Shown here: in pieces, positions 1 to 33,177 of the stretch
How positions within the stretch are numbered: position 1 is the stretch's first letter
Layout of the letters: each line of letters begins with the position of its first letter
Assembly: GCA_003563895.1 (NCBI GenBank)
Contig: PWTK01000078.1
Coordinates: 1-33,177, forward strand
Length of the DNA stretch: 33,177 bases
Origin: Syntrophomonadaceae bacterium
Lineage (GTDB): Bacteria > Bacillota > Dethiobacteria > DTU022 > UBA8154
Direction of reading: 5' to 3'
Position numbers and translations under genes: made by a program
The notes under the pieces: model-generated
Seen by the model: only the letters and a program-made list of their open reading frames with translations
Told to the model about the DNA's origin: nothing
Databases searched by the model: none

Positions 1-115
1 GCGTCTGGTATTCCGCCCTTTCCCACACTGTCTCGGTGCCCTCTCTTTCGGCCTTGCGAATCATCTCCTGAACGGCCGGATCAATACTTCTCCTTTCCAG
101 CTTATCTTTTTCCAT
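1..115 (-). CDS. cooS: Carbon monoxide dehydrogenase catalytic subunit, N-terminal part (runs off the window)
   Basis: Only the first 38 codons are present. The start is the ATG at 115, preceded on the minus strand by AAAGGGGAG. The peptide carries the RRSIDPAVQEM and EGTETVWERAE stretches typical of the start of monofunctional Ni-Fe CO dehydrogenase, just before the cysteines of the B and D clusters, which would lie outside the window. The enzyme interconverts CO and CO2 in the cytoplasm and passes electrons to a CooF-type ferredoxin protein. It follows the cooF-like and FAD oxidoreductase genes on the same strand with a 63-base gap, a known Clostridial arrangement. The call rests on a short stretch plus this context. 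Confidence 0.85.
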   Translation of the reverse strand, partial: MEKDKLERRSIDPAVQEMIRKAEREGTETVWERAEYQT

Positions 116-178
116 GGCACATAACTCCCCTTTGTAATCTTGTTTATAATAGGAAAGCCGGAACGCTCTCTCAAGAGT

Positions 179-1444
179 CTAAAGGTAAACCACTTCTCCG
201 TTTATAAGACGGTTTTTGCGGTATGGCGAAAGAAGTTGTTGGCTCATAATCAGGTTGGTTAGTATCCCTGCTTTCCTGTTTTCCCCGATGATGATGTACC
301 CCACCAGCCTGTCGTCCTTCAAAACAATTTTGGTATAGGAGGGCGGTGAATCTAAATAAAGGGGACGGTATATTTCGCCAGGGAAATCCTCCTCTTTTTC
401 CGCCCAGGCCAAGCCGGCTGCGATGACCGGCAGGCCAAAAATTTCTGTGGCGTTCATGGCCATACAGCCGCTGTAGGTCAGTTCTTTCCCGGCCATGTTT
501 GCCCCGGCGACCGCTCCCTGGTCTGTTGCTTTGGGCCAAAAAGGGTGAAGGGCCGGTTTGTTAAATAATAAATCCTGGGTCAGCGTAACATCCCCGGCAG
601 CATAAACATGGGGCAGATTGGTCTGCAGTTTTTCGTTTACAGGTATTCCTTCTGCAAATTCAACATCACTTCCCTCCAGGAAGGAAACGGCGGGTTCTAC
701 CCCTTTCCCAACAACAACCATTTCCGCTTCCAATTCCTGGCCGTCGGCCAGGGTTACTTTCTTGACCCCCGAGCGGTTGCTGTGAATGAAGTCAGCCTCG
801 TTTTGGAAAAATATCTTAATGCCCTCTTTTTTAAGATGATGAGCCAGCAATTCTCCACCCTGCCAGTCCAGCATTTGCGAAAAAACCCTGTTGGAAGAAA
901 TAATTAATACCACTTCCAGGCCCAACGCCTGTAATGCCTGGGCTGTTTTTAAGCTGACCAGACCGCCTCCCAGCATTACGGCCCTTTTCGCTTCCCTGGC
1001 TCTCCGTCCGATATTATCTGCATCATTTATGGTGCGCAAAAAGTAAGTACCTGGATTTTCCAGCCCCGGGATGTTTGGCTGCACGGGATCCGCCCCGGTG
1101 GCGAGGAGCAGTTTTTCAAATTTTAGCTCTTCTTCTGCAGGCGCTTTTACGTCATTTTCAGATTTCTCATAAGTTAATAGGTTATGCCGGCCGTTGACCT
1201 GGATTGCTTTGCCGTTGATAAAGCGGACGTTGGAGCGAGCGTAAAAATCCTCAGGGCGCATGTATAATTTTTCCCGTGCTGTCCAGCCTGCGAGATAATT
1301 TGGCATCAAGGGACGGTAATAAGGCAGATGGTTTTCCGCCCCAATTAGCGCGATCTCTTCTTGCTTGTCGAACTTATTGATGGTATCTATTGCAGAGAAT
1401 GCCGCCGGTCCACCGCCTATGATGGCGTATTTGGCATAGCTCAT
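179..1444 (-). CDS. FAD-dependent NAD(P)H oxidoreductase of the CooS-CooF cluster
   Basis: This 421-residue flavoprotein belongs to the pyridine nucleotide-disulphide oxidoreductase class (NirB/rubredoxin-reductase-like), often called FNOR in CO dehydrogenase clusters. The FAD-binding IIGGGPAAFSAI motif lies at residues 8-19, a second dinucleotide fold (MLGGGLVSLKTA) near residues 155-170 binds NAD(P)H, and the C-terminal FAD motif YAAGDVT is near 280. No redox-active CxxC pair is visible, so electrons probably pass directly between flavin and partner. The start is ATG 1444 with AGAAGGTG upstream. The gene lies 15 bases after cooF and 63 before cooS. By context it would transfer CO-derived electrons from CooF to NAD(P)+. 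The direction in vivo is inferred. Confidence 0.88.
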   Translation of the reverse strand: MSYAKYAIIGGGPAAFSAIDTINKFDKQEEIALIGAENHLPYYRPLMPNYLAGWTAREKLYMRPEDFYARSNVRFINGKAIQVNGRHNLLTYEKSENDVKAPAEEELKFEKLLLATGADPVQPNIPGLENPGTYFLRTINDADNIGRRAREAKRAVMLGGGLVSLKTAQALQALGLEVVLIISSNRVFSQMLDWQGGELLAHHLKKEGIKIFFQNEADFIHSNRSGVKKVTLADGQELEAEMVVVGKGVEPAVSFLEGSDVEFAEGIPVNEKLQTNLPHVYAAGDVTLTQDLLFNKPALHPFWPKATDQGAVAGANMAGKELTYSGCMAMNATEIFGLPVIAAGLAWAEKEEDFPGEIYRPLYLDSPPSYTKIVLKDDRLVGYIIIGENRKAGILTNLIMSQQLLSPYRKNRLINGEVVYL

Positions 1445-1459
1445 GTTTTACACCTTCTT

Positions 1460-1954
1460 TCAGGACCACTGTTCTTTAAAATTGGTCAAATATTCTTTTC
1501 TTTTTTCCCTGGCATGGACAGGTACTTCCTCTAAACTCATTGCTTTTGTGGGGCAGGATGCCACGCAGGCTGGTATATCCAGATCCGGGCAGCGATCGCA
1601 TTTTAAAACCACTTTTTCCTCACGGGCCTGGGTAAGTACTCCAAAGGGACAGAGCATCACGCACATCAAGCATCCGATACATTTGTCTTTCTCGTGATGC
1701 ACCAGGCCGCTTTCTTTGTCCTGCCACAGGGCCCCGCTGATACAAGCTTTGACACATTTGGCCTCTTCACAATGTCGGCACTGCAGGGGAAAATTAAACT
1801 CCTCTCCGGCTTCAACAAAAATCCTTGCAACAGGAGGGGGGGTCTCAAAGATGGCAGAAAAAAGCTCCTTGCTTTCAGAATGTTCCACAGCACAGGCCAG
1901 CACACAGCTTTTACAAGCCACACAGTGTTCCAGTTGGATCAGTATTTCTTTCAC
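1460..1954 (-). CDS. cooF: CooF-like four-cluster ferredoxin electron carrier
   Basis: This 164-residue protein has four ferredoxin-like cysteine groups: CVACKSCVLAC, CRHCEEAKCVKAC, CIGCLMCVMLCP and CDRCPDLDIPACVASCP, enough for four [4Fe-4S] clusters. This is the CooF/HycB/DMSO-reductase-B fold. It relays electrons between CooS and a partner, here most likely the FAD oxidoreductase encoded next. I chose GTG at 1954 because AGGAGG lies 10 bases upstream and the first cluster follows within a few residues; a longer version from 2011 would add a hydrophobic, non-homologous leader. The start is divergent from the gene at 2252. A possible weak promoter (TTGTGA and an AT-rich -10) lies about 30-60 bases upstream on the minus strand. 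Confidence 0.87.
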   Translation of the reverse strand: MKEILIQLEHCVACKSCVLACAVEHSESKELFSAIFETPPPVARIFVEAGEEFNFPLQCRHCEEAKCVKACISGALWQDKESGLVHHEKDKCIGCLMCVMLCPFGVLTQAREEKVVLKCDRCPDLDIPACVASCPTKAMSLEEVPVHAREKRKEYLTNFKEQWS

Positions 1955-2251
1955 AAGCCTCGAGCCTCCTAAAATTAAAATTCGATATATTAATACTGCA
2001 GCAGGCTTCACAAGCGTTCTGAATTTCTATGGATGTACGTTTTTTGGCGCAAGACAGGAAAAATTAAATATTTTAAAAATTCCGATGGCAACACCAATAT
2101 ATCACAGGTTAAGGAGCAAAGACAATAATAATATAATGCCCGAAACCCCCGGAAACGGGGTTGGGGATACAATATAATGAAGCATTTAAAGGAAGCTTCG
2201 TATTGTTTGTAGAAAGTAAAGAATGTAAAACATTGCAGCAGGGAGGATGGG

Positions 2252-3211
2252 ATGGAGACGGAGCGCAGCTACAAAAAACCAATCATAACCAGCGTCATCG
2301 TTGGGTTGGCGGTGCTGTTCGGGCTGCTGGTGATTGCGGGGGCCGGGGATGTCATCGCCGTGTTTGCCCGCTTTGACCTGCGCTACCTGCCTTTAATCCT
2401 GATGCTGGCACCGCTCAACTACCTGCTGCGTTACGTGAAGTGGAACTATTTTCTCAAACAGGTGGGCGTGAAACCCGAACCGGCTGCAAACCGGCTGGTC
2501 TTTATGAGCGGCCTGGGCATGACAGTCACTCCGGCCAAAGTGGGGGAGCTGTTGAAATGCTATCTCTTAAAAGAGCACATGGGGACCCCGGTAAGCGTTA
2601 CTTCCCCGGTGGTGATGGCGGAACGGCTCACCGATGCGCTGGCCATGGTGCTGCTGGCTTCCATCGGCTCGCTGTATTTTGCCCATGGGCTGCTGGTGCT
2701 CGTTTTTACGACGGTCTTCCTGGGTTTTGTGGTGTTGTTTTTTCACTATGATCCCCTGTTTAACCGCTTCGCCGGCTTTTTGGAGAAGAAATGGCTCTTT
2801 AAAAGGGGATCGCAGTTTTTGCGCGAGTTTCAGCAGAGCAGCAAGACCCTTTTTACCGTGAAAAGCCTGCTCTTTACCACGTTTCTCGGTGTGGTTTCCT
2901 GGAGCTTCGAAGGGTTTGTCATCTTTTTTACGGTGAGGGCCATTGGCGGCAGCGTTTCCGTGCTGGAATCTTTTTTCGTGGTGGCCTTTTCCTCCGTGGT
3001 GGGGACCCTCTCTTTCCTCCCCGGCGGGTTGGGGGTGGCGGAGGGGAGCATCATGGCCCTCTTGCTCTTTGTGGGGTTGGGCACAGAGATGGCTGCGGCC
3101 ACCACGGTGATCACGCGTTTTTCCACCCTCTGGCTGGGGGGGGCCGTGGGCCTGTTGGGACTGTTCCTGATCCGCAAGAAATTCTTTCCTTCTTCCGAGA
3201 CGGCCCCTTGA
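2252..3211 (+). CDS. YbhN/UPF0104 family integral membrane protein (LPG-synthase transmembrane region)
   Basis: The 319-residue product is almost wholly hydrophobic, with about eight membrane segments. It shows the diagnostic stretch of the lysylphosphatidylglycerol synthase transmembrane/AglD family around residues 80-130: SGLGMTVTPAKVGELLKCY followed by VVMAERLTDALAMVLL. A second family feature, SFLPGGLGVAEG, is near residue 255. Members are thought to flip or transfer lipids or lipid-linked sugars; no soluble aminoacyl-transferase domain is present here, so the substrate is unknown. The start is ATG 2252 with GGGAGG upstream. Its stop codon overlaps the -35 box of the promoter at 3208. The gene is divergent from cooF and shows no functional link to it. 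Confidence 0.8.
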   Translation: METERSYKKPIITSVIVGLAVLFGLLVIAGAGDVIAVFARFDLRYLPLILMLAPLNYLLRYVKWNYFLKQVGVKPEPAANRLVFMSGLGMTVTPAKVGELLKCYLLKEHMGTPVSVTSPVVMAERLTDALAMVLLASIGSLYFAHGLLVLVFTTVFLGFVVLFFHYDPLFNRFAGFLEKKWLFKRGSQFLREFQQSSKTLFTVKSLLFTTFLGVVSWSFEGFVIFFTVRAIGGSVSVLESFFVVAFSSVVGTLSFLPGGLGVAEGSIMALLLFVGLGTEMAAATTVITRFSTLWLGGAVGLLGLFLIRKKFFPSSETAP

Positions 3212-3236
3212 CATGCCCCAAACGCCTCATTATAAT
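3208..3236 (+). promoter_or_regulatory. Consensus sigma-A promoter
   Basis: TTGACA at 3208-3213 and TATAAT at 3231-3236 are separated by 17 bases, a perfect match to the housekeeping consensus. The -35 box overlaps the stop codon of the upstream membrane-protein gene. Transcription would start near 3243 and run into a 16-codon ORF and an intrinsic terminator. Confidence 0.8.
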
Positions 3237-3327
3237 AAGGGGTGAAAGGGCCTTGACGGGCAAACCGATGGGCCCGCAGGGACCCCTTACCTGCTGACAT
3301 GGTACTGCTCCGAAAGGAGGTGGTGCT

Positions 3328-3378
3328 ATGTTGGCCAGGAGGTTCCTGTTCAGAGGGAGGTTGTCCTTCATCTCATAG
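3328..3378 (+). CDS. Putative 16-residue small peptide
   Basis: ATG 3328 is preceded by AAAGGAGG with an ideal spacing of seven bases. It opens a 16-codon frame ending with TAG at 3376, starting MLARRF and rich in Arg, Phe and Leu. The frame sits between a consensus promoter and an intrinsic terminator that begins 25 bases after the stop codon. The Shine-Dalgarno is partly sequestered in a GAAA-capped hairpin. No homologue is recognised. It could be a leader peptide or small amphipathic peptide. The ribosome site is strong, but a frame this short could be fortuitous. Confidence 0.4.
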   Translation: MLARRFLFRGRLSFIS

Positions 3379-3403
3379 GAAGGGCACCGCCGAAATCTGA
3401 GAC

Positions 3404-3427
3404 CCCCGGCCGCTAGGCCGGGGTTTT
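3404..3427 (+). terminator. Intrinsic terminator
   Basis: An 8-bp GC stem (CCCCGGCC 3404-3411 with GGCCGGGG 3416-3423) with a GCTA loop is followed by TTTT. It closes the short transcription unit that starts at the promoter at 3208. Confidence 0.75.
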
Positions 3428-3750
3428 CAAATTTCCTTTGACCCTTTTGGACAGGAATATGTGTGTGCATTGTAGAAGTAATCTGAGAACAAGGAAACCC
3501 GCCTTTTCCTTGACCTGGCCGGGTCGTTAACCGCACAACGCTTCCATGGGCGCAATCGTGTCCCGCAAACAAGCCACCCCGTGAATGCAGCAGCCGTATC
3601 CAGCGGGAGAGGCGTTCCGGGCAAGAAACATGACGGGGCTTCGCCTTCCCGGCGTGCCCGTCCCTCAGTGGGCCTAGGCCGGCCGGTTTTGTAGAAAAGA
3701 CAATGCCTTCCTCCTATGGGTGCAGCCGGACGGGCTTCCGCGTTTTTTGT

Positions 3751-3893
3751 AAAACGATTATCGATTTAGCTCAGGTACCCTTTAAACATGATGCGCTGGC
3801 TAAATGGATTCCAGTGCCACAGGTGCGGGTATGAGCGTACTTACGAGATTGTAACCAAGAAACTGCCCTTTCCTGAGTTAATGGGGTAGCCAC
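3751..3893 (+). repeat. Dispersed repeat copy 1 carrying a transposase-like zinc-ribbon remnant
   Basis: About 140 bases here match 24596-24740 in the same orientation at roughly 85-90% identity by eye, from CGATTATCGATTT through CTGCCCTTTCCTGAGTTAAT. Both copies encode the same short frame, here starting near 3788 (MMRWLNGFQCHRCGYE) and ending at the TAG at 3890-3892. RW-x-NGF-x-CxxCGYE resembles the N-terminal zinc ribbon of IS1595-type transposases (RWPDGFxCPRCG). The piece is far too short to be a transposase and lacks the DDE domain. I read it as an insertion-sequence remnant or derived non-autonomous element; the IS family is an inference from the motif. Confidence 0.65.
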
Positions 3894-3922
3894 ATTTTGT
3901 AATTGATGGAGGAGTGTGGCGC

Positions 3923-4171
3923 ATGGCAAAATGCCATCAATGCGGGCTGGAGGTCGAAGCGGGCAAGAGCAGGGAACACCTGGTGAGAGCAGGCTACACC
4001 CTCTCGGCGTTTCCCCTGCTGAATTACAGAAGGTTGACCCTCTGCTTCGAATGCCTGGAGAAGCAGAAGAGAAGGGACAAGGTGGAACAGGTGCTGGCCG
4101 TTATCGCGCTGGTGCTGGTCGTTTCCGTGCTGACATTTGGCTTCCTGATGCTTTTCGGCGTGGTGAAATAG
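3923..4171 (+). CDS. Small zinc-ribbon membrane protein
   Basis: This 82-residue protein begins MAKCHQCGLEVEAG. It has an N-terminal CxxC (CHQC), a second CxxC (CFEC) about 38 residues later, and one C-terminal transmembrane helix near residues 57-78. The two pairs could bind one zinc ion on the cytoplasmic side of a single-pass protein. I chose ATG 3923, which has GGAGGAG eight bases upstream; a GTG at 3914 lies on top of that site and is unlikely. It is followed after 138 bases by the gene at 4310. No specific function is recognised. Confidence 0.7.
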   Translation: MAKCHQCGLEVEAGKSREHLVRAGYTLSAFPLLNYRRLTLCFECLEKQKRRDKVEQVLAVIALVLVVSVLTFGFLMLFGVVK

Positions 4172-4309
4172 CGATCGACCCGCTTTAAGCACCGCTCGCC
4201 CGAATTGGCCAGGCTTTTGGTCGAAAACCTGCGAAAACGGAAAACAGTAATCGGGCGGTTTCCTCGCCCGGGCCCTCGTCTCTGGCTTGTACAGGTTAGG
4301 AGGATTTTG

Positions 4310-5041
4310 ATGGATGAGAATAAAATCAGGGAGGTCCTGGAAAGGACCGAAATCTTGAAACATCCCCGGCAGCTGCTTGAAACCTTCGGCTCCTCCATGG
4401 TCACCTATTATATCCTTTCCAGGTCGGTTTATGATGAGCTTGCGAGAAGTGGAAAGGTGGACACGGTGCTGCGCAGGGGAGAGCTGACCTGGGAGCAGCC
4501 CCGCCTAATCACCCCCCAGCACATGCTGCGGATGGAGGGTTTCAGCGAAGAGGGGACGGAAGCGCTGAAGTACCTGGCCCGGGAAAACCCCAACCTGGCC
4601 GCCCTGCTCTATACCATCCGCTATGAAAAAAAACACGAGCAAATGGAGGTGCTCTCCGAGACCCTGGAGGGGGTTAAGGAGAAAATCGAAAGGGAGATCG
4701 ATCGCAAAAAAGACCCCCTTTCCGTGATCATTAAAGGCGTTCCCGGTTTCTGGGATGTGTCTTTAATGAAATTTGTCCACGAGATGGTGCTCAAAAGCGC
4801 CTACTACTCCCAGTTTCCCACCTTCAGGAAGAGGGGTTTTATCCGGACAGACAGCTCGGGATACCCGGAAGTGGTCCGCGACGAGCAGGGCATCCCCAAG
4901 GCGGCCCGGGAAAAGATCGAAAAACTGTTCAAGCAGGTGAAAAGCGGCGAGATAGAGGCCTCCCGGCTCAAGGAAGAGCTGGACTACTGGGGGGTTTACG
5001 AAATTTACGAGGACCGGTTCCTGGATCTGTTCAGGAAATAA
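4310..5041 (+). CDS. Conserved-looking hypothetical protein, largely helical
   Basis: This 243-residue soluble protein matches no family I recognise. It is rich in charged residues and probably helical: residues 1-60 hold predicted helices (LERTEILKHPRQLLETFG), 120-150 is strongly charged (EVLSETLEGVKEKIEREIDRKK, possibly coiled-coil), and the C-terminus is Lys/Glu rich. There are no cysteines, signal peptide or membrane segments. ATG 4310 is chosen because TTAGGAGG lies six bases upstream; an in-frame extension to 4205 has no ribosome site. The regulator gene begins 19 bases after its stop, so the two are probably co-transcribed, hinting at a link to tungstate/molybdate control, but this is context only. 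Confidence 0.7.
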   Translation: MDENKIREVLERTEILKHPRQLLETFGSSMVTYYILSRSVYDELARSGKVDTVLRRGELTWEQPRLITPQHMLRMEGFSEEGTEALKYLARENPNLAALLYTIRYEKKHEQMEVLSETLEGVKEKIEREIDRKKDPLSVIIKGVPGFWDVSLMKFVHEMVLKSAYYSQFPTFRKRGFIRTDSSGYPEVVRDEQGIPKAAREKIEKLFKQVKSGEIEASRLKEELDYWGVYEIYEDRFLDLFRK

Positions 5042-5060
5042 ATCGGTTAAAGGTGAGCTC

Positions 5061-6245
5061 ATGATGGATGATTTTTCCAAGCTGTTTCGGGTGACGGTTG
5101 AGCTGAAGGGGGAAAAACGACTCTCGGCGAGCGATTTGTTCGATCTTCTGGAAAACATATTGATTTACGGTTCCATCAGTCGTTCAGCGTCGGAACAGGG
5201 TGTTTCTTACCGTTATGCGTGGGGGCTCATCCGGTCTGCTGAAAAGACCCTCGGACTGAAACTGGTCTACAGGCAGGCAGGAGGGCACGCCGGTGGCGGC
5301 ACTTCCCTTACCGGAGAGGGCCGGATTCTTTTGGAGCAGTATGCACTGTTCAAACAGGAGATGGACACCCAGCTTCTGCGGTTTGTTGGCCGGGCTGCTC
5401 TTGCCGGCAGAATGCCGCCTTCGGAACGGACTGCCGGCGTGGAGACCTCCGAAAGGCACCTTTTATTGGCGAGCACCATGGAACCGGCTGAAACGGGCCT
5501 GCTGGATGTGCTGGAACAGGCCTTTTTTCAGTCTTTTGGGATACTGGTCCGGCATATCGCCCTCGGCAGCGGCCGCGCGCTGCAAATTGCCAAAAAAGGG
5601 CGGATCGATTTGACTCTTACGCACGCCCCCGAGTTGGAGGCAGAGTTTGTGCGCGACGGTTGGGGAAAAACGAGGCATCCAGTGATGTCCAACGATTTCC
5701 TCGTGGTCGGCCCTGCTGCTGACCCGGCTGGCCTGAGGGTCTCCAGCGGCACCGGCAGCGCCAAAGAGGCTTTCAAGAAAATCGCCCTTTCCCGTGCGCC
5801 TTTTATCAGCCGCGGTGACCGCTCCGGCACACATCTGCGAGAACTCAGCCTTTGGGAATCGGCGGGGGTATCTTCCGAAGGAGAGTGGTATATGGTATCC
5901 CCCGGCATCGTAGGCAACACGGGTGCGCTTCGCGTTGCCGTGGAAAGGCAGGCCTATGTATTCATTGATCGGGCCGCGTTCCTTCTCTCGGGAGTTGGTG
6001 AAAAAATGGAGGTTTTTTGCGACAGAGAGCAGGAAAGTGCCCTTTCCGAGGAGTTGGAAAACATATTCAGCATGATCGTGCTCAACCCGGTGAAGATGCC
6101 GGCGATCAATGAAGAGGATGCAGCCCTTTTTGCCCGGTGGATACGGGAGGAGGAGGCGCGCAATATCATTGCCAACTTCGGTCGGGAAAGTTTCGGCAGG
6201 CCTTTATTTTCCATACCTGAGCCCTCTTCAAGCGGGGGTATTTGA
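5061..6245 (+). CDS. Transcriptional regulator: ModE-type winged helix fused to a TupA-like anion-binding domain
   Basis: This 394-residue protein has two parts. Residues 1-100 match the ModE/LysR winged helix, including GSISRSASEQGVSYRYAW and the ModE-like wing GGHAGGGTSLTGEGRILLEQY. Residues 130-380 resemble the tungstate-binding protein encoded at 6762: GLLDVLEQAF, NDFLVVGPAADPAG and FISRGDRSGTH align with GLLDELLPAF, NDFVLVGPAGDPAG and FISRGDDSGTH. No signal peptide is present, so the binding domain is cytoplasmic. The most likely role is a tungstate or molybdate sensor controlling tupABC. The TTTS segment of TupA is replaced (STMEP), so ligand specificity may differ. ATG 5061 follows AAAGGTGAG. 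Confidence 0.85.
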   Translation: MMDDFSKLFRVTVELKGEKRLSASDLFDLLENILIYGSISRSASEQGVSYRYAWGLIRSAEKTLGLKLVYRQAGGHAGGGTSLTGEGRILLEQYALFKQEMDTQLLRFVGRAALAGRMPPSERTAGVETSERHLLLASTMEPAETGLLDVLEQAFFQSFGILVRHIALGSGRALQIAKKGRIDLTLTHAPELEAEFVRDGWGKTRHPVMSNDFLVVGPAADPAGLRVSSGTGSAKEAFKKIALSRAPFISRGDRSGTHLRELSLWESAGVSSEGEWYMVSPGIVGNTGALRVAVERQAYVFIDRAAFLLSGVGEKMEVFCDREQESALSEELENIFSMIVLNPVKMPAINEEDAALFARWIREEEARNIIANFGRESFGRPLFSIPEPSSSGGI

Positions 6246-6761
6246 AAACGCGGCTTAAAGAATCCAGGAAAACTGTTTTAAAGACAGAAGTTTTCGTACC
6301 GTTATCATAAAAGCGAACAACAAATTTATGGAGTTAGCGGCAGCATCGCGGGGGCAGTAAATGTGCGATATAGCTTGAAATTCCCTCCACTGCTTTTTTC
6401 TGCAAGAGCTCCAGAGCCTTGAAATAATGGAGCTTTGTGGGACCGATTCTGCGGACTGTAAGTCGTTCAATTATCGTTCCATAAAAAGGGTGCAGCGCAA
6501 AGGGCTTTATTTGTTGACACCGCCTGTAGAAGTTCTATATAATATATGCGATGACTCCCGATTCAATAAATCCCCGATTCCCCATTTCTTCGCACAAATG
6601 GCATTATTTACGACGGGGTGTTCAAAGCTTGCGGCACCGTTTTGTCCAGGCGGGGCGCAAAAAACACCAGAAGACAGAAAAAAAGGGGTCTTTTTTTGGC
6701 CCTCGATATGCACAGAAATGCATAATGCTTTTTTTGCCTCTGCGGGAAGGAGTGCGGGTTT
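6246..6761 (+). other. Regulatory intergenic region before tupA
   Basis: This 516-base stretch has no convincing gene. It contains the promoter at 6514-6543, an AT-rich partial palindrome over the -10 box, and a transcribed leader of about 210 bases. In the leader, A7G (6679-6686 region) can pair with CT7 just downstream across a GGGT loop, a possible weak attenuator hairpin. The 6246-6510 part has no feature I can assign. Confidence 0.5.
6514..6543 (+). promoter_or_regulatory. Promoter of tupA, with possible ModE-like operator over the -10 box
   Basis: TTGACA 6514-6519 and TATAAT 6538-6543 are separated by 18 bases. The segment 6535-6552 (CTATATAATATATGCGAT) overlaps the -10 box and recalls half of the E. 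coli ModE box (TATATAnCGAT). This would suit repression by the ModE-like regulator encoded just upstream. The promoter call is good; the operator is speculative. Confidence 0.65.
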
Positions 6762-7688
6762 ATGGTAAAAGGCTCACCCTATTTTCAGCGATTGCAGTGG
6801 CACTTTGGAAAATGGAGCGGGTTTGTTGTTCTCTCTCTTTTCCTGGCAGTTTCCTTTTTGGTTGTGGGCGGCTGCGGCCCTTTTTTGTCTGAAGAGAAAA
6901 CAAAACTTCCGCAAGAAAGGGGCAGGGAAAGAGATTATATCATTCTGGCCACCACCACCAGCACTTATGATTCGGGCCTTTTGGACGAACTGCTCCCAGC
7001 TTTTGTCGAAGAATACGGCGTAGAGGTGCGCGTGGTTTCGCAGGGGACGGGGCAGTCCCTGGAGAACGGCCGCCGGGGAGACGTGGATGTTCTTCTCGTC
7101 CACGACCGACCTTCGGAGCTTCGGCTGGTGGAACTCGGCTATGTGATTGACCGCCGAGATATTATGTATAACGACTTTGTTCTGGTGGGGCCTGCCGGAG
7201 ATCCTGCCGGCGTACGAGACTTGGAAAAAGTTGCAGATGCGTTTTCCGCCATCGCTTCAGGCGAGCATCTCTTTATATCCCGCGGAGACGATTCGGGCAC
7301 CCACCGCACCGAGCTTGCCATCTGGGGAAAGACCGGCAGGAGCGATTTCGGCGAATGGTATCTTTCGGTGGGACAGGGTATGGGCCAGGCGATGAGCATA
7401 GCATACGAACTGCAGGCCTACACGCTCTCGGACCGCGGCACCTTTCTCACTCTGAAGGACACTTTGGATTTGGAGATTCTTCTGGAGGAGGATCCTCTCC
7501 TTTATAACCAGTACGGGATCATGGCTGTGAATCCCGAAAAACACCCCCATGTGAACTACCGGGATGCGGCCAGACTGGTCGGTTTTATGGCCTCCCCGCG
7601 GGGCCAGGCGCTGATCAGTGGATTCCGGGTAAACGGGGAAAGCCTCTTTTTTCCGGGCTGGAGCGGGACAGAAGAGCAGCAGCGGTGA
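6762..7688 (+). CDS. tupA: Tungstate ABC transporter substrate-binding lipoprotein
   Basis: This 308-residue protein has a signal sequence with a long hydrophobic stretch ending VVGGC, a lipobox that would anchor it to the outer face of the membrane. The mature part shows TupA hallmarks: ATTTSTYDSGLLDELLPAF near residue 66, GTGQSLENGRRGDVDVLLVHD, NDFVLVGPAGDPAG and FISRGDDSGTHRTE. In characterised TupA proteins, Thr/Ser of TTTS and Arg/Thr of the SRGDxSGTH region contact the tungstate oxyanion. ATG 6762 has GGAAGGAG upstream. Unusually, 478 bases containing a MITE-like element separate it from tupB. WtpA or PBP-like phosphate proteins are less likely because of the TTTS signature. Confidence 0.92.
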   Translation: MVKGSPYFQRLQWHFGKWSGFVVLSLFLAVSFLVVGGCGPFLSEEKTKLPQERGRERDYIILATTTSTYDSGLLDELLPAFVEEYGVEVRVVSQGTGQSLENGRRGDVDVLLVHDRPSELRLVELGYVIDRRDIMYNDFVLVGPAGDPAGVRDLEKVADAFSAIASGEHLFISRGDDSGTHRTELAIWGKTGRSDFGEWYLSVGQGMGQAMSIAYELQAYTLSDRGTFLTLKDTLDLEILLEEDPLLYNQYGIMAVNPEKHPHVNYRDAARLVGFMASPRGQALISGFRVNGESLFFPGWSGTEEQQR

Positions 7689-8166
7689 AGGCGACGCTGC
7701 CAGCCGACCGGTCTCTTTGCCGCATTTTCGTTCCTGGCTACTCCCGAGCACTAGAAAGAAAGTGGACCGTCAATAAAACATACCGGGTTGTCCTGCAGCG
7801 GAAAATAGCGGTTATCGTTGCCATGGGGACGTTTCGAGCGTCACCGAAGCGAAGCGGAGGGATAGGGGGCAATCCTCTGAAAGAGGTGTATCCCCTCCCC
7901 ATACTTTAAAGGGAAGACGATGGAACCGTCCCCTATGGCTGGCGTTGAATAAAAGATTTAAGATATTCTTTCGCAGTAGTCTTAGTTCTTGGAAGGCAAA
8001 TACAAACAAACCATTACAGCTGCGTTGAATTTCATGGTTCAATCTTCAACCGGAATATAAGCAAATCGAGAACAAATTTGCTCCACCGGACACTCGCTGC
8101 CAGCAGGCCCGAAAGCTGCCGGGGCAGCGTGGCCGGTAATAATTTTCTCCAAAAAACAAGCGGGGA
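7689..8166 (+). other. Enlarged tupA-tupB gap
   Basis: These 478 bases separate two genes of one transporter. They contain MITE copy A (7820-7939); the remainder (7940-8166) has no gene, clear promoter or terminator. Two short GCGTTGAAT repeats occur at about 7942 and 8024. Whether tupBC is read from the tupA promoter or separately cannot be told. Confidence 0.5.
7820..7939 (+). mobile_element. MITE-like element, copy A
   Basis: This 120-bp sequence has imperfect terminal inverted repeats (left GCCATGGGGACG, right end reading GCCATAGGGGACG on the other strand). Its interior, GTCACCGAAGCGAAGC through CTCTGAAAGAGG, recurs at 9695-9798 and, inverted, at 19991-20104. It encodes nothing. It sits between tupA and tupB, so it enlarges what is normally a tight operon junction. 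It could be mobilised in trans or be a REP/REPIN-type repeat. Confidence 0.75.
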
Positions 8167-8874
8167 GTGAAAAAAACCTTGCTCCAGGGAATAGCAGAGG
8201 CATTTTATTTAATTCTCACCTTTGATCCCAAACTCTGGGAAATCGTGCTGCTTTCCATGACAGTATCCGGGCTGGCCGTGGTGCTGGGTGCCCTGGTGGG
8301 GATTCCCCTGGGAGCTTACCTGGGCCTGAAACCGGAAAGACAGACCCGTCTGGTTAGCAAACTCCTCTATACCCTGATGGGGCTACCGCCGGTGGTGGCC
8401 GGCCTGATCATCTACCTGCTGCTGTCCCGCAGCGGCCCGCTGGGTGTGCTGGAACTGCTCTATACCCCAACGGCCATGATCATTGCCCAGTTTGTGCTGG
8501 CGCTTCCCATCATTGCGGGCCTCACCATGATCGGGATCCGCAGCCGTGGGCAGGAAGTACAGGAGACGGCACGCACCCTGGGCGCTGGGAGATTTTTAAC
8601 AGCCTGGACGGTGGTCCGCGAATCGCGCATCGCCATTTTTGGGGCCGTAATCACCGGACTCGGGAGGGTCATCGCCGAGGTGGGTGCCGTAATGATGGTC
8701 GGAGGGAACATTGAGGGGGTAACCCGCGTTATGACAACGGCCATTGTGCTGGAGACCGGCAGGCGCAATTTTGAGCTGGCCCTCGGGCTGGGGATGGTGC
8801 TGCTGGTCCTTTCATTTATTATTAATTCGCTGCTTTACAATTTCCAGGGGGGAGGCAGAAACGGTGGCGGGTAA
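8167..8874 (+). CDS. tupB: Tungstate ABC transporter permease
   Basis: This 235-residue protein has five to six membrane segments and the binding-protein-dependent permease (EAA) loop, ETARTLGAGRFLTAWTVVRESR, near residues 135-160, which contacts the ATPase. It forms the membrane channel for tungstate. The GTG start at 8167 is set by the family's usual N-terminus (xLLQGIAEAFYLI); the ribosome site is poor (GGGGA immediately upstream), and a TTG at 8179 is an alternative. It overlaps tupC by 11 bases. tupA lies 478 bases upstream across a MITE-like insertion. Confidence 0.9.
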   Translation: MKKTLLQGIAEAFYLILTFDPKLWEIVLLSMTVSGLAVVLGALVGIPLGAYLGLKPERQTRLVSKLLYTLMGLPPVVAGLIIYLLLSRSGPLGVLELLYTPTAMIIAQFVLALPIIAGLTMIGIRSRGQEVQETARTLGAGRFLTAWTVVRESRIAIFGAVITGLGRVIAEVGAVMMVGGNIEGVTRVMTTAIVLETGRRNFELALGLGMVLLVLSFIINSLLYNFQGGGRNGGG

Positions 8875-9607
8875 CAGGTTCGTTCTGGAAATAAAAAATC
8901 TCTCCAAAGCGTATGATGATAAAGAAGTACTCAACATCGAACAGCTTTCTTTCAGGCAAGGGAAGATTTACGGGATCATCGGTCCCAGCGGCGCGGGAAA
9001 GAGCACCTTTTTGCGCTTGGCAAACCTCCTGGAAGCCCCTACAGGAGGGGTTGTAAACATTCACGGCAAGAGAGCTTTCCCCAACGGTGCCGATGCTTTT
9101 CGGCTGCAGCGTGAAATGACGCTGGTTTTTCAAAAACCGCTGCTTTTCAAAGCCAGCGTGAAGGATAATGTAGCCTACGGCCTTAAGGCACGCGGTTATC
9201 CCCGGGAAGAGATCCAAAAGCGTGTGAAGGCCTTACTGCAAAAAATGGGTTTAAATCAATTGGCCGAGCGGCGGGCCGACACCCTTTCCGGCGGAGAGGG
9301 CCAGCGGGTAGCCCTGGCCAGGGCCGTAGCTTTTGAGCCATCCCTGCTTTTACTGGATGAGCCGACAGCCAACCTGGACCCGAGCAATGTGGAGTTGATA
9401 GAAGAACTTATCTTGGACCTGAACCGCAGTGCGGGGATCACGATCATCATCGTGACGCATAACGTCTTTCAGGCCGAACGGATTGCTCACCAGGTTTTAT
9501 TTTTCTTTGAAGGACAGGTGGTTGAGGTAGGGGAAACAGAGCAGATATTCCAGGAGCCCAGGGATCCCCGTACCAAAGCATTTATCGAGGGAAAAATGAT
9601 CTATTGA
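8864..9607 (+). CDS. tupC: Tungstate ABC transporter ATP-binding protein
   Basis: This 247-residue ABC ATPase has all core motifs: Walker A GPSGAGKST (about residue 39), Q-loop VFQKPLLF (about 88), signature LSGGEGQR (about 143), Walker B LLLLDEPTANLDP and the switch histidine of IVTHN. The GTG at 8864 overlaps the end of tupB and has GGGGGGAGG upstream, so translation is likely coupled. It energises uptake with the TupB permease. It lacks the molybdate-binding C-terminal domain of ModC, consistent with TupC length. A MITE-like element follows 88 bases after the stop. Confidence 0.9.
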   Translation: MAGNRFVLEIKNLSKAYDDKEVLNIEQLSFRQGKIYGIIGPSGAGKSTFLRLANLLEAPTGGVVNIHGKRAFPNGADAFRLQREMTLVFQKPLLFKASVKDNVAYGLKARGYPREEIQKRVKALLQKMGLNQLAERRADTLSGGEGQRVALARAVAFEPSLLLLDEPTANLDPSNVELIEELILDLNRSAGITIIIVTHNVFQAERIAHQVLFFFEGQVVEVGETEQIFQEPRDPRTKAFIEGKMIY

Positions 9608-9694
9608 CGCCTTTTATCCCGGCAGGTTTCGCTGTTTCATGCGGAAGTGAATGATGAGTGGACGCTTGGCGCTGCCATCGGGGAGGGGTTTAAG

Positions 9695-9798
9695 GTAAGG
9701 GGACACACATCTTGCAGATGCATATCCCCATGCAATGTCACCGAAACGAAGGGAAGCTGGGGGGACATTCCTCTGTATTAGAAAAGCAGTCCCTTAAC
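9695..9798 (+). mobile_element. MITE-like element, copy B (diverged)
   Basis: These 104 bp begin GTAAGGGGACAC and end GCAGTCCCTTAAC, imperfect inverted repeats of one another. The core (GTCACCGAAACGAAGG, then GGGGGGACATTCCTCTG) matches copy A in the same orientation. Copies A and B therefore flank tupB-tupC as direct repeats. This copy is the most diverged of the three and its ends are approximate. Confidence 0.6.
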
Positions 9799-9952
9799 AT
9801 TATCCTCACCTCATGGTAAGATTGAACAAAGCGGACGGTGAAAAATTACCCCGGCGAAAAGTTATAGACATAATTCGACTGATGATCTTCATGATTCGTG
9901 ATATTTCAAATCAAGGCGGCCTAATCGGCAGTGCCAATAAAAAAGGAGAGGG

Positions 9953-11140
9953 ATGGAAATGGAGCTCAGCGGTTTGACCGTGGGGATCCCCCGGGAAATT
10001 ATGGCCGGCGAGAAAAGGGTGGCGGCGACTCCCGAGACCGTGCAGAAGATGATAGAGGACGGGGCCAGGGTGCTGGTGGAAAGCGGCGCTGGCGAAGGCT
10101 CCTATTTTTCCGATGAGGATTACGGCGGAGCGGGGGCAGAGGTGATCCGAGGCCCGGAGGCGCTCTACAGGGAAGCGCGGGTAGTGCTGAAAGTGAAGGA
10201 GCCCGGTTACAACGAGGAGTTGGGCAAATACGAAGCGGAGATGATGAGGGAAGGCACGTACCTGATCTGCTTTCTGCACCCGGCCAACCCCATCAACCAC
10301 GACAAGGTGAGGATGCTGGCCCAAAACAACATTATCAGCTTTACCCTGGACGGGATACCCCGCATTTCCCGGGCCCAGCAGATGGATGCGCTGACTTCCA
10401 TGAGCACCGTGGCGGGGTACAAGGCAATTATCTTCGCCGCCAACCACCTGGCCCGCTTTATTCCCATGATGCCCACGGCTTTTGGAGTAATCCAGCCGGC
10501 GAATTTTTTGGTAGTAGGGACCGGGGTGGTTGGGCTGCAGTCCATCGGGATGGCCAGGCGCATGGGGGCAAAGGTTAGAGCCCTCGATATCCGCCCGGAG
10601 GCCCAGGAGCAGGCAAAGAGCCTGGGCGCGGAAATCATTCCTTTTGATGTCCCTGCGGATCTGGCAGTGGGAGAGGGCGGCTATGCGCAACGCCTGCCGG
10701 AGGAATGGTACGAGAAGGAGCGCGAAGTGCTGGAACCGCAAATTGCCGAGAGCGATGTGGTGATATTGACGGCGCTTATACCCGGGGAGCAGGCCCCCCT
10801 CCTGGTCAATCCTTCGGCGGTGGAAAAAATGAAAAAGGGATCCGTCATCATCGATATTGCCGTCGATCAGGGCGGAAACTGCGAGCTGACCCGCCCCGGG
10901 GAGGATTACAGCTTCCAGGGGGTCCTCATCAGCGGTCTGCTCAATATTCCCGCCACCCTGCCCGTGGATGCCACCCGGATGTTTGCCCAAAACGTCCGCT
11001 ACTTTTTGAGCTACCTGGTCCGCAACGGCGAGCTGAGCACCGATGTGTCCGACGAGATTATCGGGCAGAGCCTGGTGACCACGGAAGGGCGGATCGTTCA
11101 CCGGGGGACCCTGCTGGCCATGGGCGAGGAAACGAAATAA
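9953..11140 (+). CDS. pntA: NAD(P) transhydrogenase alpha-subunit-like protein (AlaDH/PNT family), orphan
   Basis: This 395-residue protein has both AlaDH/PNT domains: an N-terminal catalytic part (GIPREIMAGEKRVAATPETV) and a Rossmann fold with VVGTGVVGLQSIGMA near residue 183. The PRISRAQQMDALTSMS stretch matches the RQD loop of proton-translocating transhydrogenase domain I rather than alanine dehydrogenase, as do TALIPGEQAPLL and DIAVDQGGNCE. It stops before the membrane helices, like split PntAA subunits. No pntAB or pntB follows in the window, which is unusual since the alpha part is not known to act alone. A dehydrogenase role of its own is possible; a His in FLHPANP recalls AlaDH. ATG 9953 follows GGAGAGGG. 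Confidence 0.78.
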   Translation: MEMELSGLTVGIPREIMAGEKRVAATPETVQKMIEDGARVLVESGAGEGSYFSDEDYGGAGAEVIRGPEALYREARVVLKVKEPGYNEELGKYEAEMMREGTYLICFLHPANPINHDKVRMLAQNNIISFTLDGIPRISRAQQMDALTSMSTVAGYKAIIFAANHLARFIPMMPTAFGVIQPANFLVVGTGVVGLQSIGMARRMGAKVRALDIRPEAQEQAKSLGAEIIPFDVPADLAVGEGGYAQRLPEEWYEKEREVLEPQIAESDVVILTALIPGEQAPLLVNPSAVEKMKKGSVIIDIAVDQGGNCELTRPGEDYSFQGVLISGLLNIPATLPVDATRMFAQNVRYFLSYLVRNGELSTDVSDEIIGQSLVTTEGRIVHRGTLLAMGEETK

Positions 11141-11195
11141 GGGCAGAGGCGGCTATGCAGCGCAGCCGGGACGCCTCATCTTCAGCCGCCTGCCC
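11141..11195 (+). repeat. Inverted repeat after the transhydrogenase gene
   Basis: GGGCAGAGGCGGCT (11141-11154) pairs with AGCCGCCTGCCC (11184-11195) with one bulged base, beginning directly after the stop codon. No T-tract follows, so it is a weak or factor-assisted terminator at best, or an mRNA-stabilising hairpin. Confidence 0.5.
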
Positions 11196-11316
11196 CCCAA
11201 ACAACTCCGGTGTGCCGCACCCCCTGCCGGCGGGAAGACGCGGTAGTGTTGTGGAGAGGTGCGGAAGATGTGCTGAACTGTCTCAACTCCGGCATTGATC
11301 CGCGAGGTGATTTGCG

Positions 11317-12594
11317 GTGATACCCATTCAGGACTTAATCCCCGAAGGACGTGCGAACAGGCCCGGGCTTAAACTGCGCGGCCCCGAATTTATTACCATT
11401 CACAGCACGGCCAACACCGGCCAGGGCGCGAATGCCGAGATGCACGGCCGCTATCTCCGCGGGGCCGCAGCCAATGTGCCTGCTTCCTGGCATTTCACCG
11501 TGGACGACAGGGAGGTCCGCCAGCACCTTCCCCTGGATGAAGTTGGCTGGCATGCCGGCGACGGGAGAGAGGGCCCCGGCAACCGCACCAGCATTGGCGT
11601 GGAAATTTGCGAGAACCGGGACGGGCAGCTGGCCGACGCGGTAAAAAATGCGGCCCGGCTCACGGCCTGGCTGCTGTCCAGGTTTAACCTGGATGCCGAC
11701 CGCATCAGGCAGCACTACCACTGGAGCGGGAAGAACTGCCCGCGCATTTTCAGAGACCGCATCTGGGGCACCTGGGACGAATTTTTGCAGTTGGTGAAGG
11801 AACCCACCCGGGAACGGACCCCCATCCTGGGCGCTCCCCGGGTTTCGGTTGCCCAGGCCCACCGGTTTTTTGCGGAAAAAACGGTTGAGGGCCGCACTCC
11901 TTCAAGAAGCGTCAAGCTCTCTCCGGCGCAGGTAAGAAAGCTCATCGGGCTGTACTGGGAGTACGGCGGGAAGACGGGCATCCGCCCGGAGGTCGCTTTT
12001 GCCCAGTCCATGAAAGAGACCGGCTATTTGAGTTTTCAGCGCCCGGACGGATCGCCGGGTGCGGTAAGTCCTGCGCACAACAACTTTGCCGGGATAAAGA
12101 CGCGCAGCGCTGCAGGAGACAGGCCGGAGGATCACGAGAGCTTTCCCTCAATGGAAGAAGGCGTCAGGGCTCATTTCAATCACCTGGCCGCATATACGGG
12201 GGTGGAGCCCGTCGGTGAACCCCACGGCCGGTACCACCTGGTAATGGGGCTGGACTGGGCCGGAACCATAAGGCATGTTGAAGAACTCGGGGGTCGGTGG
12301 GCCCCAGACCCCGATTACGGCCGCAGCATCGTCAGGGATTACCTGGAAGGGCTTTGCTCCACACCGGGCGAGGGGGTGGAGCCCATCGAAGGGGGAGAAG
12401 AAGGCGGTCCCTTCCCGGACATTCCGGCGGGCCACTGGGCTGCCGATCACATCGCCTGGGCGCGGGACAAGGGCCTGGTAAAAGGTATGCCGGACGGGAG
12501 ATTTGCCTTTAATGAAGAGCACCTGGAACAAAAAGCGGAGCTGGTGGTCATGTTCAAACGGTTTTATGACCTGTTGAGGGAAGAAAGCAGGTAA
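11317..12594 (+). CDS. Modular cell-wall hydrolase: amidase_2, glucosaminidase and SLH domains
   Basis: This 425-residue protein has three parts. Residues 1-160 form an N-acetylmuramoyl-L-alanine amidase (amidase_2) domain with ITIHSTANT, WHFTVDD and HYHWSGKNCP supplying the expected zinc ligands. Residues about 170-345 resemble the mannosyl-glycoprotein endo-beta-N-acetylglucosaminidase lysozyme-like fold (FAQSMKETGYLSF, NNFAGIKT). Residues about 365-420 form one S-layer homology repeat (FPDIPAGHWAADHIAWARDKGLVKG). It should cut both peptide and glycan bonds of peptidoglycan while held by SLH binding. No signal peptide is visible from the GTG at 11317, which has GAGGTGAT upstream; export would need a holin or non-classical route, a trait of phage endolysins. 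Confidence 0.85.
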   Translation: MIPIQDLIPEGRANRPGLKLRGPEFITIHSTANTGQGANAEMHGRYLRGAAANVPASWHFTVDDREVRQHLPLDEVGWHAGDGREGPGNRTSIGVEICENRDGQLADAVKNAARLTAWLLSRFNLDADRIRQHYHWSGKNCPRIFRDRIWGTWDEFLQLVKEPTRERTPILGAPRVSVAQAHRFFAEKTVEGRTPSRSVKLSPAQVRKLIGLYWEYGGKTGIRPEVAFAQSMKETGYLSFQRPDGSPGAVSPAHNNFAGIKTRSAAGDRPEDHESFPSMEEGVRAHFNHLAAYTGVEPVGEPHGRYHLVMGLDWAGTIRHVEELGGRWAPDPDYGRSIVRDYLEGLCSTPGEGVEPIEGGEEGGPFPDIPAGHWAADHIAWARDKGLVKGMPDGRFAFNEEHLEQKAELVVMFKRFYDLLREESR

Positions 12595-12646
12595 CGGCAA
12601 GCCGGGCAGCAGCCGGCAAAAAGGTCTGGCTTGCAGCTTGACCGGG

Positions 12647-13447
12647 TTATCTTACAATGGCGGGCAGGGCTTTCTCGATTTTTTCCAGTTCTTCCCCGGT
12701 TAACCCGTCCTGGCGAAGCTCTTCCAACACTTCTCCTGGCCGCCCCCAGCCGCCGGCCAGCGCGTTCAGCCGGGCCGCGGCAGTTGAATCCACCAATTCC
12801 TCATAATCCGCATACCTGGCACGCAGGACATCCATCAGCTCCGGTCTGCCGCGCAGGTAATACTTCTGGTGATAATCTTCCGCCCGGTAAAATCGGGGGG
12901 CCGGTTCAATCTCCGTATGCACTTTCTTTTTGCCGCTTTCCAGCCGGGCTTTGGATTCCTGGGCCAGCCTTTTCTGTTCTTCATCGTGGTAGAAAAGGAC
13001 AGCCCTGTACTGCCTCGACCAGGACCTGCGGTAGGGGTTGTGGCTTTCCCAGAACAGTTCCAGCAGTTCCCCGTAAGAGATGCGTGATGGGTCAAAGTTC
13101 AGCTGAAGCGTTTCGGTGTGATCCCCGAGGGAAGCATAAGTGGGATTCGCCTTAACGCCTCCGGCATACCCGACGCGTGTCCGTATTACACCATCCAGCT
13201 GCCCGAACCGGGCATCAGGGCCCCAAAATCAGCCCAGGCCGAAGGTGGCCGTCTCTACCGTTTTTTCTTCGCCGCTGCCGCCGTTGAAAGGAATCCCGCT
13301 ATTATTCTCCATGGCACTTCGCTCCTCTTCGGTGTACCGGGCAGGCATCCCCCCGGGAGAGGCGGGGCCGCACCCCGCGGCAAACCCGAGCACCGCGCAC
13401 AATATGACAATGAGTGGAAAAAACGCCTGCCTGTTTTTTTTCATCAT
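12647..13447 (-). CDS. msrA: Selenoprotein peptide methionine sulphoxide reductase A, lipoprotein (UGA at codon 73 read as Sec)
   Basis: The 266-residue product is one frame interrupted only by TGA at 13229-13231, exactly at the catalytic position: TFGLG-U-FWGPDARF against the usual GGCFW. Past it the MsrA sequence is intact for nearly 200 codons (GYAGGVKANPTYAS, GDHTETLQLNFDP, RQYRAVLFYHDEEQ, EIEPAPRFYRAEDYHQKYY). A SECIS-like hairpin follows. The N-terminus (MMKKNRQAFFPLIVILCAVLGFAAGC) is a lipoprotein signal, so the enzyme would repair oxidised Met in exported proteins. No other Cys lies in the catalytic part, so no resolving Cys is visible. ATG 13447 has GAGGAG 12 bases upstream. A true nonsense mutation is the alternative. 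Confidence 0.9.
13200..13231 (-). promoter_or_regulatory. UGA-Sec codon and bacterial SECIS-like hairpin of msrA
   Basis: Nineteen bases after the TGA (13229-13231), TGCCC (13214-13210) pairs with GGGCA (13204-13200) around a GGTTC apical loop. A G-rich loop beginning GGU at 16-37 nt from the UGA is the known pattern for bacterial SECIS elements bound by SelB. Confidence 0.75.
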
Positions 13448-13705
13448 ATCAATATTGCACTCCTCTTGTCAACTTGTCAAACGTACAACTAAACAAAAAT
13501 TCGCCATAAAAAATATTATTCCTTCAATAATTAATTAAGTGGTTGAAAAAACGCTCGGCCCAAAAAACATAAGAAACGGCAAAAACTTGGGTTGTACCCA
13601 ACATCTCAATTCTCGTGCAAAAAGGCATTAATAATTCCAAAGCAATGAAAAATCCTTATGGTTCCGGTTGTGTCCCGGCCAAGGCTTCCCGGAAGCCGTG
13701 TGCTG

Positions 13706-14983
13706 TCAATGCTCCTCTTGATTTTGCTGTGAGCGCTGAAAGCCGTAAAAGAAAAAGGAAGCCACAAGGGCGATAGCCCCGAAAAGCAGCCAGCTGTACT
13801 GGTACTTTCCCTGCAGATCTGCTACAAAACCGAAGATGGGGGGTGCGATGAGGATGCCCGTGCGGGTAAAAAACAGGGCCAGGCCCGTGGCGGTGCCCGT
13901 CCGGGTTTCGCCGACGTGTTCGCCTACCGCCGTAAAGTGCACGCCCAACCACCCGTCCGCCGAGAACCCCAGGAGAAAAGTAAACCCGAAAAGAACCGGC
14001 GCGCTCGCCCCGGGCGTGCTGAGAAAAAACCCGAACACCAGGTAGAGGATCCCGATGGTCAACCCCGTCGCGAAAAGGGTCTGCTCCCTCTTGCCCCGGA
14101 ACACCCGGTCCGAGAGCCAGCCCCAGGCTGGACGCCCGATGATCCCCCCCACCAGGAAGGTGCCGAACCCCATTCCGGCCGCGGTCCGGCTCATGGCCAG
14201 GTCTTCGGTGAGAAAAACGGTGAAGTGCGTGATAACAGGGCTGGCCGAAGCCCCGAAGAGGATGCCGAGGAGGCATACGGAAAGGAATCGCTTGTCCTCT
14301 CCAAAGGAAGCGAGGTTGTTTTTAAGCGAAAGCCTCCCGCCGGCCCGGTCCGCTCCGCCGCGCGGAGAGCTGCCCCCGGGGTTTTGTTCGTGATAAAACT
14401 TGAACACGAAAAACGCCGTAACCAGCGCAAAGACCGCCGCCAGCTGTATGGCTCCCCGCCACCCCAGCACCCCGCCCAGCACCGGCAGCAGGCCTGCGCC
14501 GGCAAAACCGCCGATGCCGAGCCCGGCCTGCATGATGCCCATGGAAAAAGCGCGTTTGGGAGAAGGGGCTTCCATCATGACCCCTTTGTTGACGGAGGGG
14601 GTGATGATGCTGAAACCCAGCCCGGCCAGTAGGGCCAGCAAAAGGAGCACCCCGTAGGATGGGGCCAGCCCGTAAAGCACCATGACGGAACCCATGCCCA
14701 GGGTGCCCATGAGCATGCCTTTTTTGACCCCGAGCCTGTCCACGATACTGCCCATAAAGACGGCGAGCACCGCGGCGCTCACAAAGAGAAAGGTCGAATA
14801 GTAACCCACCTGTGTTCTGGTCAGGACAAACTCTTCGCGCACAAAGGGCAGCAGGGCCACAAAGCCGTTGATGTTGAAGCTGACAGTCAGGTAAGGCAGG
14901 GAAAGCAACAGCAGGAGCCCCCATAAGTTAGTTCCCGGGCTTTGTGGGTCCTGCGCTGTGTTTCGAGGTGCGTTGTTGGTCAC
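13706..14983 (-). CDS. Major facilitator superfamily transporter
   Basis: This 425-residue protein has about twelve membrane helices in two halves joined by a cytoplasmic loop near residues 195-225 that is rich in Gly, Arg and Lys. The MFS motif between helices 2 and 3 is GSIVDRLGVKKGMLMG, and a matching GWLSDRVFRGKRE occurs in the second half. The profile resembles the oxalate/formate antiporter or nitrate/nitrite group, but the substrate cannot be set from sequence. GTG 14983 is preceded by AAGGGG. It lies 108 bases after the transglutaminase gene on the same strand and 258 before msrA; no shared function is evident. Confidence 0.82.
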   Translation of the reverse strand: MTNNAPRNTAQDPQSPGTNLWGLLLLLSLPYLTVSFNINGFVALLPFVREEFVLTRTQVGYYSTFLFVSAAVLAVFMGSIVDRLGVKKGMLMGTLGMGSVMVLYGLAPSYGVLLLLALLAGLGFSIITPSVNKGVMMEAPSPKRAFSMGIMQAGLGIGGFAGAGLLPVLGGVLGWRGAIQLAAVFALVTAFFVFKFYHEQNPGGSSPRGGADRAGGRLSLKNNLASFGEDKRFLSVCLLGILFGASASPVITHFTVFLTEDLAMSRTAAGMGFGTFLVGGIIGRPAWGWLSDRVFRGKREQTLFATGLTIGILYLVFGFFLSTPGASAPVLFGFTFLLGFSADGWLGVHFTAVGEHVGETRTGTATGLALFFTRTGILIAPPIFGFVADLQGKYQYSWLLFGAIALVASFFFYGFQRSQQNQEEH

Positions 14984-15091
14984 TCAGGCAACCCCTTTTC
15001 TCCAACCGGTTTTCCCTCGGCGCCCTTTTTCTTAAAAGAAGTCAAGCCAGAAAGGTTAAAAGAACCAAGAGTTTGGAACGTGACTGCCCGC

Positions 15092-17530
15092 TCAAAAATA
15101 CCTGCTGAGCGGCGAGAACATCCTGCCCAACACCCGTCTGGTGGAAGCGTACAGGTGACCCGAAATCTTCAGGATATACACTCCACCCAAACATCGGATA
15201 AACTTCAAGGTGCCGGTTTTTTTCCTGTAAAGGCGGACGAGTTTTAACGGAAGAATCCTCAGCTCTTGCGGCAGAAGCGGCCGGCTGTTAGCCCCCTCGG
15301 CGGCATAGCAGCTGAGATGGTAGAAATCTTTCAGGCATTCCAGCTCTTCTGCCAGGTCCGGCAGCTGCTCCCGAAGCTGTGCGACAATTTGTTCGGGCGT
15401 CTCTTCCGGAGCCGGTGGGCGGTGAAAGGCGGATTTTAACTGGATAATTTTTCGATACACCGCTGCCGGTTCCCTGCTGCCGGCGAGATCCTTGCAAACC
15501 GCTATCCAGGCGCTGAAAAGAAACAGGGCAGGGAGAGAAAAAGCCAGGAGGACCGGAGGCAGGCCTGCTTCCGGTTTTCCTTCGTCATCTTGGCCGGGAG
15601 TGCTTTCAGTTTCCTGCCCGCTTTCTTTTTCTCCGGCTTCTGTGCCGGGCTCATCTTTCGGGGAATCCTCAGGGTTTTCTGCGGATGGCTCTTCTGGCTG
15701 GTCCAAACCCGCTTCTTTCTCCTCCTCTTCTCCTGTCGTTTCTTCGGCGCTTTCTTCGTCCGCTTCCGCGTCCTGCGCCACCCCGTGTTCCGTTTCTGTA
15801 TCCTCTGCCGGTCCGGCAGATTCCCCTTCAGCTCCTTCAGGTTCCCCGGTGCCGGCACCGCTTGAAAAAGTATAGGGAGGAGTGGGCTCAAAGACGACCC
15901 ACCCGTATCCCGCCAAAAAAGCTTCAACCCAGGCATGGGCGTGTTTTTGTTTTACCTGGATGTTGCCTGATCCAGGGGCTTCTCCCTCCTCTTCCGGGTG
16001 CGGTGCAGTGGGCACGCGGTACCCTTCGACATAGCGGGCGGAAATGCCCTGGGTTCTTAAAAGAACGGTCATGGCCGTGGCAAAATACGCGCAGTAGCCT
16101 TCCTGCACTTCAAACAAGAAAAAATCGAGGAATTCCCTGTCCGGAGGGAGCGCGGGGGCTGTTCTGTTGTAGGGGAATTGCTGCAGGTACTCCTTGATTT
16201 TTTCCGCCTTCTGCAGTTCAGTTGCTGCACCCCCAACAATTTCCCCGGAAAGAATTTTGACCCGTTCCGGCAGGCCTTCCGGCAGCTGTAAAAAGTTAAG
16301 GCGCTGGAGTGGTTCCAACTCGAGCTCCGGCCGGGGTTTCTCGTGGTGAAGGTTAAGGGGTGCGATGGTTTTCCCGGAGAGCCGGTAACTGCCCTGGAAA
16401 GGTTCGCCGGAAGCCTTAAGGTTGCCGGCGATGTCCAGGTGGATTTTTTGCGGGGCATGCTCTTCTTCAAGAAAGCGGATGGCGGTGGTGGGGAAAAGGC
16501 CGAACAGGTCTTTTTCAGGGTGCAGGTAGGAGAGGATGAGCTCTACCCCGTTTGTATAAACTTCGGTTGAACGGAAGGCATGCTGCAGGTCTTTTGCCGG
16601 TGGGAAATCTGTGGTTTCCCAGGCCCGCCCCGTGTAATAATCACTGGCATGACCCCGCAGGTAAAGGGACCGGGGAAGGGTGCCCTCCTTGAGTTCCAGC
16701 TCCATGACCGGTTTTTCCGATTCGACCACGCTCCCCCCAAGCGCTCCTCCGGGAGCGTAGCCGGATAGGGAAGCGGTTTGGGGTGTTCCAATCCAGCGGC
16801 TGTTGAGGGGGAGGCATCCTTCTACCGTCCTTTGGAGTTTATATAAGCCCGGCAGCTGTTTTTGGACAAAGACAGAAGCTTCCTCGCCGTAGTAAAGGGG
16901 AGCCTGGTATGGGGCAAAAACCACGAAAAGTGCGCTGAGAATCCCCAGGGCCAGGATTCCGGCCTGGAAAAAACCCTCCGGCGATTTTTGGGGAGATTCC
17001 CGCCCCGCCAGGGAAAGAAGGGTGTGCACCGTCAGGGCCAGGGCAAGGAATACAATCAGATCTTGCTCTGCCCGTGGGTAATGCTGCAGCCACAGACCCA
17101 GGTAAACGAGAAAACCCGTCAGAACCAGCAGGCTGCCGCGAAATCCACGGGAAGCCAGGGCCAACTGAAAAAGCACCAAAGAAAAGACAGCCAGCAGGCC
17201 AAAACTTAACGTGATCACCGGGCCAGGAAAATAATAGATGTTCTGCCAGCTGTTGAGTTCAAAAAGCAGGGTGTCGCTGAAACGAGTGATTTCTTCAAAA
17301 AAGGGCAGGTTTACGCCGAGCCAGCCGGCAAAAAAATAAGCAGTCGTCAAAAAGAGCATAAGAACGCAAGCTTTCGGCCTGGCAAAGAGAAGCACGGCTC
17401 CGAAACCGGCTGCAGCGAGCAGGGACCAACGTGGTTCGTGTTCAAAGTAGCGCACCACCGATGAAACCAGCACTGTGGCCGTGAGCACCAGTAAAATGAC
17501 GTCCAAACGGAGGCAACGTTTCAAGCTCAT
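15092..17530 (-). CDS. Membrane transglutaminase-like protein (TgpA/DUF3488-DUF4129 type)
   Basis: This 812-residue protein begins with six or so membrane helices (residues 10-215, DUF3488-like), followed by an extracytoplasmic part with a transglutaminase-like fold. The presumed catalytic residues are Cys in GYCAYFATAM (about 479), His in HAHAWVEAF (about 532) and an acidic residue in VVFEPTPP (about 547). Residues about 553-655 form a very acidic Glu/Gly/Ser/Pro linker, then comes one helix (about 656-678) and a cytoplasmic DUF4129-like tail. The ATG overlaps the upstream gene's stop by four bases (ATGA). With MoxR and DUF58 it forms a widespread three-gene module whose function is poorly known, probably envelope protein assembly or modification. 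Confidence 0.85.
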   Translation of the reverse strand: MSLKRCLRLDVILLVLTATVLVSSVVRYFEHEPRWSLLAAAGFGAVLLFARPKACVLMLFLTTAYFFAGWLGVNLPFFEEITRFSDTLLFELNSWQNIYYFPGPVITLSFGLLAVFSLVLFQLALASRGFRGSLLVLTGFLVYLGLWLQHYPRAEQDLIVFLALALTVHTLLSLAGRESPQKSPEGFFQAGILALGILSALFVVFAPYQAPLYYGEEASVFVQKQLPGLYKLQRTVEGCLPLNSRWIGTPQTASLSGYAPGGALGGSVVESEKPVMELELKEGTLPRSLYLRGHASDYYTGRAWETTDFPPAKDLQHAFRSTEVYTNGVELILSYLHPEKDLFGLFPTTAIRFLEEEHAPQKIHLDIAGNLKASGEPFQGSYRLSGKTIAPLNLHHEKPRPELELEPLQRLNFLQLPEGLPERVKILSGEIVGGAATELQKAEKIKEYLQQFPYNRTAPALPPDREFLDFFLFEVQEGYCAYFATAMTVLLRTQGISARYVEGYRVPTAPHPEEEGEAPGSGNIQVKQKHAHAWVEAFLAGYGWVVFEPTPPYTFSSGAGTGEPEGAEGESAGPAEDTETEHGVAQDAEADEESAEETTGEEEEKEAGLDQPEEPSAENPEDSPKDEPGTEAGEKESGQETESTPGQDDEGKPEAGLPPVLLAFSLPALFLFSAWIAVCKDLAGSREPAAVYRKIIQLKSAFHRPPAPEETPEQIVAQLREQLPDLAEELECLKDFYHLSCYAAEGANSRPLLPQELRILPLKLVRLYRKKTGTLKFIRCLGGVYILKISGHLYASTRRVLGRMFSPLSRYF

Positions 17531-18750
17531 CGCTTTCCGGCCTCCTTGATCTCCACGATGCCGTTGCTACAACTGAGCCGGAGGGCCATTGGCGAGGAAG
17601 ATGAGCGGTGGTGATCCGCTTCCTTCGCTTCCTCGGCTTCTTCGGTGAGGAAAAGGCTACAGAACTTCCCTGTATGGCTCAGCCTGAGGAGCATTGCCGA
17701 GTACTCTTCACTGATTTTAGGGGCGACCCACACCATGGCGGCGTTTTGCTGTCGAAAACCGCTTTCTAAAATATGTTCGGCCAGGCTTTTCCCGTTTCCC
17801 AATTCCAGCTCCGTAAAGAGTCTTCGGGTTAACCGCAACTGCTGTTTGCCAGGCGCCGGAGACAGGTAACGCATCCGCCCGTCCCACGCGAGGAACCCAA
17901 CGCTAAACCCCCTGGACAGCAGGTGCCCGGCAAGGGACAGGGCTTTTTCCAGCGCGAGGTCCTGCTCCAGCGATGAAGGGTAGAGTTTATGGAAGAGCTC
18001 CATGCAGATCAGCAGCTCCGTCTGTGGGTTGTTTTGGGGGTGCCGGATGTAATAATCACCGAGCTTGGCCGAGACTTTCCAGTGAATCCGCCTGGGGGGA
18101 TCTCCGGGGACAAAGGGCTTTAACTCGCCGCTCTCCAAAGATTCCGGAGCTGCATATCTGCTTTTCCCTCTTCTATCCCTTGTGGCCCTGTTGAGAGAAA
18201 ATGTTCCCCGAAAGGGCAAAAGCCGGGGCTGGACCGTCAATTCCTGGCACGGGGAAAACCGTTTCTCTACCGCCAAACCGCCGAAAGGAAAAAAGAAACG
18301 GGCTTTCACGGGACCTATCTTATGGCGTCCCCGGTGTAAACAGTGGAGTTGGAAATGAAAAATTGAGGGCTTGGAAGGGGCTGCGGCACCGATCGCCATC
18401 GTTTCTTCCCCCTCGAGGGGCGCCAGTCCGGGCCCGGGGGAAGTTTTATTTATGGCTGCACCGGCGACGGAGAGTTCCCCGGGCGGCAAAGGGAGGAAAG
18501 AACGGTTGGACAGGGAGATCCGCAGTTCGGCCGTGCTGAACCTTTCCGTAAGGTTGGGGTCCACCTGCAGGTTCAGCTCCAGCTTAAGGGCTGTAAGCAG
18601 CAGCCATCCCATCGAGCCGGTCAGCCAGAACAGCAAGAACCAGAAACCGATCCAGTACAGGGAGACCCCGGTAAAAATGCCCGCCGCAAAGAGGGCCACC
18701 AGCAGGAAGATAGATTTTTTGGACTGCAGCCTGATGCGGATATTCCCCAA
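17527..18750 (-). CDS. DUF58 domain protein of the MoxR module
   Basis: This 407-residue protein has two N-terminal membrane helices (about residues 13-50), a beta-rich middle region, and the DUF58 signature near residue 205, SGELKPFVPGDPPRRIHWKVSAKLGDYYIR, which matches the family's G-D-xx-R-x-IxWK core. DUF58 proteins relate to von Willebrand A domains and pair with MoxR ATPases. The start is TTG 18750, with AAGGTGAT overlapping the MoxR stop codon, so translation is probably coupled. It overlaps the transglutaminase gene by four bases. Its role is likely scaffolding of MoxR action at the membrane; no enzyme activity is assigned. Confidence 0.85.
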   Translation of the reverse strand: MGNIRIRLQSKKSIFLLVALFAAGIFTGVSLYWIGFWFLLFWLTGSMGWLLLTALKLELNLQVDPNLTERFSTAELRISLSNRSFLPLPPGELSVAGAAINKTSPGPGLAPLEGEETMAIGAAAPSKPSIFHFQLHCLHRGRHKIGPVKARFFFPFGGLAVEKRFSPCQELTVQPRLLPFRGTFSLNRATRDRRGKSRYAAPESLESGELKPFVPGDPPRRIHWKVSAKLGDYYIRHPQNNPQTELLICMELFHKLYPSSLEQDLALEKALSLAGHLLSRGFSVGFLAWDGRMRYLSPAPGKQQLRLTRRLFTELELGNGKSLAEHILESGFRQQNAAMVWVAPKISEEYSAMLLRLSHTGKFCSLFLTEEAEEAKEADHHRSSSSPMALRLSCSNGIVEIKEAGKR

Positions 18751-18756
18751 GTCGGA

Positions 18757-19707
18757 TCACCTTCTGCCCGTATTGCCGGGAACCGAAACCCGGGCCAGGA
18801 TGTCTTGCAAAACCGCTTTGGCGTCCGTCTCTTCCCAGAATGTGCCCCGATCCATCACCAGCCGGTGTTCGTAAACGGGATAGAGCACCAGCTGAATATC
18901 GTCCGGCAGCACATAATCCCGGTTCGACAGGTAGGCCCGGACCATGGCGCACTTGATCAGGTGCAGGGTTCCACGGGGACTGACGCCGAGCTCAATTTTT
19001 TCATGCGAGCGGGTTGCAGCAGAAAGATCGGTTGCATATTCCAAAAGGCTGCCCGAAACGTGAACCTGTTCAATCTCTTTTTGGATGGCCAGGAACTCTC
19101 CGGGCTGCATGACCTGCTCCGCATGTTCCCAGGTTTTCTCGCGGATTCCCCTGTTGAGCAGCCGGACCTCTTCCTCCCTGGGGGGATAACCCAGGGAAAG
19201 TTTCATCATAAAACGGTCCAGCTGTGACTCGGGCAGGGGAAAGGTGCCCTCGTAGTCCTGGGGATTTTGCGTTGCCAGAACAAAAAAAGGATCCGGCAGG
19301 GTGTAGGTTGTTCCATCAACCGTGACCTGCCGCTCTTCCATCGCTTCTAATAGGGCAGACTGGGTTTTTGGAGTGGTGCGGTTGATTTCGTCAACCAGCA
19401 GCACCTGGGTGAAGAGGGGGCCTTTTTGGAAATCCCACCTCCCCCACTTCTCGTTATAAATCGCTACCCCGGTAATATCCGTGGGCAAGAGGTCGGGGGT
19501 ACATTGAATGCGGCGGAAATCACAGCCGATGCTCCTGGCAAGCCCTTTGACCAGGGTGGTTTTGCCGACACCCGGCACGTCTTCAAAGAGAATGTGCCCG
19601 GCGGCGGAAAGCCCGGTGATCAAATGTGCCACGGCCTCCTCTTTTCCATAAATAACCCTGGAAAGGTTTAGGGAAAGGTGATGCAGCTTTTCCGGGCCGG
19701 ATGGCAT
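18757..19707 (-). CDS. MoxR-family AAA+ ATPase
   Basis: This 316-residue ATPase carries Walker A DVPGVGKTTL (about residue 43), Walker B VLLVDEINR (about 107), sensor 1 ATQNPQDYEGTFPLPESQLDRF (about 150-172) and the MoxR C-terminal lid with SPRGTLHLIKCA (about 245). MoxR proteins act as chaperone-like ATPases for assembly or metal insertion of partner proteins. ATG 19707 has AGGAGGAG eight bases upstream. It is the first gene of the MoxR-DUF58-transglutaminase operon, with six bases to the next gene. Its client is unknown. Confidence 0.9.
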   Translation of the reverse strand: MPSGPEKLHHLSLNLSRVIYGKEEAVAHLITGLSAAGHILFEDVPGVGKTTLVKGLARSIGCDFRRIQCTPDLLPTDITGVAIYNEKWGRWDFQKGPLFTQVLLVDEINRTTPKTQSALLEAMEERQVTVDGTTYTLPDPFFVLATQNPQDYEGTFPLPESQLDRFMMKLSLGYPPREEEVRLLNRGIREKTWEHAEQVMQPGEFLAIQKEIEQVHVSGSLLEYATDLSAATRSHEKIELGVSPRGTLHLIKCAMVRAYLSNRDYVLPDDIQLVLYPVYEHRLVMDRGTFWEETDAKAVLQDILARVSVPGNTGRR

Positions 19708-20239
19708 GCTTTGCTCCTCCTGAAATTATTCTCCACTAATATTTTATCTTATTATTTCCCTGGAGAGGAACAAAACTCGAAAAAAATCTAAATATTTTTC
19801 CCCAACGCACATAAACTCACCACAATATGGTAAACTTTTGTCAAACAGGGTTTGTTTATGCGCGAATCGGAGGGAAATGATTAAAGATTTCACAGAGCGG
19901 GCCGCGGCATTGCATAAAGCTGCTTTCTACTTAAAGATCCGCCGTCGGCCGAATGTTCTTTTTGAGTAACAGCTCAGGCATAATACGTGTGCCACAGGGA
20001 CCGTTCCATCTTACCCTCTTTTATGGGTTTTGGGGCGCTCCTCTTTCAGGGGAATGTCCCTTCGCCCCGCTTTGGTGCGGTGATGCTCGAACCGTCCGCA
20101 CGGCAGCGCTCTCGGCAAAACTTGCCCCTTGAACAGTTACCTTTTAGATAAAAAAAACCTGTTTTTGGTGTTTTTTTAATTTTGCTTGGCCGGGTTACAT
20201 GTTGGGGGGAACTATCAAGGGGAAGAAAGGGGAATTTTT
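19708..20239. other. Intergenic region holding MITE copy C
   Basis: This 532-base region between the divergent MoxR and RDD genes contains the third MITE-like element (19991-20104). From 20152 to 20179 an A-run and T-run can pair (AAAAAAACC with GGTGTTTTTTT), a bidirectional AT hairpin of unknown role. No gene was recognised; the MoxR promoter should lie near 19730-19860. Confidence 0.5.
19991..20104 (-). mobile_element. MITE-like element, copy C (inverted)
   Basis: These 114 bp are the reverse complement of the copy A type. Ends are GCCACAGGGACCGTTCCATC and, on the other strand, GCCGTGCGGACGGTTCGAGC, which are imperfect inverted repeats. On the minus strand it aligns along its whole length with copy A, including GTTCGAGC, TCACCG, CCTGAAAGAGG and AAGATGGAACGGTCCC. 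It is the best-preserved match to copy A. Confidence 0.75.
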
Positions 20240-20764
20240 TTGTTCTGCCCAAACTGCGGTAAAAGAAGCCCATCGGAAGCGAATTTTTGCCAGAGCTGCG
20301 GGAGCAGGTTGAAAGGGGGCCCATTTCCAGAAGGCCAACATTTTCCCCCTGGGGACCGACCGGTCCGCTTTGCCGGCTTTTGGATTAGGGTGGTGGCTTA
20401 CCTGCTGGATGCGGTCATCCTGGGCATACCGGCATCCATTTTGACGACCGCGCTCTTCGGCTTGGACTGGTTTTTTGATTACGGGGCAGCGGATGTTTTC
20501 CAAGCCTTTTTGCTTTTCCTGGCCACTGTCTTTCTGTGGACGAACTGGTACGGGCAGACTCCCGGCAAAAAGATTGCAGGGATCAGGGTGGTGGCGGGCG
20601 ATAATTTAGAGCAGATCGGTACGGGAAAAGCCGTTTTGAGGTACATCGGTTATTTTGTCAGTGCCCTCGTATTGATGATAGGGTTTATCATGATCGGGTT
20701 TCACAGCAGCAAACGCGGCCTGCACGATATCATCGCCGATACGTACGTGATCTATTCCAGGTAA
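20240..20764 (+). CDS. RDD-family membrane protein with N-terminal zinc ribbon
   Basis: This 174-residue protein starts with a double CxxC zinc ribbon (FCPNCGKRS, FCQSCGSRL), then an RDD domain with three membrane helices. RDD features are the Arg and Asp in GFWIRVVAYLLDAVIL (about residue 50) and the WYGQTPGKKIAGIRVV loop. RDD proteins are small membrane proteins; some act in ion or small-molecule transport. TTG 20240 is chosen because AAGGGG sits seven bases upstream and the zinc ribbon begins at residue 2; an extension from 20186 would add 18 residues without a ribosome site. It lies after MITE copy C and is convergent with the HesB-like gene. Confidence 0.78.
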   Translation: MFCPNCGKRSPSEANFCQSCGSRLKGGPFPEGQHFPPGDRPVRFAGFWIRVVAYLLDAVILGIPASILTTALFGLDWFFDYGAADVFQAFLLFLATVFLWTNWYGQTPGKKIAGIRVVAGDNLEQIGTGKAVLRYIGYFVSALVLMIGFIMIGFHSSKRGLHDIIADTYVIYSR

Positions 20765-20959
20765 GCCGGCCTTGGGCGCCGAAAACACCATAAATGTATC
20801 CCTTCCGGTTCCGGCGGGCGGTTCCCATTGGATCCCCCCCCCGCAGGCCCCTGCACCTCCTCCAGAAAGGAAATGTGGGGGCAGCTGGAAAAAACTGCCC
20901 CCTTGTTAAAAGATACGCGCCTGGAAAATACTGTTATTTCAATGCTCCCAAAACGACCC

Positions 20960-21268
20960 TCAGCAGCAAGAACCGCAGTCCGGCCCGGCGTGCCCTTCCC
21001 TTTTGATCATAAAGCCGCTCTGGGGCCCGTCTTGGAAGTCGATCGTTTTGTCTTCCAGATGTGGGGCCACTTTGCTGTCATAAACGAAGGTCACCCCATC
21101 CCATTCCTGCAGCTGGTCTTCATCTTGAACTGACTCTTCCAGAGCCAGCGCCAAATTTGGCCCACCTCAGCCCATGCCGCTTACAAAGACCCTGATTTTA
21201 ATCCCTTCTTTTTCCTGGCTTAACACCGTCTTAAACTGTTCTACCGCTACTTCCGTTACTTTCAACAT
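20960..21268 (-). CDS. HesB-like selenoprotein (UGA at codon 34 read as Sec)
   Basis: This is a 102-residue frame interrupted only by TGA at 21167-21169. The flanking sequence VFVSGMG-U-GGPNLALALEE places the UGA at the first conserved Cys of the HesB/IscA A-type fold; the C-terminal pair is also present (GPDCGSCC). HesB-like proteins with Sec at this GxGUGG site are a known bacterial selenoprotein family, related to Fe-S carriers but of unproven function. A SECIS-like hairpin lies 26 bases after the UGA. ATG 21268 has AAAGGACAGGTG upstream, and a good promoter is at 21349-21377. Read without Sec, it would be a truncated peptide, or a start past the motif would be chosen. Confidence 0.9.
21130..21169 (-). 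promoter_or_regulatory. UGA-Sec codon and SECIS-like hairpin of the HesB-like gene
   Basis: After TGA (21167-21169), CTGGCTCT (21148-21141) pairs with AGAGTCAG (21137-21130), eight pairs including one G-U, around a GGA loop (21140-21138) that begins 27 bases from the UGA. A G at the start of a small loop in this distance range is the bacterial SECIS pattern. Confidence 0.75.
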
Positions 21269-21310
21269 GGATTACACCTGTCCTTTCATGATCTCCACTT
21301 TTTTATCTCA

Positions 21311-21377
21311 GTTATCAAAAGAGTATTTTAAGATAACCTTACTTTAATAATATAGTTCATCCCGTTCATTTTTTCAA
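21311..21377 (-). promoter_or_regulatory. Promoter of the HesB-like gene with palindrome at the start site
   Basis: On the minus strand, TTGAAA (plus 21372-21377) and TATATT (21349-21354) are 17 bases apart. About 12 bases after the -10 begins GTTATC...GATAAC (21311-21337), an inverted repeat that can extend inward through an AAAA/TTTT pairing. It could be a repressor operator or a 5' mRNA hairpin. Confidence 0.6.
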
Positions 21378-21762
21378 GGGGTTTTGGCAAATGCTTATGC
21401 CCGGTGCGAAAATTTTGCTTGGCGCTGTCCTGGGCTCGCTTGGGAGTACACCCCGGCGAAGCGGGAGTCTGGCAGGCTTATCCCTGATTTTCGCTGCAAG
21501 GGGCGCGTCCGCCCACCCTGAAAACCAGATGGCGGCGGAACCGAACGCTGCGGCATCTCGACCGGCGCGCTGCCTGCTTTCTTTTCGAAGGCCCGAGGCA
21601 TGGCCGGGACTGCAGTCGGGAGGGGCTCAACGCCTTCCTGCCGGGGGAAAACAATCGGGCATTCGGCAAGGGCCGGCTTTCGGCAGGGATCTCCGGGGCC
21701 TCTGGGGCGAAAGGGAGCAGCCCTCTTTTACCCTGTTTTAAAATATTTCCGTTCATCTTAAC
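21378..21762. other. GC-rich intergenic stretch without recognised gene
   Basis: Open frames exist on both strands here, but they lack ribosome sites and have biased, repetitive composition (Ala, Gly, Arg, Pro). I recognise no protein family. It may be decayed coding DNA. Confidence 0.4.
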
Positions 21763-21791
21763 TTGACAGGATGCGGGCCGTGTGATAAATT
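21763..21791 (+). promoter_or_regulatory. Promoter of the 62-residue protein gene
   Basis: TTGACA 21763-21768 and TAAATT 21786-21791 are separated by 17 bases, with the start codon about 35 bases beyond the expected transcription start. Confidence 0.65.
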
Positions 21792-21831
21792 TTTCTTAAT
21801 ATTCATAACTTTTGCACAGGAGGCGTTTTGA

Positions 21832-22020
21832 ATGATCTGTTCCTATGCCGCGATGGACGATAATAAACTCGAGACTTTACAGCGTGTGGAAAAGGAAATG
21901 GGGCAGACCCTTTTGGCTTTCAGCTGCCACGAGATGAGACCGGCGCAGCTGACACCGGAACAATTGGAACGCATTCAGGCCCTGGAAGAAGATCTGGGCG
22001 TCGTTATCGTTGCACTGTGA
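21832..22020 (+). CDS. Small soluble protein of 62 residues, function unknown
   Basis: ATG 21832 follows AGGAGG by nine bases, an excellent ribosome site. The 62-residue product (MICSYAAMDDNKLETLQRVE start) is acidic, with Cys at positions 3 and 31 and two likely helices, the second ending LEEDLGVVIVAL. No family is recognised. The gene is a complete stand-alone unit with its own promoter (21763) and strong terminator (22051), which suggests a real and well-expressed product. The two cysteines could bind metal or form a redox pair, but this is speculation. Confidence 0.8.
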   Translation: MICSYAAMDDNKLETLQRVEKEMGQTLLAFSCHEMRPAQLTPEQLERIQALEEDLGVVIVAL

Positions 22021-22050
22021 ACCCCGGGTTCCCAACGGGTGGAAAGCGGG

Positions 22051-22089
22051 CCTGCCTGGCAGGGCAAACTGCCGGGCAGGTCTTTTTTG
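22051..22089 (+). terminator. Strong intrinsic terminator
   Basis: A 12-bp stem with one G-U pair (CCTGCCTGGCAG 22051-22062 with CTGCCGGGCAGG 22069-22080), loop GGCAAA, is followed by TCTTTTTTG. It ends the transcript of the 62-residue protein gene. Confidence 0.9.
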
Positions 22090-22228
22090 TAATAGGCCTC
22101 AAGTTCGCTTCTCACTTCGCCTGACGTGGGGGATTGGATGGGCAACTTTTCAATGAACGGCGTACAAATTCATAAATCGGTACACTGTGCGCACACAAAA
22201 GGGACTAGGTCAGTCTTGGCACACGGCT

Positions 22229-22455
22229 TCAATCTGTTTCACAGAAAACCCTGCTGATAATGCCAATAATCTCTTCATCATCCAGCGCGCTCTTACCGTC
22301 ACCCTTTTGCAGACCATAGTTGCCAAAGTCGGAGTGATTCAGGCCTCCAATTTCCAGCAGAACAGCGTTGGGCGGCAGGTTATCCTTGGCGCGCTCATAA
22401 TTGTCCCGATTGATAATTTTGTCCTGCAGGCCCATTACCGAAACGACAGCCGGGC
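22229..22455 (-). pseudogene. C-terminal fragment of an alpha/beta hydrolase
   Basis: About 75 codons read PAVVSVMGLQDKIINRDNY, then a segment with GGLNHSDFGNYGLQKGDG, which matches the C-terminal part of the alpha/beta-hydrolase group with the catalytic His in GxNHxxFGxYGxQxGDG. The N-terminal domain with the nucleophile Ser is missing. The fragment is joined, in a different frame, to the end of a photolyase fragment at about 22450. It cannot fold as a working hydrolase. Only a large deletion or a recombination between two genes explains this order. Confidence 0.75.
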
Positions 22456-22716
22456 CAGTTTTTCTTCCAGTTCCTCCAATCCCTTCAGCATAAACCATCA
22501 CTGGCGCAGGGTCGCGCCTAAAAAATCAGGGACAAGGTTAAATACAACGGCAAGGGGTTGCTTGTTGGAAAAGGCCAATTCCTGGGCATAGAGAAGGGCC
22601 CAGTTGTCATTTACGCGTTGGTCCCGGCTCATCCAATACACCACGGGTCCCCTGGAGAGAGGATTCTCATTCAGGCGCCTTATTCTCTTTTTATCAACAG
22701 CGCTGCTGCGGCTCAT
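22450..22716 (-). pseudogene. N-terminal fragment of a class II DNA photolyase, broken
   Basis: From ATG 22716 the frame encodes GPVVYWMSRDQRVNDNWALL and AVVFNLVPDFLGATLRQ, the N-terminal antenna-domain sequence of class II (Archaea-type) deoxyribodipyrimidine photolyases. A TGA at 22498-22500 falls where homologues carry an aromatic residue (RQ-Y-x-FMLKGL), and the same frame continues with WFMLKGLEELEEKLA for about 16 codons before homology ends. The FAD-binding C-terminal domain is absent. Intact members are about 450 residues; only about 90 remain. It starts 10 bases after DUF427, so the two may once have been an operon. Confidence 0.78.
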
Positions 22717-22725
22717 CTTCTCGGC

Positions 22726-23202
22726 TCACCAACCCTGGGTCCCCGCCCTTCCTTTAAATGGACCGGTAATATTGGAAGTGACCCAGCCTCCGTAAAAATC
22801 ACCTGGCTGGGCGATAACCTTTTCGCCGTCCACGTAACATTTCTCCATCTTCCCGGGGTAAAAGGCAAGATGTCCCTTAATGGCCTGATAACCCGGGCGG
22901 GGATTTTCATAGCTCCAGGCCACATCAACGAGCCGCTGACCCTCTATATCGATGCCCCAGTAGGAAGCCACTCCCTTAAACTCGCAGACGGTCTTGCGGC
23001 TGGTGGGAAACAGCACGTCCATCAAAATATCCTCCCTGGGCATGTAGTAAACAGGGGGATGGCTCGTTTCCAGCACTCTCTGTGCGCGGGTGCTGTTTAC
23101 CACCGTGATGTCCCTGTGAACAATTTGGATCAGGCCCTGATATGCTTCCACCCTTGGCGGCCGGGGATAATCCCAGACCGACTCTTTGCCCTTCTCTTTC
23201 AT
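22726..23202 (-). CDS. DUF427 family protein
   Basis: This 158-residue soluble protein shows the DUF427 pattern: SVWDYPRPPRVE, then VVNSTRAQRVLETSHPPVYYMPREDI and KTVCEFKGVASYWGID, and AWSYENPRPGYQAIKGHLAFYP. The domain is a compact beta fold found in many bacteria; its biochemical role is unknown. ATG 23202 is preceded by AAAAGGATG. The photolyase remnant begins 10 bases after its stop, and photolyase neighbours of this type suggest an original light- or stress-response set. The gene itself appears intact. Confidence 0.85.
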   Translation of the reverse strand: MKEKGKESVWDYPRPPRVEAYQGLIQIVHRDITVVNSTRAQRVLETSHPPVYYMPREDILMDVLFPTSRKTVCEFKGVASYWGIDIEGQRLVDVAWSYENPRPGYQAIKGHLAFYPGKMEKCYVDGEKVIAQPGDFYGGWVTSNITGPFKGRAGTQGW

Positions 23203-23824
23203 AAGCGCAGCATCCTTTTTGCTTTATTTTATCACTCTATGCCGGCACGGGTTATGTCCCGCAGTAAGTCTGGTAAGGCCTGCTGGTTGGTTCAGGCGGT
23301 GCGGCGTATGCGGCCTGTTTCGTTGTGTGGGCATACGGCTTTCTCAAGACGGCCAGCAAACGACGGAAGGCCACCGCTTTCAGTTCCTCAATTAAATATT
23401 ATATAATAAATATTATCCAATTGGAAGAGTACAGCAAAAATTATGCGCTTTCGCTCCCCTCTCAGGGTGAAAGTTTCACAAAACAATGTCGGGGAAACAA
23501 TACACAGAAAAAAGCATGGGAGCTATATAATCTTGACTGCCGGGCCTTTAAGTCCATATAATTGTGAAAAAAGGGAGCCATTCCTGGTCGATACCGGTTA
23601 GAATTTAGTTGCCACACAAACAGCCTGGCCGAGCGGAGATTAAAAATGGCCAATAACAGATTGCCCTAGATTCTCAAGTTTTGCATCAATCGTTTCTGAA
23701 CAAATCGAAAGGAGCAAGAGCGGTTGTATTTTTCGGCCCCTTTTTTCAGAGCTCCCTGTTTGATTTTAGGAAACGCTGGGCCGCAGAAAAACCCCGGGTT
23801 GCGCCCCGGAATGGAGGGCTGGAT
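23203..23824 (+). other. Intergenic region with promoter, upstream of the methyltransferase
   Basis: This 622-base stretch has no recognised gene. The part beyond 23395 is AT-rich. A promoter lies at 23533-23562. An in-frame extension of the methyltransferase reaches 23681, but its start has no ribosome site and its sequence adds no family homology, so I treat 23563-23824 as leader. Confidence 0.5.
23533..23562 (+). promoter_or_regulatory. Probable promoter of the methyltransferase gene
   Basis: TTGACT 23533-23538 and TATAAT 23557-23562 are separated by 18 bases. The start codon is about 255 bases downstream, so the leader is long or another start is used. Confidence 0.55.
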
Positions 23825-24415
23825 GTGGACTTAGGCTCCCCCCTTTTGTACGATGTGCTTCTTTTGCCCCTGGAACATCTCTGCATTCGGCGCTGGCGCA
23901 GGGTTTTGTGGTCGCGGGTGGAAGGTTCCCGCGTGCTGGAGGTGGGGGCGGGAACGGGGCTGAACGTGGATTTCTACGGGAATAAGCGACAGGTGACGGC
24001 CCTGGAAAAAGAAGACGCCGCCCTGCAGAGGGCCCGGCGCCGGGCCGAAAGCAGGCGCATGCAGGTAGAGTTTGTAAAAGGTAACGTGGAACAACTTCCC
24101 TTCCCGAACGAAAGCTTCGATACCGCCGTGGCGACGTTTCTTTTCTGCTCCGTGCGCGACCCCCTGCAAGGGATGGAGGAGCTTTGCCGTGTTCTCAAAG
24201 CAGGAGGGGAACTGCTGCTCCTGGAACATGTCCGGTCCGGGGGAATGCTGGGCGGTATTATGGATGCTCTCTCCTGGCCGCTTTACCGCTTCTTTGGGGA
24301 TCATATCGCCAGGGAAACGGATAAAGCGCTGCCCCGGGCAGGCTTTGTGAACGTTGCCGTAGAGCCCCTTTTGCTGGACGTGGTCAAATTGATCCGCGCG
24401 GAGAAGGCGGGTTAG
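23825..24415 (+). CDS. Class I SAM-dependent methyltransferase (Methyltransf_11 type)
   Basis: This 196-residue protein has SAM motif I VLEVGAGTGLNVDFY (about residue 36), the acidic residue after strand 2 (TALEKED), motif II GNVEQLPFPNESFDTAVATFLFC (about 85-105) and motif III LKAGGELLLLEHVR. Such UbiE-like enzymes methylate small molecules, quinones or lipids; the substrate is not determinable. I chose GTG 23825, which has GGAGG seven bases upstream and gives a usual N-terminus (LLYDVLLLPLEHL). A longer reading from 23681 is possible. Downstream lies the second repeat copy at 24596. Confidence 0.82.
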   Translation: MDLGSPLLYDVLLLPLEHLCIRRWRRVLWSRVEGSRVLEVGAGTGLNVDFYGNKRQVTALEKEDAALQRARRRAESRRMQVEFVKGNVEQLPFPNESFDTAVATFLFCSVRDPLQGMEELCRVLKAGGELLLLEHVRSGGMLGGIMDALSWPLYRFFGDHIARETDKALPRAGFVNVAVEPLLLDVVKLIRAEKAG

Positions 24416-24595
24416 ATAAGGCAAAAACTTCACTCCCGCATCACGGAAAGATGAAAAAACACCCCTGCCATGGGCCGGGAACAATATGAGCCCGTCCTGC
24501 ATTTTTCGGACAGGCCGCCAGGAAGCTTTGCTTCCGCTTCAGCGCGGGGATATTTTTCGCCGCGGGCAGAAAGGTAGTGCCGGGGACCCTAAAAA

Positions 24596-24740
24596 TAAAA
24601 TGATTATCGATTTGGCTCAGGAACCCTTTTTACTTGATGCGCTGGCCAAATGGATTCCAGTGCCACAGGTGCGGGTATGAGCATACTTGCGAGATTGTTA
24701 CCAAGAAGCTGCCCTTTCCTGAGTTAATCGGATAGCCATA
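24596..24740 (+). repeat. Dispersed repeat copy 2 with transposase-like zinc-ribbon remnant
   Basis: This is the second copy of the 3751-3893 repeat, same orientation. The short frame from 24637 reads MRWPNGFQCHRCGYEHTCEI and ends at the TAG near 24735, closer to the IS1595-type zinc-ribbon consensus (RWP retained) than copy 1. The two copies differ at scattered single bases, mostly transitions. No DDE transposase domain lies nearby. Confidence 0.65.
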
Positions 24741-24975
24741 AAACATAATTACAGAGTGGCATGTTCTATCGCACAAAAGACCTTATTGCGTCTGGTATTC
24801 CTGTGTAAAAAAATTCTGGCAGTCCACGCTTGGAACAACAATATTCAAAAGCACTGTGCGCTCCAAAACACAATTGCGGTGACGTATTCTTTTACACGAA
24901 AAGTTTTGCCTTCTGCCTGAAAATTGTTGTTTCTGACAGACACATTCGGAACAATATTTGTGTTGGGTAGTGTTG

Positions 24976-25019
24976 AGCGGCCTGCTTTTTCAAATCGCGT
25001 TGAAACAAGGCCGCTTTTT
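24976..25019 (+). terminator. Intrinsic terminator without an obvious upstream gene
   Basis: AGCGGCCT (24976-24983) pairs with AGGCCGCT (25008-25015), with an inner TTTCAA/TTGAAA helix, and TTTTT follows. It is a strong, two-part hairpin on the plus strand. Confidence 0.8.
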
Positions 25020-25091
25020 CACTGCCGCGCCCCTTTGTTTCAGCGCTGAAAGCTCAAGGATCTTTTCTGCACCGAACTGTCCCCCTGTTGG

Positions 25092-25106
25092 AGAACCTGT
25101 TATAAT
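25092..25106 (+). promoter_or_regulatory. Extended -10 promoter of the TspO-like gene
   Basis: TGTTATAAT has the TGnTATAAT extended -10 form with TATAAT at 25101-25106; the -35 region is weak. The start codon is 48 bases after the -10 box. Confidence 0.45.
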
Positions 25107-25153
25107 GGAAATGGTTGTTTGAAACCAATGCATAAAAAAAAGGAGGTCGAGCC

Positions 25154-25924
25154 ATGAAGAGCGAGACGAGAGCGTACATAAATATTGCTGCTGTAGCGGT
25201 GGTTTTGCTGTTCAACTATTTATCCAACGCGCTGCCTTTAAACAACCTTACCCAAACGGATATCAACGAGATGTATCCCGTGCTGTTTACCCCGGCCTCG
25301 TACGTATTTTCCATTTGGGGCTTGATCTATGTGCTCCTGATCTGCTTTATCGTCTACCAGGCCTTGCCGAACTACAGGGAGAACCCCTTTAACGAAGCGG
25401 TCGGAATTTTGTTTGCCGTGACCGCCCTGCTCAATGTCCTCTGGCTGCTGGCCTGGCATTACCTGCAGATCGCCCTGTCGATGGTGATCATGGTCCTGCT
25501 GCTGCTGGTGTTGATAGCGATTTACCTGAGAATAGCCAACCTGGCCCAAAAAGGGGGCCTTTTCGACAGGTTGTTTGTCAAGCTGACTTTCAGCATCTAT
25601 TTGGCGTGGATCTGCGTGGCGACCCTGGCCAACCTGAACATCTTGCTGTATGACGTCGGCTGGCTGGGTCTCGGTTTTGGCTCTGCCCTCTTTACGGTGC
25701 TCATGATCGTTATCGGTGCCCTCGTGTCCCTGGCGATCTTTTACTGGAGGCGGGATTATGCTTTCCCGCTGGTTTTTGCGTGGGCTTTTATCGGGGTAGG
25801 GGTCCGCCACGGCGCTGACCCGGTGTTGTTGGCGATCGCCGGCTGGACTGCGGCCGCGGCGATCCTGTTTTTCATGGGCTGGATCATCGCCCGCACCCGG
25901 GGATGGCCGTTTTTGCAGAAATAG
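25154..25924 (+). CDS. TspO/MBR-related tryptophan-rich membrane protein
   Basis: This 256-residue protein has seven or eight membrane helices. The N-terminal LSNALPLNNLTQTDI, FTPASYVFSIWGLIYVLL and LLNVLWLLAWHYLQ segments match the longer tryptophan-rich sensory protein group related to TspO, which is about 160 residues with five helices. TspO proteins bind tetrapyrroles or steroids; the role of this longer branch is unknown. ATG 25154 has AAAGGAGG upstream. The CNNM-like gene starts 41 bases after the stop on the same strand, so the two are probably co-transcribed. Confidence 0.75.
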   Translation: MKSETRAYINIAAVAVVLLFNYLSNALPLNNLTQTDINEMYPVLFTPASYVFSIWGLIYVLLICFIVYQALPNYRENPFNEAVGILFAVTALLNVLWLLAWHYLQIALSMVIMVLLLLVLIAIYLRIANLAQKGGLFDRLFVKLTFSIYLAWICVATLANLNILLYDVGWLGLGFGSALFTVLMIVIGALVSLAIFYWRRDYAFPLVFAWAFIGVGVRHGADPVLLAIAGWTAAAAILFFMGWIIARTRGWPFLQK

Positions 25925-25965
25925 TACCCCCGGAAAGGAGTTTCTAAGGAGTTGGAGGAAAGGCC

Positions 25966-27021
25966 ATGACTTTTGTGATATGGGTAGGCATCGCTTTGTG
26001 CCTGTCTCAGTCGGCCATGCTGTCCGGCTTAAATTTGGCTTTTTTCAGCGTAAGCAAGCTGCGCCTGGAGCTCGAGGCGGGAAAAAATAATAGAGACGCG
26101 CTCCGCGTCCTCTCCTTGCGGGAAGATGCCAATTTTTTGTTGGTCACGATTCTCTGGGCAAACGTCGCGGTCAACGTGCTGCTGGCCTTGCTTTCCGGTT
26201 CTGTGCTGGCCGGGGTCATAGCGTTCCTCTTTTCAACCGTGCTCATCACCATCGTCGGAGAGATCCTGCCCCAGGCGTACTTCTCGCGCAATGCCTTGAG
26301 GGTGGGCTCTTTGCTCTCTCCGCTGCTGCGCTTCTATCAGATCATCCTGTTTCCCGTCGCCAAGCCGACGGCCCTTTTCCTCGATAGGTGGCTTGGCAAA
26401 GAGGCCATTCCGTATTTCCAGGAAAAAGATCTCCGCGAGCTGATTAAACTGCATATGGAATCGATAGAGACGGATATCGATAAGATGGAAGGCAAGGGGG
26501 CCTTGAATTTTCTTGCCCTGGACGACCTGCCTCTGGCGGCTGAAGGGGAGGTCATCGATCCCGACAGCATCATCACCCTGAAATTTGAAGGGAACAGGCC
26601 TGTTTTCCCGGACATAGAGCCTTCCGAGGCTGACGAATTTCTCAGGAACGTTCAATGCTCACAAAAAAAATGGATCATCATGGTCGATGAAGAGGGAGAG
26701 CCCAGGATGGTGCTGAACTCCGACAAATTCATCCGCGATGCGCTGTTTAACAAGGGCCGCTTCAACCCCTACTGGCACTGCCATCGCCCGATTATCGTGC
26801 GGGATGGGCAGGTCCCGCTGGGGCAGGTTATTCCACGCCTCAAGGTCAATCCCCAGCACAGCGATGATGATGTGATTGATGAAGACATCATCCTGCTGTG
26901 GGCCGAGGAGAAAAAGGTGATAACCGGCTCGGATATACTCGGAAGGCTTCTCCGGGGCATTGTTCAGAACGAGGTCATTTCCCTGGAGAAACTGGATTAC
27001 CGTACCGTCAGGGGTCGGTGA
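25966..27021 (+). CDS. DUF21/CNNM-type membrane protein (CorC/hemolysin-related)
   Basis: This 351-residue protein starts with a DUF21 (CNNM transmembrane) domain of about 180 residues: SAMLSGLNLAFFSVSKLRLELEA, ANFLLVTILWANVAVNVLLALLSGSVLAG and the IVGEILPQAYFSRNALR motif. CNNM proteins are implicated in magnesium or divalent cation export. The usual paired CBS domains and CorC_HlyC tail are not clearly recognisable; residues 200-340 are acidic and soluble and could be a diverged regulatory domain. ATG 25966 has GGAGGAAAGG upstream. A metallo-hydrolase fragment lies directly after its stop, in the same frame. Confidence 0.8.
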   Translation: MTFVIWVGIALCLSQSAMLSGLNLAFFSVSKLRLELEAGKNNRDALRVLSLREDANFLLVTILWANVAVNVLLALLSGSVLAGVIAFLFSTVLITIVGEILPQAYFSRNALRVGSLLSPLLRFYQIILFPVAKPTALFLDRWLGKEAIPYFQEKDLRELIKLHMESIETDIDKMEGKGALNFLALDDLPLAAEGEVIDPDSIITLKFEGNRPVFPDIEPSEADEFLRNVQCSQKKWIIMVDEEGEPRMVLNSDKFIRDALFNKGRFNPYWHCHRPIIVRDGQVPLGQVIPRLKVNPQHSDDDVIDEDIILLWAEEKKVITGSDILGRLLRGIVQNEVISLEKLDYRTVRGR

Positions 27022-27273
27022 AAATTTGCCCTCAGGAAGCAAGGCGGTGAAGCTTTTCTTAAAACGGGGGGAAATGATTGGAACGCGTCGCACGAGGAGC
27101 TGATCCGAACTCTGGCGAGTTACGGCATGAAGCGTATCTGTTGCAACCACTGTACCGGGCTCCTGGACGTGGAAAATATGGCGGAACTCGCCCTGCCGGT
27201 GGTCAAGGGAACCGCCCACCACAAGTCCCAGTCCGATTTGTACCTGGGCAAGGGAGACGCGATAGAATTTTAA
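27022..27273 (+). pseudogene. C-terminal fragment of an MBL-fold metallo-hydrolase
   Basis: The frame directly after the CNNM-like gene's stop reads ASHEELIRTLASYGMKRICCNHCTG, then an Ala/Val-rich segment ending LYLGKGDAIEF, which matches the end of metallo-beta-lactamase-fold hydrolases of the HCTG-containing group (GVKRIAPCHCTG). Only the last 65 or so residues remain; the HxHxDH metal site is absent and no ribosome site or start is visible. It appears to be the tail of a deleted gene. The upstream 20 codons show no homology. Confidence 0.65.
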
Positions 27274-27417
27274 AATGCGCGAATCGCACCCCTCTTTTTG
27301 ACCGCATGCCGGCTGTTTCCGATCGAACCGAGTATTCCTTTCCAGCGGCATGCTGAAAGAGTGCCCGTTGATTTCGGCCGGGGCCCGGCTGCTCAAAATC
27401 GTTCGGCGGCAATTATT

Positions 27418-27588
27418 TCAGCGAAAGGTCACGTAAAAAATCCCGAACAACAGGACCACCAGGAATACAACGATGCCCCAGTTCAGGCCGATTCGTTCGG
27501 AAAACTCGGTGAAAACCCTTTTCCCCGTCAGCCTGCCCAGCACCCAAAAAATGACCAGTAATACCAGGAGGCCGGCAGCCCATGCCAT
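27418..27588 (-). CDS. Small two-helix membrane protein, 56 residues
   Basis: The frame begins MAWAAGLLVLLVIFWVLG and has a second helix, WGIVVFLVVLLFGIFYVTF, separated by a short polar, positively charged loop (GRLTGKRVFTEFSERIG). ATG 27588 has AAAGGTG six bases upstream; an ATG six bases further up overlaps that site. Two helices with a basic cytoplasmic loop fit a small integral membrane protein. No family is recognised. It is separate from the radical SAM gene upstream by 165 bases on the same strand. Confidence 0.65.
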   Translation of the reverse strand: MAWAAGLLVLLVIFWVLGRLTGKRVFTEFSERIGLNWGIVVFLVVLLFGIFYVTFR

Positions 27589-27753
27589 ATCCATCACCTT
27601 TTTCCATTAGAGTATCATTCATATGTCCTGACCAGGCCCGGGAGCACTTCCCGGCGGGTTTCATTATATGGAGGAAAGCGCTCCCCCAACGTCCGCTGGT
27701 GCCGGGCGGAAAGCAATTTTTGGGCCCTTGCCCATCATTCTCACGCCGGCCTC

Positions 27754-28974
27754 TCAGGGCCCTATGTAGCCAAATGCGGTCTGGCAAATGACTGTTTTCA
27801 AACCGGTCCCTTTTAAAATCCTGTAAACGTCTTTCATTTCAGAAAAAGCGGGCCGGGAAAGGTCTCTTCTTCTAAATTCCGGTCGATAATCCAGGGGGCA
27901 GACCTGAATTTCACCACCCGTCTTCACAATTTCTTCGCCCATCGCTTCAATCTCTTCCAAAGCAATTAAATCTCGATTGTAGGGAATGCCCACGCCGAGA
28001 AAAAGCGTATCGCGGTAGTTCTCAGCGATATAGTGTACCGCCTGCCAGGCAGCCTGTTTATAATTTTTGGCCATTTTCTCGTCTGTTAAACCGGTTATTC
28101 TCAGAAAAGTCTCCGTTTCCAGGCCTTTTAAATCGATGCCAATGTCGGTCATTCCGGCTTCGACCAATTCGTCAATGTAATCTTCCGTCAGCAGGGATCC
28201 GTTGGTGTCCACGTGGAATCCGGCTTTTTCATCCGGGTTCATTTTTTTGAGTTCCCTCAAAAATTCGATCAACCACTTCCTGTTCAGGGTGGATTCCCCG
28301 CCGGAGACCGCCATGCGGTCAACCCCGTATTTTTTCCTGGCCCTCGTCATTTTTTCCGCCGTTTCTCGAGGAGTGAGGGCCTGGTGATCGAAACCTTCTT
28401 TCCCCAGGTAGGCCGTGGTCCAGTTCTGGCATTGGGGGCACCTGAAGTTACAGCCGGCGGTAAAGACCGCAGCTTCAACGCAACCATGGTTTTTCAAGTT
28501 CCAGGGCGTTCCAACCCCCCCTACCGCATGTCCCATAAAGCCGCCGACGATTCTTTTCGGAACAAAATCTTTTGTCCCCGCCGTATTTATTTTTAACCCT
28601 TCGGTCACCGGGGTAACGCAGGCAGGCTTGACTTCGCCGTCAATTTCCAACCCACAGCTGCCGCAGCCCCCCACGCCGCAGGGAGCATACAACCCGCCTT
28701 CCGGTTTTTCAGAATACAGATGCCCCGCTTCTTCCAAAGCCCTTTTTACCGGGATATTTTTCGGAACGTCAAATTTATTCCCATCTATTTCAATTTCAAT
28801 TTCCCTTTCTTTTTCTGCTTTGCTCATCGTTAATGCCTCATAAGGGCAGGCCAGGGTGCAGGCCCCACAGCCGATGCAGTCAAATTCTTTAAAACCCACC
28901 GGGCAGGGGATTAATTTTTCACACCAGCCACATTTTTGACAGAGGGTTTCGTCTTTGACTGCCTTGAAAAGCAT
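27754..28974 (-). CDS. Radical SAM protein with 4Fe-4S and 2Fe-2S ferredoxin domains
   Basis: This 406-residue protein has three modules. Residues 1-50 carry two cysteine clusters of a bacterial ferredoxin (CQKCGWCEKLIPC and CIGCGACTLACP). Residues 58-130 form a plant-type 2Fe-2S domain with CGVGGCGSC and a later Cys (VKPAC). Residues about 165-400 are a radical SAM core with CNFRCPQC (CxxxCxxC), GGEST for SAM binding and a TIM-barrel pattern like PFL-activating enzyme. The ferredoxin modules could deliver the electron for SAM cleavage. The substrate is unknown; enzymes of this build occur beside tungsten oxidoreductases or glycyl-radical systems, but none is seen here. ATG 28974 has a weak GGGGG site. 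Confidence 0.82.
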   Translation of the reverse strand: MLFKAVKDETLCQKCGWCEKLIPCPVGFKEFDCIGCGACTLACPYEALTMSKAEKEREIEIEIDGNKFDVPKNIPVKRALEEAGHLYSEKPEGGLYAPCGVGGCGSCGLEIDGEVKPACVTPVTEGLKINTAGTKDFVPKRIVGGFMGHAVGGVGTPWNLKNHGCVEAAVFTAGCNFRCPQCQNWTTAYLGKEGFDHQALTPRETAEKMTRARKKYGVDRMAVSGGESTLNRKWLIEFLRELKKMNPDEKAGFHVDTNGSLLTEDYIDELVEAGMTDIGIDLKGLETETFLRITGLTDEKMAKNYKQAAWQAVHYIAENYRDTLFLGVGIPYNRDLIALEEIEAMGEEIVKTGGEIQVCPLDYRPEFRRRDLSRPAFSEMKDVYRILKGTGLKTVICQTAFGYIGP

Positions 28975-29180
28975 ATGACCCCCGGTTTTCTGGAACCATA
29001 CCCTTCACCTGGTAGAGCACTCGATCACTCATCAAGCGGATTGCGAAGAGGGACTGTGCGCCGGGAGGTGCCCTTCTTTCAATCATTCCGGGCAGCTCCC
29101 CGACTGTTCCCGGTCCAATAACGCTGAAAACGCGGGGGCTTCACCCGCCTTTCCTTGTGTTTATCATCGGTGGTGCTTTA

Positions 29181-29209
29181 ATTATAGCAGATTTATTTTT
29201 GTTCTTGAA
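29181..29209 (-). promoter_or_regulatory. Promoter upstream of the radical SAM gene
   Basis: On the minus strand, TTCAAG (plus 29204-29209) and an extended TGCTATAAT (-10 hexamer at plus 29181-29186) are 17 bases apart. The start codon is about 200 bases downstream. The leader (28975-29175) can form several hairpins, for instance GCGGG/CCCGC near 29130-29150, but I cannot assign it to a riboswitch class. Confidence 0.5.
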
Positions 29210-29813
29210 AGGCCGATTACAGCAAAACCGACCATCATGCCTCGCGGCAGCAACATCATAAGGATGAAAATCGGTTATCAGCGGCAAGAACATTTATATG
29301 TATTTGTTCCATTTTCAAGCCGGCAGAGACGCATCTTGTTGAAAAAGGGAATGTTTTCCCGCCGGGCTCACCAAGCTGGGCCGGCGGTGTCAAGGGGGGG
29401 TTTGTCTTTCTGGTCCACTAACCCTGAGGTCGGGAAAAAGATGCTGCATTTTACGCTTCATAAGCGGTTTAGAGGAGCCGGGTTTTTAAAAATTCCGAAG
29501 ACCTGCAGGAAAATGAGGGAGAAAAAAGAATACTGAAAAAAAGTTGCCGTAATTCAGATCCCGTGTTCAGGTGCTCGCAGTTGAAGCCTGTTTTGGGTAA
29601 AGCGGGTCTGGCGGTCATGACAGAAGGAATGCGCATAAGTATGCCCGGTTCATTCAAAACCGCAGCCCTGGGAAGCCGAATGGGCCTATGGTTTTCTGCC
29701 ATCTTCATGGTGACCCGTGGGGTTGTTGCGGTCAACATGCCCAGGGGCAAATGCTGCTTTCAGTCGTGGCTGCAGCTGTCCGGATAGAATATTAGTGGAG
29801 GTGACCGGTAAGC
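29210..29813. other. Intergenic stretch without recognised gene
   Basis: Frames in 29469-29787 exist on both strands, but neither has a ribosome site or recognisable protein family. I see nothing else definite. It may contain decayed coding sequence and the upstream region of the gene at 29814. Confidence 0.4.
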
Positions 29814-30986
29814 ATGAAAGTTGTTTTTTTCGGAGGCACCGGGGATATGGGGCAGTGGTTGGTATGTGAACTCAGCACTTTTATGGAAATCGAACAAATT
29901 ACTGTTGCAGCCCGGAACCGCAATAAATATGAAATGCTCCTCGAGAAGGCAGGCGATAGGGGAAACAAACTGCGCTTTCTGGAAGTGGATTTAAATCAGA
30001 ACCGTGCCAGCGCTCTCTCCGAGATGATCAAGGGCCATGATCTTGTGGCCAGCGCAGCCGGTCCTTTTTACATGTACGAGCGGCTGCTTGCCGCAGCGGC
30101 TGTAGAGGCAGGGGCGCCTTACGTCAGCCTCTGTGATGATTACGACGCTGCCGAGCAGGTTTTCGAACTGGATGAAAGGGCTCGGGCTAAAGGTTTGTGT
30201 GTTTTGACCGGAATGGGCTGGACCCCCGGCTTGTCCAGCCTGCTGGCAAAAATGGGGGCTGCATCCCTGGACGAGGTGGAGAAAATCAAAATTTACTGGG
30301 CTGCCAGCTCAAAAGACAGCCTGGGGCTGGCCGTGATTTTACACACCATGCATGTCTTCACGGGCAAAGCCCCCCTCTTCCAGGACGGTTCGCTGAGGAA
30401 AGTTCCTGCCGGTTCGGGCAGGGAAAGGGTGCGCTTCCCGGAACCCATCGGCGAGATGAACGTATACAACGTAGGGCATCCCGAGCCCGTCACCATGCCG
30501 CGCTTTTTCCCCGGGATCTCCGAGGTCGTCCTGAAGGGCGGTGTCAATGAAGACATGCTCAACAGGCTCCCCATGATAACCGCGAAAATCGGTTTAAACC
30601 AGATCCAGGGCACGCGCCACCTGCTCGCCGTCTTGTTCCAGAAAACAATGACCCTTTTGCGAAAAATGGCCGGGCCGGCCGCAGAAGTTTCGGGAATAAG
30701 GGTGGTTATTGAGGGCTTTTCCGGCGGATCACCCTCCCGCCGGAGCTACAGTGTGGTCGGGCCAATGGAGATTATTTCCGGAGTGCCGATGACTGTCGCC
30801 ATCAGGGAGCTGGCCCGGGGCAGGATCGAAAAGACCGGTGTCTTTTCCCCTGAAGCCCCGGGAGCTCTTGACTCCCAGGTCTTTTTTGAAGAACTGGAAG
30901 GGAAAGGCGTAAAAATAATAAAAGAGGACCCGGATGGAAGGGACATTGAGACGATCAATAAAGGGGCCTCACTGCGCAGCGGATGA
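29814..30986 (+). CDS. Saccharopine dehydrogenase-like NAD(P)-binding protein
   Basis: This 390-residue protein opens with a Rossmann fold, VVFFGGTGDMGQWLV (GGxGxxG, residues 3-17), followed by VAARNRNK and VDLNQ at the second and third strands, then DLVASAAGPFYMYERLLAAAAVEAGAPYVSLCDD, typical of the saccharopine dehydrogenase NADP-binding domain. GMGWTPGLSSLLA resembles the conserved hinge. It could act as an oxidoreductase on an amino acid derivative, or be a homologue of unknown role; the lysine-pathway substrate is not implied. ATG 29814 has GGAGGTGA ten bases upstream. It has no operon partner on its strand. Confidence 0.82.
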   Translation: MKVVFFGGTGDMGQWLVCELSTFMEIEQITVAARNRNKYEMLLEKAGDRGNKLRFLEVDLNQNRASALSEMIKGHDLVASAAGPFYMYERLLAAAAVEAGAPYVSLCDDYDAAEQVFELDERARAKGLCVLTGMGWTPGLSSLLAKMGAASLDEVEKIKIYWAASSKDSLGLAVILHTMHVFTGKAPLFQDGSLRKVPAGSGRERVRFPEPIGEMNVYNVGHPEPVTMPRFFPGISEVVLKGGVNEDMLNRLPMITAKIGLNQIQGTRHLLAVLFQKTMTLLRKMAGPAAEVSGIRVVIEGFSGGSPSRRSYSVVGPMEIISGVPMTVAIRELARGRIEKTGVFSPEAPGALDSQVFFEELEGKGVKIIKEDPDGRDIETINKGASLRSG

Positions 30987-31172
30987 GAAAACGTGGAGAA
31001 AACCGCATCAATTTCTTGACGTTGAGGTATAGGTTTTTAACTTTCTAACGGTATGATCATCTTTGGGGAGCAGGGAAAAGCTGTTTTGGGCGGGAGCGAA
31101 GCGAACTTTCTTGAAGCGGATTTCCGTCTGCAGCATAGCGAGAATAAATCATGGAATTTCAGAAGGGATAAA

Positions 31173-31526
31173 ATGTTGATCAAAATATTTGCCGCTGTAT
31201 TTGCGGTGTATGAATTTTATAAGATCCTAAATGCGGAAGCGTATATGAAAATTATCAGGCAAGCAAAAACTGCCTTCGACAAGGATGAGGATGCTTCAAA
31301 AATTCTGGCAGACTCTTTTTTCCGAAAGGTCCTTTTGCTGGAAATTGCCTACACGGCCTACGCCGTTTTCCTGCTTTTCACGGCTTACTGGTATTTCACC
31401 CTTATTTTGTTAGCCCTCAGCTTCATCCTTTTTGTCATCGACGCCACCGGCAGGACCAGCAGCAGAATTCTGGGCGCCGGCTCGGCAGTAAGCGCGGCCG
31501 TTCTCGTGTCCATTATGCTGGCCTAG
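31173..31526 (+). CDS. Small membrane protein, function unknown
   Basis: This 117-residue protein starts MLIKIFAAVFAVYEFYKIL and has a polar segment (residues about 25-50), two or three further helices (KVLLLEIAYTAYAVFLLF, YWYFTLILLALSFILFVI) and a C-terminal hydrophobic stretch. I chose ATG 31173, with AGAAGGGA upstream. An in-frame ATG at 31053 would add 40 residues with no membrane segment and no ribosome site. I recognise no family. A weak TTGACG box lies near 31015. Confidence 0.65.
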   Translation: MLIKIFAAVFAVYEFYKILNAEAYMKIIRQAKTAFDKDEDASKILADSFFRKVLLLEIAYTAYAVFLLFTAYWYFTLILLALSFILFVIDATGRTSSRILGAGSAVSAAVLVSIMLA

Positions 31527-31747
31527 CATCAGCCGGGGCAGCTCTTTTGTGATGAACCGTCGCCCATGGAATAGGGAACCTTACATATAATTATTTTTTC
31601 AGACTATCGGGTTTGCTCAGGATGACAATGAAAGAAGCCCCGCAAAAAAGAGGTTTTAAAAGGTCACACTTACAAAAAGGCCTTGATCTGCTAAAAAGCT
31701 GTATTTTTGGGGCCACTCAACAAGAATTCCCTGAGTTAAGTTGATAG

Positions 31748-31997
31748 TCATGTTAAAAAATTATCCAGTGTGGGAATATGCCCTTCGCGTTCAAACCTGG
31801 AAATAACCTGCTGTTTGACCCCCCCTGATCATATCCGCCAGTTCTTTTTGGGTTAAACCCTTTTCCTTGCGCGCCTTGATAACTTCCCTGATCAATCCGT
31901 ATACCATCTCTACCTCTCTGTAAGCCTCTTCAAATTGTTCATCGCTGTTGATCTTGTCTTCAATCATCTTCTGTGCATTAATTTTTTAGAAGGGCAT
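31748..31997 (-). pseudogene. Broken HTH antitoxin (HigA/XRE type)
   Basis: The ancestral reading starts at ATG 31997, preceded by GGGAGGAGTG. It has a TAA at the fourth codon, then MIEDKINSDEQFEEAYREVEMVYGLI, GLTQKELADMI and, after a shift at a seven-G run (about 31827-31833), GVKQQVISRFEREGHIPTLDN. KGLTQKELA...VKQQVISRFE is the XRE helix-turn-helix of antitoxins. At least two lesions, one stop and one frameshift, prevent a full product. A restart at ATG 31967 would give a protein truncated in the DNA-binding domain. Confidence 0.75.
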
Positions 31998-32015
31998 TTT
32001 ATCACTCCTCCCGGG

Positions 32016-32282
32016 CTAATATATTTCTTTTGCGCGCGACAGAGCCTTTTCCACTTCGTGCCTTTCGGCCCTGCCCTTTTGCTTTTTGCAGGCATGCAAG
32101 AGGTAAATATTGTCCCGATCAAGCAACACGTAAAAAAACGGTTGTGCCGAAAAAACTTAATTTCCCATACCTTCTCTCTGATATGCCTGGTAACTAAATA
32201 TTCAAGCCGCGAGCCCTCTTTCTCCAGTCTCCCAATAATATGATACCCCTCTGCCTGTTCTATAGGAAGACTTAATTTATAG
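32016..32282 (-). pseudogene. Broken HigB/RelE-type toxin (Gp49-like)
   Basis: Two frames joined at a run of seven T's encode LEYLVTRHIREKVWEIKFFRHNRFF and YVLLDRDNIYLLHACKKQKG, the core of the HigB/Gp49-like mRNA interferase fold (WEIR.x-YRVLY, HxFxKK). The frame shifts by one base near 32140. The N-terminal 30 or so residues and start codon are missing because the shortened ABC ATPase gene ends at this point. Toxin upstream of antitoxin is the HigBA order. It cannot make an intact toxin. Confidence 0.75.
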
Positions 32283-32801
32283 CGGGAGCTTTTCTATCTT
32301 TCCTTCGCTCAGCTTATATATTGAAGTTGCATGGGAAGCTGTCACGGGATCCTTGGTTGCTGTGACCACAGCTATTCCGCAGCTGTTTAAGTATCGAACA
32401 CTTTTTAAAAGAAAGTTGTCAGGCTCAAGGTTGAGGAGACCGGTTGGTTCATCCAGAAGCACTGCTGCAAGTTTTTTTTCCACGGCCACAGCGATTTGGT
32501 TACTTGTAAGAATATGTTCAAATAACCAAACCCGCTCGTTGTGCATGTGTTTAAGCTCTTCCGCTCCGCTTTTTCCTACCAGGCGACCCTGAAAGTAGAC
32601 CTCTCCTTTATCGGGAAACTTTAGAAAGCTCAGTATATTAAGCAGGGTTGTTTTTCCTGAAGCGGGTTTTCCCAAGATGGAGATAAATTCTCCTTCCATT
32701 AGTTCCAGGTTGAGTTCCTTCAATATCCAGCAATATGATCTGTTTGCCTCTTCGTATCCTTTCCAGATCCCCTTGGTTTCAAGTACCGGGTTCTTTAGCA
32801 T
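32277..32801 (-). CDS. Shortened ABC transporter ATPase, probably non-functional
   Basis: This 174-residue protein has an MacB/LolD-like start (LETKGIWKGYEE), an intact Walker A (GKPASGKTT, about residue 45) and Walker B (AVLLDEPTGLLNLEP). The helical subdomain between them is mostly missing: only about 20 residues separate the region of the Q-loop (VWLFEHILTSNQ) from Walker B, where about 80 are usual. The LSGGQ signature is lost, replaced by LTSNQ. The switch region (VVTATKDP) lacks the usual His. ATG 32801 has AAGGTG six bases upstream. The frame is open, so this is an internal deletion rather than a frameshift. It abuts the toxin remnant. Confidence 0.7.
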   Translation of the reverse strand: MLKNPVLETKGIWKGYEEANRSYCWILKELNLELMEGEFISILGKPASGKTTLLNILSFLKFPDKGEVYFQGRLVGKSGAEELKHMHNERVWLFEHILTSNQIAVAVEKKLAAVLLDEPTGLLNLEPDNFLLKSVRYLNSCGIAVVTATKDPVTASHATSIYKLSEGKIEKLPL

Positions 32802-33149
32802 TTGCTGCACCTTCTTATGGTTGAGACTTACTAAACCACTTTTAATTATAGTCCTGTGCTCTAAACAATTAATATACAAATACTAAACATGTACCATGTA
32901 CGCTACGTGGATTGGATGGAACCTGATAGGTTTCGAAATAGTTAATATTCTAAAAGTCTGTTTGCGGCACAAAAGAAAATATTGAATAGCAAAAAAACGT
33001 GGTTGTTTAGAAAATGTTTAGAAAATGTTCAGCGCAAAGCTTTATATTATAAGATACAAGAGGTTATGACTCTTTAACCCGGGAAGAAAAAAGGGATAGA
33101 CTCAGTCAAAAGCAAGGCATTAAAAAAACTAACAAGGAGTGATATTAAA
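32802..33149. other. Intergenic region before the last gene
   Basis: This AT-rich region of 348 bases has no recognised gene. It contains two tandem 11-bp repeats (33006-33027) and an AT-rich TATATTATAAG stretch near 33042 that may be a -10 region for the gene starting at 33150. Confidence 0.45.
33006..33027 (+). repeat. Two tandem 11-bp repeats upstream of the last gene
   Basis: TTTAGAAAATG occurs twice in direct succession, followed by a partial third unit (TTCAG). It lies about 120 bases before the start codon and just upstream of an AT-rich -10-like box, so it could be a regulator-binding pair. Confidence 0.5.
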
Positions 33150-33177
33150 ATGGAAAAGGGACGTACCCTTTCTTCTA
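33150..33177 (+). CDS. Start of an unidentified gene (runs off the window)
   Basis: AAGGAGTGATATTAAA precedes ATG 33150, a good ribosome site. Only nine codons (MEKGRTLSS) are present, too few for identification. Confidence 0.55.

Follow-up and report, generated by a model that had tools for sequence, protein, structure and literature searches.

The locus described here raises two linked questions: whether a TGA at the catalytic position of a methionine sulfoxide reductase A (MsrA) frame is read as selenocysteine (Sec), and in which compartment, or compartments, the resulting enzyme would act. The gene lies in a window of 33,177 nucleotides (the whole stretch of DNA that was analyzed) from a draft Syntrophomonadaceae genome, and an earlier note on this DNA had read it as an extracytoplasmic selenoprotein carrying a lipoprotein signal. 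The features relevant to both questions, all on the minus strand, are as follows.

12647..13447, minus strand: Sec-MsrA gene in its long form; with TGA translated as U it gives 266 aa, made up of a signal peptide, a linker, the MsrA domain and a C-terminal helical domain
13370..13447, minus strand: predicted lipoprotein signal peptide with n-region MMKKNR (K/R), h-region and lipobox GFAAGC, matching a PROSITE-type pattern; codon of the lipid-bearing Cys26 at 13372–13370
13322..13328, minus strand: second Shine–Dalgarno sequence, AGAGGAG, 9 nt 5' of the internal ATG, with a duplex energy of −8.2 kcal/mol
13310..13312, minus strand: internal ATG, in frame at codon 46, from which a leaderless cytosolic isoform of 221 aa, with Sec as residue 28, is proposed to start
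13229..13231, minus strand: putative Sec codon TGA at the MsrA catalytic position
13198..13216, minus strand: stem of the SECIS-like hairpin, with loop GGTTC at 13209–13205
12647..12842 (segment start approximate), minus strand: C-terminal segment aligned by phmmer, up to residue 260, with the helical domain of C. oremlandii MsrA; the model likewise has helices at the C-terminus

Coding Frame and Enzyme Family

Translation of positions 12647–13447 yields an MsrA protein on the minus strand, which the earlier note had left unstated, and none on the plus strand. The long form begins with an ATG at 13447, followed by a second ATG at 13444, and ends at the stop codon 12649–12647. The TGA is residue 73, in the context TATFGLG-U-FWGPDARFG, and 193 codons follow it, in agreement with the nearly 200 open codons counted previously. 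The product matches the Pfam family PMSR (PF01625) with E = 9.4e-43 and 146.5 bits (cut-off 23.7), as well as the NCBIfam profile TIGR00401 with 132.6 bits (cut-off 108.1), and thus combines the G(C/U)FWG motif with profile scores above the curated cut-offs, as a member of the MsrA family should. We note that a further NCBIfam entry, NF041383 (VPGUxxT thioredoxin-like (seleno)protein family), matches residues 63–169 of the 12647–13456 minus-strand frame, across the MsrA domain (E = 3.6e-10); this family may contain an MsrA-like part.

In a sequence search, the closest solved chains are all from Clostridium (Alkaliphilus) oremlandii MsrA (PDB 4lwj, 4u66; PMC4333827, PMC4479559), aligned to query residues 67–260. 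The two proteins share the GUFWG motif, the lack of a resolving cysteine, the essential C-terminal helical domain and 44% identity over the whole fold, and their catalytic residues are the same: Sec16, Tyr47, Glu55, Gln89 and Tyr90 of C. oremlandii MsrA correspond to the invariant columns 28, 59, 67, 101 and 102 of our alignment A2. An AlphaFold model of residues 46–266 (pLDDT 92.6) superimposes on 4lwk with TM-scores of 0.88/0.94 at 1.4 Å. Judged by its sequence, the window gene is a 1-Cys-type (here 1-Sec) MsrA of the C. oremlandii subfamily. The lipid-bearing Cys26 is the sole cysteine outside the signal peptide, which itself also has Cys17, so that the mature enzyme contains no other, as the earlier note had described; the absence of a resolving cysteine is not new, however, since C. 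oremlandii MsrA is already known to have one Sec and no Cys, and to be 20-fold more active than its Cys version (PMC4333827). What distinguishes the window gene from the C. oremlandii enzyme, which has 209 aa and is described without a signal, is the addition of a lipoprotein signal and a linker, while the proposed short form of the window gene, with 221 aa, is of similar length.

Evidence for Selenocysteine at the Catalytic Position

In the alignment with MsrA homologues, the TGA falls on the catalytic Cys/Sec of C. oremlandii MsrA, in line with the earlier assignment, and among 98 genomes of the same class, 28 carry one TGA at the equivalent codon in a frame that is otherwise open. The nearest named relatives with the Sec-MsrA gene are metagenome-assembled genomes labeled Syntrophomonadaceae, from sediments. 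Beyond the class, public records hold TGA forms from Bacillota, Chloroflexota, Acidobacteriota, Planctomycetota, Synergistota, Spirochaetota, Thermodesulfobacteriota, Myxococcota and Deinococcota, and Cys forms mainly from haloarchaea, plus some Bacillota and Bacteroidota. None of the relatives compared combines a TGC at this codon with decay of the gene. As a separate observation, positions 9353–9853 of contig C116 in genome G049, which also has a Sec-MsrA, hold a second MsrA match; it is 43% identical, has an MsrAB-type frame and contains a TGA in frame.

The hairpin reported in the earlier note lies where it was placed, with its GGTTC loop beginning exactly 19 nt 3' of the TGA. Taken singly, its sequence has an unremarkable folding energy (z = 0.52), and an Rfam scan of the window returned no match, so it is the covariation of the stem that carries the SECIS claim: 39 cells are changed on both sides, compared to 13.1 ± 2.6 in shuffles, none of 500 of which reached this number, and the signal collapses when the pairings are slid along the stem. 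In exchanges of the G-C/U-A kind, Ala and Gln on the two sides both become Ser; in one of the G-C/A-U kind, an Arg/Gln codon changes together with a Phe codon that stays synonymous. All five inner pairs form in 43 of 49 distinct TGA genes compared to 1 of 24 Cys homologues from the same subfamily. One Halanaerobiaceae metagenome-assembled genome (L069:3028–3081) has a TGA Sec-MsrA that lacks the hairpin of the other TGA genes and is sister to Cys forms, perhaps through a different SECIS or a recent change.

The earlier note had also named selA, selB, selC and selD as the genes to look for in the genome. Three of these are present, with selB adjoining selA and a tRNA-Sec (selC) with a TCA anticodon; selD was not found in the 79.6% complete draft, where the weak matches look, by reading, like an AIR-synthase-type protein and ThiL. 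Across the class, selD occurs in 84 of 98 genomes, nearly always with a TGA of its own. The same genome also carries two further, adjacent genes with TGA at redox positions (L140:1204–2236, contig C89), of which one encodes the peroxiredoxin PrxU (DFTFVUPTE, 369 bits vs a cut-off of 270) and the other a 114-aa Spx/ArsC-family protein with the motif CVTTUSTC (UxxC).

Were the TGA instead a true stop, in a pseudogene or through a sequencing error, or decoded as some other amino acid, the undetected selD would fit, and this is the one point in favor of a reading that we regard as hardly credible. Against it stand the recurrence of the TGA across many phyla and in 28 genomes of the class, which also argues against a sequencing error in the window, the low dN/dS of the gene body (0.04–0.29), the covarying hairpin that Cys homologues lack, and the presence of selA, selB and tRNA-Sec. 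Pseudogene, sequencing error and stop-codon reassignment were each considered, and are rejected in view of the conservation and the SECIS. Reading of the TGA as Sec, as the earlier note had proposed, is thus well supported by this comparative evidence.

Predicted Lipoprotein Signal among the Relatives

An N-terminal hydrophobic signal is present in 24 of the 28 class genes, and 23 of those 24 have a Cys at the lipobox position (although in three of these 23, a proline at −2 leads strict patterns to reject the site); the remaining genes comprise three leaderless ones (family f6) and one that is cut by a contig end. The lipobox Cys column is invariant in 23 aligned relatives, and the part upstream of the enzyme is fast-evolving, with dN/dS values of 0.29–0.68 in seven pairs and 1.05 in one. 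Chloroflexota and Planctomycetota likewise have lipobox forms, and anchored or secreted forms are found elsewhere. The basic n-region, the lipobox and the invariant Cys support the lipoprotein signal that had been assigned earlier as genuine and common to almost all relatives in neighboring families, and the gene would therefore belong to an exported branch within an enzyme family that is already known.

A quick tree separates the C. oremlandii-like subfamily from classical MsrA with a support of 99, and implies at least 8 switches each between Sec and Cys and between exported and cytosolic forms; as many inner branches are weak, we claim no single origin. Among exported selenoproteins are NiFeSe hydrogenases and formate dehydrogenases. 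MsrA is listed in recent reviews of prokaryotic selenoproteins, whose relevant passages mention no exported or lipoprotein form of it (PMC13188914, PMC9312934).

A Putative Second Start within the MsrA Gene

The earlier note had concluded that the enzyme is extracytoplasmic. The export signal bears this out in part; however, the enzyme is probably not found solely outside the membrane, as a conserved internal start with its own Shine–Dalgarno sequence points to a cytosolic isoform. An internal start codon is present in 32 of 34 signal-bearing Sec-MsrA genes (28 ATG and 4 GTG/TTG). The ATG lies 25–36 codons 5' of the Sec codon in these 28 genes, and exactly 31 in 18 of them, with 27 codons in the window gene and usually 31 in its relatives, while the four GTG/TTG codons lie at 31–32 codons and have Shine–Dalgarno energies of −9.9 to −12.5 kcal/mol.

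The internal Shine–Dalgarno sequence falls in an acidic, E/G-rich linker, and part of its strength is thus due to amino acid composition, such that only the excess over synonymous shuffles counts. At the ATGs, the mean energy is −8.38, compared to −5.85 ± 0.40 in synonymous shuffles, of which the lowest of 300 reached −6.95. The window gene alone is not convincing (p = 0.23 against its synonymous shuffles), whereas the family is. When the criterion is a start codon with a Shine–Dalgarno energy of ≤ −7 in a 12-codon window, 18 of 23 Sec-MsrA genes qualify, compared to 7% of 126 other genes at the same loci (a small background set) and 3% of the 34 signal/TM genes.

Four leaderless relatives (L045, L047, L048 and L063) have Sec at residue 28–35, which places the internal start of the exported forms at their beginning. 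No internal start was found in the exported Sec-MsrA of Halobacteroidaceae, nor in two exported MsrA–MsrB fusions from Halanaerobium (L067 and L085), which belong to the C. oremlandii-like subfamily and have a catalytic Cys. An internal start can thus be lost.

These observations bear on how the two starts are used. If a cytosolic Sec-MsrA had gained an upstream signal and become exported only, the internal ATG and its Shine–Dalgarno sequence would be an unused relic, and its position, just where the leaderless relatives begin, is what a relic would show. We consider this unlikely. Between genomes, the synonymous sites of the gene body approach saturation (pS 0.4–0.8), and an unused Shine–Dalgarno sequence would be expected to have decayed over such distances, yet it exceeds the synonymous shuffles; moreover, the start codon varies only among ATG, GTG and TTG, and the exported relatives that lack an internal start indicate that it is free to disappear. 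Conversely, the internal ATG could be the true start and the upstream frame untranslated, giving a cytosolic enzyme only, as several genes have an internal Shine–Dalgarno sequence at least as strong as the one at the upstream start, and an automatic gene caller might pick the internal ATG. This we regard as very improbable in view of the in-frame signal peptide with its lipobox-position Cys invariant in 23 aligned genes, the dN/dS of the upstream part, which stays below 1 in all but one of eight pairs, and the same kind of hydrophobic leader in the MsrB genes described below. The reading that we favor, and consider probable on these comparative grounds, is that the one gene gives rise, through two starts, to a lipoprotein that is exported and to a selenoenzyme that lacks the leader and stays in the cytosol. 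Points against it are the fast evolution of the upstream part and the failure to find selD in the 79.6% complete draft.

A Parallel Layout in MsrB

The MsrB of the same genome (L142:1312–1899, contig C12) has a single Cys, a hydrophobic leader that begins at a TTG at 1312 with AAGGAG and, at 1447, an internal ATG whose Shine–Dalgarno sequence, GGAGGAGG, is very strong. The same layout is found in 18 other genomes of the class, such that the internal ATG is present in every one of the 19 exported stand-alone MsrB genes that could be read, with a mean Shine–Dalgarno energy of −10.28 compared to −6.88 ± 0.62 in shuffles, and in all but one of the 19 genes the MsrB part has a single Cys. The dual-start layout of MsrA, for its part, recurs in several phyla.

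With MsrB type assigned from frame length, stand-alone MsrB occurs in 20 of 28 Sec-MsrA genomes vs 14 of 70 others (p = 3e-6), and fused Cys-type MsrAB in 1 of 28 vs 26 of 70 (p = 4e-4), where both Fisher p values are optimistic, as the genomes counted as independent points are related. There is thus a tendency for Sec-MsrA to be the only MsrA of its genome, and as Sec-MsrA genomes mostly lack MsrAB and have stand-alone MsrB, the dual-start genes may be their main Msr genes. Taking the two enzymes together, we think it rather likely that MsrA (as a selenoprotein) and MsrB both use tandem starts to provide exported forms without a resolving Cys as well as cytosolic forms, and hence that each gene would serve repair in two compartments.

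Proposed Mechanism and Comparison with Known Systems

In the mechanism that we propose, SelB, aided by the downstream hairpin, would decode the UGA as Sec. Initiation at the first start would give a lipoprotein anchored at the outside of the cell membrane, where it could repair methionine-S-sulfoxide in surface proteins, while initiation at the second start, from its own Shine–Dalgarno sequence, would skip the signal and give a cytosolic enzyme; the stand-alone MsrB of the same bacteria would supply both compartments with activity toward the R-isomer. By analogy to C. oremlandii MsrA, the Sec would attack the sulfoxide, and reduction of the oxidized Sec, for want of a resolving Cys, would depend on an external thiol or selenol, or proceed via a transient Sec–Sec dimer. 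The C. oremlandii enzyme is recycled by glutaredoxin and not by thioredoxin (PMC4333827), and can go through a Sec–Sec or Cys–Cys dimer (PMC4479559). The sequences show the position of the TGA, the covarying hairpin, the Sec machinery, the lipobox and the conserved second start; we infer that both isoforms are made, where they would be located and how they would be reduced.

An exported Sec enzyme that has no resolving thiol, in a genome with no visible CcdA/DsbD, raises the question of what reduces the selenium outside the membrane. A search of the genome for the Grx, Trx, DsbD/CcdA and AhpC-TSA/TlpA families returned PrxU, the Spx/ArsC-like protein and one cytosolic Trx, which lies beside its own reductase. 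No CcdA/DsbD was found in the 79.6% complete draft, no exported thioredoxin in this incomplete genome, and no true glutaredoxin in the draft, where the single PF00462 match is the Spx/ArsC-family selenoprotein. Our guess is that, outside, the reactive selenium would be reduced by low-mass thiols or by sulfide.

Several known systems share parts of this arrangement. Streptococcus pneumoniae MsrAB2, which works with Etrx1/2 and CcdA1/2, likewise places an Msr on the outside of the membrane in a Gram-positive bacterium (PMC3914529). However, it is a fused Cys-type enzyme with a transmembrane anchor and a CcdA–Etrx electron path, and the cytosolic MsrAB1 is encoded by a separate gene (PMC3914529), whereas the window gene has Sec, a lipobox, proposed service of both places by one gene, and no CcdA/DsbD found in the draft. 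As in mammals and Drosophila, one Msr gene would serve several compartments; the animal MsrA and MsrB genes achieve this through alternative first exons and splicing (PMC1431549), and the window gene would do so through tandem translation starts on one bacterial mRNA. A similar layout underlies bacterial N-terminal proteoforms such as those of Salmonella OmpX and PagC, in which an internal start drops the signal peptide (PMC11005335). Those proteoforms were found experimentally in single species, while the present case is a comparative sequence signal from two enzymes that act in the same pathway, including one selenoprotein. If the second start is true, these genes would offer a clean case of bacterial dual localization by tandem starts. 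Annotation may already break the gene at the TGA, and a true second start would mean that a second protein is missed as well.

We did not find a redox partner common to the gene neighborhoods of the relatives. The commonest upstream neighbor in the order is a multi-pass membrane protein, which is missing at the window locus. Elsewhere in the window, positions 6762–9607 on the plus strand hold genes that, read by eye, resemble a tungstate/molybdate ABC transporter (binding protein, permease and ATPase).
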